Shown here: positions 1 to 64,000 of the stretch, one piece after another | Numbering within the stretch: position 1 is the stretch's first letter | Layout: every line of letters begins with the position of its first letter | Origin: an uncultured Roseicyclus sp. | Lineage (GTDB): Bacteria; Pseudomonadota; Alphaproteobacteria; Rhodobacterales; Rhodobacteraceae | Direction: 5' to 3' | Assembly (NCBI GenBank): GCA_947489665.1 | Contig: CANLEH010000001.1 | Coordinates: forward strand, 1,150,501-1,214,500 | DNA length: 64,000 nucleotides | Translations under genes and position numbers: made by a program | Notes under the pieces: model-generated | Database searches by the model: none | Seen by the model: the letters and a program-made list of their open reading frames with translations, nothing else | Told to the model about the DNA's origin: nothing

Positions 1-696
1 CCCGCCAAGGTTGCCGTTGGCATCGCTGACGTGATGACAGGCATGTACGCCGCCACCGGCATCCTTGCCGCGCTCCGCCACCGCGATGCGACCGGGCAGG
101 GGCAGCATATCGACCTGTCACTGGTCGATGCCTCCATCGCTTGGATGATCAACGAAGGCGTTGCGCACCTGACCACCGGCCAACCCCGGCCCCGGCGCGG
201 CGACCAACACGCCACCATCGTGCCCTATCAGACCTTCGCCTGTGCCGATGGCCATGTCCTCGTCGCCGTGGGCAACGACACACAATACGTCCGCTTTTGC
301 GATTTCCTCGGGCGGCCCGACCTCGCCGACGACCCGCGTTTCGCCACCAATTCCAACCGCGTCATCAACCGCGAGGCCCTGATCCCCACTTTGGAGGCCC
401 TGATGCGACAGCACAGCCAGGCCGACATCGTGGCGGCGCTGGAAGCTCGCAAGGTCCCCGTCGGTCCCGTCTATACGGTCGAACAGACCTTTGCCTCCGA
501 CCAGGTTGCGGCGCGCGAGATGCGCATTGATATGGCGAAAGAGGGTGTGGATCGCGGCGGTGTCGAACTCATCGGCAATCCACTGAAATTCTCGGCCACT
601 CCCGTCACCTATCGCCACGCGCCGCCGCATCTGGGCGAGCATACTGAGGCCGTTCTCGACTGGCTTTCCGGCACGACTGAGACGCCCGAAGGTTAA
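1..696 (+). CDS. CaiB/BaiF-type CoA-transferase, C-terminal part (5' truncated by window edge)
   Basis: Frame open from base 1 (PAKVAVGIADVMTGMYAATGILAALRHRDATGQGQHIDLSLVDA...), typical CaiB/BaiF family segment. Confidence 0.9.
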   Translation, partial: PAKVAVGIADVMTGMYAATGILAALRHRDATGQGQHIDLSLVDASIAWMINEGVAHLTTGQPRPRRGDQHATIVPYQTFACADGHVLVAVGNDTQYVRFCDFLGRPDLADDPRFATNSNRVINREALIPTLEALMRQHSQADIVAALEARKVPVGPVYTVEQTFASDQVAAREMRIDMAKEGVDRGGVELIGNPLKFSATPVTYRHAPPHLGEHTEAVLDWLSGTTETPEG

Positions 697-906
697 CCGC
701 GCCTGCCGCAAATTCGGGCGCGCCGCGAACGATTTCACCTGAAATCAAAGCAAAATCCCGCCGATCTCCGGGTGAATTGGCAGGATTTCGTTCACACATG
801 CGCCCCGACGGCTCACATGTCCGTCATCTGGGCGCAACGAGGCTTCGCGTGGGCGGGGCCATAGTCTACCTCGGATACAAAGGGACTATCAGAATCGGAC
901 AGGCGC

Positions 907-2271
907 ATGACGCAATTCGACGGATTCGGTCAGCCGACCACGATTTCGGCCGGGCCGGGACTCGATCACTGGACGGAAACGCAGATGGCGTTTCTGGCCC
1001 ATGGGGCGACGACGCCCGATCATCTTGCCAAAACGCTGGACGCTGATCCGCACTTTGCACTGGCCCACGCCGTGAAGGGCTTGTTCCTGATCCTTCTGGG
1101 CCGTCGCGAGCTGATCGAAACCGCGCAGGAGGCAGCAGATAAGGCACGCGCCGCCGATCAAACCCGCCCCGTCACGCCCCGGGAGCGGGCGTTTCTGGAT
1201 GCGCTGGATGCCTGGCTTGGGGGCCAACCCTCCAAGGCTGTGGGCCATCTCGATCAGGTTCTTTTGTCCAACCCGTCCGATCCGCTGGCGATGAAGATCG
1301 GCCATGCGATCCGCTTTGTCCTCGGCGACGCCCAAGGCATGCGCCGACAGGTCGAACAGGTCATGCCCGCCTATGGCGATGATCATGCCGCGCGCGGCTA
1401 TCTGATGGGCTGCCACGCCTTCGCACTGGAAGAAACCGGCGAATATGGCCGGGCCGCCGCGTCCGGCTCCGCCGCGCTGGAAATCTCGCCCGACGATGCC
1501 TGGGGCCTGCACGCCGTCGCGCATGTCTACGATATGCTGGCCGAGCCGACGAAGGGCCTGCAATGGCTGCAAGGGCGTGAGGCCGCGTGGACCCACTGCA
1601 ACAATTTCCGCTACCACGTCTGGTGGCACAAGGCGCTGATGCACCTCGACCTCGGCCAGACCGACATGGTGCTCGACCTCTATGATACCCTGATCCGTGC
1701 CGACAAAACCGACGATTACCGTGACATCTCCAACGCCACCTCGCTTCTGATGCGGTTGGAGCTTGAGGGCGTTGATGTCGGCACCCGTTGGGACGAGCTG
1801 GCCGATACCTCCGCCGCCCGCACCGATGACGGCTCCCTGATCTTTGCCGACCTCCATTACCTTCTGGCGCTCATCGGCGGGCGTCGGGAAGAGGCCACCG
1901 CCAAGCTCGTGGCCCGCATCACCGATGATGGCGCAAACGGCCAGGGCGAGGCCGCGATGCGCATGGCCAATCCCGGTGCCGCCGCCGCGATGGGACTGGA
2001 GGCATTCGGCGAGGGCGATTACGCCACCGCCTTCAATGGCCTCAGCCGCGCCCGCAAGCATATGCAACTGGCCGGCGGCTCCCACGCGCAGCGCGACGTG
2101 TTTGAGCGTCTGACGATCGACGCGGGCCTGCGCGCGGGCCGCATGGCCGAAGCCAAGGTCATCCTCGATGAACGCTCCGCCAAGCGGGCAGGGCGCGATG
2201 ATACCTTCGCAAGAACCCGCCGTGAGATGATCGGGAACTCCTCCGCCCCCTTGCGCGTTCCTGCGGAATAG
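907..2271 (+). CDS. Tetratricopeptide-repeat protein (TTC38-like)
   Basis: 454 aa ORF with TPR-like helical repeats (AVAHVYDMLAEPTKGLQWLQGREAAW...FRYHVWWHKALMHLDLGQ). Confidence 0.75.
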   Translation: MTQFDGFGQPTTISAGPGLDHWTETQMAFLAHGATTPDHLAKTLDADPHFALAHAVKGLFLILLGRRELIETAQEAADKARAADQTRPVTPRERAFLDALDAWLGGQPSKAVGHLDQVLLSNPSDPLAMKIGHAIRFVLGDAQGMRRQVEQVMPAYGDDHAARGYLMGCHAFALEETGEYGRAAASGSAALEISPDDAWGLHAVAHVYDMLAEPTKGLQWLQGREAAWTHCNNFRYHVWWHKALMHLDLGQTDMVLDLYDTLIRADKTDDYRDISNATSLLMRLELEGVDVGTRWDELADTSAARTDDGSLIFADLHYLLALIGGRREEATAKLVARITDDGANGQGEAAMRMANPGAAAAMGLEAFGEGDYATAFNGLSRARKHMQLAGGSHAQRDVFERLTIDAGLRAGRMAEAKVILDERSAKRAGRDDTFARTRREMIGNSSAPLRVPAE

Positions 2272-2283
2272 GGGAAACGCCGC

Positions 2284-3552
2284 GTGACCATGGTGAGCAC
2301 GACACCTTCTTTTCAGGCCCCACCAACCGCCGCAGCGCAAGCCGCGACGCCCGCGACGATGCGCGATATCCGCCTCGATTTCTTCCGCGGTATGGCGATG
2401 TTCATCATCCTCTTCGCCCATACGCCCGGCAATTTCCTGACCTCGTGGATCCCCGCGCGCTGGGGCTTTTCCGACGCGACCGAGATGTTTGTCTTCTGCT
2501 CTGGCATGGCCTCGGCCATCGCCTTTGGCCGCACGTTCGACCGTGCGGGTCTGGCCCTCGGGTCCGTCCGCGTCGGCTACCGCATCTGGCAGGTCTATTG
2601 GGCCCATGTGGGCCTCTTCTTTGCCACTGCGGCGCTGCTGGTGTTCCTGACCGATCTGCCCTTCACCGACCGCAATTACTGGGGCCAGATGAACCTCTGG
2701 ATGCTGTTTGTGGAGCATCAGGAAGACCTTTGGGCCAACCCCAACATCCTGTTCAGCTTCATGACCCTGCAATGGGTGCCGAACCTCTTCGACATCCTGC
2801 CGATGTACATGGTGATCCTCGCCATGATGCCAGTTTTCTATGCGCTCGCCCGCGTTCACCTTGGCCTCGTCGCAGCCGTCTCCATCGCCCTGTGGTTCAT
2901 GGGCCAACGCGCCTTTACCGAGGCGCTTGGGCTGCCCTACTTCAACTTCACGGCCGAGCCCTGGGTAGGTGACGATGAATGGCAACGCCGCTGGTTTCTC
3001 AACCCCTTTGGGTGGCAACTGGCCTTCTTCACGGGCTTTGCCTTCATGCGCGGCTGGATCCCCAAGCCACCCGTCAATGCGCTTCTGATCGGCCTCACCG
3101 CTTTCATCGTCATCGCCAACATTCCGCTCAGCAACATCGGCGTGCGCGAGTTCGGGTTCGAATGGGCCCGCGAATGGCGCGTGGAAAACCGCCAACTGAT
3201 CTCCAAGACCGATTTCGGCATCCTGCGCTACGTCCAGTTCCTGAGCCTCGCCTACCTCGCCTGGGTCATCGCGGGCGATGGCGGCGACCGCATCCGTGCC
3301 GGTGCAGGCTGGATCGGGCGCAACATCTGGGCGCCCCTTCTGACCGTGTTCCTGAAAGTGGGCCAGCAAAGCCTCGCCGTCTTCGTCGTCTCGATCTTCA
3401 TCGCCCGCTTCAACGGCTTCGCGATGGACATGTTGGGCCGTGACGTCGCCATGACCCTTCTGGTCAACGCCTTCGGCTGCGCCGTCCTGATCGCCACCGC
3501 CTACGCGGCAAGCTACTTCAAGACGCAGCCTTGGCGGGTGAAACCGAAATGA
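2284..3552 (+). CDS. opgC: OpgC-family membrane protein (periplasmic glucan succinylation)
   Basis: Multi-TM ORF with RDIRLDFFRGMAMFIILFAHTPGNFLTSW...; directly upstream of and overlapping opgG. Confidence 0.8.
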   Translation: MTMVSTTPSFQAPPTAAAQAATPATMRDIRLDFFRGMAMFIILFAHTPGNFLTSWIPARWGFSDATEMFVFCSGMASAIAFGRTFDRAGLALGSVRVGYRIWQVYWAHVGLFFATAALLVFLTDLPFTDRNYWGQMNLWMLFVEHQEDLWANPNILFSFMTLQWVPNLFDILPMYMVILAMMPVFYALARVHLGLVAAVSIALWFMGQRAFTEALGLPYFNFTAEPWVGDDEWQRRWFLNPFGWQLAFFTGFAFMRGWIPKPPVNALLIGLTAFIVIANIPLSNIGVREFGFEWAREWRVENRQLISKTDFGILRYVQFLSLAYLAWVIAGDGGDRIRAGAGWIGRNIWAPLLTVFLKVGQQSLAVFVVSIFIARFNGFAMDMLGRDVAMTLLVNAFGCAVLIATAYAASYFKTQPWRVKPK

Positions 3553-5063
3553 TGAACCGCCGCTCCTCGCTTGCGCTCCTCGCAGCTGCCATGGCCTCCC
3601 CGGCCTTTGGCCTGCCGATGTTCCGCGAAGGCAGCGCACACCCCTTTGATCGCGATTGGCTGGTCGCCGAGGCGCAGCGCCTCAGCCTTGCCCCCTACCA
3701 GCCGCTGCCCGAAGTTCCGCAGGGCTGGCAGGACCTCACCTATGACGAATACCGCTGGATGTGGTTCAACCCCCAGCGCGGCCTCTGGATGGACGAGGAC
3801 CGCCCGTTCAAGGTCGATTTCTTCCACCCCGGCCTCTACTTTCCCCGGCCCGTTGAGGTGAACGTCGTCCAAGGCGGCGAGGCGCAGACCCTCGCCTTTG
3901 ACCTTTCCCTCTTCGACCGCACCGATCAATTCCCGGACCTGCCGATCACCGAGGAAATGGGCTATTCCGGCCTCCGTCTGCGCGCCGCTTTGGAACGGCC
4001 CGACATCTTCACCGAATTCGCCGTCTTCCAAGGCGCGAGCTACTTCCGCGCCATCGGCACCGGCATGAATTACGGCCTCTCGGCCCGGGGCCTCGCCATC
4101 GGCACAGCGTCTGAGTCAGGCGAGGAATTCCCCGAATTCACCCGCTTCTGGCTGGAAGCGCCGATGCCCGGCGACACGACCCAAGTGATCCATGCGCTCC
4201 TGGATGGCGACAGCTGCACCGGCGCCTATACCTTCCGCATCACCCCCGGCCCGGTCACGCGGATGCATGTGGACATGAACCTGTTCCCGCGCGTCGACCT
4301 GCCGAATGTGGGCCTGGCCCCGCTGACCTCAATGTTCCTCTACGACCAGACCAACCGCGCGGGCCATGATGATTTCCGCCCCGCCGTGCACGACAGTGAC
4401 GGTCTGATGATCCACAACGGCAACGGCGAGCTGCTCCTGCGCCCCCTCAAGAACCCCGATACGCTGCAAGTGTCGTCCTTCGTGGATCACGATTGCCGGG
4501 GCTTCGGCCTGCTTCAACGCGCCCGCGATCTGGCCGATTTCGAGGATTTCGAAGCCCATTACGAATTGCGTCCCTCACTTTGGGTTGAACCCGGCGAAGG
4601 CTGGGGCGAAGGCTCCGTTCAACTGGTCGAGATCCCGTCCGAGTTGGAGATCTACGACAATATCGTTGCCTATTGGCGCCCGCGTGGCGGATTGATTGCC
4701 GGTAACGATTACCGCCACACCTATACGCTGAACTGGTGCGAAGAACCCGAACGCCCCCGCGATGTGGCCCGCGTGATGAACACCGCCATTGGCGGCAACT
4801 GGAACCGCACCCAAACCCTCGTCGCCATCGACTTCGCCAATCACGAAAGCATCGACGGCGCGCCGGAGGATTTCACCAAGGTTGTTCAGTCCAATCGCGG
4901 GACAGTCACCGAAGGTGTGCTAGAACGTAACCCGGGCACCGGCGGCCTGCGTCTGACCTTCGCCGTCGACCCGGGGGAAGAAACCTACATGGAACTGCGC
5001 GCGCAATTGCTGAAGGAAGGGGAGCCTGTGACGGAAGTCTGGCTCTACCGGCTCTCGGCATGA
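3549..5063 (+). CDS. opgG: Glucan biosynthesis protein G (MdoG/OpgG)
   Basis: MdoG-type sequence (FHPGLYFPRPVEVNVV..., YELRPSLWVEPGEGWGEGSVQLVEIPS); ATGA overlap with opgC stop. Confidence 0.85.
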   Translation: MMNRRSSLALLAAAMASPAFGLPMFREGSAHPFDRDWLVAEAQRLSLAPYQPLPEVPQGWQDLTYDEYRWMWFNPQRGLWMDEDRPFKVDFFHPGLYFPRPVEVNVVQGGEAQTLAFDLSLFDRTDQFPDLPITEEMGYSGLRLRAALERPDIFTEFAVFQGASYFRAIGTGMNYGLSARGLAIGTASESGEEFPEFTRFWLEAPMPGDTTQVIHALLDGDSCTGAYTFRITPGPVTRMHVDMNLFPRVDLPNVGLAPLTSMFLYDQTNRAGHDDFRPAVHDSDGLMIHNGNGELLLRPLKNPDTLQVSSFVDHDCRGFGLLQRARDLADFEDFEAHYELRPSLWVEPGEGWGEGSVQLVEIPSELEIYDNIVAYWRPRGGLIAGNDYRHTYTLNWCEEPERPRDVARVMNTAIGGNWNRTQTLVAIDFANHESIDGAPEDFTKVVQSNRGTVTEGVLERNPGTGGLRLTFAVDPGEETYMELRAQLLKEGEPVTEVWLYRLSA

Positions 5064-6931
5064 AGCTCAGCATAGACCCATATATGCCGCCCGAGGCTCC
5101 GCTGGCCCGCCCCATTCAGAACCTGCGCGCGCCCTACACCGACAAAACCGCACCGGGCGTCGCAAAGACCCGCTCCTGGCTCTGGCGTCTTGCCACCTTC
5201 ATCCCGGCGTTTGCCACCACGCTTGCCCTTGTGGCGGCCTTCACCGACTGGTTCGCCATGGGCGGCCTCACGGGCTTCGAGATTGCGCTGATCACGCTCA
5301 TCGCGCTGACCTTCTTCTGGATTTCACTCTCGGTCTCCACCGTGACCGTCGGCGTCGCGCGCCTGTTCCTCAGTCGCCCACCAGCCGCGCCGACCAATGG
5401 CCCCAGCATGGATGTCGCCCTTCTGGTGCCTTGCTATAACGAAGTGCCATGGGACGTCTTCGGCAATGCCTGCGCCATGCTGGAAGAGTTGGACGCGCAT
5501 CCAACCGACCACCGCTACACCCTCTTCATCCTGTCCGACACGCGGGATGAGGCCACGGCGGAGCAGGAACTTCGCGCCTTCGCCACCCTGCGTGCGCGCC
5601 TGCCGGACCATATCCGCCTCCACTACCGCCGCCGCGCGATGAACACCGACCGCAAGGTCGGCAACCTAGCCGATTGGGTCGAACGCTGGGGCGGCGCCCA
5701 TGACGCGATGCTGGTGCTGGATGCCGACAGCCTGATGTCGGGCGGGGCGATCGTGGCGCTGACCGATGAACTCTCCGCCGATCCCTCCGCGGGCCTGATC
5801 CAGAGCTTCCCGCAGCTTTTCGGGGCAGAAACCGTCTTCGCCCGCGTGCAGCAATTCGCCTCCACCATTTACGGCGCGGTGCTGGCCGAGGGGCTGGCCA
5901 CATGGTCCGACCGGGAAGGCAATTACTGGGGCCATAACGCGATCATCCGCACCGCCGCCTTCGCCTCCTGCGCCGGCCTGCCCAAGATCAAGACCATCAC
6001 CGGCAAAGGCGCGCTGATCCTGTCCCACGACTTTGTGGAGGCCGGCCTTCTGCGCCGCGCGGGCTGGGGCGTGCGCTTCTCCCCCCGCATCAAGGGCAGT
6101 TATGAGGAAGTCCCCGCGACCCTCATCGATTACGTCATCCGCGACCAGCGCTGGTGCCAGGGCAACCTGCAACACCTCAAACTGCTCGCCTCGCGCGGCT
6201 TCCACGGCGTCTCCCGCTTCCACCTCTTCCACGGGGCGGTCAGCTATCTGCTTTCGCCCATGTGGTTCCTGCTTCTGATGACCTGGGCGCTGATCGGCAC
6301 TGGCGCGGATCAGAACGTGATCCGCTACTTCTCGGGCCTCAACCCGCAAGTGCAATGGCCTGAGATGACGGTGGTCCATTCCTCGGCGCTTCTGATCTTC
6401 ATGTACGGCATGCTGCTCGCGCCCAAGGCGCTGGGGGCTGCGGCCATCGGCGGCATCGGCCTGCGCGTGGCCGAGCTTGGCGGCCCGATCCGCTTCGCTG
6501 CGTCGTTTGTGGCAGAGCTGATCCTGTCGATCCTCTACGCGCCCATCCTGATGGTGCAGCAAACCCTTGCCGTGGTCCGCTCGATCCTGGGCCTGAAAGT
6601 CGACTGGAAACCGCAGGCGCGGGCAGGGGGCGCCTATTCGCTCTGGTCGATGCTGAAATTCCACTGGTTGGAGACACTGGCAGGCGCGGGCCTGGTGGCC
6701 GGCATGGCGGCCGGCATCGTCTCTCTCTGGCTGCTGCCCATCGCCGTGTCGCTGGCCATGGCCGTGCCGCTCTCGGCGCTCTCTGGCCTGAACCTCACCC
6801 ACTTCCGCGCCACCCGCCGTGCCCTTGGGACGCCCGAGGTCTACGCCGCACCCGCGATCATCCGCGCCGCCAAGGCGCACCGCGCCGAGCTGCGCGAGAC
6901 GCTGCGCGATCTGCCGGAAGCCGCGGAATAA
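5060..6931 (+). CDS. opgH: Glucans biosynthesis glucosyltransferase H (MdoH/OpgH)
   Basis: GT2 motifs (VALLVPCYNEVPWDVFGN, MLVLDADSLMSG, RDQRWCQGNLQH) and multiple TM segments. Confidence 0.93.
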   Translation: MKLSIDPYMPPEAPLARPIQNLRAPYTDKTAPGVAKTRSWLWRLATFIPAFATTLALVAAFTDWFAMGGLTGFEIALITLIALTFFWISLSVSTVTVGVARLFLSRPPAAPTNGPSMDVALLVPCYNEVPWDVFGNACAMLEELDAHPTDHRYTLFILSDTRDEATAEQELRAFATLRARLPDHIRLHYRRRAMNTDRKVGNLADWVERWGGAHDAMLVLDADSLMSGGAIVALTDELSADPSAGLIQSFPQLFGAETVFARVQQFASTIYGAVLAEGLATWSDREGNYWGHNAIIRTAAFASCAGLPKIKTITGKGALILSHDFVEAGLLRRAGWGVRFSPRIKGSYEEVPATLIDYVIRDQRWCQGNLQHLKLLASRGFHGVSRFHLFHGAVSYLLSPMWFLLLMTWALIGTGADQNVIRYFSGLNPQVQWPEMTVVHSSALLIFMYGMLLAPKALGAAAIGGIGLRVAELGGPIRFAASFVAELILSILYAPILMVQQTLAVVRSILGLKVDWKPQARAGGAYSLWSMLKFHWLETLAGAGLVAGMAAGIVSLWLLPIAVSLAMAVPLSALSGLNLTHFRATRRALGTPEVYAAPAIIRAAKAHRAELRETLRDLPEAAE

Positions 6932-6976
6932 CCCGTCAGCCGCTCCTCGATCCTCCGGGCATCCTCGCAACTGCAC

Positions 6977-7051
6977 CAAACTCTGACCAAATGGACGCTT
7001 TTTTCCGGAAAATTGTGACCAAATGGACGGAGTTCCGACCAAATGGTCACA
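6977..7051. repeat. 75-bp triple-palindrome intergenic element, copy A (minus orientation)
   Basis: Three 12-bp modules GACCAAATGGAC / GACCAAATGGAC / GACCAAATGGTC at 6985, 7017 and 7037, plus shared backbone with copy B at 63757-63831. Confidence 0.85.
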
Positions 7052-7879
7052 TTATTGGTCGAGCGCCTCGTACCAATCGAGCGCCAGATCGGCCCATCCG
7101 CGCGGCACCGCATGGCCGCCGGGGAAGAGCGCGAATGTCAGCGATCCGGCGTCACACGACGTCCAGATCCGCTGCCAATAAAAGCCCTCATTGGTGATCT
7201 CATCGGGCGCAGAGCGGTTGCATCCATTCGTCTCGCGCCAGATCTCCATACCGGCAAAAACATCGCCCTGCCGCACAGCCCCATCGCGGAAAACACGGCC
7301 TTCAATTGGCACGGTTCCGTCCGTCCAGCCATGGGTGTGGAGCACATCGACCGGCCCCGCGCAGGCATCCAGCGCGGGATGTGGTCGCCAGAACGACCCC
7401 GCCACGGGCGCATAGGCGCGCGCAATGTCAGGGGCATCGCAGGCCAGGTAGGATGTCATGGAGCCGCCGATGGAAAACCCTGCAATAACAACGTCTTCAC
7501 GATCAATGCCATGCACTTCCGCCGCGTGGCTGAGCACCTCTTCAAAGTAGGCCGCTTCATCGCGGATGGGCTCGAATTCCGGATGGAACGACCAGGTGGA
7601 GCCGAAGCGAGAGCCTTCCCGTTGCAACCCCTGTGGCCCGATCAAGGCATAGCCGCGCGCCGTCACGGCCTCGCGCAGCATGTTTACCATGCCCTCACCA
7701 CGCCCGCCCGCGCCGTGCAGCATCATCAGGGCAGGGAAGGGGCCTTCGCCCTCCGGCAGCGCGATGTGGTACTCGCCCATCGGCACTTCACACGCCCCCT
7801 CGGCCCCGGCGCAATCGGCAAAAGCAGGGCAAGCTGCCGCCAGAAAACCCAGCGCAGTCAGAGTGTTACGAACGATCAA
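7052..7879 (-). CDS. Secreted PHB-depolymerase-like esterase (LpqC family)
   Basis: LPEGEGPFPALMMLHGAGGRGEGM, GFSIGGSMTSYLAC, signal peptide; TTG start near 7879 inferred. Confidence 0.75.
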   Translation of the reverse strand: MIVRNTLTALGFLAAACPAFADCAGAEGACEVPMGEYHIALPEGEGPFPALMMLHGAGGRGEGMVNMLREAVTARGYALIGPQGLQREGSRFGSTWSFHPEFEPIRDEAAYFEEVLSHAAEVHGIDREDVVIAGFSIGGSMTSYLACDAPDIARAYAPVAGSFWRPHPALDACAGPVDVLHTHGWTDGTVPIEGRVFRDGAVRQGDVFAGMEIWRETNGCNRSAPDEITNEGFYWQRIWTSCDAGSLTFALFPGGHAVPRGWADLALDWYEALDQ

Positions 7880-8324
7880 CCGGCAATCCTTCCCTGATCC
7901 ACCCAGGCCCCGCACCGGACCCGAGCATGCCTTCCGGCACGTCAATGATGTTGGTGAACCCGGCCTCCGTCAGCCGGTTGGTCAGGCGCGACGACCGTAC
8001 GCCCCGCGCACAGATCAGCGCGACGCGAGCATCGGTGGCACCACCGGTAAGCGCTAGTAAAGCCTCGGAAAAATCGTCCCGCCGCATGTCCAGTCGATGG
8101 CCCGAGGCGGGCGAACCCGTCGCCGCCCATTCATCCGGGCGGCGAATGTCGATCAGCAAAATCTCACCGGCGGACGCCATCTCATGGGCCTCACCCACGC
8201 TGATTTGCTCGCCCACATCCTCCGACAGGGCGGCATAGAACAGGTTCCGCCCCTCGGTCGCGGCAAAGCCCACACCGACCAGCGCCAGCGCACCGGCGCC
8301 AATCAGAAACCGTCTGCGGTTCAC
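7866..8324 (-). CDS. Rhodanese-like domain protein with N-terminal signal
   Basis: EILLIDIRRPDEWAATG...VALICARGVRSSRLTNRLTEAGFTNIIDVPEGM; GTG start (VNRRRFLIGAGALALV) inferred. Confidence 0.82.
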   Translation of the reverse strand: MNRRRFLIGAGALALVGVGFAATEGRNLFYAALSEDVGEQISVGEAHEMASAGEILLIDIRRPDEWAATGSPASGHRLDMRRDDFSEALLALTGGATDARVALICARGVRSSRLTNRLTEAGFTNIIDVPEGMLGSGAGPGWIREGLPVDRS

Positions 8325-8325
8325 G

Positions 8326-8877
8326 TCAGGAGGCCTCCAAATACCCGCCGACAATATCGGCCATCATCTCCGGCCCTAGCACCGGCGGCAGCAGCGTCAG
8401 CACCTCGCCCTCGCCATCCAGCAAGTAGATGAACGAGCCATGAGAGAAGACAGTGCCGTAAAACGGGTCAACGAAAAGCTCTTCGAATTCAACGGAATAG
8501 GCGTCATAGGCCACCTGAAGCTCCGCCTGTGTTCCGGTCAGCCCAACAAAGTCCGGGTGATGCACATGCAGCGCTTCGCCCATCGTCTCAACCGTGTCCC
8601 GCTCGGGGTCGACCGTGACCATCACGGGCCGCAACGCCATGCCGCGATCGTCCAGGATGTCCACGATGGAGGCCATCGTTGGGAACACGGCCGAGCAGAT
8701 TTCCTGACAATTCGCGTAGCCAAAGAACAGCAGCTGATGTTGGCCATCCGGGTCGACCTCAGTGCGCACTGCGCCCGTATGATCGGTCAGTTCGAACGCG
8801 CCACCCAGCCCGTCTTCCAGTGACTGCGCCGAGGCTGTCCCGGCGCAGAAACATGCAGCAATCGCAAGCGCTCTCAT
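8326..8877 (-). CDS. SCO1/SenC-family copper/thiol chaperone
   Basis: LLFFGYANCQEICSAVFPTMASIV...VTVDPERDTVETM...FSHGSFIYLLDGEG. Confidence 0.9.
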   Translation of the reverse strand: MRALAIAACFCAGTASAQSLEDGLGGAFELTDHTGAVRTEVDPDGQHQLLFFGYANCQEICSAVFPTMASIVDILDDRGMALRPVMVTVDPERDTVETMGEALHVHHPDFVGLTGTQAELQVAYDAYSVEFEELFVDPFYGTVFSHGSFIYLLDGEGEVLTLLPPVLGPEMMADIVGGYLEAS

Positions 8878-9443
8878 CTCGTGACGTCCCACGCCTCTTG
8901 CCAGGTCTCGCCGGTGCCGAGATAACCGTCGCCGTTAATCTCGGCCATCACGCGCGGATCGTTGCGATACCAGCGCCCGTCTTGCGCCGCCGCCTCCGGC
9001 TGTTGCTCGGCCCAGGCATCGGTCCAGCCATTTGCCGTGGTCCATTCATCAACGCCGACCTCGCGGATGCGTTGCACGAGGTAGACATTCGTCGCCCCGA
9101 CATACTCATCCTCGATCATCAGGCCATCGACTTCGACTTGCATCCCGCAGAACGGCTGAAGATCCACGGCAGCGCCGGTGAAAATGCCCTGATTGTTCTT
9201 GTTGGGATAGGTCAGCACGCCATCTGCCGCGCGCAACAGCCCAAGCTGGCGACCGGTTGCACAGGCATTGTCGCAATCGCCCGCGACTTCGCACAACATG
9301 TCGACCACTTCGGCCTCAAAAAACGCGGGCTCTTCCCATGCAAGATTCCAGGATCGCGCCTCGGAGCCTTCTGAGAAAGGGCCTTCCTGCGCGGCCAGCG
9401 GAGTGGCCAGAAAAGCGAGCGGTATCAGATACTTCCACATCAC
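8874..9443 (-). CDS. Hypothetical secreted cysteine-containing protein
   Basis: Signal peptide and CEVAGDCDNACATGRQLGLL; co-oriented with SCO gene. Confidence 0.7.
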   Translation of the reverse strand: MMWKYLIPLAFLATPLAAQEGPFSEGSEARSWNLAWEEPAFFEAEVVDMLCEVAGDCDNACATGRQLGLLRAADGVLTYPNKNNQGIFTGAAVDLQPFCGMQVEVDGLMIEDEYVGATNVYLVQRIREVGVDEWTTANGWTDAWAEQQPEAAAQDGRWYRNDPRVMAEINGDGYLGTGETWQEAWDVTR

Positions 9444-9444
9444 T

Positions 9445-9888
9445 TCAGCCCTCCGGATTCGGGATTGCGAAGCCGGGAACGACGCCGAAATCCGTGTGGT
9501 TGATGTTGGTAATCCCGTGATCCTCGACCATTTCGTCGATGACGAGGTAATTCAACCCGTCCCGCGCAAAATGCTGACCGGACACGGTGATGTCATGCGA
9601 CGCCAGTTCAAGCTGTGTCTGGCCCGAAGCGCTCTGGTCATCGCCACCAATGGCAAGGATCATGTAGACCGTGCCGTCCTCGGCCAGCAGCCCCACAGGA
9701 ATGCCGCCCGCAGAGCACCAGATGGCGCAGGTGTGGTGAGCCGTGCCCTGAACGGCATCCGGCCCGCCCATCACGCCCGAGAAATAGCACCAGGTGTCGA
9801 TCACCTCGCCCCTGATCTGCACCTCTTCGCCCGTGGCGAAAGCCGGTGCTGCCGCGCAGATCAGCGCCGCTGCCAGTGTGTATCGCAT
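9445..9888 (-). CDS. Hypothetical secreted protein
   Basis: Signal peptide; GEVIDTWCYFSGVMGG...HHTCAIWCSAGGIPVGLLAEDGTVYMI. Confidence 0.7.
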   Translation of the reverse strand: MRYTLAAALICAAAPAFATGEEVQIRGEVIDTWCYFSGVMGGPDAVQGTAHHTCAIWCSAGGIPVGLLAEDGTVYMILAIGGDDQSASGQTQLELASHDITVSGQHFARDGLNYLVIDEMVEDHGITNINHTDFGVVPGFAIPNPEG

Positions 9889-9950
9889 AAGAATTGCCCT
9901 CCGATATTATCCCGTTGCGTCACCCTAACAAGCCGTTCGCAAATTCCCGC

Positions 9951-9981
9951 ATCACGTTTTTGCGCATTGGAAAAATGTGAT
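9951..9981. promoter_or_regulatory. Inverted repeat in divergent promoter region
   Basis: ATCACGTTTTT-N9-AAAAATGTGAT (10 of 11 paired) between divergent starts at 9888 and 10031. Confidence 0.4.
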
Positions 9982-10030
9982 CAGCCCGGCGGGCGTTGCA
10001 TGCCGCAGGCGGGCCAAGTAGGCCCACGGG

Positions 10031-10918
10031 ATGACCCCCGCGCGTGAGACATTTGTCGCTACCTTGTTCGTCGTTGCCATCGGTGTGCTCTACGGCCTCT
10101 ACTGGCTGCCCGTGCGCCAGATCGAGGATATGGGTTTGCCCGGCGCATGGGGAACGGCGGCCATCACATTGGCCGGCACGGCCCTTCTGATCCCCCGCAT
10201 CCTGCGCCGACCTGAGGAGGTTCGGCAGGCCGATCCATTGGCGCTGGCCTCTGTGGCACTGGGGGGCGCGGCTTTCGCGCTGTATTCCATCGGCTTCGTC
10301 TACGGCGATGTGGCGATGATCATCCTGCTGTGGTTCCTCACCCCGGTCTGGAGCACGCTGATCACGCGTTTTGGGCTTGGATGGCCCACTCCTGCAATCC
10401 GGCTTTGGGCGATTTTCACAGGCCTTGCCGGTCTTGTCGTCATGCTCAGCGCGGAGGGACAAATCCCGCTCCCGCGCAATATTGGGGAATGGATGGCCCT
10501 TATCGCCGGGATGATTTGGGCTGTTGCCACCACCGGCATCCGCACCCGCCCCGAAATGCCGCCGATTGCGGCTGGTTTCGTGTTCACGGCAGGGGCTGCT
10601 GTCACAAGTCTTGCGCTCGCGCCATTGCTGGCCCCTTGGCCGGACATGTCGGCGTTGGACAATCCCGGTGCCTTGATCCCCATTGCCATCGGCACAGGCG
10701 GTCTGTGGTGGGGCTTTGCCATGGCCGCACTGATGTGGGCCGCCGCCCGCCTCGATCCGGCGCGGGTCGGAATTTTGCTGATGGCAGAGGTCTTGATCGG
10801 CTCCGGCACAGCGGCGATCTGGGCGGGCGAAGTGCTTGGACTGGCCGAGATCATCGGCGGCGCGCTGGTGTTGGCGGCCGGCGTGATGGAGGTCTCTGGC
10901 AAACGCCCCGCAGTCTAG
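10031..10918 (+). CDS. DMT-superfamily (EamA) transporter
   Basis: 295 aa, about 10 TM segments, two EamA-like halves. Confidence 0.82.
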   Translation: MTPARETFVATLFVVAIGVLYGLYWLPVRQIEDMGLPGAWGTAAITLAGTALLIPRILRRPEEVRQADPLALASVALGGAAFALYSIGFVYGDVAMIILLWFLTPVWSTLITRFGLGWPTPAIRLWAIFTGLAGLVVMLSAEGQIPLPRNIGEWMALIAGMIWAVATTGIRTRPEMPPIAAGFVFTAGAAVTSLALAPLLAPWPDMSALDNPGALIPIAIGTGGLWWGFAMAALMWAAARLDPARVGILLMAEVLIGSGTAAIWAGEVLGLAEIIGGALVLAAGVMEVSGKRPAV

Positions 10919-11199
10919 GCGTCAGGCCATTTCCAAGCGATTGCGGCAAGGTAGTTGCCGCTTTCCTCTGCAATCACCGACGACCGTTTTGGCCCATAGG
11001 AATCCGCGCGCCGGGCCGTTCGTTGCATGTTGCGGTTGTGCGCAAGTCGCACCAGTCCCGAGACGGTCAGCACAAGAAACACTCCCTCCCCCCGCAGTGG
11101 CATCGTGTCGATGGTTTCCCATCCTTCGTCCAAGGCTTCTTGCAACATCAGATTGGGATCCCGTTTGCGGATGACTGTGTGTTTCATAGCATAACTCAT
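10915..11199 (-). CDS. Hypothetical protein
   Basis: 94 aa ORF, plausible start, overlaps the EamA stop by 4 bp. Confidence 0.5.
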   Translation of the reverse strand: MSYAMKHTVIRKRDPNLMLQEALDEGWETIDTMPLRGEGVFLVLTVSGLVRLAHNRNMQRTARRADSYGPKRSSVIAEESGNYLAAIAWKWPDA

Positions 11200-11347
11200 T
11201 CAGCGTGATAGGAAGTGGCTATCGAATTCTCGGGCTGATACCTAGTCCCCAACGCCGCTGAAAAACAGATGCCGTCTCGGGTGTTGCCGTAACGTGACCA
11301 ATCGCAGACCGCTCAAGGGCGCATCGTCCTTTGGACGAGACCAAAAC

Positions 11348-11572
11348 TTACAAGGTCAGCGGCTTTGACGTCAGAATATGGGCGCTCGCGGCATCCGCAT
11401 CAAAGGAGCCATCTGGCCGGACGAACGCATCTGAGTGAAAGATGTGATCCATCCAGCCCGGGTCTGACACGTTCGCCGATATCTCTGAGATCAGCGCATC
11501 CTCCGCCTCTTCCGAGACGTCGAGCGTCACGAGGCGCCTTAGCTGAGCGGCCAATGTCGCTTGATCATGCAA
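11348..11572 (-). CDS. Hypothetical protein, 74 aa
   Basis: Acidic ORF (LRRLVTLDVSEEAEDALISEISANVSDPGWMDHIFHSD) downstream of lysC on the same strand. Confidence 0.55.
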   Translation of the reverse strand: MHDQATLAAQLRRLVTLDVSEEAEDALISEISANVSDPGWMDHIFHSDAFVRPDGSFDADAASAHILTSKPLTL

Positions 11573-11581
11573 GAGACTCGC

Positions 11582-12820
11582 TCAGGCCGCTTTCTCCAAG
11601 CCAAACGCATCGTGGAGCGCCTGAACGGCCAGCTCCATGTACTTGCGGTCGATCAGGACACTGACCTTGATCTCAGAGGTTGTGATCACCTTGATGTTCA
11701 CACCCTCGTCCCGCAGCGTCTGGAACATCTTTGCGGCCACGCCGGCATGGCTGCGCATCCCGATGCCCACAATCGACACCTTCGCCACATCCGTATCGGC
11801 GACCAACCCGGCAAACCCGATGTCACCGGCGGCTTTCGCATCGGCCATCGCCTTTTCGGCCCGCGCGACCTCACCCACGGGGCAGGAGAAGGTCATATCC
11901 GTCATGCCCCCGTCCGAGATGTTCTGCACGATCATATCGACGTTCACGCCCGCCTCAGCCAGCGGCCCGAAGATTGCCGCCGCAATGCCCGGCCGGTCTT
12001 CGACCGATTGCAGGGTCATCTTCGCCTCTTCGCGGGAATAGGCCACACCGGCCACGACATTGGATTCCATGATATCCTCCTCCGCGCACACCAGGGTGCC
12101 CGCATTGTCACTCATCTCTTCAAACGAAGACAGCACCCGCAGGCGCACATTGTAGCGCATCGCCAGTTCGACCGAACGGGTCTGAAGCACTTTCGCGCCG
12201 AGCGAGGCCAATTCCAGCATCTCTTCGAACGAGATCTTGTCGAGTTTGCGCGCCTTCGACGTGATGCGCGGGTCGGTTGTGTAGACCCCGTCCACGTCGG
12301 TGTAGATATCGCACCGCTCGGCCCCGAAGGCCGCCGCAAAGGCAACCGCCGTCGTGTCCGAGCCGCCGCGCCCGAGCGTCGTGATCCTGCCCTCAGGCGA
12401 GATCCCCTGGAAGCCCGCGACCACTGCCACACGCATCCCTTCGGCGAATTTGCCGTTGATATTGTCGGTCGGGATCTCCTCGATCCGCGCGCTGGCATGG
12501 GCCGAGGTCGTCAGCAGCGGCACCTGCCAACCTTGCCAGGACCGTGCGGGCACGTCCATTTCCTGCAAGGTCAGCGCCATAAGGCCTGCCGTCACATTCT
12601 CACCTGACGACACCACGGCATCATATTCCCGAGCGTCGTAGAACGATCCCGTTTCTTCGACAAAGCCCACCAGTTTGTTGGTCTCACCACTCATGGCCGA
12701 GACGATGACGATCACATCATAGCCGTTGGCCACCTCGCGGCCGACGCGCTTGGCGGCGCGGCGGATGCGGTCCAACGTGGCGACGGATGTGCCGCCGAAT
12801 TTCATCACAAGGGTGGGCAT
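11582..12820 (-). CDS. lysC: Aspartate kinase
   Basis: MPTLVMKFGGTSVA, GRGGSDTTAVA, tandem ACT domains. Confidence 0.96.
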   Translation of the reverse strand: MPTLVMKFGGTSVATLDRIRRAAKRVGREVANGYDVIVIVSAMSGETNKLVGFVEETGSFYDAREYDAVVSSGENVTAGLMALTLQEMDVPARSWQGWQVPLLTTSAHASARIEEIPTDNINGKFAEGMRVAVVAGFQGISPEGRITTLGRGGSDTTAVAFAAAFGAERCDIYTDVDGVYTTDPRITSKARKLDKISFEEMLELASLGAKVLQTRSVELAMRYNVRLRVLSSFEEMSDNAGTLVCAEEDIMESNVVAGVAYSREEAKMTLQSVEDRPGIAAAIFGPLAEAGVNVDMIVQNISDGGMTDMTFSCPVGEVARAEKAMADAKAAGDIGFAGLVADTDVAKVSIVGIGMRSHAGVAAKMFQTLRDEGVNIKVITTSEIKVSVLIDRKYMELAVQALHDAFGLEKAA

Positions 12821-12913
12821 GAAAGTGGTCCGTTAAACGTTGCGCCGCGTCATACGCAGCGGGGGCCAGAGTAGCAAGAGGGGCCAGGCCCGCGACGCGG
12901 CGGGGCGCTTGGG

Positions 12914-13555
12914 TCAGAGGGCGTGTGGTCGCCCGTCCCAATTCTCGAAACAGCCCGTTGTCTCTGGTCCCAGCGCTGCGAACCGCGCGGTCAGCCCCTC
13001 GACGGCTTCGTCGACCGAAATCCCGGCCTCGGCCCCGCCCATATCCGTGCGCACCCAGCCCGGATGGTAGATGCCCACCGCGATCCCTTCAGGCCTCAAG
13101 GCATTCGACAGGTTGATCCCCAAATTCAGCGCCGCCGCCTTCGACGTCCGGTAGATCAGCGATGTGCCAGACGCTTTCGTACTCGACCCCATTTGGCTGG
13201 AGATTATTGCCACCTTAGCCCCCTTGGCCGCGCGCAGGTTCGGCAACAGCGCCTGTACTGTCAGGAACACGCCTGTGACATTCGCGGCAAAGGTCTGCGC
13301 CCACAGCTCTGGCGCGTAGCCGGTTTCAAGGTCCTCGCCCTTGTCCAGATAGACGCCTGCGTTGCACACCAACAGATCCACCGGGCCAGTCACTGCATCC
13401 GCCATCGCCCGCACGGACCCAAAATTTGTGACATCCAGCGCCATCCCCGTAGCCCCATCGCGCGACGTTGCGGTCACCTCGTGCCCCTTGGATCGGTAAT
13501 GCTCGGCCAGCCCAAGGCCGATACCGCGATTGCCGCCTGTAATGAGGATGTGCAT
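12914..13555 (-). CDS. SDR-family oxidoreductase
   Basis: MHILITGGNRGIGLGLAEHY..., YRTSKAAALN; trimmed from longer ORF. Confidence 0.88.
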   Translation of the reverse strand: MHILITGGNRGIGLGLAEHYRSKGHEVTATSRDGATGMALDVTNFGSVRAMADAVTGPVDLLVCNAGVYLDKGEDLETGYAPELWAQTFAANVTGVFLTVQALLPNLRAAKGAKVAIISSQMGSSTKASGTSLIYRTSKAAALNLGINLSNALRPEGIAVGIYHPGWVRTDMGGAEAGISVDEAVEGLTARFAALGPETTGCFENWDGRPHAL

Positions 13556-13664
13556 GGCGAGGGTCCTTTCGTGGTGTGCCGCAGTGGTAGCTTTCCGCCA
13601 TCGCGTGGACAACCGCCACCGTGCGGGGCTTGCCGGGCCACCCGCCATCGGCCAACGTGCCGGT

Positions 13665-14675
13665 ATGCGCCTGTTTCTCTTTGCCATTCTTGCCCTTGCC
13701 ACGATGCCATTGCGGGCGGACCCCATCATCGGCATGGCCTTCCCGCCCGTCGCAACACCGGAACAACGCGCCTTCACGAATGAGGCCCTCACCGAACTCA
13801 ATGTCCGCCACATTCGCATCGCCGAGGCCTGGTCGCGCCGCGCCCTCAACCCGACACCCGACGATTTCGCCCCCCTCGCGCGCCGTATCAGTGACCTCCG
13901 TTCTGCCAACCTCAACATTCTGCTGACAATCGAGCTTTCCGCACCCGACGCCGCCTGCGGAGAGGCCAACGAACATGCCTGCGTGATCCGCGACGATGCC
14001 CCGTTTGAGGCTTATCTCAGCACGCTACTCGGGGTTGTCGGAGAGGAGATTGAGGCCATCCAGATCGGCAATGAGTGGGACTTTCGATTTCCCGGCACCA
14101 CCCGCGAATTCCTCGCCCTCCACGCCCGGGCGGCATCCGTCATCCGGGCCGAGCGCCCCGACCTGACGCTTGTTCTGGGCGGCGTCACAGGCCGCGCAGG
14201 CCTCTCTCATGCGCTCTGTTTCGAGGGCGACCCCCACGGCGTTCCCGGCCTGCGAGATGAGGAAGCGCGCCAGTATTTCTGCAACCGTGGCATGTCCTTC
14301 AATGAAGCCGCCCAGGCCGCCGTTTCCGCCGCCTTGGCGATCGCTGACTATGACGTGGCGGACATCCACCTCTACGACGCGCCGGGTCTCTGGGCAGGCG
14401 CTGTTGCGTGGATGCAAGCCCATACCGACCGCCCCGTCTGGGTCACGGAATTCGGCGGCCCCTGGCCGTGGAATGAGCCGTCGGATCCCGACTATCAAGC
14501 CGAACGCCTTGCCGTATATCTGGATACCGTCGCCGCCTTACCGGTCGACCGGGCCTACTATTTCAAACTGACCGACGATCCAGACAGCGCCCATGCCCTT
14601 TCGGGGCTTTATGACGTTGAGGGGCAGCCGAAACCGGCACTGTCAGTCTTCGCGGCGTGGATGGCGGAGCGATAG
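13665..14675 (+). CDS. Secreted glycoside-hydrolase-like TIM-barrel protein
   Basis: Signal peptide; IQIGNEWDF, VWVTEFGGPWP, YYFKLTDD typical of clan GH-A-like folds. Confidence 0.65.
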   Translation: MRLFLFAILALATMPLRADPIIGMAFPPVATPEQRAFTNEALTELNVRHIRIAEAWSRRALNPTPDDFAPLARRISDLRSANLNILLTIELSAPDAACGEANEHACVIRDDAPFEAYLSTLLGVVGEEIEAIQIGNEWDFRFPGTTREFLALHARAASVIRAERPDLTLVLGGVTGRAGLSHALCFEGDPHGVPGLRDEEARQYFCNRGMSFNEAAQAAVSAALAIADYDVADIHLYDAPGLWAGAVAWMQAHTDRPVWVTEFGGPWPWNEPSDPDYQAERLAVYLDTVAALPVDRAYYFKLTDDPDSAHALSGLYDVEGQPKPALSVFAAWMAER

Positions 14676-14787
14676 GGGGCGACAGTCAGGCCCCTTAGAT
14701 CCCATCCCTTGCCATCACTGGCGAAACTCCGCTTTGCCATCGAACGCTGACCTTGGCGAAGGGCTACTGCCGCCCTATTCGAATGCA

Positions 14788-15291
14788 ATGGAACACCAAA
14801 CACAGACCCGCTGCCCCGGATGTGGCGCGTTGCTGGACGAGGTTGAAGGCCCCGTTCACAGGTACATGGACGGGTCCCCCGCCTGTTTCATGCTGTTCAA
14901 TCAGATACTTGCCTGTGAATACAGTGATCCGGCACTGTTCCCGACCCATCGGCTGACCGTCGATACCTACGCGGTGCAGCATCCCGGCCAGGCAAAAAGC
15001 AGGCAACAGATCCAATCGGTAGGGCTGCATCTTGCGCGGCTTGGCCTGCAATTGGATCGACCCATCGCGCCGAAAGAAACCAACGACGTCATGCTGGGTC
15101 TGGGCAAGCACAAGCACACGCTGAAATATCTGGAGTCACCGGCTCGCTTCAGAATAACCGCAGCCGATGTGGCTGTGTTCGCCGGATCTGCGGACCATTC
15201 CGACACAGTCAAAGACTGGGCCCGTTCGACATGGGAGGATTGGTCAGATCACCATGACTACATCCGGGCATGGGCCGAGACGTGGCTGTGA
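14788..15291 (+). CDS. DUF5946-like protein with zinc-ribbon N-terminus
   Basis: CPGCGALLDEVEGPVHRYMDGSPACFMLFNQILA...TVDTYAVQHPG. Confidence 0.6.
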   Translation: MEHQTQTRCPGCGALLDEVEGPVHRYMDGSPACFMLFNQILACEYSDPALFPTHRLTVDTYAVQHPGQAKSRQQIQSVGLHLARLGLQLDRPIAPKETNDVMLGLGKHKHTLKYLESPARFRITAADVAVFAGSADHSDTVKDWARSTWEDWSDHHDYIRAWAETWL

Positions 15292-15378
15292 GTGTTTGGA
15301 CACGTATCGATATGTATCGCCGTTTGGATGAAGGCCGGTCTCACGAAAATATCATGATTACAATGTCCTAAGCCTTAT

Positions 15379-15392
15379 GTGCAAGCTTGCAC
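15379..15392. promoter_or_regulatory. Perfect 14-bp palindrome, candidate operator
   Basis: GTGCAAGCTTGCAC, 66 bp upstream of the dehydratase start. Confidence 0.4.
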
Positions 15393-15457
15393 AGCCGTGC
15401 CTTGTGCGACCTTTCAAGCGCTTCTAACCTGCCCGGTGCAACAACCCCGAGGCTTCC

Positions 15458-16429
15458 ATGCAGTTCACAGCCCAAGACCTCCGCGCCGCCGCTGATCTGG
15501 TCTATACCCAGATGCAGCCGACCCCCCAATATGCCTGGCCGCAACTGTCTGAGCGCACCGGATGTGAGGTCTGGGTCAAGCACGAAAACCACACGCCCAC
15601 AGGCGCCTTCAAAGTGCGCGGCGGCATCACTTTCATCGACTGGCTCAAACGCACTCACCCAGAGATCCGTGGCATCTGCACCGCCACACGCGGCAACCAC
15701 GGCCAGTCCCAGGCCCGTGCTGCCATCGCCGCCGGGCTCACCGCCAAGGTCTATGTCCCCCGTGGCAACTCGGTCGAAAAGAACGAAGCCATGCGCGCCT
15801 TTGGGGCGGAGTTGATCGAATTCGGCGACGATTTCGATGAAGCCCGGCTCGAGGCCTTCCGCGTGGCCGAGGCCGAGGACCTGATGATCGTCCCGCCCTT
15901 CCACGAAGAGCTTGTGCGCGGCGTGACCACCTATGCCTACGAGCTGCTGACCGCCGTCCCCGACCTCGATACCATCTACGTCCCCATCGGCTGTGGGTCT
16001 GGCATCTGCGGCACAATCCTTGCCCGGGATGCTCTCGGCGCCAAGGCAGATGTTGTGGGCGTGGTCAGCAAGAACGCCCAAACCGCCAAGCTGTCTGTCG
16101 AGGCCGGTCGCTTGATCGAGACGGACAGCGCCACAACCTTCGCCGACGGCATGGCCGTCCGCATCCCCGTGGCGGAGGCCTATGAGATCTACAGCAAAGG
16201 CGCGGCCCGCATTCTCGCCGTCTCCGACGAAGAGGTGGCCGAGGCCATCCGCATCTACTACCGCGACATCCACAATCTGGCCGAAGGGGCAGGGGCCGCG
16301 CCCCTGGCCGCTCTGATGCAGGAACAGGGCCGGATGCAGGGCAAGAAGGTCGCCGTCATTCTCTGCGGCGGCAATATCGATACGGACTGGGTCTTGACGG
16401 TGCTGCAGGGCGGTGTTCCGCAGGTGTGA
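15458..16429 (+). CDS. PLP-dependent threonine/serine dehydratase family protein
   Basis: KHENHTPTGAFKVRGG, TATRGNHGQSQARAA, GCGSGICGT. Confidence 0.85.
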   Translation: MQFTAQDLRAAADLVYTQMQPTPQYAWPQLSERTGCEVWVKHENHTPTGAFKVRGGITFIDWLKRTHPEIRGICTATRGNHGQSQARAAIAAGLTAKVYVPRGNSVEKNEAMRAFGAELIEFGDDFDEARLEAFRVAEAEDLMIVPPFHEELVRGVTTYAYELLTAVPDLDTIYVPIGCGSGICGTILARDALGAKADVVGVVSKNAQTAKLSVEAGRLIETDSATTFADGMAVRIPVAEAYEIYSKGAARILAVSDEEVAEAIRIYYRDIHNLAEGAGAAPLAALMQEQGRMQGKKVAVILCGGNIDTDWVLTVLQGGVPQV

Positions 16430-16527
16430 TGACCCGCGCAGCCATCTTTGTTCCCTGAAAATGCAAATCAGACCTTCGCCATTGATCCGCCGCCTGAAGC
16501 TGAAGCGTCACCTACGCGACCTGACCC

Positions 16528-16559
16528 GCCCGGCGTCGGGCCGTAGGCCGCCTCCGGGC
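16528..16559. repeat. GC-rich nested hairpin between convergent genes
   Basis: GCCCGGcgtcggGCCgtaGGCcgcctCCGGGC. Confidence 0.5.
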
Positions 16560-16640
16560 TAGGCCCAAAGATCGCCAACATCTCGGGCGAAGGCCCGAGT
16601 GGCGGTGATCACGGGAGCGCGTTGAGGATGATCCAGGCGA

Positions 16641-17324
16641 TCAGCCCAGATAGCGCGCGGCCTCCTTGCGGGCGAAAGGTTTGAGCCTCGGCCCATTCTG
16701 CTCAAGCCATCGCCGAACCGCCTCCGGATCCCGCTTCGACAGGTCCCGCAGCCACCAGGCAATCGCCTTCTGGATAAACCATTCATGGTCCTCGGCCAGC
16801 AGTTGCGCCCATCCAAAAACCCGGATGCGTGCCGCTTGCTCGATCTCGTTCGGATGGCGCGCCTTGCAAAAGGGCAGGGCAAACACAAAGGCCGCGCGGC
16901 GGGTCCACATTTGCTCCGACCGCGTCCAGGTCTCCAACACATCCAACCGCTCCGGGTCCTGCACGACCCGCTTTTGTCCGCCTTGCGCGACCGCATCCGC
17001 AATCGCCCAGGAGTCGAACTGCGGCACCACACTTTCGATCCAGGCCCATGCCGCCGCATCGTCGGGCCGCATCCGCGCCTGGACAAACAACTTGCCCGCG
17101 GCCACGCGCGCCTCGAAGATGTCGCTGTCCCAAAGGCCCTGGGCCAAAGCGACCAGTGCCGCTTGATCGTGGGCTGCCTTGCGCCATTGCGTTGCCAGCC
17201 CACCCGTCAGAGCATTCGACAGACCAAGATATTCGCGATCCGCCTTGTGATAGGCGGCCATCTCACCGGCCCGAACTGGATCCGCCTTCGCGCGCAGGGC
17301 GTCTAAAGCCGCCTCCGGCGTCAT
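16641..17324 (-). CDS. DNA alkylation repair protein (AlkD-like)
   Basis: HEAT-like repeats; SWAIADAVAQGG, RRAAFVFALPF, WFIQKAIAWWLRDLSKRDPEAV. Confidence 0.85.
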   Translation of the reverse strand: MTPEAALDALRAKADPVRAGEMAAYHKADREYLGLSNALTGGLATQWRKAAHDQAALVALAQGLWDSDIFEARVAAGKLFVQARMRPDDAAAWAWIESVVPQFDSWAIADAVAQGGQKRVVQDPERLDVLETWTRSEQMWTRRAAFVFALPFCKARHPNEIEQAARIRVFGWAQLLAEDHEWFIQKAIAWWLRDLSKRDPEAVRRWLEQNGPRLKPFARKEAARYLG

Positions 17325-17917
17325 CGTAGTTTCTCGATCTGCCAATCCAGATGTGTACGCACGGTCGGCCATTCGCTGGCTATGATCGAGTAGCAGGCCG
17401 TGTCGCGCATTGTGCCATCGGCCATCCGCATATGCGCTCGCAGCACGCCATCAAACTGCGCCCCCAACCGCTCAATCGCGCGACGCGATTGCAGGTTCAG
17501 ACGGTGGGTGCGGAATTCGACCGCCTCACAGCCCCAGACCTCAAAGGCGTGCCCCAGAAGCAGGCGCTTGGCTTCTGTATTCAGCGGCCCCCGCTGCGCG
17601 CCCGGCCCTATCCACGTGGAGCCGATCTCGACCCTCGGCAGCCCATGGTCAATGTTCATGTATGTCGTCATTCCAACCGGCGTGCCGTTCGCGTCCAACT
17701 GCGCAAAGGGAAGCATCGTGCCCGCCTCACGCAAAGCGCAACGCCGGTCGATCTCCGCCGCCATGCCAGCGGCATCCGGCACGGTCGTATACCAAAGCCG
17801 GTGCAATTGCCCGGCTTCAGACGCCGCAGCCAGCGCTGCACAATGGTCCTGGCTTAGGGGCACAAGCGACACATGCTTTCCATGCAGCTCCAGATCAGGC
17901 GGTCCAAGGCGGCTCAT
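17321..17917 (-). CDS. GNAT-family N-acetyltransferase
   Basis: RimJ-like (VEIGSTWIGPGAQRGPLNTEAKRLLLGHAFE...QSRRAIERLGAQFDGVLRAHM). Confidence 0.85.
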   Translation of the reverse strand: MSRLGPPDLELHGKHVSLVPLSQDHCAALAAASEAGQLHRLWYTTVPDAAGMAAEIDRRCALREAGTMLPFAQLDANGTPVGMTTYMNIDHGLPRVEIGSTWIGPGAQRGPLNTEAKRLLLGHAFEVWGCEAVEFRTHRLNLQSRRAIERLGAQFDGVLRAHMRMADGTMRDTACYSIIASEWPTVRTHLDWQIEKLR

Positions 17918-18456
17918 ACCGGCACATCCGTCGGCAAGCCGTCGATGGTTTCCCGATTGCGATCACGCCAATAGGCGCGGAAATCTGCCTCTTCGCGCTG
18001 ATCGACCCAATGCTGCATTGTGGGCCGCTCGCCCGCATAATCCATGAAAGGCACGGCATAGCCGCACGAGGTCTGCACCAGGTCGAGGGTCACATCATAG
18101 ATCTGCCGCGCACTGCGATGCTCGGGGAAATGGGCAGCCATGTCCTCCCAGCCTGCATCGTCGCGATGCACCGTCTTGGCGGTCCCGAAACAGCGCAGGA
18201 TCAGCGGACGCTTGGTGAACGAACACCACATCAACGTCATACGATTGATGCGCATGAGATGCCCTGCCGTTTCATTGCCCGAGCCCGTGAGGTTCAGCCA
18301 CAACACGCGGTTCGGCCCCAGAATACGCAAGCTGTCCATGCCCTTAGGAGAGATATTCACCCGCCCCTCATCGGCTGCTGTGCCGACAAAGAACAGGTGC
18401 TGATCTTCAATGAAGGCGACATGATCGTCGCCCAGTTCCGGGAATTGTTTGGCCAT
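17914..18456 (-). CDS. Pyridoxamine 5'-phosphate oxidase-family protein
   Basis: DHVAFIEDQHLFFVGTAADEGRVNISPKGMDSLRILGPNRVLWLNLTGSGNETAGH. Confidence 0.82.
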   Translation of the reverse strand: MAKQFPELGDDHVAFIEDQHLFFVGTAADEGRVNISPKGMDSLRILGPNRVLWLNLTGSGNETAGHLMRINRMTLMWCSFTKRPLILRCFGTAKTVHRDDAGWEDMAAHFPEHRSARQIYDVTLDLVQTSCGYAVPFMDYAGERPTMQHWVDQREEADFRAYWRDRNRETIDGLPTDVPV

Positions 18457-18480
18457 TCTACCCTCCGTGTCAGGGCGAGC

Positions 18481-20289
18481 CTATTCCACCGTCACCGACT
18501 TCGCCAGATTGCGCGGCTGGTCCACATCCGTACCTTTGTGCAGCGCTGTGTGATAGGCGATCAGCTGCGCCGGAATGGCGTAAAGCAGCGGTGCAAGGAT
18601 CGGGTCGACCTTGGGCATCACAAGCGTCGCCCATGTGCCATCCCCGGCCTCCGCTGCGCCGTCGGCATCGGTGATCAACCAGACGCGTCCATCGCGCGCC
18701 ATGACCTCCTGCATGTTCGAAACGGTCTTGTCGAACAGCCCGTCTTTGGGCGCCAGAACGATCACCGGCACGGTCTTGTCGATCAGTGCAATCGGCCCGT
18801 GTTTCAATTCGCCCGACGCATAGCCTTCGGCATGGATATAGCTGATTTCCTTGAGCTTCAGCGCCCCTTCCATGGCCAGCGGGAACATCGGCCCACGCCC
18901 AAGGAAAAGGACCGATCGCGCCTCGGCGAGCTTAGCGGTGCGTTTGACGATCTTCTCTTCCAGCGCGAGGGCCTGATTGATCAGGCTGGGCATCCCCCGC
19001 AGAATCTTAATCAGGTTCGCCTCGCGCTCAGCATCAATCCGGCCCCGCTGCCGCGCCGCCATGATCGCCAAATGTGCCAATACACCCAACTGGTTCATGA
19101 ACGCCTTGGTGGAGGCCACGCCAACCTCAACGCCTGCGAGGATCGGCACGATCACGTCCGATTCCCGCGCGATGGAACTTTCCGGCACGTTGACCACCGA
19201 TACGACCTTCGCGGCCTTTTCCTGCACGTAGCGCAGGGCGGCCAGGGTATCGGCCGTCTCCCCCGATTGGCTGACGAAAATTGCTGTCGAAGCAGGCGAA
19301 ACCGGCCCTTCCCGGTAGCGGAATTCCGAGGCGATATCGACATCGCAGGGCAGGCCCGCGATCTGTTCAAACCAGTACTTCGCCACCGCGCAGGCATAAT
19401 GCGCGGTGCCGCAGGCAACCATGCTGATGCGGTCGGTCTCGGTGAAATCGAGGCCTTCGGGCAGCGTTACTTGCCCACCTTCGGAATACTGGCTCAGGCA
19501 ATCGGACAGCACCACGGGCTGCTCAAAAATCTCCTTCGCCATGAAGTGCTTATGGCCGCCTTTGTCGAGCGAGGCCGCCTGCATCGGGATCGTCCGCATT
19601 TCGCGATTGGCCAGCCGGCCTTCGGCGTCGCGGATTTCGACCCCTTCGCGGGTCACGAAGGCATAATCACCCTCCTCCAGATAGGTGATCCGGTCGGTCA
19701 TCGGCCCCAACGCAATCGCGTCTGAGCCTACGAACATCTCACCATCCCCATGACCAATCGCCAGTGGAGAGCCCTTGCGTGCCGCAACGATCAGGTCTTC
19801 CTCGCCGTGGAACAGGAAGGCGAGCGCATAGGCGCCGTCCAGATGCTTCAGCGTCTCCGCCGCTGCGTCGCGCGGACCCATGTCTTGATCCATGAAATCT
19901 TCGCAAAGCTGCGCCACGGTTTCCGTATCGGTCTGGGTCACGAATTCCCGGTGAGACAGTCTTTCACGCAGCTCGCGGTAGTTCTCGATGATGCCGTTGT
20001 GCACCACCGCCACACGGCCCGCCTTGTGTGGATGCGCGTTTGTGACCGTCGGCCCACCATGGGTGGCCCACCGCGTATGGCCGATCCCGGATTTGCCGGG
20101 CAGGGGGTCATGGACCAAAGCATCCGACAAGTTCACCAACTTGCCCACTGCGCGGCGGCGGTCCAGCACACCGTTTTGCACCGTCGCGATGCCCGCGCTG
20201 TCATAGCCGCGGTATTCCAACCGCTTCAGCGCCTCGACCAGAATGGGCGCAACCTCATGGTTGCCCAACACGCCTACGATGCCACACAT
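18481..20289 (-). CDS. glmS: Glutamine--fructose-6-phosphate aminotransferase
   Basis: MCGIVGVLGNHEVAPILVEALKRLEYRGYDSAG and C-terminal DQPRNLAKSVTVE. Confidence 0.97.
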   Translation of the reverse strand: MCGIVGVLGNHEVAPILVEALKRLEYRGYDSAGIATVQNGVLDRRRAVGKLVNLSDALVHDPLPGKSGIGHTRWATHGGPTVTNAHPHKAGRVAVVHNGIIENYRELRERLSHREFVTQTDTETVAQLCEDFMDQDMGPRDAAAETLKHLDGAYALAFLFHGEEDLIVAARKGSPLAIGHGDGEMFVGSDAIALGPMTDRITYLEEGDYAFVTREGVEIRDAEGRLANREMRTIPMQAASLDKGGHKHFMAKEIFEQPVVLSDCLSQYSEGGQVTLPEGLDFTETDRISMVACGTAHYACAVAKYWFEQIAGLPCDVDIASEFRYREGPVSPASTAIFVSQSGETADTLAALRYVQEKAAKVVSVVNVPESSIARESDVIVPILAGVEVGVASTKAFMNQLGVLAHLAIMAARQRGRIDAEREANLIKILRGMPSLINQALALEEKIVKRTAKLAEARSVLFLGRGPMFPLAMEGALKLKEISYIHAEGYASGELKHGPIALIDKTVPVIVLAPKDGLFDKTVSNMQEVMARDGRVWLITDADGAAEAGDGTWATLVMPKVDPILAPLLYAIPAQLIAYHTALHKGTDVDQPRNLAKSVTVE

Positions 20290-20292
20290 GCT

Positions 20293-21651
20293 CTAGCCCC
20301 TCTTGGCCTTGATCGCCCGCAGGCGGTCCATCAGTTTCACGGCAAGGCCCGGCTTGTTCACCTGTTTTGCCCGCCCCAGCGCCAGCGCACCGTCCGGCAC
20401 ATCCTCGGTCACGACCGAGCCGCTGGCTGTCACCGCTTTCGCGCCAATTTTCACGGGCGCGACCAGCATTGTGTCAGACCCGATAAAGGCGTCTTCCCCG
20501 ATCTCCGTCCGGTGCTTCATCACACCATCATAGTTGCAAGTGACTGTTCCAGCGCCCAAATTCGCGCGTGCACCCACACTGGCATCGCCCACGTAAGACA
20601 GGTGGTTTACCTTGGCGCCTTCGCCGATCTCGGCCGTTTTCACCTCAACGAAATTGCCGATCTTGGCGTCGTTCCCGATCTCGGCCCCGGGGCGCAGCCG
20701 TGCATAGGGGCCAACGATGGCGCCTTCACTGACGTGGCAGCCCTCAAGATGGCTGAAGGCGCGGATGAGTGCGCCGGATTCGACGGTCACATTCGCACCG
20801 AAGTAGACATTCGGTTCAATCTCCGCATCGCGTCCTACATGGGTGTCGAGCGCAAAGAACACCGTATCGGGGGCCTGCATCGTCACGCCATTCTCCAGCA
20901 TCTCCGCCCGGCGCAGGGCCTGAAAATGCGCCTCCGCCTGTGCCAGTTCTGCGCGAGAATTGATGCCGAGGGTCTCCATCTCGTCGCAGACGACGACTGT
21001 TGCGGATTTCCCGTCCGTCGCCGCGATCTCGGGCACATCCGTCAGGTAGTACTCGCCATTCGCGTTGTCGTTGCCGACCTTGCGCAGCGTGTCCATCAGG
21101 ACGCCCGCATCGGCACAAAGAAGGCCGGAATTACAAAGGGTTATCGCGCGAACGTCGTCGGAGGCATCTTTGTGTTCAACGATGCGTATCAGCCTGTCAC
21201 CGTCCATGACCAGCCGTCCGTAGCCGGTTGGGTCAGCGGCCTCAAATCCCAGCATGACGATGTCATGGCTGGCCCGAGCCGCGCGCATCGCGTCTAGCGT
21301 TTCCGCGCGGATAAAGGGGGTGTCTGCGTACAGGACAACCGCGTCACCATCAAAGCCCTCCAACGCCTCAGCCGCCTGCAAGACGGCGTGGCCCGTACCA
21401 AGCTGTTCAGCTTGCCGGACCGCGACCGCCTCGGGCGCGATGTCGGCCAGCGCGCGCTCCACCGCATCGGCCCCGTGGCCGGTGACGACAATGATCCGCG
21501 CAGGTTCCAACGGTGCGGCAGAGGCGAGCGCGTGGGCCAGCAGCGGCGCGCACCCCAACGGGTGCAGCGGTTTGGGCAGATCGGAGTTCATCCGCGTGCC
21601 TGCACCCGCGGCCAGAACCACCAGTGCCAATGGTTTTGAATTCGCCTGCAT
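20293..21651 (-). CDS. glmU: Bifunctional UDP-GlcNAc pyrophosphorylase/GlcN-1-P acetyltransferase
   Basis: LAAGAGTRMNSDLPKPLHPL; LbH repeats; adjacent to glmS. Confidence 0.96.
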   Translation of the reverse strand: MQANSKPLALVVLAAGAGTRMNSDLPKPLHPLGCAPLLAHALASAAPLEPARIIVVTGHGADAVERALADIAPEAVAVRQAEQLGTGHAVLQAAEALEGFDGDAVVLYADTPFIRAETLDAMRAARASHDIVMLGFEAADPTGYGRLVMDGDRLIRIVEHKDASDDVRAITLCNSGLLCADAGVLMDTLRKVGNDNANGEYYLTDVPEIAATDGKSATVVVCDEMETLGINSRAELAQAEAHFQALRRAEMLENGVTMQAPDTVFFALDTHVGRDAEIEPNVYFGANVTVESGALIRAFSHLEGCHVSEGAIVGPYARLRPGAEIGNDAKIGNFVEVKTAEIGEGAKVNHLSYVGDASVGARANLGAGTVTCNYDGVMKHRTEIGEDAFIGSDTMLVAPVKIGAKAVTASGSVVTEDVPDGALALGRAKQVNKPGLAVKLMDRLRAIKAKRG

Positions 21652-21777
21652 GTAACGCCTTTCCTTCGCGTTTGGTGCCTATTAACCAGAGCCGCGCGGC
21701 GTGGCAAAGCCCCGAGCCGTTCAATTTGGCCGTCACGTTGTAACAGCGTTGGGCGGAATTCTGCCGAAAGGGGCATC

Positions 21778-22443
21778 ATGCGCACGATTGTTTTCGATCT
21801 CGACGGGACGCTCGCGGATACGGCGGGGGATCTTCTGGCGGCTGCAAATGCCGCGCTGATCCGGTTGGGACATCCCCCGCAACTGGAGATGGGGCGCGAT
21901 GATGCGACCGCGTTTGCGGGCGGGCGGGCCATGCTGCGGCTGGCGGCGGAGCGCCTTGGGATTGCAGATCGCGAAGGTCTGGCCGATGCGGGTTATCAGG
22001 CGCTGCTTGATGCCTATGGCGCCGACATCGACACCCACACCGCGCTTTATCCTGGGACGGTTGAGGCTGTGGACCGCCTCCGCGCAGCTGGCCATGCGAC
22101 AGGCATTTGTACGAACAAACCTGAGGGTCTGGCCGTCACGCTGATCGCGCGTCTTGAGTTGACGGACCGCTTCCCGGTTTTGATCGGGGCGGACACATTG
22201 CCGACCCGCAAGCCCGACCCCGCGCCGTTGCTGGAAACCATCGCGCGCCTGGGCGGGGCGCCAGATAATGCCGTATTGATCGGCGACACGATCACGGATC
22301 GCAAAACCGCCGCCGCTGCGGGGATCCCTTGCGTGCTTGTGACCTTCGGGCCCACCGGCCGCGCGGTGGCGGACCTATCGCCAGAGGCACTATTGGACCA
22401 TTACGACCAACTTGACGCAGTGCTTGATCAACTCCTCGGTTGA
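21778..22443 (+). CDS. gph: HAD hydrolase, phosphoglycolate phosphatase-like
   Basis: MRTIVFDLDGTLADTAGDLLAAANAAL..., GDTITDRKTAAAAGIP. Confidence 0.88.
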   Translation: MRTIVFDLDGTLADTAGDLLAAANAALIRLGHPPQLEMGRDDATAFAGGRAMLRLAAERLGIADREGLADAGYQALLDAYGADIDTHTALYPGTVEAVDRLRAAGHATGICTNKPEGLAVTLIARLELTDRFPVLIGADTLPTRKPDPAPLLETIARLGGAPDNAVLIGDTITDRKTAAAAGIPCVLVTFGPTGRAVADLSPEALLDHYDQLDAVLDQLLG

Positions 22444-22475
22444 CCTGTGCCGTCTTGCGCACGATCTTCCCGCCC

Positions 22476-23684
22476 ATGAGTAAACAGATTTTCACTGGGA
22501 CCTTCACCCAGCAGGAACCTATCCCCGAAGCCGCGATTGACGCCGCCGTTGCGGTCATGCGTTCAGGGCGGTTGCACCGCTACAACACAGCACCGGGCGA
22601 GGCGGGCGAAACTGCCGACCTCGAGCGCGAATTCGCGGCCTACACGGGCGCGAAATACTGCCTTGCTGTGGCTTCAGGTGGCTATGCGATGGGCGCGGCC
22701 CTGCGTGCGGTCGGCGTTGGGCCCGGCGACAAGGTGCTGACCAACGGTTTCACGCTGGCCCCCGTGCCTGGCGCCATTGCCGCGGTGAATGCCGAGCCTG
22801 TGTTCGTGGAAGTCACCGACAGCCTTGTCATCGACCTTGAGGATCTTGCAGCCAAGATCGAAAGCTCCGGTGCATCGGTCCTGCTGCTCAGCCATATGCG
22901 CGGGCATCTGTGCGATATGGACCGGTTGATGGAGATCTGCGACGCGAGCCGCGTGAAAGTGATCGAGGATTGCGCCCATACCATGGGTGGAGCCTGGCGC
23001 GGTGTGCCTTCAGGCCGGCACGGATTGGTCGGTTGTTACTCCACGCAAACCTATAAGCACATCAATTCCGGTGAGGGCGGCTTGCTGATTTCCGACGATG
23101 AAGAGGTCATGGCAAAAGCCGTGATGTTGTCGGGTTCCTACATGCTTTTCGGCAAAAATGGCGCTGCACCCCCTGTGGATACATTTGAAAATGTAAAGTA
23201 CGTCACGCCGAACGTCTCAGGCCGGATGGACAATCTGCGCGCTGCAATCCTGCGTCCGCAGCTTGCAGACCTGCCTGTCCAGATCGCACGATGGAACGCG
23301 CTCTACCGTGCGGTGGAAGAGGGCGTGCGTAACACGCCCGGTCTTCAGGTAATCGAACGGCCCGCCGAAGAGGATATCGTCGGCTCCTCCATTCAAGTGC
23401 TTTTGCCCCATGCCTCACCTGAGGCCGTGCAGGCGGTCGTCGCTGGCTGTGGCGCCCGCGGGGTGGAGCTGAAATGGTTTGGTGCCGCGGAGCCCGTGGC
23501 CTTTACCTCTCGCTATGACAGTTGGCGTTACGCTCCGGCGCAGAGCCTGCCGCAAACCGATCGCATCCTGGCGGGTCTGCTGGACATGCGCCTGCCGCTG
23601 ACCTTTGCGGTCGAGGATGCAAAGCTGATTGCAGAGATCATCCGTGATGAAGTGATGTCTGCGCTTCCACAAGCGGCGGAATAA
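22476..23684 (+). CDS. DegT/DnrJ/EryC1-family PLP aminotransferase
   Basis: SGGYAMGAALRAVGVGPGDKVLTNGFT..., YSTQTYKHINSGEGGLL. Confidence 0.85.
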   Translation: MSKQIFTGTFTQQEPIPEAAIDAAVAVMRSGRLHRYNTAPGEAGETADLEREFAAYTGAKYCLAVASGGYAMGAALRAVGVGPGDKVLTNGFTLAPVPGAIAAVNAEPVFVEVTDSLVIDLEDLAAKIESSGASVLLLSHMRGHLCDMDRLMEICDASRVKVIEDCAHTMGGAWRGVPSGRHGLVGCYSTQTYKHINSGEGGLLISDDEEVMAKAVMLSGSYMLFGKNGAAPPVDTFENVKYVTPNVSGRMDNLRAAILRPQLADLPVQIARWNALYRAVEEGVRNTPGLQVIERPAEEDIVGSSIQVLLPHASPEAVQAVVAGCGARGVELKWFGAAEPVAFTSRYDSWRYAPAQSLPQTDRILAGLLDMRLPLTFAVEDAKLIAEIIRDEVMSALPQAAE

Positions 23685-23698
23685 GCTCGATTGATATG

Positions 23699-23729
23699 AA
23701 AAAGGCGGCCCGATCAGGCCGCCATTTGC
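23699..23729. terminator. Rho-independent (bidirectional) terminator
   Basis: AAAGGCGGCC-cgatca-GGCCGCCattt between convergent genes. Confidence 0.75.
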
Positions 23730-23751
23730 GTTCCTTGACGTATCTTTGCCG

Positions 23752-24339
23752 TCAGAAGTGCAGCGCTACACCCAGTCCAACGGCGTTCGCGTCGATCTGC
23801 GAATTCGGGCCGGAGACCAGTGTTGTCGCATCTTCGGGGTTCATGTGCGTCGAGGTGTAGTCAAGCCGCACCGATACGGTTTCGGTCAGCAGCATTTCCA
23901 TGCCGATGCCGTATACCAGGCCAGAGGCCGAGCCATCCGCCGTCGCACTGCCAGCCGCCGCGCCATATTCTACGCGCTGATAGCCGAGCGAGCCGTAGAC
24001 CAGCGCGTTGCCGATGGCATAGCCGCCGCGGACGCGTGCATTCAGCTGGTTATTAAATTCGAAATCTGGATTGCCAAGATTTGTCTGGAAGCTGACAGGG
24101 CCACCAAAGCCAACCTCGGCACCGACCACGAAATTGTCGCCGAGCGCGTAGTTGTAACCGCCATAGGCGCCAAAGCTGGTGCCTTCTTGCAGCGGCCCTG
24201 CGGTCGAAGAATTGTCAAACTCCGGCGAGATGATGTTCGTCGCGAAACCTGCATAAAAGCCGGTCCACTGGCTCGCATCCTGTGCAGAGGCACCGGTGGC
24301 GGCAAGAGCGGCAGCAAGGGTCAAGGCAGTCAGGCGCAT
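23752..24339 (-). CDS. Outer-membrane beta-barrel protein (OmpA/Opa-like)
   Basis: Signal peptide; WTGFYAGFATN...FVVGAEVGFGG...VRLDYTSTHMNPEDA, terminal aromatic residue. Confidence 0.8.
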   Translation of the reverse strand: MRLTALTLAAALAATGASAQDASQWTGFYAGFATNIISPEFDNSSTAGPLQEGTSFGAYGGYNYALGDNFVVGAEVGFGGPVSFQTNLGNPDFEFNNQLNARVRGGYAIGNALVYGSLGYQRVEYGAAAGSATADGSASGLVYGIGMEMLLTETVSVRLDYTSTHMNPEDATTLVSGPNSQIDANAVGLGVALHF

Positions 24340-24495
24340 GATTTGTCCTTCACGTCTTGGGCGAACTTCACCCGGTAGAGTTACATTAGCCTGAACAGGC
24401 CGGGTCGGAAAGGTCGGGCTTTCATGCATTTGACGAAAGTGCACCATTTGGGTGACAGTTTCGGCACTTTCACGCGCATTTGATCGGAGCATCTT

Positions 24496-24933
24496 TTGAA
24501 GAAGTTAATTTTTGCCGCCGCAGCCACCGTTTTCCTGGCCCTTCCCGCGAGTGCTGAATGGATTTTCAACCCCGACGCGCCGCCTGCGGGCCGGGCCGTG
24601 GGCACGGGCGATGGGGCCAATCTGATTCTGGAATGCGGCAATGGCGGTTTTCCGGTTGTAGGCATACATGGCCACAACCCAGGCGGCCCGGAAGAAGACT
24701 TTGTTTTGCAGATCGATGAAAACCCGGAAGACCTCTATTTCGGCGATTGCACGGGTGCGTTCTGCTGGATCGACATGGACACGATGGAGCGTGCCGACGC
24801 CTTCTGGAACCAGATGCGCGAGGGCACGACCCTGAACATCGGGTTGCTGCGCCGCGGCTCCCTCGGGTCCGTTCCTCTGACCGGGGTCGCGCAATACATC
24901 GCCGAGATCGAGGCGCGCGGCTGCGGGTTCTAA
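24496..24933 (+). CDS. Hypothetical secreted protein
   Basis: [20 protein letters not shown] signal peptide; 145 aa. Confidence 0.7.
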
Positions 24934-26573
24934 ACCAGCCGCGAATTGTCTTTCGCTGCACGCACGAAGTCGCGGAACAGGGGGTGGGGATCAAACGGTT
25001 TTGACTTTAGCTCGGGGTGGAATTGCACCCCGATGAACCACGGATGATCCTTCACCTCGACAATTTCAGGCAGGCGCCCATCCGGTGACATACCGGAGAA
25101 CAAGAGCCCCTGTTTCTCAAGCGCTTCGCGGTACTTGATGTCGACCTCGTACCGGTGCCGGTGGCGTTCTTCGATCGCCACGTCGCCATAGGCTTCGGCC
25201 ACTTTCGAGCCTTCGGCGAGCACCGCATCATAGGCCCCAAGACGCATGGTGCCGCCCTTGTCATCGGTCACCTTGCGTTCAACCTTGTGATTGCCCTGCA
25301 CCCATTCTTTCAGGTGATAAACCACCGGCGTGAAACGCTTTTTCCCGGCTTCATGATCAAATTCCTCTGATCCGGCATCGCCCAGGTCCGCCAGATTGCG
25401 CGCCGCCTCGATCACGGCCATCTGCATGCCAAGGCAGATCCCCAGATACGGCACACCGCGTGTGCGCGCGAATTCGGCGGCCTTGATCTTGCCTTCTGTT
25501 CCGCGCTCGCCAAATCCGCCGGGCACGAGGATCGCGTGGAATCCTTCCAGATGCGGGGCAGGGTCTTCCCGGTCGAACACTTCGGCATCGACCCATTCAA
25601 CTTTCACCTTCACCCGGTTCGCCATGCCACCATGGGTCAGCGCCTCGGCAATGGATTTATAGGCGTCTTCCAACTGCGTGTATTTGCCGACAATGGCAAC
25701 CTTCACTTCGCCTTCCGGGTTGTTGATCCGGTCAGCCACATCTTCCCAGACACGCAGGTCGGGTTTGGGGGCAGGGCTGATGCCAAATGCATCCAGCACA
25801 GCCTGGTCCAACCCCTCGCGGTGATAGGCCAATGGCGCCTCGTAGATTGATTTGAGGTCTTGCGCGGCGATCACGCTGTCGGGGCGGACGTTGCAGAACA
25901 GCGCCAGCTTTTCGCGTTCCTTCTCGGGGATCGGTCCTTCAGACCGGCAGACGAGGATATCTGGCGCCAAACCGATGGAGCGCAACTCCTTGACCGAGTG
26001 CTGCGTGGGCTTGGTTTTCAACTCGCCCGACGCGGCGATGAACGGCAGCAGCGTGAGGTGCATGAACACGCATTGGCCCCGCGGGCGTTCCTGCCCGAAT
26101 TGGCGGATCGCTTCGAAGAATGGAAGGCCCTCGATATCGCCCACCGTGCCGCCGATTTCGCACAGCATGAAATCGACCTCATCTTCACCAATGGCGATGA
26201 AATCTTTGATTTCATTGGTCACATGGGGGATGACCTGGATCGTTTTGCCCAGGTAATCGCCGCGCCGCTCTTTCTCCAGCACATTGGTGTAGATGCGCCC
26301 GGACGACACGCTGTCGGTCTTCCGCGCGGGCACGCCGGTGAACCGTTCGTAGTGCCCAAGATCGAGGTCCGTCTCCGCTCCATCGTCGGTCACGAAGACT
26401 TCGCCATGCTCAAACGGGCTCATCGTGCCGGGATCGACGTTGAGGTATGGGTCTAGCTTGCGCAATCGCACTGAGAAGCCCCGCGCCTGAAGCAGCGCAC
26501 CAAGGGCGGCTGAGGCCAAACCCTTGCCAAGCGACGACACAACGCCGCCGGTAATGAATATGAATCGCGCCAT
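24930..26573 (-). CDS. pyrG: CTP synthase
   Basis: [33 protein letters not shown]-terminal glutaminase domain. Confidence 0.97.
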
Positions 26574-26712
26574 GCCCGAAAGTCCCCCGTGCGGATGGTT
26601 ACGCGCCCGCTTGGCGGCCCATCCATGTCTCTTTCCACGGGATTTGAGGATACTCGGATTCGCCCCGGTTAGACAAGCCAGCAGGCGGCCAAAATGCCAA
26701 GATCATGTGGAT

Positions 26713-26744
26713 AAAGAAAAAAGCCACCCAAAATCGGGTGGCTT
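26713..26744 (-). terminator. Rho-independent terminator of secG
   Basis: AAGCCACCC-gatttt-GGGTGGCTT followed by TTTTTC on the minus strand. Confidence 0.85.
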
Positions 26745-26752
26745 CGCTTTGA

Positions 26753-27121
26753 TCACTCCACCGGCGGAAGCGCCGGACTGTCGCCATCAATCGGCGGCAG
26801 CATCGTCTCGATCGGCGGAAGCGAACTGTCGCCCGCGTCACCCTCTGTTGCCGGGGGCAGGCCGCCCAGATCGTCCAGCAGCGAAGAGTTGGAGGAGTTC
26901 TGCGCCGCAATCACTGTCAATGTGATTGACGTTGCAAGGAAAGCGATTGCGAAAAACCATGTCAGTTTGCCAAGGGCCGTTGCCGCCTGGCGACCGGTCA
27001 TCACGCCGCCACCGCCGCCGCCACCCATGCCGAGCCCGCCGCCTTCGGAGCGTTGCAGCAACACAACGCCGATCAGGCAGACCGCGAGGATCAAGTGGAT
27101 GACGAGGATGATGTTTTCCAT
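26753..27121 (-). CDS. secG: Preprotein translocase subunit SecG
   Basis: MENIILVIHLILAVCLIGVVLLQRSEGGGLGMGGGGGGG. Confidence 0.93.
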   Translation of the reverse strand: MENIILVIHLILAVCLIGVVLLQRSEGGGLGMGGGGGGGVMTGRQAATALGKLTWFFAIAFLATSITLTVIAAQNSSNSSLLDDLGGLPPATEGDAGDSSLPPIETMLPPIDGDSPALPPVE

Positions 27122-27393
27122 AGTCGCGCTTTCTCTCAACCGGACGGTGTTCCGATCCGCGCCTCACTTATGAGATGCGACAGGGGGCCGCAAGGGCCTC
27201 GCTGATATCAGAGTCGTGATTCCCGTTCTGCGTGTGGCGATGATCGTTTCACATGAAGAGATCTTTTTCAATTCGGCCACTCCACACACATTTCCCTAAC
27301 AACCGGTTAACTATCGCGTTCGCAAGTTTCCGGTTCCCCCGCGTGGCAAGGGCCGCTATAGCGCCCCGGGGTTTTCACGATCCGGAGGATTTC

Positions 27394-28689
27394 ATGGCCA
27401 ACGTCGTGGTTGTCGGCGCCCAGTGGGGTGACGAAGGCAAGGGTAAGATCGTTGATTGGTTGAGCGAACGCGCGGATGTCATTGCGCGTTTTCAAGGCGG
27501 CCATAACGCCGGCCATACGCTTGTCATCGACGGAAAGGTCTACAAGTTGAACGCCTTGCCGTCCGGTGTTGTGCGCGGCGGCAAGCTGTCGGTCATCGGC
27601 AATGGCGTTGTGCTGGACCCCTGGCATCTTGTCGAAGAAATCCGCGCGATACAGGAGCAGGGCGTCGAAATCAGCCCGGAAGTGCTGATGATCGCTGAGA
27701 ACACCCCGCTGATTCTTCCCATCCATGGCGAGCTGGATCGTGCTCGCGAAGAAGCGGCCTCGAAAGGCACAAAGATCGGCACGACGGGCCGTGGCATCGG
27801 CCCGGCCTATGAGGACAAAGTCGGGCGGCGCTCGGTTCGCGTCGCTGATCTGGCCGACCCCGCGACATTGGAGGCACGCGTTGACCGCGCCCTGCAACAC
27901 CATGATCCGCTTCGTCGCGGGCTTGGCATCGAACCGGTTGATCGCGAAGCCCTGTTGGCGCAGTTGCGCGGCATTGCGCCGGAAATCCTGCGCTACGCCG
28001 CGCCGGTCTGGAAAGTGCTCAACGAAAAGCGGCGGGCGGGAAAGCGCATCCTGTTCGAAGGCGCACAGGGTGCGCTTCTGGACATCGATTTCGGGACCTA
28101 CCCCTTTGTTACCTCGTCCAACGTGATCGCGGGGCAAGCGGCCACAGGCGTGGGCATTGGCCCGGGTGCGATCGATTATGTGCTTGGTCTGGTAAAGGCC
28201 TACACAACCCGCGTCGGCGAAGGCCCGTTCCCGGCAGAACTGCATGACGCGGATGGCCAACGCCTTGGCGAACGCGGCCATGAATGGGGCACAACGACGG
28301 GCCGCAAACGCCGCTGTGGCTGGTTTGATGCCTGCCTTGTGCGGCAGACCTGCGTGACCTCTGGCGTGACCGGAATTGCCCTGACCAAGATTGATGTGCT
28401 CGACGGGTTCGAAACGCTCAAGATCTGCGTAGGTTATGACCTGGATGGCGAACGGCTCGACTATTTGCCGACCGCGGCCGACCAACAGGCGCGCTGCACG
28501 CCGATCTACGAGGAGATGCCGGGCTGGTCAGAATCAACCGAAGGCGCGCGGTCCTGGGCAGAACTGCCGGGCAATGCGGTCAAATATGTGCGCCGCATCG
28601 AAGAGTTGATCCAATGCCCCGTGGCCCTACTTTCCACCTCGCCTGAACGCGATGACACGATCCTCGTGACAGACCCGTTCGCTGATTGA
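27394..28689 (+). CDS. purA: Adenylosuccinate synthetase
   Basis: [43 protein letters not shown]. Confidence 0.97.
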
Positions 28690-28699
28690 CGGAGGTTCC

Positions 28700-28927
28700 A
28701 TGGCGCTCAGCTACAAGGCCCGCAAACGCTGGTCGCTGTTCATCCTTCTGGTCGGGCTGCCGATTTATATCGCGGCGGTCTGGTTCCTGCTGAGCCTGCT
28801 GGAAGGCTGGAGCATCTGGGTTCAGATGGGCGTCTGTCTGGCTTTCAGCATCTTGTGGGCCTTCCCGTTGAAGGCCGTGTTCCTCGGCGTCGGAAAAGCT
28901 GATCCTGACGCGCCACTGGACGAATGA
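28700..28927 (+). CDS. DUF2842 family small membrane protein
   Basis: MALSYKARKRWSLFILLVGLPIYIAAVWFLLSLLE, two TM segments. Confidence 0.8.
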   Translation: MALSYKARKRWSLFILLVGLPIYIAAVWFLLSLLEGWSIWVQMGVCLAFSILWAFPLKAVFLGVGKADPDAPLDE

Positions 28928-28956
28928 AAAAGGGCGCCGAAGCGCCCCTTTTTTTG
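28926..28956. terminator. Rho-independent terminator (bidirectional)
   Basis: AAAAAGGGCGC-cga-AGCGCCCCTTTTTTT. Confidence 0.85.
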
Positions 28957-28979
28957 GCTATTGCATGTAGGGCCGTTGT

Positions 28980-31637
28980 TCAGAGCGTTTCAGTCACCCG
29001 ATACCGATTGCCGCCCAATTCCTCCAGCACGCCATCCCGCGTCAGCGTCTCGACTGCGGAAATCGCTTCCTCACGCGAAATCGATCCGTCGGTGGCGATC
29101 CGCACCAGGCGCAGCAGTTGCATGCGCTTGAATTCGACAAGGCCAGCTTCGCGGGACAGGTAGGTTGCACCCATCTCGACAACTTCTTCGATCTCAGTTG
29201 CAGGCGACTCTTCCAGGCGCTGCGCAAAAACGGCGAAATGGTCGACTTCGGCGCCGGCATCCTGTGCCGTGGCTGCATCCGCGTCGGCGGTGTCGCGAAC
29301 TTCGTCGATTTCCTGCGCCAGTTGAGCTTCAAGTGCTGCGATTGGATCGTCGAAATCGGCGTCTTCTTCGATGTCGGTTTGCGCGGCGGCGCTGGGTTTC
29401 GCGGCGGGCATCTCGGGCGCGTCCATTTCGGGAGCGTCCGCAACAGCCTCATCGGCTTCTGCCGCGACCTCTTCGCGGGGCGAACGCCCCAGGCCGGACG
29501 CGATCATCCCGGCACGTTGTGCCAGATTGGCCAGCGAATTTGCCATCTTGCGCGGGGCAGGGCGGGCGGCTTCCACGGCTTCGGCGTCAACCTCTTCGAC
29601 CGCAGTCTCGGCCACAGCGACCTCTTCGTTCAGAACCAAAGGCGTGGCGGCAGGCCCGGTCTCGGGGCGATCCGCAACCTCGGCTTCCGTCGGCGACACA
29701 CGGCGCGGTGCGACCGGTGCAGCGGGTGCTGCCGGCGCGTCATCTTCGATGCGCTGTTCGGACACCAGAACCAGCGGTGCAGGGCGTTCTTCGGCGGCCA
29801 GTTGGCGACGCGAGACGTCAACGCGCACGCGGCGCGGGCGCATTACGCGGGCCAGATCCTCACGATATTCGGCGGCGTCGTCCTCAAGCCCCGTCATATC
29901 GGCAACCGAGGCCCCATCCGCGGCCAGTTGGGTTTCTGCGGCGCGAGCGGCCACGGCTGCTTTCAGATGCTCGATATTGGCGCGACGACGGGTCGTCTCA
30001 ACCGTGGTCAAACGGCCTTCGGTGGCCTCGAACAGGCGATCCATGTCGCCGCCACCATCGCCGTCCGCATCGGCGAAAGCCGTGCGATCAGCGCTTGGGG
30101 GTGTGGGAGAGTCAGGCGTTTCGTCGGCGATTGCTTCGGCGATGTCGTCCGCAACAGTAGCAGGTGCCGCTTCGATGGCCTCGGCAATCTCTTCCGCAGG
30201 TTCTTCAATGGCAGGTGCGGTCACGGCGGCGATGGCGGCCAATGTATCGCTGTCGTCGTCCTCAGTTTCTACGACCTCGTCGATCCCGTCAGCTTCCAGC
30301 GCTTCTGACGCTGCAGCCATGGTGGAGGCGCCGGTTGCGAACGCGGCGGCGAGTGCTGCAACAGCGGCATCGTCATCGGCTTCGATCACAGGCTCGGGCG
30401 CGGCGCCTTCTCCACCGGCGGAGATCAGTTCATCATCAGGTTGCACGGTCGCAGGCGCATCGCCTGTTTCAGCCAATGCGGCGCGACGGATACGGGCCAG
30501 GCGAGCGGCAACGGAGGCGCCATCAAAGGCGGCCTCTTCGTCATTCTCATCAGCAAAAATCGAGTCGATATCGCCGTCATCATCGTCCTCATCGAGATCG
30601 GCCATGATGCTGTCAGCGGTGTCTGCGTCTTCGGCCTCTGCGATATCTTCCGCATCAGTGTCATCTGCAGGCGCGCCTTCGGCGGCCAGAGCGGCGGCGA
30701 CCGCGATCAGCGTATCTGCTCCGGCAACGCCATCTTCTTCGTCGTCGGCGTCGATTTCGTCATCACCTGCGAGGTCGACTGGTGCTGGTTCATCTGCCTC
30801 CGCCTCGGCCTCAGCCTCAGCAAAATCGGCGTCATCGCTCATGGCGGCTGCGATCCCGGCGAGGGTATCGTCATCTGACGCCTCATCGGCCGCTTCTGCA
30901 ACGGACGTGTCCTCGGCGGGCTCCGCAATCTCTTCCGAGATCTCCTCAGACGCGGCTTCGACCTCTTCCACGATCTCGTCTGCGGCCTCACCAGCAGCTT
31001 CTGCTGCGGCATCGGCGGCCTCTTCGCTGGCTTCTGCAACTTCTTCGATTGTCTCGTCCGCGGCTTCGACGGCGTCTTCGATCGGCTCTTCGGCAACTTC
31101 GGCGGCGTCCTCAGCTGCTTCCGCTACGTCGTCGCTTTCCTCGGCGGGCGCGTCCACGGCCTCGGCGTCAGCGGCTTCTGCAACATCCTCTGCTGCGTCG
31201 TCTTCTTCGTCTTCGGCAAGCGCTGCGGCCCCCGTCGCGGCAGCAACCGCTGCCGTCACGGCCACGGCCTCACCGGCCGGCGCTTCGGGGGCGACGCTTT
31301 CAACGGCATCTTCAATCTGCGGGTCACGCGCGAAGGAGCGTTCGGCAGCGCTTTCGAATGCTGGGGTATCTTCGGCAGGCGCACCTTCGGGGCGCATGAT
31401 CAGACCATTTTCAACCATACGCGATTCGACGCGGCGCTGGATGGCCTCTTCCGTGATGCGGTGCAGGGTCTCGGCATCTGGCGTGGGCGGTTCCGCCCCG
31501 AAATAGCGATCCTCTGCGGCGAGGTCGCGGAAATACTCTGCCACGGCCTTCATGGCCTCAAACGGGCGGTCAAAGCCCTCAAGGGTACAAGAAAACGTGC
31601 CGTAAGAGACCGTCAGGATTTTGTTTTCATCACTCAT
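28980..31637 (-). CDS. Large acidic Ala/Glu/Asp-rich protein with ordered N- and C-termini
   Basis: [39 protein letters not shown] at the N-terminus, long low-complexity acidic middle, basic patches, ordered C-terminal helix domain. Confidence 0.75.
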
Positions 31638-31814
31638 TGCTCTGCCACTCTGCTCGTCCGGGCCACCCTGTTCACCAGAATTCACCGGAATTTATCATCC
31701 TCGCAAAAGGTGTAACAAACTGTTTCCAGTAAAAAGCGACGCGAATTGGACCTTTTGGTGATCAATGACCCAGACCATGGCAACAATGTGGACAATGAAC
31801 AGGAGGGGTGCCGA

Positions 31815-32492
31815 TTGTCCTTGAATTTCAACGCTCCTGTTGTGCTTGTGGGGGGCGGTTTGGTGGGCGATGCCGCCTTTGAATTGTCAAAAATGCACGC
31901 AAATTTTTTTGTTGGCGTTGATGGGGGCGGGGACGAGATCTTGCGCCGCGGGGCGGTTCCTGAGGCCGTGATCGGCGATTTGGATTCGTTTTCGGACGCG
32001 GGGCGTGCAGCGATTCCCCCCGCGAAGCTGATCCACGTGGCCGAGCAGGACAGTACGGATTTCGAGAAAGCCCTGTCACGGCTAGCAGCGCCACTGATCC
32101 TTGCGATTGGCTTTACGGGCGCCCGTCTGGATCACGAATTGGCCGCCATGCACGTGCTTGTCCGCTATCCGCGGCAGCCCGTCCTTTTGATCGGGCAAGA
32201 GGATGTGGTTGTGCACTTGCCTGCGCGGATTGCGTTGGATGTTCCGCCCGGAACGCGAGTGTCGCTGTTTCCCATGGACGGTGTGACCGTGGGCTTGCAC
32301 GGGGTGGAGTGGGCCTTTGACGCGCTCGATCTGCACCCGGCGCGCAAGATCGGAACCTCGAACCGGGCCGGTGACGGTCCGGTTGTGCTTAAGTCAGACC
32401 GCCCGGGCTGCCTGCTGCTGCTGCCGGTGGAAATGCTGGAGCAGGTGATCGCGGCCTTGGCTGCGGCGGATTTCCACTCGCCCCACGCGTGA
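31815..32492 (+). CDS. Thiamine diphosphokinase (ThiN-like), TTG start inferred
   Basis: GVDGGGDEILRRGAVPEAVIGDLDSFSDAGRAAIP...EQDSTDFEKAL...GFTGARLDHELAAMHVL; AGGAGGGG SD at about 31801. Confidence 0.85.
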   Translation: MSLNFNAPVVLVGGGLVGDAAFELSKMHANFFVGVDGGGDEILRRGAVPEAVIGDLDSFSDAGRAAIPPAKLIHVAEQDSTDFEKALSRLAAPLILAIGFTGARLDHELAAMHVLVRYPRQPVLLIGQEDVVVHLPARIALDVPPGTRVSLFPMDGVTVGLHGVEWAFDALDLHPARKIGTSNRAGDGPVVLKSDRPGCLLLLPVEMLEQVIAALAAADFHSPHA

Positions 32493-32542
32493 GCAACCGC
32501 TATGGGTGTCACGTAGCTGCCACAAAAGAATGAGATGCGCCC

Positions 32543-33331
32543 ATGACGGCCGAGCTTTCCCCCATCGACAAAGCCAAATACGTGGCCGCCCGCCGGGCGG
32601 TGGAATTTGTGGAAGACGGGATGCGCGTGGGGCTTGGAACCGGCTCCACCGCCGCGTGGATGGTGCGCTGCCTGGGGGAGCTTGTCCGCGAAGAGGGGAT
32701 GCAGATTACCGGCGTAGCGACCTCGACCCGTACAGCGGATCTGGCGCGCGAAGTGGGCGTGACAATCAAGACGCTGGATGAGGTGCGCTGGCTGGATCTG
32801 ACGATTGACGGGGCCGATGAATACGACCCGAACCTGAACCTGATCAAAGGTGGCGGCGGGGCGCTGTTGCACGAGAAGATCGTTGCAACGGCGAGCGATC
32901 AGATGGTGGTGATCGCGGATCTGACCAAGCAGGTAGATACTTTGGGGGCCTTCCCTTTGCCCGTCGAGATCATTCCGTTCGGATGGCAAACCACGAAGGC
33001 GCTGATCGAAGAGATGCTGTCGAACGTGGATGTTCTGGGGCGCTCGGCGTCCCTGCGGTTGAGCGGGACGGAGCCATTCAAGACCGATGAGGGCAACTAT
33101 ATCCTCGACCTGCATCTGCGCCGGATCGCACAACCGGCGCAGGTGAGCCTGGTGCTGAACCAGATCCCCGGCGTAGTGGAGAATGGTCTGTTCCTCGACA
33201 TTTGCGATGTTCTGGTGATCGGCAATGCCGACGGAACGGTTGAAGTGCGGGACATCAACAACGGCACGGTCGAGCATGAGCGTGTGGATGTGTCGGATAC
33301 CGAAAATCTGTTTGACGAAGTGCGCGACTAA
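32543..33331 (+). CDS. rpiA: Ribose-5-phosphate isomerase A
   Basis: VGLGTGSTAAWMVRCL..., DLTIDGADEYDPNLNLIKGGGGALLHEKI. Confidence 0.96.
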   Translation: MTAELSPIDKAKYVAARRAVEFVEDGMRVGLGTGSTAAWMVRCLGELVREEGMQITGVATSTRTADLAREVGVTIKTLDEVRWLDLTIDGADEYDPNLNLIKGGGGALLHEKIVATASDQMVVIADLTKQVDTLGAFPLPVEIIPFGWQTTKALIEEMLSNVDVLGRSASLRLSGTEPFKTDEGNYILDLHLRRIAQPAQVSLVLNQIPGVVENGLFLDICDVLVIGNADGTVEVRDINNGTVEHERVDVSDTENLFDEVRD

Positions 33332-33354
33332 GGCGCGTATCAGGACTTTAATCT

Positions 33355-33515
33355 AAAGGAGCGGCTGCGCCGCACGCCTTTCTTCTCGTTGCGCGGACTT
33401 GCGCCGCGCGGCCTCGGGAGTGCGGGCGTCGCCCGCTTGGGGGCTCTGCCCCCTTACGCGCCTTTCCCATGGGGAAAAACGCTGACCCCCGAGGTACTTT
33501 TGAAACAAGGAAGAT
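33355..33515. repeat. Serial hairpin cluster with Rhodobacteraceae-type dispersed tail
   Basis: GCGGCTGCGCCGC, GCGCGGacttgCGCCGCGC, GCGGGCGTCGCCCGC, GGGGGCTCTGCCCCC, then ACCCCCGAGGTACTTTTGAAACAAGGAAGA. Confidence 0.6.
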
Positions 33516-33927
33516 GTGCGCGCACGCCTGCGAAGGCGGCCGACAGGCCGGAGCAGGGCGTGACCGGGGCGGTTGGTCTGCGCGGTGGCTCGGGTTCGGA
33601 TTCGTTCAATTGGCGTAAGGCCAAAGAAAGCGGCGCCGCTGGAATGCGGTCACGCGCTCTGCCGGGTGTCAGCCGACAGATCGGAAAAGACGCGCAGGTC
33701 CGATGCCGGACACCCTGCACCCGATGTGCCGATGGGACGGCATGGGTGGTCTGGGGGCCTCCGGCGCATGACCGACAGCCTTGGGTCGATGATCATCAGC
33801 GCGCAGTATAGGGTGACTGCAGAGGTGTTGCGCATTTTGGCACAGGTGCGTGCGGTGGCCCCTCTGGCGTTAAGGCATTGTTCATGGAATAGACCGTTAC
33901 GCCCCGTTACTGCGCAGGAGAAACGCG

Positions 33928-35382
33928 ATGTCCGACTTCGATTATGACCTCTTCGTCATTGGTGGAGGCTCGGGCGGTGTGCGCGCCGCGCGAGTTGCGG
34001 CGGCGGGCGGCGCGAAGGTTGCGCTGGCGGAAGACAATCGGATGGGTGGCACGTGCGTGATCCGGGGCTGTGTGCCGAAAAAGCTGATGGTTTTCGCCTC
34101 TGGCTATCGTGAAGGCTTTTCCGAGGCGCGCGCCTATGGCTGGGATGTGAAGGATGGGGATTTTCAGTGGCCTGTCTTCCGCGATCATCTGAATAACGAA
34201 TTGGATCGTCTGGAAGGTGTCTATCGCAAGCTGCTCGACGGCTCGGGCGTGGAGATTTTTGACGCGCGTGCCAAGCTGGCCGATGCGCATACCGTTGAGG
34301 TGGGTGGTGAGACCAAGACTGCCAAGCACATTCTGGTGGCCACTGGCGGGCATCCAGTGCGGCCCGACATGGCCAATGCGCATCTGGGTATTGTGTCGGA
34401 CGATATCTTCAATCTCGACGCTTTGCCGAAGCGGCTGCTGATCGTTGGCGGCGGCTATATTGCCTGCGAGTTCGCGTGCATCATGGCCGGTCTCGGTGTT
34501 GAGGTGACGCAATATTATCGCGGCGCTCAGATCCTGCGTGGCTTTGATGATGAGGCACGTGGGCTGATCGCGGAGATGATGCGCGAGCAGGGGATCAACC
34601 TGCATCTGGGCACCAATATCGTAGAGATGGGGGCGGCAGATGCGGATCACACAGCCTCTTGGACCGGCACCGATAGCGACGCGGCCATGGGGGCTTCAGC
34701 CCGGTCGGCTGGCGATCTTGTGCCGGAAGGCGGAAAAGGCCGCCCGATCTGGGTGAAGTCCACAAACGGGCAGGAAGGCGTCTTCGATCAGGTTCTGTTT
34801 GCCACGGGTCGCAGCCCGAACACGCGCGACATGGGGTTGGAGGAAATCGGCGTCGAAATCGGCCGCCGTGGCGAGATCGTCGTCGACGAATACAGCCAGA
34901 CCGCCGTGCCCTCGGTCTATGCGATTGGGGATGTGACCAACCGTGTGAACCTGACGCCGGTGGCGATCCGCGAAGGCATGGCTTTCGTTGAAACGGTCTT
35001 CAACGGCAACCCGACGCCTGTGGATCACGATCTGATCCCCTCGGCCGTGTTCACCACGCCGGAATATGGAACAGTCGGTCTGACCGAAGAGGCCGCCCGC
35101 GAGCAAGAAGAGGTGGAGATCTACTGCACCTCGTTCCGGCCCATGCAAACCGCCTTTGCCGGCAAGCCCTGGCGCGTCTTGATGAAACTTGTCGTCTCAA
35201 AGGCCAGTCGCAAGGTGCTTGGCTGCCATATCGTGGCCCCCGGCGCGGGTGAGATGATCCAGCTGGCCGGAATCGCGGTGAAAATGGGTGCAACCAAGGA
35301 AGATTTCGACCGAACGGTTGCAGTCCACCCCACGATGTCGGAAGAGATCGTGACAATGCGTGAACCCATGAGGACAGCGTGA
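33928..35382 (+). CDS. gor: Glutathione-disulfide reductase
   Basis: GGTCVIRGCVPKKLMVFAS redox motif, FAD/NAD binding domains. Confidence 0.93.
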   Translation: MSDFDYDLFVIGGGSGGVRAARVAAAGGAKVALAEDNRMGGTCVIRGCVPKKLMVFASGYREGFSEARAYGWDVKDGDFQWPVFRDHLNNELDRLEGVYRKLLDGSGVEIFDARAKLADAHTVEVGGETKTAKHILVATGGHPVRPDMANAHLGIVSDDIFNLDALPKRLLIVGGGYIACEFACIMAGLGVEVTQYYRGAQILRGFDDEARGLIAEMMREQGINLHLGTNIVEMGAADADHTASWTGTDSDAAMGASARSAGDLVPEGGKGRPIWVKSTNGQEGVFDQVLFATGRSPNTRDMGLEEIGVEIGRRGEIVVDEYSQTAVPSVYAIGDVTNRVNLTPVAIREGMAFVETVFNGNPTPVDHDLIPSAVFTTPEYGTVGLTEEAAREQEEVEIYCTSFRPMQTAFAGKPWRVLMKLVVSKASRKVLGCHIVAPGAGEMIQLAGIAVKMGATKEDFDRTVAVHPTMSEEIVTMREPMRTA

Positions 35383-35485
35383 GGCCGCTTTTTCGCGGCG
35401 AAAGCGCACATCCACGGGTGCAAAGCGGATTTTCAGCCCCATATAGGGCATCAACAGATGACGCATCCAAGAGGTGAGACGACAG

Positions 35486-36658
35486 ATGGCGGGTAACAGT
35501 GGCGGACCCTGGGGCGGCGGTGGCGGTGGCAATCGCGGAAACCAAGGCAGCAACGGCAGCGGCAATGATGGACGGCGCCCTTCGGGGCCCGGACGTGAGG
35601 GTGGCGGCCAGAACATCCCCGAAATCGACGACATCGTCCGCAAGGGCCAGGAACAGCTGCGCGTCCTGATGGGCGGTCGCGGCGGTGGCACCGGCGGCGG
35701 ACAGGGCGGCGGCGAAAGCCCGATCAGCCCGCGCACCATGTGGATTGGCGGGATCGCGGCGGCCGCTGCTGCCTACCTCTTTGCCTCGTTCTACACGGTG
35801 CAGCCGGGTGAGCAGGGTGTTGAGTTGTTCCTTGGCTCCGAATACCGCATTACCGACGATGGGCCGCACTTTGCATGGTGGCCGGTGGTCACGGCGGAGG
35901 TCATTGCGACCGATCAGGAACGGACAGAGACCATTGGCAACAACCGTGCCGGTGCCTCGGACCGAGGGCTGATGCTGACGACCGACGAGAATATCGTCGA
36001 CATCGATTTCGACGTGGTCTGGAACATCTCCAACCCCGCCGATTTCCTGTTCAACCTACGGGACCCCGAAGCCACCATTCGTGCGGTCGCGGAATCGGCC
36101 ATGCGTGAGATCATCGCGCAGTCCGAACTGGCGCCGATCCTGAACCGCGACCGTCAGTTGATTGCCGACCAGGCAGAAGTGCTGATCCAACAAACGCTTG
36201 ATGTCTACGAATCCGGCATCAACGTTCTGCGTGTGAACCTTGACCGTGCCGACCCGCCGCAAGACGTGATCGAGGCCTTCCTCGACGTTCAGGCCGCCGA
36301 ACAGGAACGCGACCGTCTGGAACGGACGGCGGACGCCTATTCGAACCGGGTGACGGCAGGCGCGCGTGGTGAAGCCGCGCAGATCCTCGAAGAGGCCGAG
36401 GGCTACCGCGCCCGTGTGGTGAATGAGGCGCTTGGTGAAGCCAGCCGCTTCCTCGCCGTTCTGGAAGAATATGAGGCCGCGCCGGACGTGACCCGCCGCC
36501 GCCTGTATCTTGAGACGCTGGAGCGCGTTCTGGGTGAGACCGATCTGGTCATCATCGACGGTGACACTGGTGGTGGACAGGGCGTTGTGCCGTACCTGCC
36601 GTTGAACGAACTGCGCCGCCCCTCTGGCAATGCAACCACGACCGGGAGCTCGAACTAA
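35486..36658 (+). CDS. hflK: FtsH protease modulator HflK
   Basis: Gly-rich N-terminus, TM, SPFH domain; followed by hflC. Confidence 0.93.
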   Translation: MAGNSGGPWGGGGGGNRGNQGSNGSGNDGRRPSGPGREGGGQNIPEIDDIVRKGQEQLRVLMGGRGGGTGGGQGGGESPISPRTMWIGGIAAAAAAYLFASFYTVQPGEQGVELFLGSEYRITDDGPHFAWWPVVTAEVIATDQERTETIGNNRAGASDRGLMLTTDENIVDIDFDVVWNISNPADFLFNLRDPEATIRAVAESAMREIIAQSELAPILNRDRQLIADQAEVLIQQTLDVYESGINVLRVNLDRADPPQDVIEAFLDVQAAEQERDRLERTADAYSNRVTAGARGEAAQILEEAEGYRARVVNEALGEASRFLAVLEEYEAAPDVTRRRLYLETLERVLGETDLVIIDGDTGGGQGVVPYLPLNELRRPSGNATTTGSSN

Positions 36659-36659
36659 C

Positions 36660-37559
36660 ATGTCTCGGATTACATACCTTATCCCCGTCATCGTTCTGGG
36701 TATCGTTGTCATCTCGTCCTCGATCTTCGTGGTCGATGAACGCCAGCGCGCCCTTGTCCTTCAGTTCGGTCAGATCCGTCAGGTGATCGATGAACCCGGC
36801 CTGAATTTCAAAATCCCGTTCATCCAGAATGTGGAATATTTTGAAGACCGGATCCTGTCGCTCGATACCGAGCCCACGCAGGTGACGCCGTCCGATGATC
36901 GCCGCCTCGTGGTCAGCGCCTTCGCGCGCTACCGGATCGACGATGTGGAAGAGTTTGTGCAGGCCGTGCCGGGTGGTGTGCGTCAGGCCGAGGACCTGCT
37001 CGACGGTATTCTGCGCGCGCAGATCCGTTCGGTTCTGGGTGCGGATGGCGTGACGTCGAACACCATCCTGTCGGAAGATCGCGCAGGCCTGATGCGTCAG
37101 ATCACGACCCAAGCGCGGGTCGACGCGGACGGCTTCGGGATCACGGTGCTGGACGTGCGTCTGCAACAGACCGACCTGCCGGAACAAAACCTCGACGCAA
37201 CGTTCGCCCGGATGAGGGCCGAACGTGAACGCGAAGCCGCAGACGAGATCGCGCGCGGTGAAGAAGCGGCACAGCGGATCCGCGCCCAGGCTGACCGTAC
37301 CGTGGTGGAGCTTGTGTCGGAAGCCAACCGCGAGGCCGAGATCACCCGAGGTGAGGCCGATGCCGAACGCACGCGCATCTTCGCCGAAGCCTTCGGGCAG
37401 GACGCGGAGTTCTACGATTTCACCCGTTCACTGGCGGCCTACGAGACGGCCCTGCGGGAGAATTCGACCTTCGTGATCAGCCCGGACAGCGAGTTCTTCG
37501 AATATTTCGATGGCTCCGCTTTGGGCGGCGGTAACTCGCTGGCGGCACCGTCCGAGTAA
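36660..37559 (+). CDS. hflC: FtsH protease modulator HflC
   Basis: SSSIFVVDERQRALVLQFGQIRQVIDEPGLNFKIPFIQ. Confidence 0.94.
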   Translation: MSRITYLIPVIVLGIVVISSSIFVVDERQRALVLQFGQIRQVIDEPGLNFKIPFIQNVEYFEDRILSLDTEPTQVTPSDDRRLVVSAFARYRIDDVEEFVQAVPGGVRQAEDLLDGILRAQIRSVLGADGVTSNTILSEDRAGLMRQITTQARVDADGFGITVLDVRLQQTDLPEQNLDATFARMRAEREREAADEIARGEEAAQRIRAQADRTVVELVSEANREAEITRGEADAERTRIFAEAFGQDAEFYDFTRSLAAYETALRENSTFVISPDSEFFEYFDGSALGGGNSLAAPSE

Positions 37560-37566
37560 TCCGCCC

Positions 37567-37761
37567 ATGTGGATCGCCATTGTGATGGGCCTTGGTATGG
37601 TCCTTGTGATTGAGGGGCTGGTGTTCGCACTGGCCCCTTCGCGTATGGAAGACCTGCTCAAAGCGCTGACTGCGATCCCGCCCGAGACGCGCCGTCTGAT
37701 CGGGTTTGGCGCCGTGGCCGTCGGCGCTGTGCTGACCTCTTGGGGGATCAGCCTGCTCTAG
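37567..37761 (+). CDS. DUF2065 family protein
   Basis: MWIAIVMGLGMVLVIEGLVFALAPSRMEDLLKAL between hflC and degP. Confidence 0.85.
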   Translation: MWIAIVMGLGMVLVIEGLVFALAPSRMEDLLKALTAIPPETRRLIGFGAVAVGAVLTSWGISLL

Positions 37762-37892
37762 CGCGCATTCTACCCGCCTGATGCGATTTGCAATTGGTTT
37801 GAAGCGTTCCCCGTGCCACTCTGAATGCAAGATGGGCGGTGCATTCTCACGCCTATGTGACGGATTGCGCGCAATGGGTTGGGTTTCCCGAA

Positions 37893-37922
37893 CTTGATCT
37901 GCGCGGAATTCGCCCAAATATC
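37893..37922 (+). promoter_or_regulatory. Possible RpoH-like promoter upstream of degP
   Basis: CTTGATCT...CGCCCAAATAT resembles the alphaproteobacterial heat-shock consensus; visual match only. Confidence 0.25.
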
Positions 37923-37975
37923 CTTGCCAGGGACAGGTCCGCCTGTCCGACGGTATTTCAGGAGGCTTAGCAGTC

Positions 37976-39511
37976 GTGACGATCCCCCAAAGACCCCCTC
38001 AGTTCGAAGACAGGCAACCACGTGTGGTTGCACAATCCCAAAGCCGCAGCATGGACATGCGCCTTGTGCTTGGCGCGTTTTTGGCGGCGCTCACGGCCTT
38101 GGCGGTTGCGCTTTCGGCCATGCCTGCCCGCGCGCAGTCGGGCGCATTGCCGAACTTTGCCGATCTGGTGGATCAGGTGGGCGACTCGGTGGTCAACATC
38201 ACGACCTCATCGGTTGTGGCTGGCCGTGCCGGTGGCGCGCAGCCACAGGTGCCCGATGGATCGCCGCTTGAGGATTTCTTCAACGACTTCCTCGATCGCC
38301 AGGGTCCAGACGGTGCGCCCCGGCGCAGCCAAGCGCTGGGGTCGGGCTTTGTGATCTCCGAGGATGGCTATCTGGTCACGAACAACCACGTGATTGAAGG
38401 CGCGGACGAGATCATGATCGAATTCCGCAACGGGACGGAGCTTCCGGCGGAGCTGATCGGCACAGACCCCACCACCGACATTGCGCTACTGAAGGTCGAA
38501 AGCGACGTACCGCTGCCGTTCGTTGAATTCGGCGTCTCGGCCGACCATCGTGTTGGCGAATGGGTGATGGTTATGGGCAACCCGCTGGGGCAGGGCTTTT
38601 CCGTCTCCGTTGGTGTGATCTCGGCCTTCGGGCGCTCCCTTCAAGGTAGCTACGATGATTTCATTCAGACCGATGCCGCCATCAACCAAGGCAATTCGGG
38701 CGGTCCGCTGTTCAACCTTGAAGGCGAAGTGATTGGAGTGAACACCGCGATCCTGTCGCCCACGGGCGGCTCCATCGGGATTGGTTTTGCAATGTCCTCA
38801 GACGTTGTCACGAACGTCGTCGCGCAGCTGCGCGAATTCGGCGAAACCCGCCGCGGCTGGCTGGGTGTGCGCATTCAGGACGTGGATGCCAGCATGGCGG
38901 AGGCCATGGGCCTGGAAGAGGCGCGCGGCGCCATGGTCACGGACGTTCCCACCGGCCCGGCGCTGGATGGCGGCGTTGAGGTTGGCGACGTGATCCTGTC
39001 CTTCGACGGGCAAGAGATCGAGGATACGCGGGAACTGGTCCGCATTGTCGGTGAATCAAACGTTGGCGAAACGGTCCGGGTTCTGGTGTTCCGCGATGGC
39101 GCAACAGAAACCCTGCGCGTGACCCTTGGCCGCCGCGAGACGGCAGAAGGCGTGGGCGGCGCGACCGCACCAAATGGCAATGAGCCGACACCTGATGTGG
39201 CCCCGACGAGTGAGATCCTCGGCATGACACTGGCCCCACTGACGGATGAGATGCGTCAGGAACTGGGCGCGCAGAACGTCACCGGCGGATTGGTGATCCA
39301 GCAGCTTGATCCAGTCTCGGACGCGGCAGAGATGGGCCTGCGTGTGGGTGACATCATCACGGAAGTCACGCAGCAGCCGGTCACAACGGTCGAAGATTTC
39401 CAGACGCTTCTGCAATCGGCCCGCGATGCGGGGCAGCAGTCGATCCTTTTGCTGATCCGCCGTGATGGCAATCCGCGCTTCATGGCGCTTGCGATTGACG
39501 ACGGGAACTGA
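37976..39511 (+). CDS. degP: Do/DegP-family periplasmic serine endoprotease
   Basis: TNNHVIEGADEI, DIALLKV, QTDAAINQGNSGGPLFN, two PDZ domains. Confidence 0.95.
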   Translation: MTIPQRPPQFEDRQPRVVAQSQSRSMDMRLVLGAFLAALTALAVALSAMPARAQSGALPNFADLVDQVGDSVVNITTSSVVAGRAGGAQPQVPDGSPLEDFFNDFLDRQGPDGAPRRSQALGSGFVISEDGYLVTNNHVIEGADEIMIEFRNGTELPAELIGTDPTTDIALLKVESDVPLPFVEFGVSADHRVGEWVMVMGNPLGQGFSVSVGVISAFGRSLQGSYDDFIQTDAAINQGNSGGPLFNLEGEVIGVNTAILSPTGGSIGIGFAMSSDVVTNVVAQLREFGETRRGWLGVRIQDVDASMAEAMGLEEARGAMVTDVPTGPALDGGVEVGDVILSFDGQEIEDTRELVRIVGESNVGETVRVLVFRDGATETLRVTLGRRETAEGVGGATAPNGNEPTPDVAPTSEILGMTLAPLTDEMRQELGAQNVTGGLVIQQLDPVSDAAEMGLRVGDIITEVTQQPVTTVEDFQTLLQSARDAGQQSILLLIRRDGNPRFMALAIDDGN

Positions 39512-39537
39512 CGGCCTGCAACGGCTTGCCTGATCTC

Positions 39538-39566
39538 AACCCCCGGCGCGAGTGTCGGGGGTTTTT
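39538..39566 (+). terminator. Rho-independent terminator after degP
   Basis: AACCCCCG-gcgcgagtgt-CGGGGGTTTTT. Confidence 0.85.
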
Positions 39567-39579
39567 CATTGGGCGTGAG

Positions 39580-40155
39580 TTAACCCGCGTCGCCGCCAGC
39601 GGCGAGGCTCGGATCCCAAACCGACAAGCCAAGCTGACGGGCGGCGGCCAGGCTCAGAACCCCGGAATCGAGGCCCTGCGGGGCCTGGTAAGCCCGCACG
39701 GCGCGGACCGTCGCGCGATCCAACACGCCGGTGATGGAGCCGGAGTAATGGCCACGGGCCTCCAGCGCGCGTTGCAGGGTTGCGATATAGTCGGGATCCG
39801 CGATCTGCATGGCGCAGGGCGTTTCAAACCAGGTCTCTGTGCGATCCTCGACAATGCGCTGCTCGGTCGAGGTCACGAAGACGGCGGGGCGGCGGACATT
39901 GCCGTTGCGGTCCAACTGCTCAGGCTCGACCATGATCTGCTCGGTCACGGTTTCGATCACCGCAGGTTCGATCTCGCGGCCATAGCAACTTGACGGGTTC
40001 GCATCCGGTGGTCCGATCCCGCGCATCACCTGCACGCCGGCGGCCCCGGAATGGGTCGTGGGTTCGATCACCGACGTAAAGCCGGTGTCGTCGGGCGCGC
40101 TTGTAACACACGCCGACAAGCCGCCCAAGGCGGCCAGTAGGATCAGTTTACGCAT
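39580..40155 (-). CDS. Putative peptidoglycan-binding lipoprotein
   Basis: LILLAALGGLSAC lipobox; IATLQRALEARGHYSGSITGVLDRATVRAVRAYQ resembles PG_binding_1. Confidence 0.75.
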   Translation of the reverse strand: MRKLILLAALGGLSACVTSAPDDTGFTSVIEPTTHSGAAGVQVMRGIGPPDANPSSCYGREIEPAVIETVTEQIMVEPEQLDRNGNVRRPAVFVTSTEQRIVEDRTETWFETPCAMQIADPDYIATLQRALEARGHYSGSITGVLDRATVRAVRAYQAPQGLDSGVLSLAAARQLGLSVWDPSLAAGGDAG

Positions 40156-40222
40156 GGGCCTGCTCGGGTCCTGCCTTTTGTTATCCCGTCAGTGTAGCGC
40201 AAATGCCGCGTCCTGGAAAGGA

Positions 40223-41855
<1,633 letters not shown>

Positions 41856-41948
41856 AATAACGCGCTCTTTCCCTCTTAGGGCCGTGTTCTCGCCCATTTC
41901 CTCAACAATGGTTTACGCAACGCGCCACTGTTTCGAGGAGTCTGAGCC

Positions 41949-43196
41949 ATGAGCTTCATCAGCCGCATTCTACCGGACCGTACACCGCGCCCGCCGCTGT
42001 TGTTGGAGGCGGCACTCGTGCAATCGACGAGTGACTATGCTGACTATGATTGCGTGCAGGCGGTCGTGAACTACGTGAACGCGACGCAGTCCAAGGCATT
42101 GATGACATTCGAGGAATTGCCACCCGCGGCGGTCGAGATCTATGAAGTCGACCGCTATCTGGCGCAGGTGAACAATGGCGGGCATGGCCAGTATTGGCAC
42201 AATTGCGGGCGACATCTGGCGCAGATCGCACCGGCGGTTGAACGTGGGCTGCGGGCGATCAAGGCCAAGCGACACCTCAAGGCATTCCGGCATTTCGCAA
42301 AGGAAATGCGGGGGCAGGAACCGGCGGCGGATTTTGAAGCCTCGCGGCAGATGTCGATCCACTTCAATGTGCTCGATGATGAGTTCTTCCGCGCCGAGAA
42401 GTCCGAACCGCTGGCGGAAAAGCAGGCAAAGCGGATCCGTGGGATGCGTGATGTGGTTCTGCTGGATCGCGACGCGTTGGCCGAAGCCTTTGACGATTTG
42501 GCGCAGGCCAATCCAAAGTTCGAGGCGCGCAATGCCGCCAACGAAATCGCACAGGTGAATGTCTGGTTCTCGAACCCGCAGATCTTCACCGCGGGTTGGG
42601 CGCTGGCGCAGGCCGAGACACCGGATCTGTTTGGCCGCCTGGCCGGGGGCGGACGGATCATCGATATCGCCGGGCAGGCGGGCTATCTGTTTGTGGCTGA
42701 GACACTGAATAGCGAGGCCGTGATCATCTTCAACGACGCGGTCTGTTTCGCCCATGAAAAACTATCGCCCGAGGCCATAGCGGCCGAGCGCGCGCGCCGC
42801 GCTGCGGGGGATGAGCCTGAAAAATCACAGCCCGACTTTCGCGACCGCCTTTGGGCGCTGGACGGGGCAGGTCGCCGGTTGGCGGCGTTTCCGGTCCATG
42901 AGGTTGAGGCGATCATGGCACGGGCGGCGGAGCTGAACATGGGGCTTGCGGCGTTTGCGCTGCTGCAAGCGGCAGGATGTAGCGATCCCATCACCCATGC
43001 GGGCTGCCTTTCCACGTTTGAGAGCATGCAGGAGGATGGCGAAGTTGCCGTGATGATCCGGGCGGGCGACGCCTTGATGATGGTGGTCGCGAATGCGGGC
43101 GGGGCCACCTTGTGGACCCATGACGCGACCCGGCAACTCGCCGAAATCAGCGCAGCCGAGCTGTCAGACCGTGCGGAGGCCCTGCGGGAGGCTTGA
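41949..43196 (+). CDS. DMP19/DUF4375-like protein
   Basis: [25 protein letters not shown]. Confidence 0.65.
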
Positions 43197-43257
43197 CACT
43201 TGCGCGCATGGGCGGTCTATCCGGGCCGACTGGTCAAGACCCATCCCGGAGAGCCCC

Positions 43258-45033
43258 ATGCACGCCTATCGCAGCCATACCTGCGCCGCCCTGACCGCCG
43301 CCAATGTCGGCGAGACCATTCGCCTGTCGGGCTGGGTGCATCGCCGGCGGGACCATGGCGGTGTCATCTTCATCGACTTGCGCGACCATTACGGGATCAC
43401 CCAGGTTCTGTGCGACCCTGACAGCCCAGTGTTCGCCGAGGTCGAAAAGCTGCGCTCGGAATATTGCGTGCGCATCGACGGGACCGTGAAGGCCCGCGAC
43501 CCGGAACTGGTGAACCCCAAGCTGCCAACAGGCGAGATCGAGGTCTTCATCCGTGACATGGAAGTGTTGGGTGGTGTGAACGGCGACCTGCCCCTGCAAG
43601 TATTTGGCGATCAGGAATACCCCGAAGAGACGCGCCTGTCCTATCGATACCTCGACCTGCGGCGTGAAAAGATGCAGGCCAATATGGCCCTGCGCTCGGA
43701 CGTAGTGGCCTCGATCCGCAAGCGGATGTGGGACATCAATTTCCGCGAGTTCCAGACGCCGATTATCACGGCGTCGTCGCCCGAAGGCGCGCGCGACTTC
43801 CTGGTGCCCTCGCGCCTGCATCCCGGCAAGTTCTATGCGCTACCGCAGGCGCCACAGCAATTCAAGCAATTGCTCATGGTTTCGGGGTTCGACAAGTATT
43901 TCCAGATTGCGCCGTGTTTCCGCGATGAAGACCCGCGCGCCGACCGTTCGCCGACGGATTTCTACCAGCTCGATATGGAGATGTCCTTTGTGGAGCAGCA
44001 GGACGTGTTCGACACAGTTGAGCCGGTCCTGCGTGGTGTGTTCGAGGAGTTTGGTAAAGGGGCCACGGTCGATCAGGACTGGCCGCAGATTTCCTACGCG
44101 GATGCCGCCCTTTGGTATGGGACCGATAAGCCGGACCTGCGCAACCCGATCAAGATGCAGGTGGTGTCTGAGCATTTCGCAGGCTCAGGCTTCGCGATTT
44201 TCGCCAAGCTGTTGGAGCAAGAGGGCACGCAGGTGCGCGCGATCCCGGCACCCGGTGGTGGCTCCCGCAAGTTCTGCGACCGGATGAACAAGTTCGCGCA
44301 AGAGCAGGGGCTGCCCGGGATGGGCTACATCTTCTGGCGCGATCAAGGCGAAGGCCTGGAGGCGGCAGGTCCGCTGGCCAAGAATATCGGGCCGGAGCGG
44401 ACGGAAGCGATCCGCCAGCAGCTTGGCCTGGATGTGGGTGATGCGGCCTTCTTCCTCGCTGGCAAACCATCGGAATTTGAAGCCGTTGCAGGGCGCGCGC
44501 GTGTCGTGATCGGGGATGAGCTTGGCCTGACCGAACAGAACCGCTTTGCCTTTGCCTGGATCGTTGATTTCCCGATGTATGAGGCCGATGACGAGGGCAA
44601 GATCGACTTCTCGCACAACCCGTTCTCGATGCCGCAAGGCGGGCTTGAGGCGCTGGATGGCGATCCGCTCGGCGTGCTTGGCTACCAGTATGACCTTGCT
44701 TGTAACGGGTATGAGCTGGTCTCAGGCGCGATCCGGAACCACCAGCCTGAGATCATGTTCAAGGCGTTTGAGCTGGCAGGCTATGGCGAGGATGAAGTGC
44801 GCAAGCGCTTTGGTGGCATGGTCAACGCGTTCCAGTATGGCGCGCCGCCCCATGGTGGCTGTGCGGCAGGGATCGACCGGATCGTGATGCTGCTGGCGGA
44901 TACAGCTAATATTCGCGAAGTGATCCTGTTCCCGATGAACCAGCGGGCCGAAGATTTGATGATGGCGGCCCCGTCCGAGCCGATGCCGGATCAGTTGATG
45001 GAATTGGGTCTGCGGGTCATCCCGCAAGACTAA
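43258..45033 (+). CDS. aspS: Aspartyl-tRNA synthetase
   Basis: [43 protein letters not shown]; class II aaRS motifs. Confidence 0.97.
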
Positions 45034-45043
45034 ATTCCGGCGC

Positions 45044-45751
45044 TCAGACGCCGTCTGGCATGGCCTGAATGCGACCGGAGAGCAGTTTTCGCAACGCCGC
45101 CCGATCCGGGGGACCCAGCGTGTCGGTCATGCCTTGGGCCATGGCCTCCAATGCGTTGTCTTTGATGCCGCGCGCCAACCCGATCAGGAACCGCCTCAGG
45201 TAGCCGACCGGTGGGATGTCCAGGGCCAACAGGTCCATGGCATGGCTGAGATCTTCGCGAAGCGCCAATGGATCGGGGTCAACTCCTGTGATTGCAGCTT
45301 CCCGCGGGCCTTTCGGGTGTAGGGTCTCCGGCAGGTGGGTCAGGATGGCGGTCTGGAATGCAGCGATGCTGGCGACGGGTTTTGCGATGAAACCATCTGC
45401 GCCGGCCTGCATCACCTGACGTTCAGCTTCCTCACGCTCCGCGCCAGAGGTGCCAAGGATCACTTGGCCAGTCGCCCGGTTGTCGACCATGGCGCGGATG
45501 AGATCGAGGCCGGAGCCATCGGGCAGACCCAGATCCACAATTGCAATTGTCGGCGCATAAACATTCAGATGGCGTTCGGCGGACCCAAGGCAATCTGCGC
45601 GCCGCAGACGGGCGCCCGACCGCAAACTCATCAATCGGATCGCCTCGGATGCATAGCGGCTGTCTTCCACCACAAGAATGGTCAGTCCGAGCAGCGGGCG
45701 TTCGGCCGTCGGCTGCGGTCGCAGGTCAAAGTCGGATAGCAGGTCGTCCAT
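45044..45751 (-). CDS. Response regulator receiver protein
   Basis: LTILVVEDSRYASEAIRLM...TIAIVDLGLPDGSGLDLI. Confidence 0.85.
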   Translation of the reverse strand: MDDLLSDFDLRPQPTAERPLLGLTILVVEDSRYASEAIRLMSLRSGARLRRADCLGSAERHLNVYAPTIAIVDLGLPDGSGLDLIRAMVDNRATGQVILGTSGAEREEAERQVMQAGADGFIAKPVASIAAFQTAILTHLPETLHPKGPREAAITGVDPDPLALREDLSHAMDLLALDIPPVGYLRRFLIGLARGIKDNALEAMAQGMTDTLGPPDRAALRKLLSGRIQAMPDGV

Positions 45752-45898
45752 CGTCTCGCCCCCTATGAGTGGGAATGATTCCCTTCGGTTGTTCCGACAC
45801 TGGCAGTTCTCGGTTTATGAAAGGTAAATGCGACATCGGCTCGGCTTGTCACCCACGCGGGCGCGCGCCATATCGTGCAACAACCGCACAAACCTCGG

Positions 45899-46312
45899 AT
45901 GACCCAAATGATCGGACGCCTGAACCACGTAGCCATCGCTGTGCCTGACCTTGAAGCCGCCGCCGCCCAGTACCGGGACGCGCTTGGCGCGCAGGTTGGT
46001 GCCCCTCAGGACGAGCCGGATCATGGCGTGACAGTTGTTTTCATCGAACTCCCCAACACCAAGATAGAGCTCTTGTACCCGCTTGGGGATAACTCTCCCA
46101 TTGCTGCGTTTTTGGAAAAGAATCCGTCCGGTGGCATGCATCACGTCTGCTACGAGGTTGAGAATATCCTAGAAGCGCGTGACCGGTTGCAGGCGCAGGG
46201 GGCCCGTGTTCTTGGCAATGGAGAGCCCAAGATCGGCGCCCATGGCAAACCGGTTCTGTTCCTGCATCCGAAAGACTTCACCGGCACATTGGTTGAGTTG
46301 GAGCAGGTCTGA
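45899..46312 (+). CDS. mce: Methylmalonyl-CoA epimerase
   Basis: IGRLNHVAIAVPDLEAAAAQYRDALGAQV...ELLYPLGDNSPIAAFLEKNPSGGMHHVCYEV. Confidence 0.92.
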   Translation: MTQMIGRLNHVAIAVPDLEAAAAQYRDALGAQVGAPQDEPDHGVTVVFIELPNTKIELLYPLGDNSPIAAFLEKNPSGGMHHVCYEVENILEARDRLQAQGARVLGNGEPKIGAHGKPVLFLHPKDFTGTLVELEQV

Positions 46313-46599
46313 TGGGGATCGTCACCGGTATCGTGCTTTACGCGATCATCTGGTTCATGACGCTGCTCGTGGCTCTTCAGGTGCGGGTGACCAGCCAGGA
46401 CGAGGCGGGCGAACGGGTCGCGGGCACGCATGGCTCGGCCCCGGCTGACGCGCACTTAAAGACGCGGATCAAATGGACCAGCATCGTTGCGGCTGGAATT
46501 TGGGCCGTTATAGCCGCGATAATCCTGCTGGAACTCGTCACGTTGGAGGATATCGACCTCTTTACCCGGTTCGGGATGGGCTCGTCTGGCGACCGCTGA
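46312..46599 (+). CDS. DUF1467 family membrane protein
   Basis: MGIVTGIVLYAIIWFMTLLVALQVRVTSQDEAGERVAGTHGSAPADAHLKTRIKWTS. Confidence 0.82.
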   Translation: MGIVTGIVLYAIIWFMTLLVALQVRVTSQDEAGERVAGTHGSAPADAHLKTRIKWTSIVAAGIWAVIAAIILLELVTLEDIDLFTRFGMGSSGDR

Positions 46600-47275
46600 G
46601 CATGTGGTAGAGATGGGTGAAGGTCGCGGCGCCTAGTATCGGCACCAGGATGTTCACGACAGGAATAGTCAGCGGGACAGCCATCAAAACGCCAGCAAGG
46701 AACAGCGTGGGGCGATTGCGTTTGCGGAATTCGGCAGCACCCCGCGCGTCGTGGCGGCGCAGGGCCACCATCTGCCCGTATTCACGACCGATCAGGATGC
46801 CGTTCACCACCCAAAAGACAATGGGCGCGAACGGGCCTGAAATCAGGTAAAAGATCAGACCGATCAGGTTCACGATCGTCAAAATACCCAGGAATTTCGC
46901 AACATCGACAAGGGCTTCACCCATGCTCAGGCCGCGCGCGGGTGGCAGGCCAGGATAGTGGCGATCTTCAACGGCGTCGGAGACACGGTCGAGGAAGATA
47001 CCCATGAAGGCCGCTGAAACAGGCACCATAAGAAAGATCGACAGGATCAACATCAGCGGGATGCCTGCGATGGTCAGGGCGTTGTCGATCCAGTTGATCT
47101 CGCCAATCCAGGGCAGGGAGAATGTGTCAGGCACAAACCAGCCGATGATGCCTGCAAAAACCGCGTAAAATCCGACAAGAAGCCCCACGGTCAGCAACAG
47201 GCCAAGGCCAAGCACGCCCAGAAAGCGGCTATCGGTCAATTGACCCAAGGCTTTGAAAAAAGCGTTTAGAATCAT
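46562..47275 (-). CDS. EI24/CysZ-family membrane protein
   Basis: MILNAFFKALGQLTDSRFLGVLGLGLLLT..., multi-TM. Confidence 0.8.
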   Translation of the reverse strand: MILNAFFKALGQLTDSRFLGVLGLGLLLTVGLLVGFYAVFAGIIGWFVPDTFSLPWIGEINWIDNALTIAGIPLMLILSIFLMVPVSAAFMGIFLDRVSDAVEDRHYPGLPPARGLSMGEALVDVAKFLGILTIVNLIGLIFYLISGPFAPIVFWVVNGILIGREYGQMVALRRHDARGAAEFRKRNRPTLFLAGVLMAVPLTIPVVNILVPILGAATFTHLYHMLSGRQTSPSRTG

Positions 47276-47865
47276 TTATCTACCCAAGTTGTAAGCGCCT
47301 CGACATCGGGGCGAGGGCGGTCTGGCGGCGTGCGCGTCTCATCACCTATGTGGATAAAGCCAGCCACGGTTTCATGGGGGAAAAGATCCAGTCCCTGCGT
47401 CAAAAACGGACGGTCGGTGGCGCGCCATCCGGTCAGCCAAACCGCGCCCCAGCCGCTGGCCAGTGTCGCGTTCAGAAGGCTGAGGCAGACCGCTGCGGCG
47501 GAGGCATATTGCTCATCCACGGGGACTTTGTCTGAGGGTTTAGGGCTGGAGATCACAGCCACGATCAAATGCGCGGTGTCGAACCCGCTGGCGTCTTTCT
47601 CAACCCGCTCGGGTGCTATCTGAAGCGCCGCGCCGCGCGTGCGCGTTAGTGCGGCAAGCCGTTCGATGGCAGGCCGGCGCAGAACGATCAGGCGCCAGGG
47701 TTCCAACTTACCATGATCGGGGACCCGCAAGGCAGCTGTCAAAAGCGATTTTAGAATGTCGTCCGAGGGCGTGTCCGGCCCCAGCATGCGCGGGGGGCGG
47801 GACCGACGGTTCAGCAAAAATTCGAGGGCCTCGGGAGAGGGCGAAAGGGGGCGCGGATCCGTCAT
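47272..47865 (-). CDS. Nitroreductase family protein
   Basis: LNRRSRPPRMLGPDTPSDDILKSLLTAALRVPDHGKLEPWRLIVLR. Confidence 0.88.
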   Translation of the reverse strand: MTDPRPLSPSPEALEFLLNRRSRPPRMLGPDTPSDDILKSLLTAALRVPDHGKLEPWRLIVLRRPAIERLAALTRTRGAALQIAPERVEKDASGFDTAHLIVAVISSPKPSDKVPVDEQYASAAAVCLSLLNATLASGWGAVWLTGWRATDRPFLTQGLDLFPHETVAGFIHIGDETRTPPDRPRPDVEALTTWVDK

Positions 47866-47924
47866 GGATTGGATTTCGGGGGTGGCGCGCGCAAGATCAA
47901 GGCTGCACGCACCGAAATCCCGTA

Positions 47925-50621
47925 TCAGTCTGTCTTTTTTGCCGGTTTCTTCTTGGCGGCTGGCTTTTTCTTAGCCGCCGTCTTGCGCTTGCCCGTGCCT
48001 TTTCCGCCTTTGGCGATTTTCTCGTTTAGCACCTCGAGGGCTTTTTCCATCGTCACGGCTTCCGGGTCGACATCCTTTGGAAGGGTCGCATTGATCTTGG
48101 CCCATTTGACGTAAGGTCCATAGCGGCCCTTCATCACTTGCACCGGACCGCCTTCCTCGGGGTGTTCGCCCAATTCCTTCAACGGCGCGGCCCCCTGACC
48201 GCGCCCGCCGCGGCCGGCGGCTTTTTCGGCGATCAACTCAACCGCTCGGTTCATGCCAACAGTGAAGACTTCTTCCACATCCGGCAGGTTGGCGTAGATC
48301 CGGCCATGTTTGACGTATGGCCCATAGCGCCCGATCCCGGCCTCGACTGGCTCGCCATCTTCAGGGTGGTCGCCGATCTTGCGCGGCAAGCTGAGCAGCG
48401 TCAGCGCCTTTTCAAGGTCGATATCGTCAACCTCCCACCCTTTGGGCAGGGAGGCGCGCGGAGGTTTCTTGTTCTCCTCAGTCACATCGCCAAGCTGCAC
48501 ATACGGGCCAAATCGGCCGGTGCGCAGGGTCACACGTTCGGACGTATCGGGGTCAACGCCCAACATTTTGCCGTCCGGCCCGAGAATGTCGCCGGTCTGA
48601 TCGGCGCCTTCCTGAGGCGGGCCGAAGGCGCGGGTGTAGCGGCATTCGGGGTAGTTTGAGCAGCCGATGAATGCGCCACCCGCCCGCGCGGTGCGCATGG
48701 AAAGACGACCCGCGCCGCAATTCGGACAAAGGCGCGGGTCCGAGCCGTCTTCCTTGGCGGGGAACAGGTGCGGCTCCAGCACCTCGTTGATTTTCTCAAG
48801 CACATCCGTGATGCGGAGCTCGGATGTTTCTTCAACCGCGGCGTGGAAATCCTTCCAGAACCGGTCGAGCACGTCCTTGTAGTGGCGGTCGCCCGCGCTG
48901 ACTTCATCCAGCTGGTTTTCCAGGTCGGCGGTGAAGTCGTAGCCCACATATTTGCGGAAGTAATTCGACAGGAAGACCGTCACGAGGCGGCCCTTGTCCT
49001 CGGGGATCAGGCGGCCTTTGTCCTTGATGACATAGCCGCGGTTCTGGATCGTATCCATGATCGAGGCATAGGTGGAGGGACGGCCAATACCGAGCTCTTC
49101 CATCCGTTTGACCAGCGTGGCCTCGGTATAGCGGGGCGGGGGCTGGGTGTGGTGCTGTTGGCCGAGAACGGCGCCATTGGCCGACAGGAGGGCGGATTTG
49201 GAGCGGCGGAGATCGCCGCCATCTTCTTCTACAACATCCTCGCCTGCGAGCTTGGCGTATTCTCCGGCCAAGCCTTCGGAAGCCAGCGCCATGGCGTCGC
49301 CTTGGGTGACTTGGGGCAGGCGGCGGCTGTCTTCATCATCGCCCTGCACATCGTCGCGGCCTTCCTCGTAGACCTTGAGGAAGCCGTCGAAGAGGACAAC
49401 CTGACCCGTGGCGCGCAACTCGACATCTCCCGCCGTGTCGCCGATGGTCACGGTCGTCCGCTCCATCCGTGCGGCTTCCATCTGGCTGGCAACCGTGCGC
49501 TTCCAGATCAGGTCGTAAAGCTTGCGCTGATCGTCCTCCGAAAGCTTCAAGTCAGCGGCGGCCTTGGACATATCCGTGGGGCGGATACATTCATGGGCTT
49601 CCTGCGCGTTCTTGGCCTTGTTCTTGTAGATCCGCGGTTTGCTGGGGACGTAGGCGTCGCCATAGCGGTCCTTGATTGCGGACCGCGCGTCCTCGACGGC
49701 CTCTGGCGCCATGTCGATGCCGTCGGTCCGCATGTAGGTGATGTGCCCGGCCTCGTAGAGACGCTGCGCGGTGGACATGCAGGCCCGCGCGCCCATGCCA
49801 AACTTGCGCGACGCCTCCTGCTGGAGGGTGGATGTCATGAAGGGCGGGGAGGGGTTGCGCGAGGTCGGCTTGGCCTCAACCTCGCGCACTTCGAGCGCAC
49901 GGGAGGCCACGGCCTGAACGGCAAGACCCGCTTCGGCGGCGGTGGGCAGATCGTAGCGATCAAGCTTCTTGCTGCCCAGAACGGTCAGGCGCGCTTCAAG
50001 CTGTTGGCCACGCGGCGTTTCCAGTGTGGCGCGGACGGACCAATATTCGCGGGGGTTAAACGCCTCAATCTCCATCTCGCGTTCGACAACAAGGCGGAGG
50101 CAGACGGATTGCACGCGACCCGCCGACTTCGCGCCGGGCAGCTTGCGCCAGAGGACGGGCGAGAGGGTGAAGCCCACAAGATAGTCGAGCGCGCGTCGTG
50201 CGAGGTAAGCCTCGACCAGCTCCATATCGACTTCGCGCGGCTCGGCCATGGCCTTGGTCACGGCGTCCTTGGTGATCGCGTTGAAGGTCACGCGCTTGAC
50301 CGGCGTGTCCTTTTTGATGGCCTTGCGCGAAGTCAGCGCCTCTTGCAGGTGCCAACTGATCGCCTCGCCCTCACGATCAGGGTCAGTCGCGAGGATCAAG
50401 GACGGGTCGTCTTTCAACGCATCGACGATGGCTTTGACGTGTTTTTTGGAATCAGAGGCCACCTCCCACTTCATCGCGAAGGCCTCTTCCGGGTCGACGG
50501 AGCCGTCCTTGGAAGGCAGGTCGCGGACGTGGCCGTAGGAGGCGAGAACCGTGTAATCCTTGCCCAAATACTTGTTGATTGTCTTGGCCTTGGCCGGGGA
50601 TTCGACAACAACAACGGGCAT
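47925..50621 (-). CDS. topA: DNA topoisomerase I
   Basis: MPVVVVESPAKAKTINKYLGKDYTVLASYGHVRDLP; C-terminal zinc-finger and Lys-rich tail. Confidence 0.96.
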   Translation of the reverse strand: MPVVVVESPAKAKTINKYLGKDYTVLASYGHVRDLPSKDGSVDPEEAFAMKWEVASDSKKHVKAIVDALKDDPSLILATDPDREGEAISWHLQEALTSRKAIKKDTPVKRVTFNAITKDAVTKAMAEPREVDMELVEAYLARRALDYLVGFTLSPVLWRKLPGAKSAGRVQSVCLRLVVEREMEIEAFNPREYWSVRATLETPRGQQLEARLTVLGSKKLDRYDLPTAAEAGLAVQAVASRALEVREVEAKPTSRNPSPPFMTSTLQQEASRKFGMGARACMSTAQRLYEAGHITYMRTDGIDMAPEAVEDARSAIKDRYGDAYVPSKPRIYKNKAKNAQEAHECIRPTDMSKAAADLKLSEDDQRKLYDLIWKRTVASQMEAARMERTTVTIGDTAGDVELRATGQVVLFDGFLKVYEEGRDDVQGDDEDSRRLPQVTQGDAMALASEGLAGEYAKLAGEDVVEEDGGDLRRSKSALLSANGAVLGQQHHTQPPPRYTEATLVKRMEELGIGRPSTYASIMDTIQNRGYVIKDKGRLIPEDKGRLVTVFLSNYFRKYVGYDFTADLENQLDEVSAGDRHYKDVLDRFWKDFHAAVEETSELRITDVLEKINEVLEPHLFPAKEDGSDPRLCPNCGAGRLSMRTARAGGAFIGCSNYPECRYTRAFGPPQEGADQTGDILGPDGKMLGVDPDTSERVTLRTGRFGPYVQLGDVTEENKKPPRASLPKGWEVDDIDLEKALTLLSLPRKIGDHPEDGEPVEAGIGRYGPYVKHGRIYANLPDVEEVFTVGMNRAVELIAEKAAGRGGRGQGAAPLKELGEHPEEGGPVQVMKGRYGPYVKWAKINATLPKDVDPEAVTMEKALEVLNEKIAKGGKGTGKRKTAAKKKPAAKKKPAKKTD

Positions 50622-50726
50622 GGATGAGGCACCTTTCAACGTGGGACTGCCACAGACGTGGCGTGGCGGCGGAACATGTGGGGCCTTGGGGGCGGATGTC
50701 AATGCGGGGTATTTTGCGGGGCAGCC

Positions 50727-50779
50727 GGCCCGGGTCGGCGGACGGCCCACCCGCCCACCCCCGTCCCCCGACCCGGGCC
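50727..50779. repeat. 53-bp hairpin with G-quadruplex-motif loop, copy 1
   Basis: 19-bp stem (one mismatch) GGCCCGGGTCGGCGGACGG / CCGTCCCCCGACCCGGGCC flanking 15-nt loop CCCACCCGCCCACCC. Confidence 0.85.
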
Positions 50780-50868
50780 TGATGGCGACGGTCTGGTTTC
50801 ACAAGCGGACAGTGCACCGGGGGCTGTTGTCGTTTTTGCATTTTCGGGGAATAAAGAAGGGCAGGGCT

Positions 50869-52050
50869 TCAATTACCCGTGAGATGGACCATGCCGCCTG
50901 GTGCACGGCGCAGGCGACCGGAGAGTTCTAGCACTGCAAGGGATTGCGCAAGGTCGCGGGGCGTTGTCTGCAGATCGCGGACCAATTGGTCTTCGGCGAT
51001 GGGAACGGGACCAAGGGCTGCTAGGATGCGCGCTTCCAGCGGATCAGTTGGTGGGTTTGGTTTCGCCTCTTCGATCGATGCCGTGTCGGGTACGGCTTCG
51101 CGCAGCGGCGTTGCAGGGGTACCGAGTGCCTCGATCACGTCGTCGGCGCTTCGGATAAGAGTGGCCCCGTCACGCAGCAGGATATTGCCGCCTGAGGCGC
51201 GGCTGTCCATCGGGTGGCCGGGCACTGCCATAACCTCGCGCCCCTGATCGGCGGCCAAGCGAGCTGTGATGAGCGAGCCGGAACGCGCCGCGGCTTCAAT
51301 CACGATAACGCCCTGTGCGAGACCAGAGACGATGCGATTGCGACGCGGGAAATGGCGGGCTTGCGGTTGTAGGCCGAGGGGTTGCTCGGACAGACGCAGG
51401 CCGTTTTGTGTGATTTGCGCGGCGAGATCGGCATTTTCGACCGGGTAGACCACGTCTACGCCGCCTGCCATGACGGCGATGGTGCCGGTGGGCAGACTGG
51501 CGGCATGGGCCAGGGCATCAATGCCGCGGGCGAGGCCGGAGACCACGGTGAAGCCCGCTTCGCCAAGCTCTGCCGTCAATTTTCGCACCATGCGCGCGCC
51601 GAGGCTGGAGGCGTTGCGGGTACCGACGATGGCCACGCAGGGCCGCGCCATCAGGCTGGCCTGGCCCATGGCCCAAAGGATCGGGGGCGCGTCGGGGATC
51701 TCGGCCAGATGATCGGGGTAATCGGGATCGCCAAGGCAGATCATGCGGGCGCCTGCGCGAGCGGCGGCCCGCAACTCAGCCTTCACCACGGGCTCAGGGC
51801 AGGGTTCATAGCCTTTCACGCCAGCGGCGGCGGCGACGTCTGGCAAGGCATCCAGGGCCGCCTTGGCGGATCCATGTTCGGCCAGCAGGCGCAGATAGGT
51901 CGCGGGGCCAACGCGGCGCGACCGGATCAGGCGCAGGCGCGTGGCGCGGTCATCATCGCTGGAGGAGGGCGGCGGCACAAATCCCGCCGGGGCTTCATAA
52001 AAGCCAGGGTCGGGAGCGTAGTGCAGTTGAGAATCGGGTGCGGTCCACAT
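50869..52050 (-). CDS. dprA: DNA-processing protein DprA
   Basis: VAIVGTRNASSLGARMVRKLTAELGEAGFTVVSGLARGIDALAHAASL. Confidence 0.95.
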   Translation of the reverse strand: MWTAPDSQLHYAPDPGFYEAPAGFVPPPSSSDDDRATRLRLIRSRRVGPATYLRLLAEHGSAKAALDALPDVAAAAGVKGYEPCPEPVVKAELRAAARAGARMICLGDPDYPDHLAEIPDAPPILWAMGQASLMARPCVAIVGTRNASSLGARMVRKLTAELGEAGFTVVSGLARGIDALAHAASLPTGTIAVMAGGVDVVYPVENADLAAQITQNGLRLSEQPLGLQPQARHFPRRNRIVSGLAQGVIVIEAAARSGSLITARLAADQGREVMAVPGHPMDSRASGGNILLRDGATLIRSADDVIEALGTPATPLREAVPDTASIEEAKPNPPTDPLEARILAALGPVPIAEDQLVRDLQTTPRDLAQSLAVLELSGRLRRAPGGMVHLTGN

Positions 52051-52085
52051 GGGGACAGGCTTGCGGCCGATTGGTTAACAGAACG

Positions 52086-52571
52086 TTACTGATCCGCCTC
52101 AAGCAACGTGTCCGGTGCAATCCAGCGTGTGGCGCACCATAGGACGAGGGCGTGCAGCGCTACGATGGGCGACAGGATCAGCATCGCACCTATCGCCGCC
52201 GCCGTCGGGTCGAGCAGCTGATAAATCAACCCGATCGCAAGGGGGAGAAAAACTGACGCAAGCAGTGCCACGGCCCATCCCGCAAAGCCCAACCGCATGG
52301 CCCATGCCCCGAGGAGCAGGGCTGCGGGAACGGCGTATATGCCGACAAACGGGGCCAAAACAGCCAGGCCGGAAAAGGAGCCAATGACCTGGAAGGCCGG
52401 TATCTCGGTCTGCGCCCCGAGCAACAGGAAAGGAAGCCCGACAGCAAGCATGATCGCAGCCGGCCCGAGCAAGGCGGTAAGGCCAATCTTTACCAAGGCC
52501 CGGGCGGTCAGATGACGATGCCCAAAACGGCGTGACCGGAAGGCAGGCGTGAAAAATCGGGCTTTGCTCAT
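52086..52571 (-). CDS. Hypothetical membrane protein
   Basis: About 4 TM segments; start MSKARFFTPAF inferred. Confidence 0.65.
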   Translation of the reverse strand: MSKARFFTPAFRSRRFGHRHLTARALVKIGLTALLGPAAIMLAVGLPFLLLGAQTEIPAFQVIGSFSGLAVLAPFVGIYAVPAALLLGAWAMRLGFAGWAVALLASVFLPLAIGLIYQLLDPTAAAIGAMLILSPIVALHALVLWCATRWIAPDTLLEADQ

Positions 52572-53058
52572 GTCGCGGAGTTCAGAGACTTGGTCATGAT
52601 CTGGACGTGCAGGATGAATGCGCCCGGTCCGTTTGCCGAGTCTAGGGGCACGTCGGCGCGTCGGTCCAATCGCCATCCCTCACGTTCGTAGAAACGAATG
52701 GCGCGGGCATTTTCGATGACGACATCCAGCCAAGCCTCAGCCACGCCTGCAGCGGCCAGGCGGCGCTCCGCATCCTTAAGAAGGTCGGAGGCGAGACCGG
52801 ATCCACGCGCGGCGGGCGCCACGAACAATTGCTGCATCTCGTCCTCGCGAATAACGCAAAGCCCCAAAGGCGCGCCGATTGGCCCGGCTGTGCGCAATGT
52901 GTCCAGCATCAGGGGAAGACGCATTTGAAAGTCGGCCAGTGTGCGAAGATTTACCAGCGCCGCCGGGACATGCGCGGCATGGGCTTCGTGCCACGCGTCA
53001 TGCCAGAGTTGTGCCAGTGGGGCGAGGTCGTCCTCGACCGCTTGTCTGATGGTGTCTC

Positions 53059-53062
<4 letters not shown>
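52568..53062 (-). CDS. GNAT-family N-acetyltransferase (GTG start)
   Basis: MQQLFVAPAARGSGLASDLLKDAERRLAAAG...NARAIRFYEREGW. Confidence 0.87.
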
Positions 53063-54483
<1,421 letters not shown>

Positions 54484-54813
54484 ATTCTGATCTCCTTGTT
54501 CCTGTCTCTTACATATGTCGTTTTGGGTCAGGTGCGACACCCCGTCTCGCCTGGACGGTGGAATTCTGCGGGGACGGGTATTCGGCTGCTGAAAAGCGAA
54601 TGTTTTCAAAGGATAGAACCCCTGCGCGCATCGCTTTGCGACACGCATTCGAGTCTTCAGGCGCGCCTGCGTCACACCCTTGCCTGAGACAATTTACGCC
54701 ACTGCCTTGCGCGTTCGCACGCGATATGGTCTGGCCAAATCGGAACAGGACCGGCTGCGACCGGTGGGCATTCCCCCGCCGCGAACGACCGAACGGACAA
54801 CAGGACAGACCAC

Positions 54814-55704
54814 ATGGCACTTCGCACGAAGCTCAGCGGCCTTTGGGCCGCGCTTGGCGCAACCCTTACGGCGACCGCCGTTTCCGCGCAGACCACCGGG
54901 ATGCGTGAAGGACTGGAAATCATCGGTGCGCCGATCCCCGGCGGCACGGATTTTCAACCGGGCGTAACCGAAGGCGCAATCGACATCCGCGCGCTTGACG
55001 GCTTTCTGCACATCATCGCAATCATCATCACGGTGTTCGTGCTTGGCCTGATGCTTTGGGTGGCTGTGAAGCACAATGCAAAGGCCAACCCCAAGCCCGC
55101 GACCTTCTCGCACAACACGCCGATCGAGGTGACGTGGACGCTTGTGCCGCTGTTGATCCTTGTGGTGATCGGGGCCTTCTCGCTGCCCGTTCTGTTCAAG
55201 CAGCAAACGATCCCAGAGGCGGATGTCGTTGTGCGTGCCACGGGCTATCAATGGTACTGGGGCTATGAGTATCCGGAAGAGGGCATCTCCTACGACAGCT
55301 TCATGCTGAACGAGGATGAGCTGCTGGATTACGGTTATAGCCGCGATGAATATCTGCTGGCCACCGACACTGCGGTTGTTGTTCCGACGGGTCAGACGGT
55401 TGTGGTTCAGGTCACTGCCGCAGACGTGATCCATTCCTGGACGATCCCCGCCTTCGGCGTGAAACAGGACGGAGTTCCGGGTCGCCTCGCAGAACTGCAC
55501 TTCAACGTCGAGCCGGGGCAGGAAGGCATTTACTTCGGCCAGTGTTCTGAGCTGTGCGGTGCGGCGCATGCCTACATGCCGATCACGGTGTTCGCTGTAA
55601 CGCCTGAGGAATATGAGGCGTGGTTGGCGGGTGAAGCGGCTGAATTTGCGTCGCTCGAAGGAGCGCGCGCGCCGCGTTACATCGAACTGGCCTCCGCCGA
55701 GTAA
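54814..55704 (+). CDS. ctaC: Cytochrome c oxidase subunit II
   Basis: ATGYQWYWGYEYPEEG, VIHSWTIPAFGVKQD, GQCSELCGAAHAYMPI (CuA site). Confidence 0.96.
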   Translation: MALRTKLSGLWAALGATLTATAVSAQTTGMREGLEIIGAPIPGGTDFQPGVTEGAIDIRALDGFLHIIAIIITVFVLGLMLWVAVKHNAKANPKPATFSHNTPIEVTWTLVPLLILVVIGAFSLPVLFKQQTIPEADVVVRATGYQWYWGYEYPEEGISYDSFMLNEDELLDYGYSRDEYLLATDTAVVVPTGQTVVVQVTAADVIHSWTIPAFGVKQDGVPGRLAELHFNVEPGQEGIYFGQCSELCGAAHAYMPITVFAVTPEEYEAWLAGEAAEFASLEGARAPRYIELASAE

Positions 55705-55713
55705 GCCTGAGCC

Positions 55714-56649
55714 ATGAGCGATTACACCGCACAAACGGCGACCGAGACCCGCACCGCTGAAAGCGAGGCGGGCTTCGGCGATTATCTGGCGCTGCTCAAG
55801 CCGCGGGTGATGTCGCTTGTCGTGTTCACTGCGCTGGTCGGCCTGCTGGTTGCGCCCGGCGGTGTGTCGCCGATGATCGGCTTCACGGCGATCCTGTTCA
55901 TTGCCTTGGGGGCAGGGGCCTCTGGAGCGCTGAATATGTGGTATGACGCCGACATTGATGCGGTGATGAAGCGCACGGCCAAGCGGCCTGTGCCAGCGGG
56001 TAAAGTGCCCGCCGGTGAGGCGCTGACGCTGGGACTTTGGTTGTCTGCAATATCCGTGATCATGCTGGGGCTTGCGACCAACTGGGTCGCTGCGAGCCTT
56101 CTGGCGTTCACCATTTTCTTCTACGCCGTCGTCTACACGATGTGGCTGAAGCGGGCGACGCCGCAGAACATTGTCATTGGTGGCGCGGCTGGGGCCTTCC
56201 CGCCGGTGATCGGATGGGCGGCTGTGACGGGTGATGTATCCATCGCCTCAGTCCTGATGTTCGGCTTGATCTTCATGTGGACACCGCCGCATTTCTGGGC
56301 GCTCGCGCTGTTCATGAAGTCGGACTATCACAAGGCCGATGTGCCGATGCTGACGGTGACCCATGGCCGCGCGGAGACGCGCAAGCAAATCCTGATCTAC
56401 ACGGTTTTGCTAGTCCCCGTTGCCCTGGGTCTTGCGTTCACCGCAGTGGCCGGGCCGGTCTATCTGGCCGCTGCCGTTGTCCTGAATGCGATCTTCCTGA
56501 AAGGCGCATGGGACATCTGGCGACGCGACGAAGAGGCTGCAGAAGCAGACGGATACCTGGTTGAGAAGAAAGTCTTCAAATTCTCACTCCTCTACCTGTT
56601 CCTGCATTTCGGTGCCTTGCTTGTTGATGCGATCTGGAGGCTGATCTGA
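55714..56649 (+). CDS. ctaB: Protoheme IX farnesyltransferase
   Basis: [41 protein letters not shown]. Confidence 0.96.
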
Positions 56650-56846
56650 TGCCCTTGGCTGAAACGCACGAGATCCACAAACGCCGCTTTGGCCGCAACT
56701 TTGGCACGGCGCTTTGCCTTGTCGGGTTCTGCGCCGTGGTGTTCGGTTTGACCATCGCAAAGGTCCGGGAAGGCAGCCTGTTGGAAGCCCATGACCATCA
56801 ACCGCGCGCCTCGGCCCTTCCGATTTCGGAGGAGTTGAGCCAGTGA
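56649..56846 (+). CDS. Small single-TM protein within cta operon
   Basis: 65 aa; overlaps ctaB and ctaG; ETHEIHKRRFGRNFGTALCLVGFCAVVFGLTIAKVREG. Confidence 0.75.
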   Translation: MPLAETHEIHKRRFGRNFGTALCLVGFCAVVFGLTIAKVREGSLLEAHDHQPRASALPISEELSQ

Positions 56847-57421
56847 GCGATCGGCGCGCCATGGATCCCAAGGCCAAGACCGTCCTGCAACTTCTGGGCG
56901 TGATCTGCTTTATGGGCGCGCTCACCGTTGCGGCGGTGCCGTTTTACGATTGGTTCTGCCGTGTCACAGGCTTCGGTGGCGCGACGGTGCAGGCCGATGC
57001 GGGCAGCGATGTGATCCTGGATCAGGAAATCCGCATCCGCTTTGCCGCCAACACTGCGCGCGACATGCCGTGGGAGTTCCGCCCCATGGAGCCTCATGTG
57101 GACATCCGCATCGGCGAGACCGGGCTGGCCTTCTACGAGGCCTACAACCCGACGAGCGAGCCGATTGCAGGCACCGCCAGCTTCAACGTCGCCCCATTCG
57201 ATGTGGGCGGCTATTTCGTGAAGATCGCCTGCTTCTGCTTTGAGCTTCAGGTGCTTCAGCCCGGTGAACGGGTCGAGATGCCCGTGACCTTCTTTGTCGA
57301 CCCCGAGATCCTTGATGATCCGACGGTGCGCGACACGCCCGCAATAACCCTGTCCTATACGTTCCACGTAACGGACATGCCCGAAAACGACGACTACGCC
57401 GCGCTTGACGCAGGCAACTGA
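56843..57421 (+). CDS. ctaG: Cytochrome c oxidase assembly protein CtaG/Cox11
   Basis: [44 protein letters not shown]. Confidence 0.95.
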
Positions 57422-57443
57422 ACGACAGACCGGAGAGACCACA

Positions 57444-58253
57444 ATGGCCCACGTCAAAAAGCACGACTATCACATCCTGCAGCCCTCGATCTGGCCGCTC
57501 GTGGCCGCAATTGGCGCGTTTGCGATGCTGTTTGGGGCGGTGAACTGGATGCATTCCGGCAGCCCTTGGCTGTTCCTCGCCGGGTTCGCTGCGGTGCTCT
57601 ACGTGATGTTCGCCTGGTGGTCGGACGTGGTCAGCGAAAGCCATGATGGCGATCACACACCGGTTGTGCGCCTTGGCCTGCGCTACGGCTTCATCATGTT
57701 CATCATGTCCGAGGTGATGTTCTTTGTCGCCTGGTTCTGGGCCTTCTTCAAACACGCGATCTTCCCGATGAGCGAGTACGAGGCCTCCACCTACGTCACG
57801 CCTGAGATCTACATCGTCGACCCGTTTCACCTGCCGCTGATCAACACTTTGATTCTGCTTTTGTCGGGCTGCCTTGTGACCTGGGCGCACCACGCGCTGG
57901 TCCACGGTGGGTCCCGCAAGGACGTGGCGACCGGCCTGATCGGTGCGGTTGTGTTGGGTGTGCTGTTCACCGCCCTTCAGGCCTATGAATATTACGAACT
58001 GATCGTGCATCATCACTGGGATTTCATTGATGGCGACCGGTTCTATTCGACCTTCTTCATGGCGACCGGCTTCCACGGCTTCCACGTGGTGATCGGCACG
58101 ATCTTCCTGTTCATCTGTTGGCTGCGGGTCCGTTCGGGTCACTTCACGGCTGAAAAGCATGTCGGGTTTGAGGCGGCTGCCTGGTACTGGCACTTTGTGG
58201 ACGTTGTCTGGCTGTTCCTTTTCCTGGCCGTGTACATCTGGGGCCAAGGCTAA
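57444..58253 (+). CDS. ctaE: Cytochrome c oxidase subunit III
   Basis: [39 protein letters not shown]. Confidence 0.96.
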
Positions 58254-58266
58254 GTTGTCCGGGTTC

Positions 58267-58319
58267 GGGCGGGAATGGCAGAGCGCCCACCCGCCCACCC
58301 CGCTCTGCCCTTCCCGCCC
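58267..58319. repeat. 53-bp hairpin with G-quadruplex-motif loop, copy 2
   Basis: 19-bp stem (one mismatch) GGGCGGGAATGGCAGAGCG / CGCTCTGCCCTTCCCGCCC flanking 15-nt loop CCCACCCGCCCACCC. Confidence 0.85.
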
Positions 58320-58403
58320 TTCGCGGAACGGATAGGTCGCAGTTTTAGATCCAATGAAAGAGGCCTGCCATGCGGTGGGCCTTTCGATTTCAAGGAGGGG
58401 CCG

Positions 58404-59072
58404 GTGCGCGCACGGTTGATTACTGTGACTTTGTTCGGTCTGATCGGGGCGGCCATTCTGGTCAGTCTCGGCGTGTGGCAGCTACAACGCCTCGCCTGGA
58501 AAGAGGACGTTCTGGCCGAAATTGACGGCCGAATTGCAGCGGCGCCGGTTCCGGTGCCAGTCGAACCTGACCCAGAGGCTGACCGGTTCTTGCCCGTGCA
58601 GGCGCAAGGCATCCTGGATGGCGATCCCCTGCGGGTTCTTGTATCTGTCCAAGGGTCTGGTCCCGGTTATCGCCTGATCTCGGCATTCGAGACGGAAGGC
58701 CGCCGCGTCTTGCTTGATCGCGGTTTTTTGGCGGAAGGTGTCGCCCTTCCCGACCCTATCGAGGATCAGGTCACAATCACCGGCAATCTCCATTGGCCGG
58801 ACGAAGTGGATGGCTTCACGCCTGACCCCGACACCGCCCGCAATCAATGGTTCGCCCGCGATGTGGACGCCATCGCCGCCCATCTTGGGACGGAACCGGT
58901 TTTCATCGTGCTGCGCGAAATGTCGGTGTCAGACGCGCCCGTGACGCCTTTGCCCGTGACGTCCGAGGGTATTCCGAACAACCATCTGGGCTATGCAATC
59001 CAGTGGTTCGGGCTTGCGCTTGTCTGGTTGGGGATGACAGCGTTCCTGGCTTGGCGTATCACGCGGACCTAA
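58404..59072 (+). CDS. SURF1 family cytochrome oxidase biogenesis protein (GTG start)
   Basis: GVWQLQRLAWKEDVLAEIDGRI, HLGYAIQWFGLALVWLGM; SD AGGAGGGG. Confidence 0.92.
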   Translation: MRARLITVTLFGLIGAAILVSLGVWQLQRLAWKEDVLAEIDGRIAAAPVPVPVEPDPEADRFLPVQAQGILDGDPLRVLVSVQGSGPGYRLISAFETEGRRVLLDRGFLAEGVALPDPIEDQVTITGNLHWPDEVDGFTPDPDTARNQWFARDVDAIAAHLGTEPVFIVLREMSVSDAPVTPLPVTSEGIPNNHLGYAIQWFGLALVWLGMTAFLAWRITRT

Positions 59073-59090
59073 CGGCTTAGAGGAATTCCG

Positions 59091-60488
59091 ATGCGATATG
59101 TTTCGACCAGGGGGACGGCCCCTGATCTGAGCTTTGAAGAGGCGATGCTGACCGGCCTTGCCCGCGACGGCGGCCTGTATGTGCCTGCCGAAATTCCCAC
59201 CTTGTCGCAGGGTGACATCGCCGCGATGGCGGGCCTGTCGTATGAAGAGATCGCCTACCGTGTGATGCGGCCTTTCATCGGCGATACGTTCACGGACGCC
59301 GAGTTCGCGGACCTGATTGAAAAGGCCTATGCTGGCTTTGGCCATGACGCCCGCGCGCCGCTTACGCAGCTTCAGCCGAACCACTTCCTGCTGGAACTAT
59401 TCCACGGACCGACGCTTGCCTTCAAAGACTTCGCAATGCAGCTGATCGGCCAGATGTTCCAGAAGGCGCTTGGCCGTCGTGGGGAGCGTGTGACGATTGT
59501 GGGTGCGACCTCCGGCGATACCGGCTCGGCCGCGATGGAGGCGTTCCGCGGCCTCGACAATGTTGACGTGTTCATCATGTACCCCCATGGCCGCGTGTCC
59601 GACGTGCAGCGTCGCCAGATGACAACCGTGACTGAGGGCAATGCGCACGCGCTTGCCGTCACGGGCGATTTCGACACCTGCCAGGCACGCCTGAAGGACA
59701 TGTTCAACCATTTCGAATTCCGCGACCGCGTGAAGCTGGCTGGTGTGAACTCGATCAACTGGGGTCGTGTTCTGGCGCAGGTTGTCTACTTCTTCTCGGC
59801 CGCTGTTTCGCTTGGCGCGCCGCATCGGCCCGTGTCCTTCTGTGTGCCCACTGGCAATTTCGGCGACATCTTCGCGGGCTATGTGGCCAAGCGGATGGGC
59901 CTGCCCATCGGCAAGCTGGTGATTGCGACGAACCAGAACGATATCCTGCACCGGGCCATGGTCTCGGGCGGCTATGTGACCGAAGGCGTGACGCCGTCGA
60001 TCAGCCCGTCGATGGACATCCAGGTCAGCTCGAATTTCGAGCGGGCCTTGTTCGACGCCTATGGCCGCGATGGCGCGGCCGTGGCGCAGTTGATGGACGA
60101 ATTGAAGCGAGGCGGGTTCAAGATCAGCCAAGGTGCGATTGATGCCTTGCGGGATGATTTTGCCAGTGGACGGGCCAGCGAGGCTGAAACCAGTGCGATG
60201 ATTGCGCGCGCATTGCCCGAGATGGGCGAGCTTTTGTGCCCCCATTCCGCCGTGGGCGTGCATGTGGCGCAGAGCCATTTGGGTACCACACCGCTGGTCA
60301 CGCTCGCGACCGCACATCCTGCAAAATTCCCCGATGCGGTTGAGGCGGCATCGGGTATTCACCCACCGTTGCCCGCACGCATGGCCGACCTGTTCGACCG
60401 GCCGGAACGGATTACGCGGGTCGAGGATGATCTGGCCGCCATCGAGGCGATCATCGAAGCCCGTATCAAAGGAGACGTTTTCGCGTGA
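59091..60488 (+). CDS. thrC: Threonine synthase
   Basis: MRYVSTRGTAPDLSFEEAMLTGLARDGGLYVP, FHGPTLAFKDFAMQ. Confidence 0.96.
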   Translation: MRYVSTRGTAPDLSFEEAMLTGLARDGGLYVPAEIPTLSQGDIAAMAGLSYEEIAYRVMRPFIGDTFTDAEFADLIEKAYAGFGHDARAPLTQLQPNHFLLELFHGPTLAFKDFAMQLIGQMFQKALGRRGERVTIVGATSGDTGSAAMEAFRGLDNVDVFIMYPHGRVSDVQRRQMTTVTEGNAHALAVTGDFDTCQARLKDMFNHFEFRDRVKLAGVNSINWGRVLAQVVYFFSAAVSLGAPHRPVSFCVPTGNFGDIFAGYVAKRMGLPIGKLVIATNQNDILHRAMVSGGYVTEGVTPSISPSMDIQVSSNFERALFDAYGRDGAAVAQLMDELKRGGFKISQGAIDALRDDFASGRASEAETSAMIARALPEMGELLCPHSAVGVHVAQSHLGTTPLVTLATAHPAKFPDAVEAASGIHPPLPARMADLFDRPERITRVEDDLAAIEAIIEARIKGDVFA

Positions 60489-61747
60489 CGGTCGAAATTC
60501 ACACGCTGCCCAACGGAATGCGCATCGTGACCGAACATATGCCCGGGCTGGAATCTGCCGCACTCGGCGTTTGGGTGTCTGCCGGCGGTCGCCATGAGAC
60601 GGTCGAGCAAAACGGCATCGCACATTTCCTTGAGCATATGGCGTTCAAGGGCACGCAGCGGCGTACCTCGCTGCAAATTGCCGAGGAAATTGAAGATGTT
60701 GGTGGCTATATCAACGCCTATACCAGCCGCGAGGTTACAGCTTACTACGCGCGTGTTTTGCGAAATGACGTGCCGCTCGCGCTAGATCTGATCGCCGACA
60801 TCGTCCTCAACCCCATTTTCGACCCGCGCGAGATTGAAGTTGAGCGCGGCGTGATCTTACAAGAAATCGGGCAGGCGGCGGATACGCCCGACGACATTAT
60901 CTTCGACTGGCTGCAAGAGCAGGCTTTCCCCGAACAGCCCCTTGGGCGCACGATCCTTGGCCCGGCGGAGCGTGTGCGCGCCTTCGACCGTGCCGACTTC
61001 GATCAGTTCATCGGCCAGCATTACGGGCCGGAACAGTTGATCCTTTCGGCGGCTGGCGCCGTTGATCACGACGAGGTTGTGCGGCTGGCAGAGGCGGCAT
61101 TTGGTCATCTAAAACCTGTTGCGGGCGGCATTCCCTTGCCTGGCCAATTCGCGGGCGGTGAGGCGCGCGTGGTGAAGGGGCTCGAACAGGCCCATTTCAC
61201 CTTGGCGCTTGAGGCGCCGGGTTATCGTTCCGATGAAATTTACGCGGCTCAGATTTTTGCGACGGCCTTGGGCGGCGGCATGTCTTCGCGCTTGTTCCAG
61301 GAGATCCGCGAAAAGCGCGGGCTGTGCTACACGATCTATTCACAGGTTGGCAGCTACGACGACACCGGTCTTTTGACGATCTATGCAGGCACCTCCGGCG
61401 AGGATGTGGCGGAGTTGGTGGGGCTGACCATCGACGAATTGAAGCGGTCGGCAGATACAATGACGGAAGCCGAACTTGCGCGCGCGCGCGCGCAAATGAA
61501 AGCCGGGCTGTTGATGGGGCTGGAATCGCCTTCTTCTCGCGCCGAACGATTGGCACGGCTCGTGGCGATCTGGAACCGGGTGCCGGGGCTTGAAGAAACC
61601 GTGGCCAAAATCGATGCCGTCACGCTCGACGCCCTGAAGGCGCAAGCGGGCGTCTTGGGGGCGACGGGCCGCGCAGCCATGGCGCTTTACGGGCCGGTGG
61701 ACAAAGCCCCAACCCTTGATCAAGTCACGGAGCGTCTGGCCGCCTGA
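60485..61747 (+). CDS. M16-family zinc peptidase
   Basis: HFLEHMAFKGTQRR (HxxEH), EIEDVGGYINAYTSREVTAYYARVL. Confidence 0.95.
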   Translation: MTVEIHTLPNGMRIVTEHMPGLESAALGVWVSAGGRHETVEQNGIAHFLEHMAFKGTQRRTSLQIAEEIEDVGGYINAYTSREVTAYYARVLRNDVPLALDLIADIVLNPIFDPREIEVERGVILQEIGQAADTPDDIIFDWLQEQAFPEQPLGRTILGPAERVRAFDRADFDQFIGQHYGPEQLILSAAGAVDHDEVVRLAEAAFGHLKPVAGGIPLPGQFAGGEARVVKGLEQAHFTLALEAPGYRSDEIYAAQIFATALGGGMSSRLFQEIREKRGLCYTIYSQVGSYDDTGLLTIYAGTSGEDVAELVGLTIDELKRSADTMTEAELARARAQMKAGLLMGLESPSSRAERLARLVAIWNRVPGLEETVAKIDAVTLDALKAQAGVLGATGRAAMALYGPVDKAPTLDQVTERLAA

Positions 61748-62331
61748 TGATCGCGCGCAAACGCAATCTGCGCCTTGAAACAGAACGCCTGACGTTGCGC
61801 CTGCCGCGTCACGCGGATTTCAGGCTGTGGTCTGCATTGCGCCAACAAAGCCGCGATTTTCTGACCCCGTGGGAGCCGACCTGGGCCGATGATCATCTGA
61901 CTCGGAAAAGCTTCACCGCCCGCGTTTATTGGGCGCAACGGTCCGTCAACCAGGGCTCGGCGGTGCCGCTCTTTATCCTGCGTCGGTCTGATGATGCGCT
62001 GCTTGGGGCCATCACACTCGACAATATGCGGCGGGGGCCTGCGCAATCCGCGACGTTGGGGTATTGGATTGGTCTGCCATTTGTCCGGCAAGGCTATATG
62101 CGTGAGGCAATCGGGGCGGTGTCGCACTATGCGTTTCGCGCATTGGACCTGTCGCGGTTGGAGGCGGCCTGCCTGCCTGAGAACGCCGCATCCCGGGGCG
62201 TTCTGGAGAAGTCCGGCTTCAAATATGAAGGCGTTGCGCAAAGCTATCTGCAGATCAACGGCCGATGGCGCAACCACGTGCTTTACGCCAATCTGCGCCA
62301 TGATCGGCGCGGAAAGACGGATGTAGGGTGA
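61747..62331 (+). CDS. GNAT-family N-acetyltransferase (RimJ-like)
   Basis: LRLETERLTLRLPRHADFRLWSALR...ATLGYWIGLPFVRQGYMREAI. Confidence 0.9.
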   Translation: MIARKRNLRLETERLTLRLPRHADFRLWSALRQQSRDFLTPWEPTWADDHLTRKSFTARVYWAQRSVNQGSAVPLFILRRSDDALLGAITLDNMRRGPAQSATLGYWIGLPFVRQGYMREAIGAVSHYAFRALDLSRLEAACLPENAASRGVLEKSGFKYEGVAQSYLQINGRWRNHVLYANLRHDRRGKTDVG

Positions 62332-62362
62332 CGGGCCAACGGTGTTGGACTAAGTCTGGACC

Positions 62363-63754
62363 ATGGATTTTCTGGATCAGTTGAAGCAAGCGCTGCCTGC
62401 CGAGGCCTTCCGCGACGTGGGCGCGCAATACCTTGAGGAACCGCGGGGGCGCTGGCAGGGGCAGGCCTTGGCTGTCTGCGCGCCGCGCTCGACGAAAGAG
62501 GTCTCCAACCTACTGAAATTATGCAACGAATCGCGGGTGCCTGTGGTGCCCTATTCCGGTGGGACGGGTCTGGTCGGCGGCCAGATCAAGGAAGATGGGC
62601 CAGCGCCGGTCTTGTTGTCGCTTGAGCGCATGAACGCGATCCGCGCGTTTGATGCGGAGGCCGGGACACTGACGATAGAGGCGGGCGCCGTTTTGCAGGA
62701 CGTCCATGGGATCGCAGAGGATGAGGGCTGGGTCTTTCCGCTGACATTGGCGAGCCAAGGTTCCGCGCGGATCGGTGGATTACTGGCCACGAATGCGGGT
62801 GGTGTGAATGTGATCCGTTACGGCAACGCGCGCGATCTGGTTTTGGGGATTGAGGCCGTTCTGGCGGACGGGACAGGAGTTAACACGCTGTCTCCACTGA
62901 GAAAAAACAACACGGGCTACGATCTGCGGCACCTTCTGATCGGCTCGGAAGGGACGCTTGGCGTCATCACGGCGGCGTCTCTGCGGCTGTTCCCGAAACC
63001 ATCTCAGACCGGTGCGGCCATGATGGCGGTTGCGTCACCGGAGGCCGCGTTGGGGCTTTTGCGACTGGCGCAGAAAGAGGTTGGGGAGGGGATTTCGGCC
63101 TTTGAGCTGATCGGAAAGATGGGCTTCGATTTCCTTTCTGAAGTTGGGCCGGAGGTTCGGCAACCGTTTGAAAACATTCCACAATGGTGCTGCCTGATCG
63201 ATCTGGGCCTGGCCCATGGAAGCTGCGAGGAGGCACTTTTTCGGGTGTTTGAAAAAGCCGCCGAAGAGGGGCTGGTTAGCGATGGCGTCATCGCGCAGTC
63301 CGAACAGCAACGCGCGGACTTCTGGGCGATACGGGAGAATATTCCGGAGGCGAACCGACGGATCGGTTCGGTCTCATCGCATGATATCTCCGTTCCGGTG
63401 GGGCGCATTCCCGAATTCATTGAAAAAGCGCCTGGCCGCTTGGCGGACATAAATGCGTTCAGAATCAACTGCTTCGGCCATATGGGCGACGGGAATTTGC
63501 ATTACAACGTCTTCCCGGTGTCCGGAAAATCCCGCGCGGATCATGAGCATGATCGCGGCGCTGTGAAGGAATGCGTGCACGATTTGGCGCATGAATTGGG
63601 CGGGTCCGTCAGCGCAGAACACGGGATCGGGCGGCTGAAAGTGGGGGATCTTGAGCGTTATGGCGATCCCGGCAAACTGGCCGCGATGCGGGCCATCAAA
63701 GCAGCGCTGGATCCGAACGGGATTCTGAATCCGGGTGCGGTGCTGCGCGCCTGA
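62363..63754 (+). CDS. FAD-binding oxidase (GlcD / D-2-hydroxyacid dehydrogenase type)
   Basis: VPVVPYSGGTGLVGGQ, GSARIGGLLATNAGGVNVIRYGN, GSEGTLGVITAASLRL. Confidence 0.92.
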   Translation: MDFLDQLKQALPAEAFRDVGAQYLEEPRGRWQGQALAVCAPRSTKEVSNLLKLCNESRVPVVPYSGGTGLVGGQIKEDGPAPVLLSLERMNAIRAFDAEAGTLTIEAGAVLQDVHGIAEDEGWVFPLTLASQGSARIGGLLATNAGGVNVIRYGNARDLVLGIEAVLADGTGVNTLSPLRKNNTGYDLRHLLIGSEGTLGVITAASLRLFPKPSQTGAAMMAVASPEAALGLLRLAQKEVGEGISAFELIGKMGFDFLSEVGPEVRQPFENIPQWCCLIDLGLAHGSCEEALFRVFEKAAEEGLVSDGVIAQSEQQRADFWAIRENIPEANRRIGSVSSHDISVPVGRIPEFIEKAPGRLADINAFRINCFGHMGDGNLHYNVFPVSGKSRADHEHDRGAVKECVHDLAHELGGSVSAEHGIGRLKVGDLERYGDPGKLAAMRAIKAALDPNGILNPGAVLRA

Positions 63755-63756
63755 AT

Positions 63757-63831
63757 TGCGTTCCCCTGAACGGAAATACGTTCAACTGAACGCATTTTTT
63801 CAGAAAAGTGCGTTCAGTTGAGCAGAGTTTG
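63757..63831. repeat. 75-bp triple-palindrome intergenic element, copy B (plus orientation)
   Basis: Modules GTTCCCCTGAAC / GTTCAACTGAAC / GTTCAGTTGAGC at 63760, 63780 and 63812; same backbone as copy A. Confidence 0.85.
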
Positions 63832-63835
63832 CCGC

Positions 63836-64000
63836 CTAGCTGCGCACGCCTGAGAATTTTTCGGCCCATTCCCCGCGCTGCTCATCGGCGATTTTTGCGA
63901 ACAACACCTCAGGCACCGTGAAGGCGTGCCCGGCGGGCAGCGCCGTCATCGCGGCATTCGTTGGCCACGCAACCTCCGCTCCCATGGCATCGGCCATCGC
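63836..64000 (-). CDS. C-terminal part of an unidentified protein (truncated by window edge)
   Basis: Open frame on minus strand ending ...[33 protein letters not shown]. Confidence 0.55.

Follow-up and report, generated by a model that had tools for sequence, protein, structure and literature searches.

The locus studied here raises the question of what a 75-bp element built from three short palindromes does at the ends of genes, and of why its two copies in the window (the whole 64,000-nt stretch of DNA that was analysed) spell these palindromes differently. An earlier note had described the two copies, A and B, as a modular and helically spaced triple palindrome of no named family, with a preference for convergent genes, and had proposed that its modules are recognised by a matching factor. 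We found that A and B align over 75 bp without gaps, with 20 of 36 module positions and 30 of 39 backbone positions identical, exactly the figures of that note's hand count. Likewise as described, copy A abuts the stop codon of the putative esterase gene and begins 45 bp past the stop of the upstream ORF at 6931 (Table 1). The backbone pattern TTTTYCNGAAAA-N16-AGAGTTTG recovered both copies with 0 mismatches, compared to 0.01 matches expected in the window.

Table 1. Copies A and B with their neighbouring genes (window coordinates), and sites of the 11-bp-period arrays in G000 and congeners (locus or contig coordinates)
Feature	Position	Strand	Basis
Copy A, constant core of a type-C array (M1-20-M2-32-M3)	6977..7051	-	profile search E 7.6e-22; alignment
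Copy A M1, GACCA-TT-TGGTC	7037..7048	-	
Copy A M2, GTCCA-TT-TGGTC, one arm position mismatched	7017..7028	-	
Copy A A/T block TTTTCCGGAAAA, halfway from M2 to M3	7001..7012	-	
Copy A M3, GTCCA-TT-TGGTC	6985..6996	-	
Copy B, constant core of a type-T array	63757..63831	+	profile search E 3.8e-16; alignment
Copy B M1, GTTCC-CC-TGAAC	63760..63771	+	
Copy B M2, GTTCA-AC-TGAAC	63780..63791	+	
Copy B A/T block TTTTTCAGAAAA	63796..63807	+	
Copy B M3, GTTCA-GT-TGAGC	63812..63823	+	
Putative opgH (name from the earlier note), upstream neighbour of copy A, 3' end toward the M3 side	5060..6931	+	ORF
Putative esterase (name from the earlier note), convergent neighbour of copy A, stop codon abuts M1	7052..7945	-	ORF
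FAD-linked oxidase, neighbour of copy B, stop codon 2 bp before the element	62363..63754	+	L047:107-1498
Methionyl-tRNA synthetase 3' end, convergent neighbour of copy B, runs past the window end	63836..64000	-	L047:1580-3055
11-bp-period array sites, G006 (copy B locus)	L231		
11-bp-period array sites, G001	L212:18113, L219:14275, L223:6583		
11-bp-period array sites, G008	L257:8582		
11-bp-period array sites, G010	L267:17428		
11-bp-period array sites, G000	C1:1768687 and others		

Copy number and taxonomic distribution

When the 4.13-Mb genome of the window (G000) was searched with the backbone pattern, allowing up to three mismatches, 21 matches were obtained, two of them chance-like and one being copy A again. 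A sequence-only profile model built from 18 G000 copies extended this to about 44 loci in G000 (best E 1e-22) and about 41 in the congener G006, with a handful of loci in G010 and a single, decayed one in G001 (G001, G007, G008 and G010 being further congeners); under a stricter filter, the same model detected no copies in the 57 other relatives searched. A dialect-tolerant pattern, which retained only the spacing and a G..CANNTG..C core, gave 37 matches in G000, 30 in G006 and none in 395 further genomes, which represent most genera of the family by one genome each, and no matches were given by its reversed-pattern control. When the GTDB species collection was scanned, matches were confined to uncultured Roseicyclus sp. 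(isolates 2-601 and 3-247-3Z) and to one Pseudomonas, whose isolated match looks like chance. The observation is real and far larger in extent than the earlier note stated, and its expectation of further copies was borne out by the genome-wide scan.

Two of the G000 elements, L079 and L075, are located on the small contigs C7 (79 kb) and C8 (26 kb), which may be plasmids, and have no counterpart in G006. A viral origin was rejected, as there was no match in the viral contigs searched. Rfam covariance models gave no match at the element at six loci with E up to 1, and literature searches returned no description of such elements.

A constant core within a polar array

The collected set of 89 copies (44 from G000, 41 from G006 and four from G010) shares one gap-free frame, with module starts at 0, 20 and 52 in every copy, which confirms the distances of 20 and 32 bp first read from copies A and B. 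Each module consists of two inverted half-sites flanking two free bases, the half-site reading T-[GC]-[CT]-G-[TAC]-[TC]-C-A toward the centre; M2 and M3 are frequently imperfect palindromes, and a TTTTCnGAAAA block marks the midpoint between them. Extra modules are present on the M3 side in 49 of the 89 copies, mostly at +24, +39 or +48/49 from M3 (those at +24 and +48 lying off the shared helical face), whereas the left side has them in 2/89 and the background rate is 0.03 per 200 bp. The 75-bp element is therefore the constant core of a polar array comprising three to six modules. Thus, the term triple element remains valid for this core, but not for the full size, which exceeds three modules in about half of the elements.

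Orthologous arrays change dialect in concert

The number of arms with C at the key position was bimodal across arrays, mostly 0–1 or 5–6 of six, and the variance of this arm-type count in G000 was 6.34, compared to a permutation maximum of 2.34. With regard to location, 38 of the 41 G006 elements occupy loci that also carry an element in G000, in identical orientation and with flanks about 72–93% identical. Since the distance from M1 to the left flank is the same, or within 1–2 bp, at most loci, orthologous arrays can be regarded as the same elements in place. Comparison of the orthologous pairs (G000 versus G006) revealed 15 C/T combinations and one reverse, along with 11 T/T, seven C/C and others mixed. 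The concerted arm change proposed for copies A and B was thus also seen beyond these two copies: half-sites agree within an array and switch together between species, and modules varying independently within a copy, which would have spoken against that proposal, were not seen. The four G010 copies were mostly of type T, which suggests that this is the older type. Arm type was also reflected in backbone columns outside the arms, and backbone identity at switched loci was 0.568, close to the 0.563 of non-orthologues and in contrast to 0.79 for T/T orthologues; the highest within-type backbone identity was 0.83 in G000 and 0.89 in G006.

A dialect-free scan of 400 kb of G001, in which all six arms had to agree at a spacing of 20/32, uncovered a third dialect, CTCCC-G/A..GGGAG, with the half-site TGCTCCCA. 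The corresponding pattern gave 13 real loci in G001 and isolated matches only elsewhere. All 13 arrays lie at loci with a G000 or G006 element and in the same orientation, and in 12 of them M2 and M3 start 43 rather than 32 bp apart, i.e., 11 bp or one helical turn more. A distance of 32 bp was retained by the remaining array, that of the TetR/aminotransferase locus, where G000, G006 and G001 each use a different dialect in the same register and a conserved -35-like TTGACT follows 32 bp downstream. In the more distant congener G007, pairs of CCANNTGG 20 bp apart were observed at the loci of copy A and L028. Given these pairs and the shared loci of the G001 arrays, the arrays look ancestral to much of the Roseicyclus-like genus.

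A RutR-type box, TTGACCAnnTGGTCAA, was found perfectly kept at L044:1619 and at its orthologues L107 and L304-L309, beside genes for a TetR_C_3 regulator and an aminotransferase in all congeners examined. This box lies near one array, and type-C modules resemble its core.

Arrays face the 3' ends of genes

According to gene calls from a simple codon model, the 44 G000 arrays are distributed over 20 convergent, 15 and 6 tandem and 3 divergent contexts. At least one gene 3' end faces the array in 41 of the 44, and the M3 side is faced by a 3' end at 35 loci (p=1e-4). Within 400 kb of G000, arrays are present in 5/17 convergent compared to 2/131 other intergenic regions (p=2e-4), in line with the suspected preference for convergent genes. 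Intrinsic terminators were detected at 2/20 convergent sites with an array and 5/12 without (p=0.07), a difference that is suggestive only of their being rarer where an array is present. The functions of the neighbouring genes are unrelated to each other.

Next to one array found in G000, G006 and G001 lies a 73-residue Cro/CI-type HTH_26 gene (L025:1575-1796), which is a candidate linked regulator.

Arm agreement does not reflect base pairing

The palindromic modules, the T-/A-runs between M2 and M3 and the placement at gene 3' ends could also suit an RNA or cruciform structure, such as a bidirectional intrinsic terminator, an mRNA-end stabiliser or a BIME-like hairpin element, and the folding of copy B is indeed more favourable than that of its shuffled versions (z -6.0 and -3.6). 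Raw covariation was high because all arms of one array resemble each other. When arms were shuffled within dialect type, however, local hairpins showed no pairing excess (z -0.4 for M1, -2.7 for M2 and -1.7 for M3), and the values for a three-way junction were inconsistent (+2.5, -2.4 and -0.6); stronger agreement was displayed by some same-strand arms that are incapable of pairing (3.4 and 3.5). As pairable arms did not agree more than unpairable ones, the arm changes are not compensated in the base-pairing sense in which the earlier note had called them so. Copy A folds poorly (z -1.3 and -2.4) and contains no terminator match, and a hairpin followed by a T-run was present at M2 in 5/89 and at M3 in 2/89 copies, with any such motif within the element in 16/89. 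An RNA folding into a three-way junction or a hairpin, which had seemed attractive when copies such as L063 were viewed singly, was ruled out by these arm statistics, and an intrinsic terminator by the lack of a match in copy A and the rarity of the motif across the 89 copies. All in all, we consider a structure-based explanation very unlikely.

Single modules flanked by A- and T-runs, e.g., AAACTGCGTTCATCTGAACGCAGTTTTTT, were found in the left flanks of L039 and L043 and in the right flank of L065; these look like intrinsic terminators made of the same palindrome.

A second array family with an 11-bp period

At the copy B site, five congeners including G006 carry CTGTAGT every 11 bp, and three others carry GGTATAG/GGTATAT, also with an 11-bp period. 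Similarly, the L072 site harbours ACTACAG repeats in four congeners and GTGTAC-like or TATACC-like repeats in others. These arrays consist of 7-bp direct repeats ending in a palindrome (e.g., CTGTAGT..GTAACTACACGA), and their dialects are uniform within an array and differ at an orthologous locus, as exemplified by GTCTAG at L221:5209 (G001) and GTATAT at L278:5947 (G010). The motif ACTACAGNNNNACTACRG occurs 3–23 times per genome in six congeners, compared to 0–1 for controls, and period 11 is prominent in the intergenic DNA of G001, G008 and G010. What was found at the copy B and L072 sites suggests that the same intergenic site may be served by unrelated arrays.

In addition, a 283-bp convergent intergenic region of G001 (L224:9599) contains four to five AAGGGAGGAGAGG repeats with short inverted repeats flanking them.

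A putative protein-bound boundary and its alternatives

The explanation that we favour, with a probability of about 0.5, is that these fixed-location, helically phased half-site arrays are bound by a sequence-specific protein, likely act as a transcription boundary, and acquire new dialects as the specificity of the protein shifts. To what was directly observed, namely the arrays, their fixed loci and spacing, the agreement within arrays, the dialect switch and the lack of a pairing signal, this explanation adds a putative binding protein, its presumed paralogues and a boundary function. The M1-20-M2-32-M3 modules, often joined by others on the M3 side, would point to roughly the same side of the helix and would most likely be bound cooperatively by a dimeric DNA-binding protein, probably by a small set of paralogues differing in specificity. 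Past the gene ends, the array would most likely constitute a DNA-protein boundary, with a roadblock by which incoming transcription is terminated or insulated. A shift in protein specificity would take all half-sites of an array along, and orthologous arrays would thus differ in dialect (GTTC, GACC/GTCC or TCCC) while location, orientation and helical phasing stay.

Protein-bound DNA is the parsimonious choice because half-sites agree without pairing, the spacing is rigid at about two and three turns, and its change in one lineage amounts to one turn. A boundary or roadblock is favoured over the regulation of particular genes because of the gene-end and convergent placement and because unrelated arrays appear exchangeable at one site. 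Counting against this explanation, two specificities within one genome would require two factors or one in transition, and the extra modules at +24 and +48 do not share the helical face of the others. A matching factor that reads the modules, as the earlier note had supposed, hence stays the likeliest cause, although the factor is putative; among the roles suggested there (termination, insulation or nucleoid organisation), a boundary or termination would fit best given the 3'-end placement, whereas intrinsic termination is discarded.

Dialects could alternatively spread as whole units within a population of extragenic palindromes subject to copy-and-replace turnover (REPIN-like copying, paralogous gene conversion or homing into old arrays), function being secondary. 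Copying is favoured by the new 43-bp spacing common to 12 of the 13 G001 arrays and by the backbone columns that track arm type, both of which also fit whole-array copying, and the lack of orthologous backbone similarity at switched loci points the same way, even though this loss is weak evidence, as neutral sites may be near saturation at the divergence of these genomes. Change in place is favoured by the absence of near-identical copies, with the within-type maxima given above, by the occurrence of all 13 real G001 arrays at old sites and none at new ones, and by a left-flank register that is maintained. Dialects may arise by stepwise evolution in place after a protein change or by the copying and replacement of whole arrays, but turnover with merely secondary function appears unlikely to us. 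A MITE or nonautonomous transposon, proposed on account of apparent terminal repeats, was ruled out by the vertical inheritance at fixed loci and the lack of near-identical copies.

With about 44 dispersed short palindromes and a TTCAnnTGAA core resembling the middle of parS, TTTCACGTGAAA, the arrays might instead be chromosome-organising sites in the style of Noc, ParB or MatP, serving nucleoid occlusion, domain boundaries or SMC loading and unrelated to transcription. At the parS site, TGTTtCACGTGaAACA, the centre is invariably CG, and sequence conservation among bacteria is high. In the arrays, by contrast, the centre dinucleotide is free and the half-site is different, which led us to reject parS identity; moreover, arms differ between congeners, and the bias toward 3' ends and convergent genes would be unexpected, so such a role is decidedly improbable. 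Ordinary operators of a transcription-factor regulon are scarcely credible: the palindromes are operator-like, type C resembles the RutR operator, and one array precedes the -35-like TTGACT, but only 3 of the 44 G000 arrays are divergent compared to 20 convergent, and the neighbouring genes have unrelated functions. As to a dedicated factor, the RutR-like TetR (PF08362) was discarded, as it is single-copy in 13/13 congeners, array-less ones included, whereas arrays are found in few.

Returning to the protein-bound boundary, we tentatively propose an undescribed class of locus: ancestral, fixed-position phased arrays whose binding language would be replaced in concert genome-wide, one species after another, along with a fast-evolving putative boundary protein, and which at some sites could give way to an unrelated 11-bp-period array doing the same job. 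The specificity of multi-site DNA-binding proteins is usually thought to be locked. If the proposal is true, these arrays, whose orthologous loci use at least three dialects and whose spacing has changed by one helical turn at 12 of 13 loci of one lineage, would exemplify how a binding code is naturally rewritten across a whole genome, and close relatives could be compared as a direct test. They may also represent an unrecognised means by which transcription units are closed between convergent genes in Rhodobacteraceae.

Comparison with known systems

In line with the absence of a named family from the earlier note, the arrays were, on the features tested, not REP elements, intrinsic terminators, MITEs, parS or members of an Rfam family. 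Intrinsic bidirectional terminators share the convergent-gene position and the T/A tracts beside palindromes, but the stems of the arrays are mismatched and do not covary, and the terminator motif is confined to few copies. With parS/Noc-type sites, the arrays have in common palindromes of similar length, the TTCA..TGAA core and dispersed copies; they differ in the free centre dinucleotide, another half-site, fast-changing arms, organisation in fixed arrays and the convergent-gene bias. The operator of RutR-type TetR regulators, TTGACCAnnTGGTCAA, contains the GACCAnnTGGTC that is also found in type-C modules, in contrast to which the arrays comprise several modules, use other dialects and are placed at gene ends. 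Similar in appearance are the REP/BIME/REPIN sequences, extragenic palindromes tagged with GTAG and CGTC (PMC3733652, PMC8049555), which are likewise short, present in dozens of copies, located outside genes at ORF 3' ends or between convergent genes, and divided into family-specific variants. The arrays, however, carry no constant GTAG/CGTC tag across copies or dialects (CGTC occurring only inside some type-C half-sites), show no stem covariation when shuffled within dialect type, and are distinguished by a rigid multi-module spacing and by their residence at fixed orthologous loci (38/41 in G006, 13/13 in G001) rather than in a mobile population.

Follow-up and report, generated by a model that had tools for sequence, protein, structure and literature searches.

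Intergenic hairpins with a predicted G-quadruplex cap and a fixed orientation to replication in one bacterial family

The ctaE-SURF1 Locus

The window, i.e., the whole stretch of 64,000 nucleotides of Roseicyclus DNA that was analysed, contains two copies of a hairpin with a G-rich loop, one located between dprA and topA and the other between ctaE and SURF1, among the following features:

49002..50621, − strand: topA, N-terminal part (the gene extends left of the scanned region); TIGR01051, E 7e-186
50727..50779, − strand: copy 1 of the element, located in the dprA-topA gap with its mRNA-sense strand G-rich; covariance model match, E 6e-7
50869..52050, − strand: dprA; TIGR00732, E 4e-69
57444..58253, + strand: ctaE, on the leading strand, encoding cytochrome c oxidase subunit III; PF00510, E 4e-80
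58267..58319, − strand (G-rich folding strand, the leading-strand template): copy 2, the ctaE-SURF1 element, a hairpin with a predicted G-quadruplex (G4) cap; covariance model match, E 1.2e-9
58286..58300, − strand: loop GGGTGGGCGGGTGGG of the ctaE-SURF1 element, four G-tracts with one-nucleotide spacers
58361..58382, + strand: second, terminator-like hairpin AGGCCTGCC-ATGC-GGTGGGCCT followed by the tail TTCGATTT, in the gap that separates the element from SURF1; permissive scan
58404..59072, + strand: SURF1 family gene; PF02104, E 5e-40

The ctaE-SURF1 element is 53 bp long and consists of a 19-bp stem with one T/C mismatch that encloses the 15-nt loop CCCACCCGCCCACCC; its coordinates, its sequence and each of these dimensions are exactly those of the original prediction. 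It was also correctly placed 14 nt after the ctaE stop codon, which ends at 58253, and 84 nt separate its end from the SURF1 start. The G-rich loop GGGTGGGCGGGTGGG has four runs of at least three G with short spacers and is therefore a G-quadruplex motif, while the formation of the quadruplex itself is predicted. Copy 1 has the identical loop and a different stem. In both copies the G-rich loop lies on the − strand, as do dprA and topA, and ctaE and SURF1 are on the + strand, which confirms the claim that the two copies are oppositely oriented with respect to transcription.

For both copies none of 200 shuffled sequences folded equally well (z −6.5 and −4.8), and on both strands the fold of the ctaE-SURF1 element is much superior to that of shuffled sequence. 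Among the inverted repeats listed for the window the two copies rank third and fourth, and they are the longest of those with separated arms. In congeneric DNA (800 kb) just 13 hairpins score at least 12, and a member of the element family is joint top. No Rfam family reaches its gathering score within 50400-58700, and membership in a known RNA family was rejected on this ground. The terminator-like hairpin at 58361..58382 was not recovered by a stricter terminator scan. Elsewhere in the window, at 63782-63821, lies a near-perfect inverted repeat, the 18-bp arms of which (TCAACTGAACGCATTTTT / AAAAGTGCGTTCAGTTGA) enclose a 4-nt loop and which is probably a bidirectional terminator between convergent genes.

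A Family of Hairpins With a Constant Loop and Covarying Stems

Searches with the loop pattern gave further copies, in which unrelated stems surround the 15-nt loop; together with copy 1 they bear out the idea of a repeated element with a constant G4 loop and unrelated stems. An alignment of 34 elements was used to build a covariance model for genome searches. In this alignment all 17 stem pairs covary, with both sides changing, and 95.2% of cells are paired, compared with 57.7% in shuffles. The family architecture is a stem of 16-21 bp and a cap that is predicted to be a minimal-loop, three-tetrad G-quadruplex.

With the covariance model, elements were found in 12 of 13 congeners, in 55 of 298 genomes of the bacterial family, in 47 of 246 genomes of the order (every carrier belonging to the same bacterial family) and in 5 of 299 genomes of a phylum sample, again all in this family, the genome counts being lower bounds and the family, order and phylum sets overlapping. 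None of the approximately 285 sampled phylum genomes from outside the family has an element. Carriers thus make up about one fifth of the sampled family members and hold 1-18 copies each, these copy numbers also being lower bounds, since the large searches used stricter filters. Judging from these searches, the element is confined, among the sampled genomes, to one bacterial family.

The Roseicyclus genome, from a marine, Roseicyclus-like alphaproteobacterium, has 13 elements by the covariance model search; among named proteins, those of Roseicyclus match its SURF1 best. A third element lies at 1218808-1218860 of the same contig, approximately 4.3 kb past the window end, so that three elements with different stems cluster within 18 kb. 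Three GGGTGGGCGGGCGGG sequences on other contigs of this genome (L006, L009, and L010, on C4, C5, and C6) have no surrounding stem and are preceded by a C-rich/G-rich palindrome of the type GGGGGCAGNGCCCCC, that is, they represent a different repeat family; those on C4 and C5 are oriented in the same way as the hairpins. Long poly-G runs (C4:323221-323275, C5:86-141, C6:75-130, and C7:79270-79331), most of them at the ends of contigs, have the appearance of artefacts of sequencing or assembly.

Several sites are conserved between genomes. The original prediction had named absence from this locus in close relatives as evidence against the element, and 8 of the 13 congeners retain a C-rich-loop hairpin 3′ of ctaE, with a loop of 15-17 nt and diverged stems. 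Five of these eight have four intact tracts, two (G003 and G012) a broken tract and one (G004) a degenerate loop; in a ninth congener (G005) there is a hairpin whose loop is no G4 motif, and no hairpin was found 3′ of ctaE in the other four. Since a G-tract is broken in G003 and G012 and the loop of G005 is not a G4, the quadruplex seems to be dispensable at some ctaE sites. At the 3′ end of truB (named from sequence) nine congeners carry an element, and many genera carry one in the betB-betA gap, every time C-rich in the mRNA. The betB-betA gap ranges across genera (L252-L311) from overlap to more than 700 nt; gaps with an element are approximately 90-240 nt, and most element-free gaps are below 50 nt.

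One may ask whether such a family is a selfish or mutational product, spread via single-stranded DNA or formed as template-switch palindromes at stalled G4s, with replication setting its orientation. In genus g300 the stems are near-identical across loci (L162, L164, L183-L186, L190, L197, and L211-L213), unlike those of Roseicyclus, as if the element had spread there recently, and element pairs less than 30 kb apart in complete genomes number 6 against 2.7 expected (P 0.05); both observations favour such an origin. Orthologous sites, however, retain the fold as their stems drift, and compensatory change is found throughout. The dispersed intergenic hairpins known as REP elements also have one preferred foldable strand, and they have conserved stems and are associated with a Y1 transposase. 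The stems described here are free to differ while pairing is kept, so they do not share the conserved stem of REP, and Y1_Tnp is absent from G000 (the Roseicyclus genome), G002, G003, G049, G064, G082, G109, G252, G311, G313, and G436 and present in G254. Its lack in most element-rich genomes speaks against REP/RAYT mobility and against selfish spread, so that a selfish or mutational origin appears improbable.

Which Strand Folds

The strand on which the fold is maintained can be read from the mismatches that the stems tolerate. Read on the G-rich strand, the 102 distinct stems contain the mismatches G.T (54), G.A/A.G (42), and G.G (11), and of the reverse classes A.C (2), C.T (5), and C.C (4), which gives an overall asymmetry of 107:11. 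The tolerated mismatches are those that are stable on the G-strand and worst on the C-strand, and when the stem is considered by itself, the G-strand gives the more stable fold in 72 of 77 mismatch-bearing elements. The covariance model favours G.U pairs, but the asymmetry is no artefact of it, because the set collected by loop pattern only shows it as well (G.T 16, G.A 14, and G.G 8 vs. A.C 0, C.T 1, and C.C 2; 38:3). Intrinsic terminators of the same bacterial family, folded as RNA (2 Mb), have G.T:A.C of 66:28, G.A:C.T of 22:15, and G.G:C.C of 13:7; since these ratios are weaker, also for G.A and G.G, the bias of the elements exceeds that of terminators and is not limited to wobble pairs. 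Comparison of the stems thus shows that it is the fold of the G-rich strand that has been maintained.

Whether this strand folds as DNA or as RNA is a separate question. A G-rich RNA could act as a quadruplex switch in the 5′-UTR where it is sense and as a stop for antisense transcription elsewhere; G.U pairs are tolerated on the G-strand, and ViennaRNA with quadruplexes allowed retains stem and G4 in 101 of 101 elements. However, about half of the loci have the G-strand antisense to both neighbours (context '--', the G-strand being taken as +), the asymmetry of G.A and G.G is as strong as that of G.T, which is not so in the terminators of the family, and the replication polarity described below would be left unexplained, which makes a G-rich RNA a very doubtful functional form. 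The mismatch bias is the same at '--' loci, where neither neighbour's mRNA is the G-strand. Because the asymmetry holds whether or not the G-strand is mRNA, the folded species is more plausibly single-stranded DNA, and we take the asymmetry of the stems to mean that a DNA fold is maintained, an RNA fold being possible.

Orientation With Respect to Replication

For nine complete chromosomes the origin was set between dnaA and ParB, which separate origin from terminus. In 47 of 49 elements the strand with the G-rich loop serves as the template for leading-strand synthesis, regardless of gene direction, the effective number being below 49 because some of the elements are orthologous. For the two exceptions the distance to the geometric terminus is 50 and 160 kb, and along complete chromosomes element orientation switches at two places only. 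On draft contigs, neighbouring pairs are co-oriented in 53 of 58 cases (53:5). The element is therefore a replication-polarised motif, with an orientation fixed relative to origin and terminus. Neither this polarity nor the strand asymmetry of the mismatches featured in the original prediction, which had argued that an RNA-only function would have to tolerate both strands; such a function is unlikely, as orientation and strand-specific fold track the chromosome and not the transcript.

An independent marker of polarity was found in GGGNAGGG, the E. coli KOPS sequence. In two sampled chromosomes (G002:C1 and G003:C1) it is strongly polarised and flips at the same places as element orientation; near 106 elements it prefers the C-strand by 106:15, which is true for each gene context ('++' 34:1), and in the window it favours the + strand, opposite the G-rich loops, by 19:5. 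The window (1-64000) has 24 occurrences against 11.3 expected, i.e., twice as many, mostly as GGGCAGGG. It is likely that GGGNAGGG is the KOPS of the Roseicyclus group. KOPS-like GGGNAGGG and the element are alike in being G-rich and replication-polarised, but GGGNAGGG is short, far more numerous, does not fold and lies on the strand opposite the G4 loops.

Two trivial sources of the polarity were considered. Just 52% of genes are on the leading strand and '++' loci keep the polarity, so it is no by-product of gene orientation, and ordinary G4 motifs lean the opposite way to the elements (52:26), so it is no by-product of G4 strand bias; therefore neither accounts for it. A direct role in replication is a serious rival to the explanation favoured below, rather doubtful as we judge it: the element would be a polar site for replication or chromosome function, placed on the leading-strand template and acting on the fork itself, such as a barrier to terminus-to-origin forks, a site of re-priming or restart, or a mark for segregation or repair, and its placement at gene ends would be secondary. 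The polarity has almost no exceptions and does not depend on transcription, and a fork running the wrong way would have the G-strand as its lagging template, which carries the replicative helicase. On the other hand, carriers have as few as 1-18 copies, approximately four fifths of the family genomes have none found, no enrichment near the terminus was seen in G002 and G003, and the tight spacing to stop codons would be needless for a pure replication site.

Gene Context and the Question of Transcription Termination

With the G-strand as + and genes called by a simple codon-based caller, with no curated annotation, the elements lie in contexts '--' (52), '++' (23), '+-' (21), and '-+' (10); ordinary gaps in the same order give 121:104:49:103. 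Approximately 70% of elements are beside the end of a leading-strand gene, usually at a distance of 0-20 nt. In '--' and '+-' contexts the stop codon of the right-hand leading gene is mostly 0-20 nt from the stem, and in '++' and '-+' contexts most stems are 35-120 nt away from the next start codon. Since no leading-strand gene ends at the remaining 30% or so ('++' and '-+'), a terminator role fails to cover all elements.

The C-rich strand could still act as an mRNA hairpin, either as an unusual intrinsic terminator or as a 3′-end stabiliser of the upstream cistron, given that most elements lie directly 3′ of a stop with the C-rich strand as mRNA and that outside the genus the ctaE gap often holds a U-tailed terminator before SURF1. 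A GC-rich hairpin is possible on both strands, and the mismatches indicate that the C-rich mRNA strand is not the maintained one: even at these loci the A.C, C.T, and C.C pairs that they produce weaken the C-strand fold, and at '--' loci G.T outnumbers A.C by 23:0. No U-tract directly follows the stem on either strand (mean 1.5-2.6 T per 10 nt), and replication polarity would remain unaccounted for, so that we regard a C-rich RNA hairpin as unlikely. U-tailed terminators beyond the elements were rare everywhere scanned, and betB-betA gaps that lack an element have no clear one. Because the window has its terminator-like hairpin after the element, and because of these element-free betB-betA gaps, the element is no simple substitute for a terminator. 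The bet operon is on the leading strand in 43 of 48 cases (43:5); an element was found in 0 of 5 lagging-strand and 16 of 43 leading-strand operons, which is the expected direction with five cases only.

Relation to Known Structured Elements

The original prediction raised a possible link to the G-quadruplexes of nitrate assimilation in Paracoccus, which was not borne out. The nasT promoter of Paracoccus denitrificans is similar in having a G4 motif in a related bacterium, but its G4, GGGAGCGGGACGGGGGCCGGG, is a single promoter motif of different sequence with no hairpin described (PMC5123632). TMECO, the potential intrastrand triplex of E. coli, resembles the element as a short, G/C-rich structured DNA interspersed between genes in tens of copies; it has a conserved stem, a triplex CCCTCNCCC-GGGNGAGGG-GGGNGAGGG, less conserved loops and, as reported, no strand bias, whereas the elements here have variable stems, a constant loop and near-absolute replication polarity, and the TMECO pattern CCCTCNCCC N3-6 GGGNGAGGG N3 GGGNGAGGG is not matched by their sequence (PMC4666352). 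The recurrent G4s of Methanomicrobiaceae are likewise repeated, intergenic, often near gene ends and accompanied by a hairpin; there, however, the hairpin is formed by the G-tracts and competes with the G4, and no origin-relative regularity was found, while in the present elements the G-tracts make up the loop, apart from the stem (PMC8044849). TMECO and the archaeal G4s are the nearest described elements, and both lack a freely covarying stem and the polarity.

Integron attC sites offer a precedent for the placement of a foldable strand, since in large sedentary arrays the strand that folds preferentially is on the leading-strand template (PMC5371416). The elements here differ in being single and in lying between conserved housekeeping genes. 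The attC sites border gene cassettes and contain core sites for the integrase. A switch between G4, hairpin and duplex was reportedly described in E. coli by Kaplan et al. in 2016.

No published description of the exact loop was found in the freely accessible literature that was searched, nor anything matching the same architecture and polarity. The family is apparently undescribed so far, and there is a real chance that this interspersed, structured intergenic DNA element merits a class of its own.

A Possible Mechanism and Its Meaning

The explanation that we favour, tentatively and as one that may quite possibly hold, is that a hairpin-quadruplex acting at the DNA level marks the ends of leading-strand genes, and that the strand which folds is kept away from the lagging-strand template. 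The G-rich strand would fold as single-stranded DNA in cells. In the commonest setting, 0-20 nt past the stop of a leading-strand gene, this strand would double as the transcription template, and therefore the extruded hairpin-quadruplex could be a roadblock to RNA polymerase, which would end or attenuate transcription and separate cistrons, e.g., ctaE from SURF1 and betB from betA. On the lagging-strand template the fold would arise in single-stranded gaps and harm replication; the fixed orientation would keep the strongly folding strand off that template. We hold more loosely the possibility that the folded leading-strand template is the working form, which would act directly on RNA or DNA polymerase and couple the gene end to replication direction, as a new class of DNA element.

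If this were true, the family would use a structure-encoded polar signal without the need for a dedicated binding protein. Arguments that bacterial G-quadruplexes are functional usually rest on single promoters and on the effects of ligands. In this family, independent evolutionary evidence comes from a constant quadruplex loop, from stems that drift and covary, and from a folding strand that is known from mismatches and fixed relative to the fork. More than 100 natural loci are thus at hand, at which the effect of a template-strand DNA structure on transcription ends or on fork movement may be experimentally challenged.

Follow-up and report, generated by a model that had tools for sequence, protein, structure and literature searches.

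What kind of element fills the 81-bp gap between two opposing genes near the right end of this 64,000-nucleotide stretch of an uncultured Roseicyclus genome (the stretch is called the window here, its genome G000), and what has kept the element's form while its letters changed? The gap runs between the stop of a GlcD-type gene (63754) and an opposing stop at 63836, and the initial annotation, which had a triple-palindrome element (copy B) fill it at 63757-63831, was correct in sequence and in coordinates. It had also held that a second element in the window (copy A) has the same spacing, and this is so: the starts of successive modules lie 20 and 32 bp apart in both, with copy A on the minus strand and copy B on the plus strand. 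The features of both copies and of their neighbours are as follows.

62363-63754, plus strand: FAD-linked oxidase of the GlcD type (PF02913, PF01565), left of copy B
63759-63824, plus strand: copy B, whole element, with three modules starting at 0, 20 and 52
63759-63772, plus strand: copy B M1, CGTTCCCCTGAACG, F/F halves
63773-63778, plus strand: copy B 6-nt linker between M1 and M2, gaaata
63779-63792, plus strand: copy B M2, CGTTCAACTGAACG, F/F halves
63793-63810, plus strand: copy B 18-nt core, CATTTTTTCAGAAAAGTG (spelled cattttttcagaaaagtg in register)
63811-63824, plus strand: copy B M3, CGTTCAGTTGAGCA, F/K halves, followed by GAGTTTG to 63831
63836-64000, minus strand, running off the window: what looks like the C-terminus of a methionyl-tRNA synthetase (probable, named from its sequence), right of copy B
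5060-6931, plus strand: OpgH-like glycosyltransferase (PF13632), neighbour of copy A
6984-7049, minus strand: copy A, whole element, with modules starting at 0, 20 and 52
7036-7049, minus strand: copy A M1, TGACCATTTGGTCG, D/d halves
7016-7029, minus strand: copy A M2, CGTCCATTTGGTCA, E/D halves
6998-7015, minus strand: copy A 18-nt core, CAATTTTCCGGAAAAAAG
6984-6997, minus strand: copy A M3, CGTCCATTTGGTCA, E/D halves, followed by GAGTTTG on the minus strand
7052-7945, minus strand: esterase/abhydrolase (PF02230), neighbour of copy A

In register, copy B reads CGTTCCCCTGAACG / gaaata / CGTTCAACTGAACG / cattttttcagaaaagtg / CGTTCAGTTGAGCA / gagtttg.

Anatomy and range of the triple element

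Copies B and A are members of a dispersed family. BLAST searches with both against G000 returned dozens of related places, and scoring by half-site and spacing gave 36 elements, which served as the basis of a sequence-only model. Copies A and B, both of which belong to that training set, scored E values of 1.1e-21 and 3.8e-19, respectively. The model identified about 44 primary elements in G000 (4.13 Mb) and about 42 in the sister species G006 (best E 2.2e-20), a genome that had no part in building it; G010 had 9 matches and G001 a single weak one, and none were found in nine other members of the genus or among 28 genomes from other genera. Among 13 genus members, full sets were restricted to G000 and G006, with relics in G001 and G003, and this distribution, together with the 9 matches in G010, indicates that the system is dispensable. 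A wider draw of 394 Rhodobacteraceae genomes, with few candidates scored per genome, was positive for the same two genomes only. Likewise, when one genome from each of 84,980 species was scanned with a pattern of 38 bits covering M1 and M2, the only matches were two Roseicyclus records (isolates 2-601 and 3-247-3Z) and an unrelated Prevotella palindrome. A lenient backbone filter applied to about 1.2 Mb sampled between known sites yielded no extra element above chance-like matches. Searches of a literature library found no account of the triple element, although one may exist elsewhere.

Three other repeats were recorded. In Prevotella/Xylanibacter, a 34-bp palindrome (YGGTCACATGGTCACAGCTGTGACCATGTGACCR) recurs across numerous rumen Prevotella genomes, in some cases as two copies separated by about 120 bp, and is apparently unrelated to the Roseicyclus element. 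Within the window, a 26-nt sequence containing TTTGCATTTTC is present as two inverted copies 34 kb apart (16442-16467 and 50835-50860), and degenerate short repeats rich in CGTC and TTC extend over 29170-31240, where they probably belong to a gene for a low-complexity protein.

The geometry of the family is strict. In 85/85 elements from both species together, the modules are 14-bp dyads starting at 0, 20 and 52, which corresponds to steps of about 2 and 3 helical turns (the element finder tolerated spacings of 19-21 and 31-33 but scored 20/32 slightly higher). The backbone consists of G..CANNTG..C plus a T/A-tract core; among the 36 model elements, the invariant letters were the G, C, T, G and C of the module and the AAA of the core. 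GGAA, which had been put forward as a conserved backbone motif, is not one: SANNTS predominates in the 6-nt linker, and [CG]A[GT]TTT at the right end. Four half-site words dominate (D, TGACCA; E, CGTCCA; F, CGTTCA; K, TGCTCA), TGTTCA, CGATCA and similar combinations are far rarer than single-letter frequencies predict, and the left half of M3 starts with C in 85/85. With the arm class of a half-site defined by C or T at position 4, class agreement among the six halves of an element was 0.835 in G000, compared with 0.511 for shuffled sets (maximum 0.589 of 2,000), and 0.797 in G006, compared with 0.626.

Orthologous loci and the 11-bp repeats

The initial annotation had set a test beforehand: if arm type switches between orthologous loci while the backbone is retained, the element is modular and replaceable. 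The comparison came out that way, with arms switched and with spacing, orientation and backbone kept. Of the 44 elements of G000, 38 have a counterpart at the orthologous site of G006, in the same orientation and between flanks about 79-93% identical. Across these pairs, mismatches amounted to 2.8% at backbone letters and 40% at type positions, with 54% at the central NN, 47% in the outer flanks and 27-29% in linker and core; the backbone G..CANNTG..C is under purifying selection. Class had switched as a whole in 14/38 pairs, 13 of them from class I in G000 to class II in G006 and one in reverse (sign test, 0.0018), the remaining pairs being equal or mixed in class. Copy A is itself among the switched elements, reading Dd ED ED in its own genome (L031) and FF FK FF in G006 (L125). 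The evidence thus supports a modular element with replaceable arms. Decayed triple elements at the L041 locus of G003 and G001 have retained the spacing, or nearly so. A third arm class in G003 was considered; the pattern test gave it no support, and the G003 copy at L041 looks like a relic.

The locus of copy B has a different history. No triple element was present there in any other genome read at that place. The gap is occupied by 11-bp-phased repeats (GTAGTGAACCTGTAGTTATTCTGTAGT...) in G001, G003, G004, G006 and G011 and by a GGTATA version of them in G008, G009 and G010, the only genomes with that type. These repeats are dispersed as well, with 16 exact matches in G001, 17 in G003, and 5-7 in each of G000, G006 and G011. 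In G001 they were not evenly spaced (P 0.34, from an exact-pattern list that is incomplete). The family lies between genes, at times between the genes of transporter operons. At seven loci, some species carry the triple element and others the 11-bp element, with the same orientation in 7/7 exchanges (two-sided, 0.016); in G001, 6/17 of the 11-bp loci coincide with triple loci, compared with about 0.5-2.5 expected (for an assumed 1,500-300 possible gaps). By parsimony, copy B appears to have replaced an older 11-bp element in the lineage of the window. The 11-bp array has no RNA fold (z -0.5 to -0.8). The 11-bp repeats seen in viral contigs were dismissed, being either tandem repeats or part of a phage region, in both cases unrelated.

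Placement, folding and rival explanations

The mean gap between elements was 97 kb in G000 and 92 kb in G006, and the elements were under-dispersed in both (CV 0.56 and 0.51, respectively, compared with 0.91 for random placement; P 2e-4 and below), which counts as one finding rather than two since the sets are mostly orthologous, with contig ends limiting the evenness test. Large element-free gaps (about 240 kb) remain. By heuristic gene calls, 41 sites could be classified: 19 lie in convergent gaps, 20 in co-directional gaps and 2 in divergent gaps, and some elements fall within about 6-22 nt of a downstream start codon. The usual dif core, CGCATAATNTATATTATG, was absent from G000 at up to 3 mismatches; a dif-like sequence, AGTAATCATGATTATGTTAAAT, was identified on C2 of that genome at about 184.2 kb, beside a flip in GC skew (about 180 kb). 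Elements at 116 and 233 kb on C2 stand 68 and 49 kb to either side of this inferred dif, and no clear depletion of elements at the terminus, as placed by that assignment, was observed.

In general, folding of the elements is stronger than that of shuffled sequences (mean z about -4), as would be expected of any set of dyads. The long hairpin of M2, core and M3 that the initial annotation emphasized in copy B does exist (DNA fold z -8.8), but the importance given to it did not hold: the dominant helix is shared by orthologues in 13/38 pairs on either strand, where chance predicts 13.6 and 12.7, few M2 and M3 modules are fully palindromic (mismatches fall mostly at half-site positions 1 and 3), and few elements resemble terminators. 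Copy A folds differently, its M1 pairing with M2. RNA structure of the element is not conserved. Because class agreement is the same within modules (0.84) as between them (0.82) and the dominant helix is unconserved, a protein that reads whole elements is favored over base pairing; imperfect M2 and M3 modules, and replacement by an 11-bp family that has no fold, argue likewise for reading as DNA. Rfam gave no match in the window at the gathering score, nor did the elements of six loci match any of its models with E as high as 1; an RNA family was rejected on that ground. A phage origin was rejected also, copy A having no match in phage records and the M1-M2 pattern none in viral contigs. Copy B had no match in plasmids.

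Repeats of the REP/BIME kind, that is, small palindromes spread by some transposase and kept as passengers behind genes, would share several of these traits: the elements are intergenic and palindromic, they are confined to part of one genus, and 39/41 classified sites (again by heuristic calls) avoid divergent gaps, as reported for REPs (PMC3733652). What such passengers would not explain is the conservation of address and orientation in 38/44 elements, the lack of near-identical young copies among the elements read, the under-dispersion, or the purifying selection on the backbone. Moreover, GTAG-type REPs go with a RAYT (Y1_Tnp, PF01797) in the genome, and CGTC-type REPs have a stem of 8-9 bp, a loop of 4-5 nt, a CCA tail and an unpaired terminal tag (PMC3733652). 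Searches of G000 for PF01797 gave 0 matches with positive controls, and a mobile REP with its RAYT was rejected on that result. Neither stem nor tag of the GTAG or CGTC kind is seen: the half-sites span 6 bp on either side of NN and in M2 and M3 usually mismatch at positions 1 and 3. The arms, moreover, change while the backbone stays. We regard a REP/BIME-like origin as unlikely. A bidirectional intrinsic terminator, made of an M2 hairpin and T-run on one strand and an M3 hairpin and T-run on the other, would suit the many convergent sites, the T-runs of 4 or more in 32/44 (plus) and 42/44 (minus) elements of G000, the folding in excess of shuffles, and copy B, whose plus strand scores as terminator-like. 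It is nonetheless a very doubtful account of the family: the hairpins formed by the modules have little stability (mean -2.7 to -3.6 kcal/mol), a stable hairpin directly followed by a T-run was found in only 5-6 of 41-44 elements per strand, copy A had no terminator match, and the imperfect M2 and M3, the unconserved helix and the unfolded 11-bp replacement all speak against it.

Operators of an ordinary regulon, by which a transcription factor would control the neighboring genes, could likewise take the form of dyads 6-22 nt from a start codon, and several elements carry extra modules at 24-bp steps that would fit such operators. However, the genes with an element upstream look, from their sequences, like unrelated housekeeping functions, only 2/41 sites lie in divergent promoter gaps compared with 19 in convergent ones, and the members of a regulon would not be expected to be evenly spaced along the genome, leaving this explanation improbable. 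An autoregulated neighbor as the binding protein was also discarded, as the proteins adjoining upstream-placed elements look unrelated (Pfam was applied to one TetR only, next to the L134 element, and identified it as of the YcdC/RutR type). Lastly, the ParB-type protein Noc and the TetR-type protein SlmA act in nucleoid occlusion through dispersed palindromes, which restrict division to places free of DNA, with about 70 14-bp palindromic NBSs in Bacillus subtilis and 24-52 SBSs in Escherichia coli, both depleted at the terminus (PMC4726725). The number and kind of sites in G000 (about 44 in 4.13 Mb) fit such a system, but the elements at 116 and 233 kb flank the dif-like site without terminal under-representation, and no candidate protein was identified; nucleoid occlusion of this sort is highly improbable here.

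A candidate docking site and known systems

The explanation we prefer, at about an even chance, is that the triple element is a composite docking site for a putative sequence-specific DNA-binding protein with shifting specificity and, probably, a chromosome-wide landmark. The three dyads would be sites for dimers of one such protein, or of two paralogues; start-to-start distances of 20 and 32 bp would hold the dyads on one face of the helix, where three dimers might act together, and the T-tract/A-tract spacer could bend the DNA. There would then be about 44 docking sites at conserved addresses, under-dispersed and mostly just behind genes. In one lineage, the preference of the protein at half-site positions 1, 3 and 4 (or the balance between paralogues) may have shifted, with the sites following one by one, which would account for the mixed-class elements. 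At some addresses the whole element may have been exchanged for a helically phased 11-bp array, and because the exchange preserves both address and orientation, the address seems to outweigh the letters in importance. The chromosomal spread of the elements suggests a landmark role, whether in nucleoid organization, segregation or the timing of division. Points that weigh against this explanation are the dispensability of the system, the remaining gaps of about 240 kb, the uneven spacing of the 11-bp repeats in G001 and the start codons within about 20 nt downstream of some sites, which are compatible with a regulatory role.

A bolder form of this proposal, which we put forward as possible and hold tentatively, is that an oriented, helically phased protein array is obligatory at fixed addresses about 100 kb apart and that its code is replaceable, either from class I to class II or by swapping three dyads for 11-bp repeats (GTAGT or GGTATA, depending on the species) at the same address and in the same orientation. 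If true, this would amount to a chromosome-wide addressing system whose code can be exchanged. In two close species, nearly all sites share addresses and geometry, and the recognition letters have moved as a set, partly half way; the family may thus offer a natural record of how a DNA-binding protein changes specificity in concert with its dozens of sites, and a starting point in the search for a chromosome-organizing factor that is still without a name.

Several known systems resemble parts of this picture. PhoB/OmpR-type boxes are 7-bp direct repeats with an 11-bp period, features shared by the 11-bp family, which sits between genes like the triple element. Serine-resolvase res sites consist of three dyads with one short and one longer spacer and a central dinucleotide, a layout close to that of the triple element; unlike res sites, triple elements occur by the dozen, in both orientations and at stable addresses, and as res sites they would rearrange the chromosome. 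The D half-site, (T)GTGAC, we take to resemble the matS half GTGAC, as a lead only: center and spacing differ, the elements spread beyond the terminus, and MatP/matS was ruled out by the absence of a MatP homologue (PF06303; 0/4 genomes, with a positive E. coli control). With REP/BIME repeats (GTAG- and CGTC-tagged; PMC3733652) the family shares short intergenic palindromes in tens of copies behind genes, with several modules together, and differs in the exact helical spacing of three dyads, the orthologous addresses, the arm switching of whole elements and the missing RAYT. In number and form, the closest analogues by function are the NBS and SBS (PMC4726725), palindromes of comparable length that are likewise scattered in their tens over a chromosome; the triple element differs from them in having three phased dyads per site and an inferred terminus that is not depleted. 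Work on Noc, SlmA and REP sites has usually dealt with a single species and a fixed consensus.
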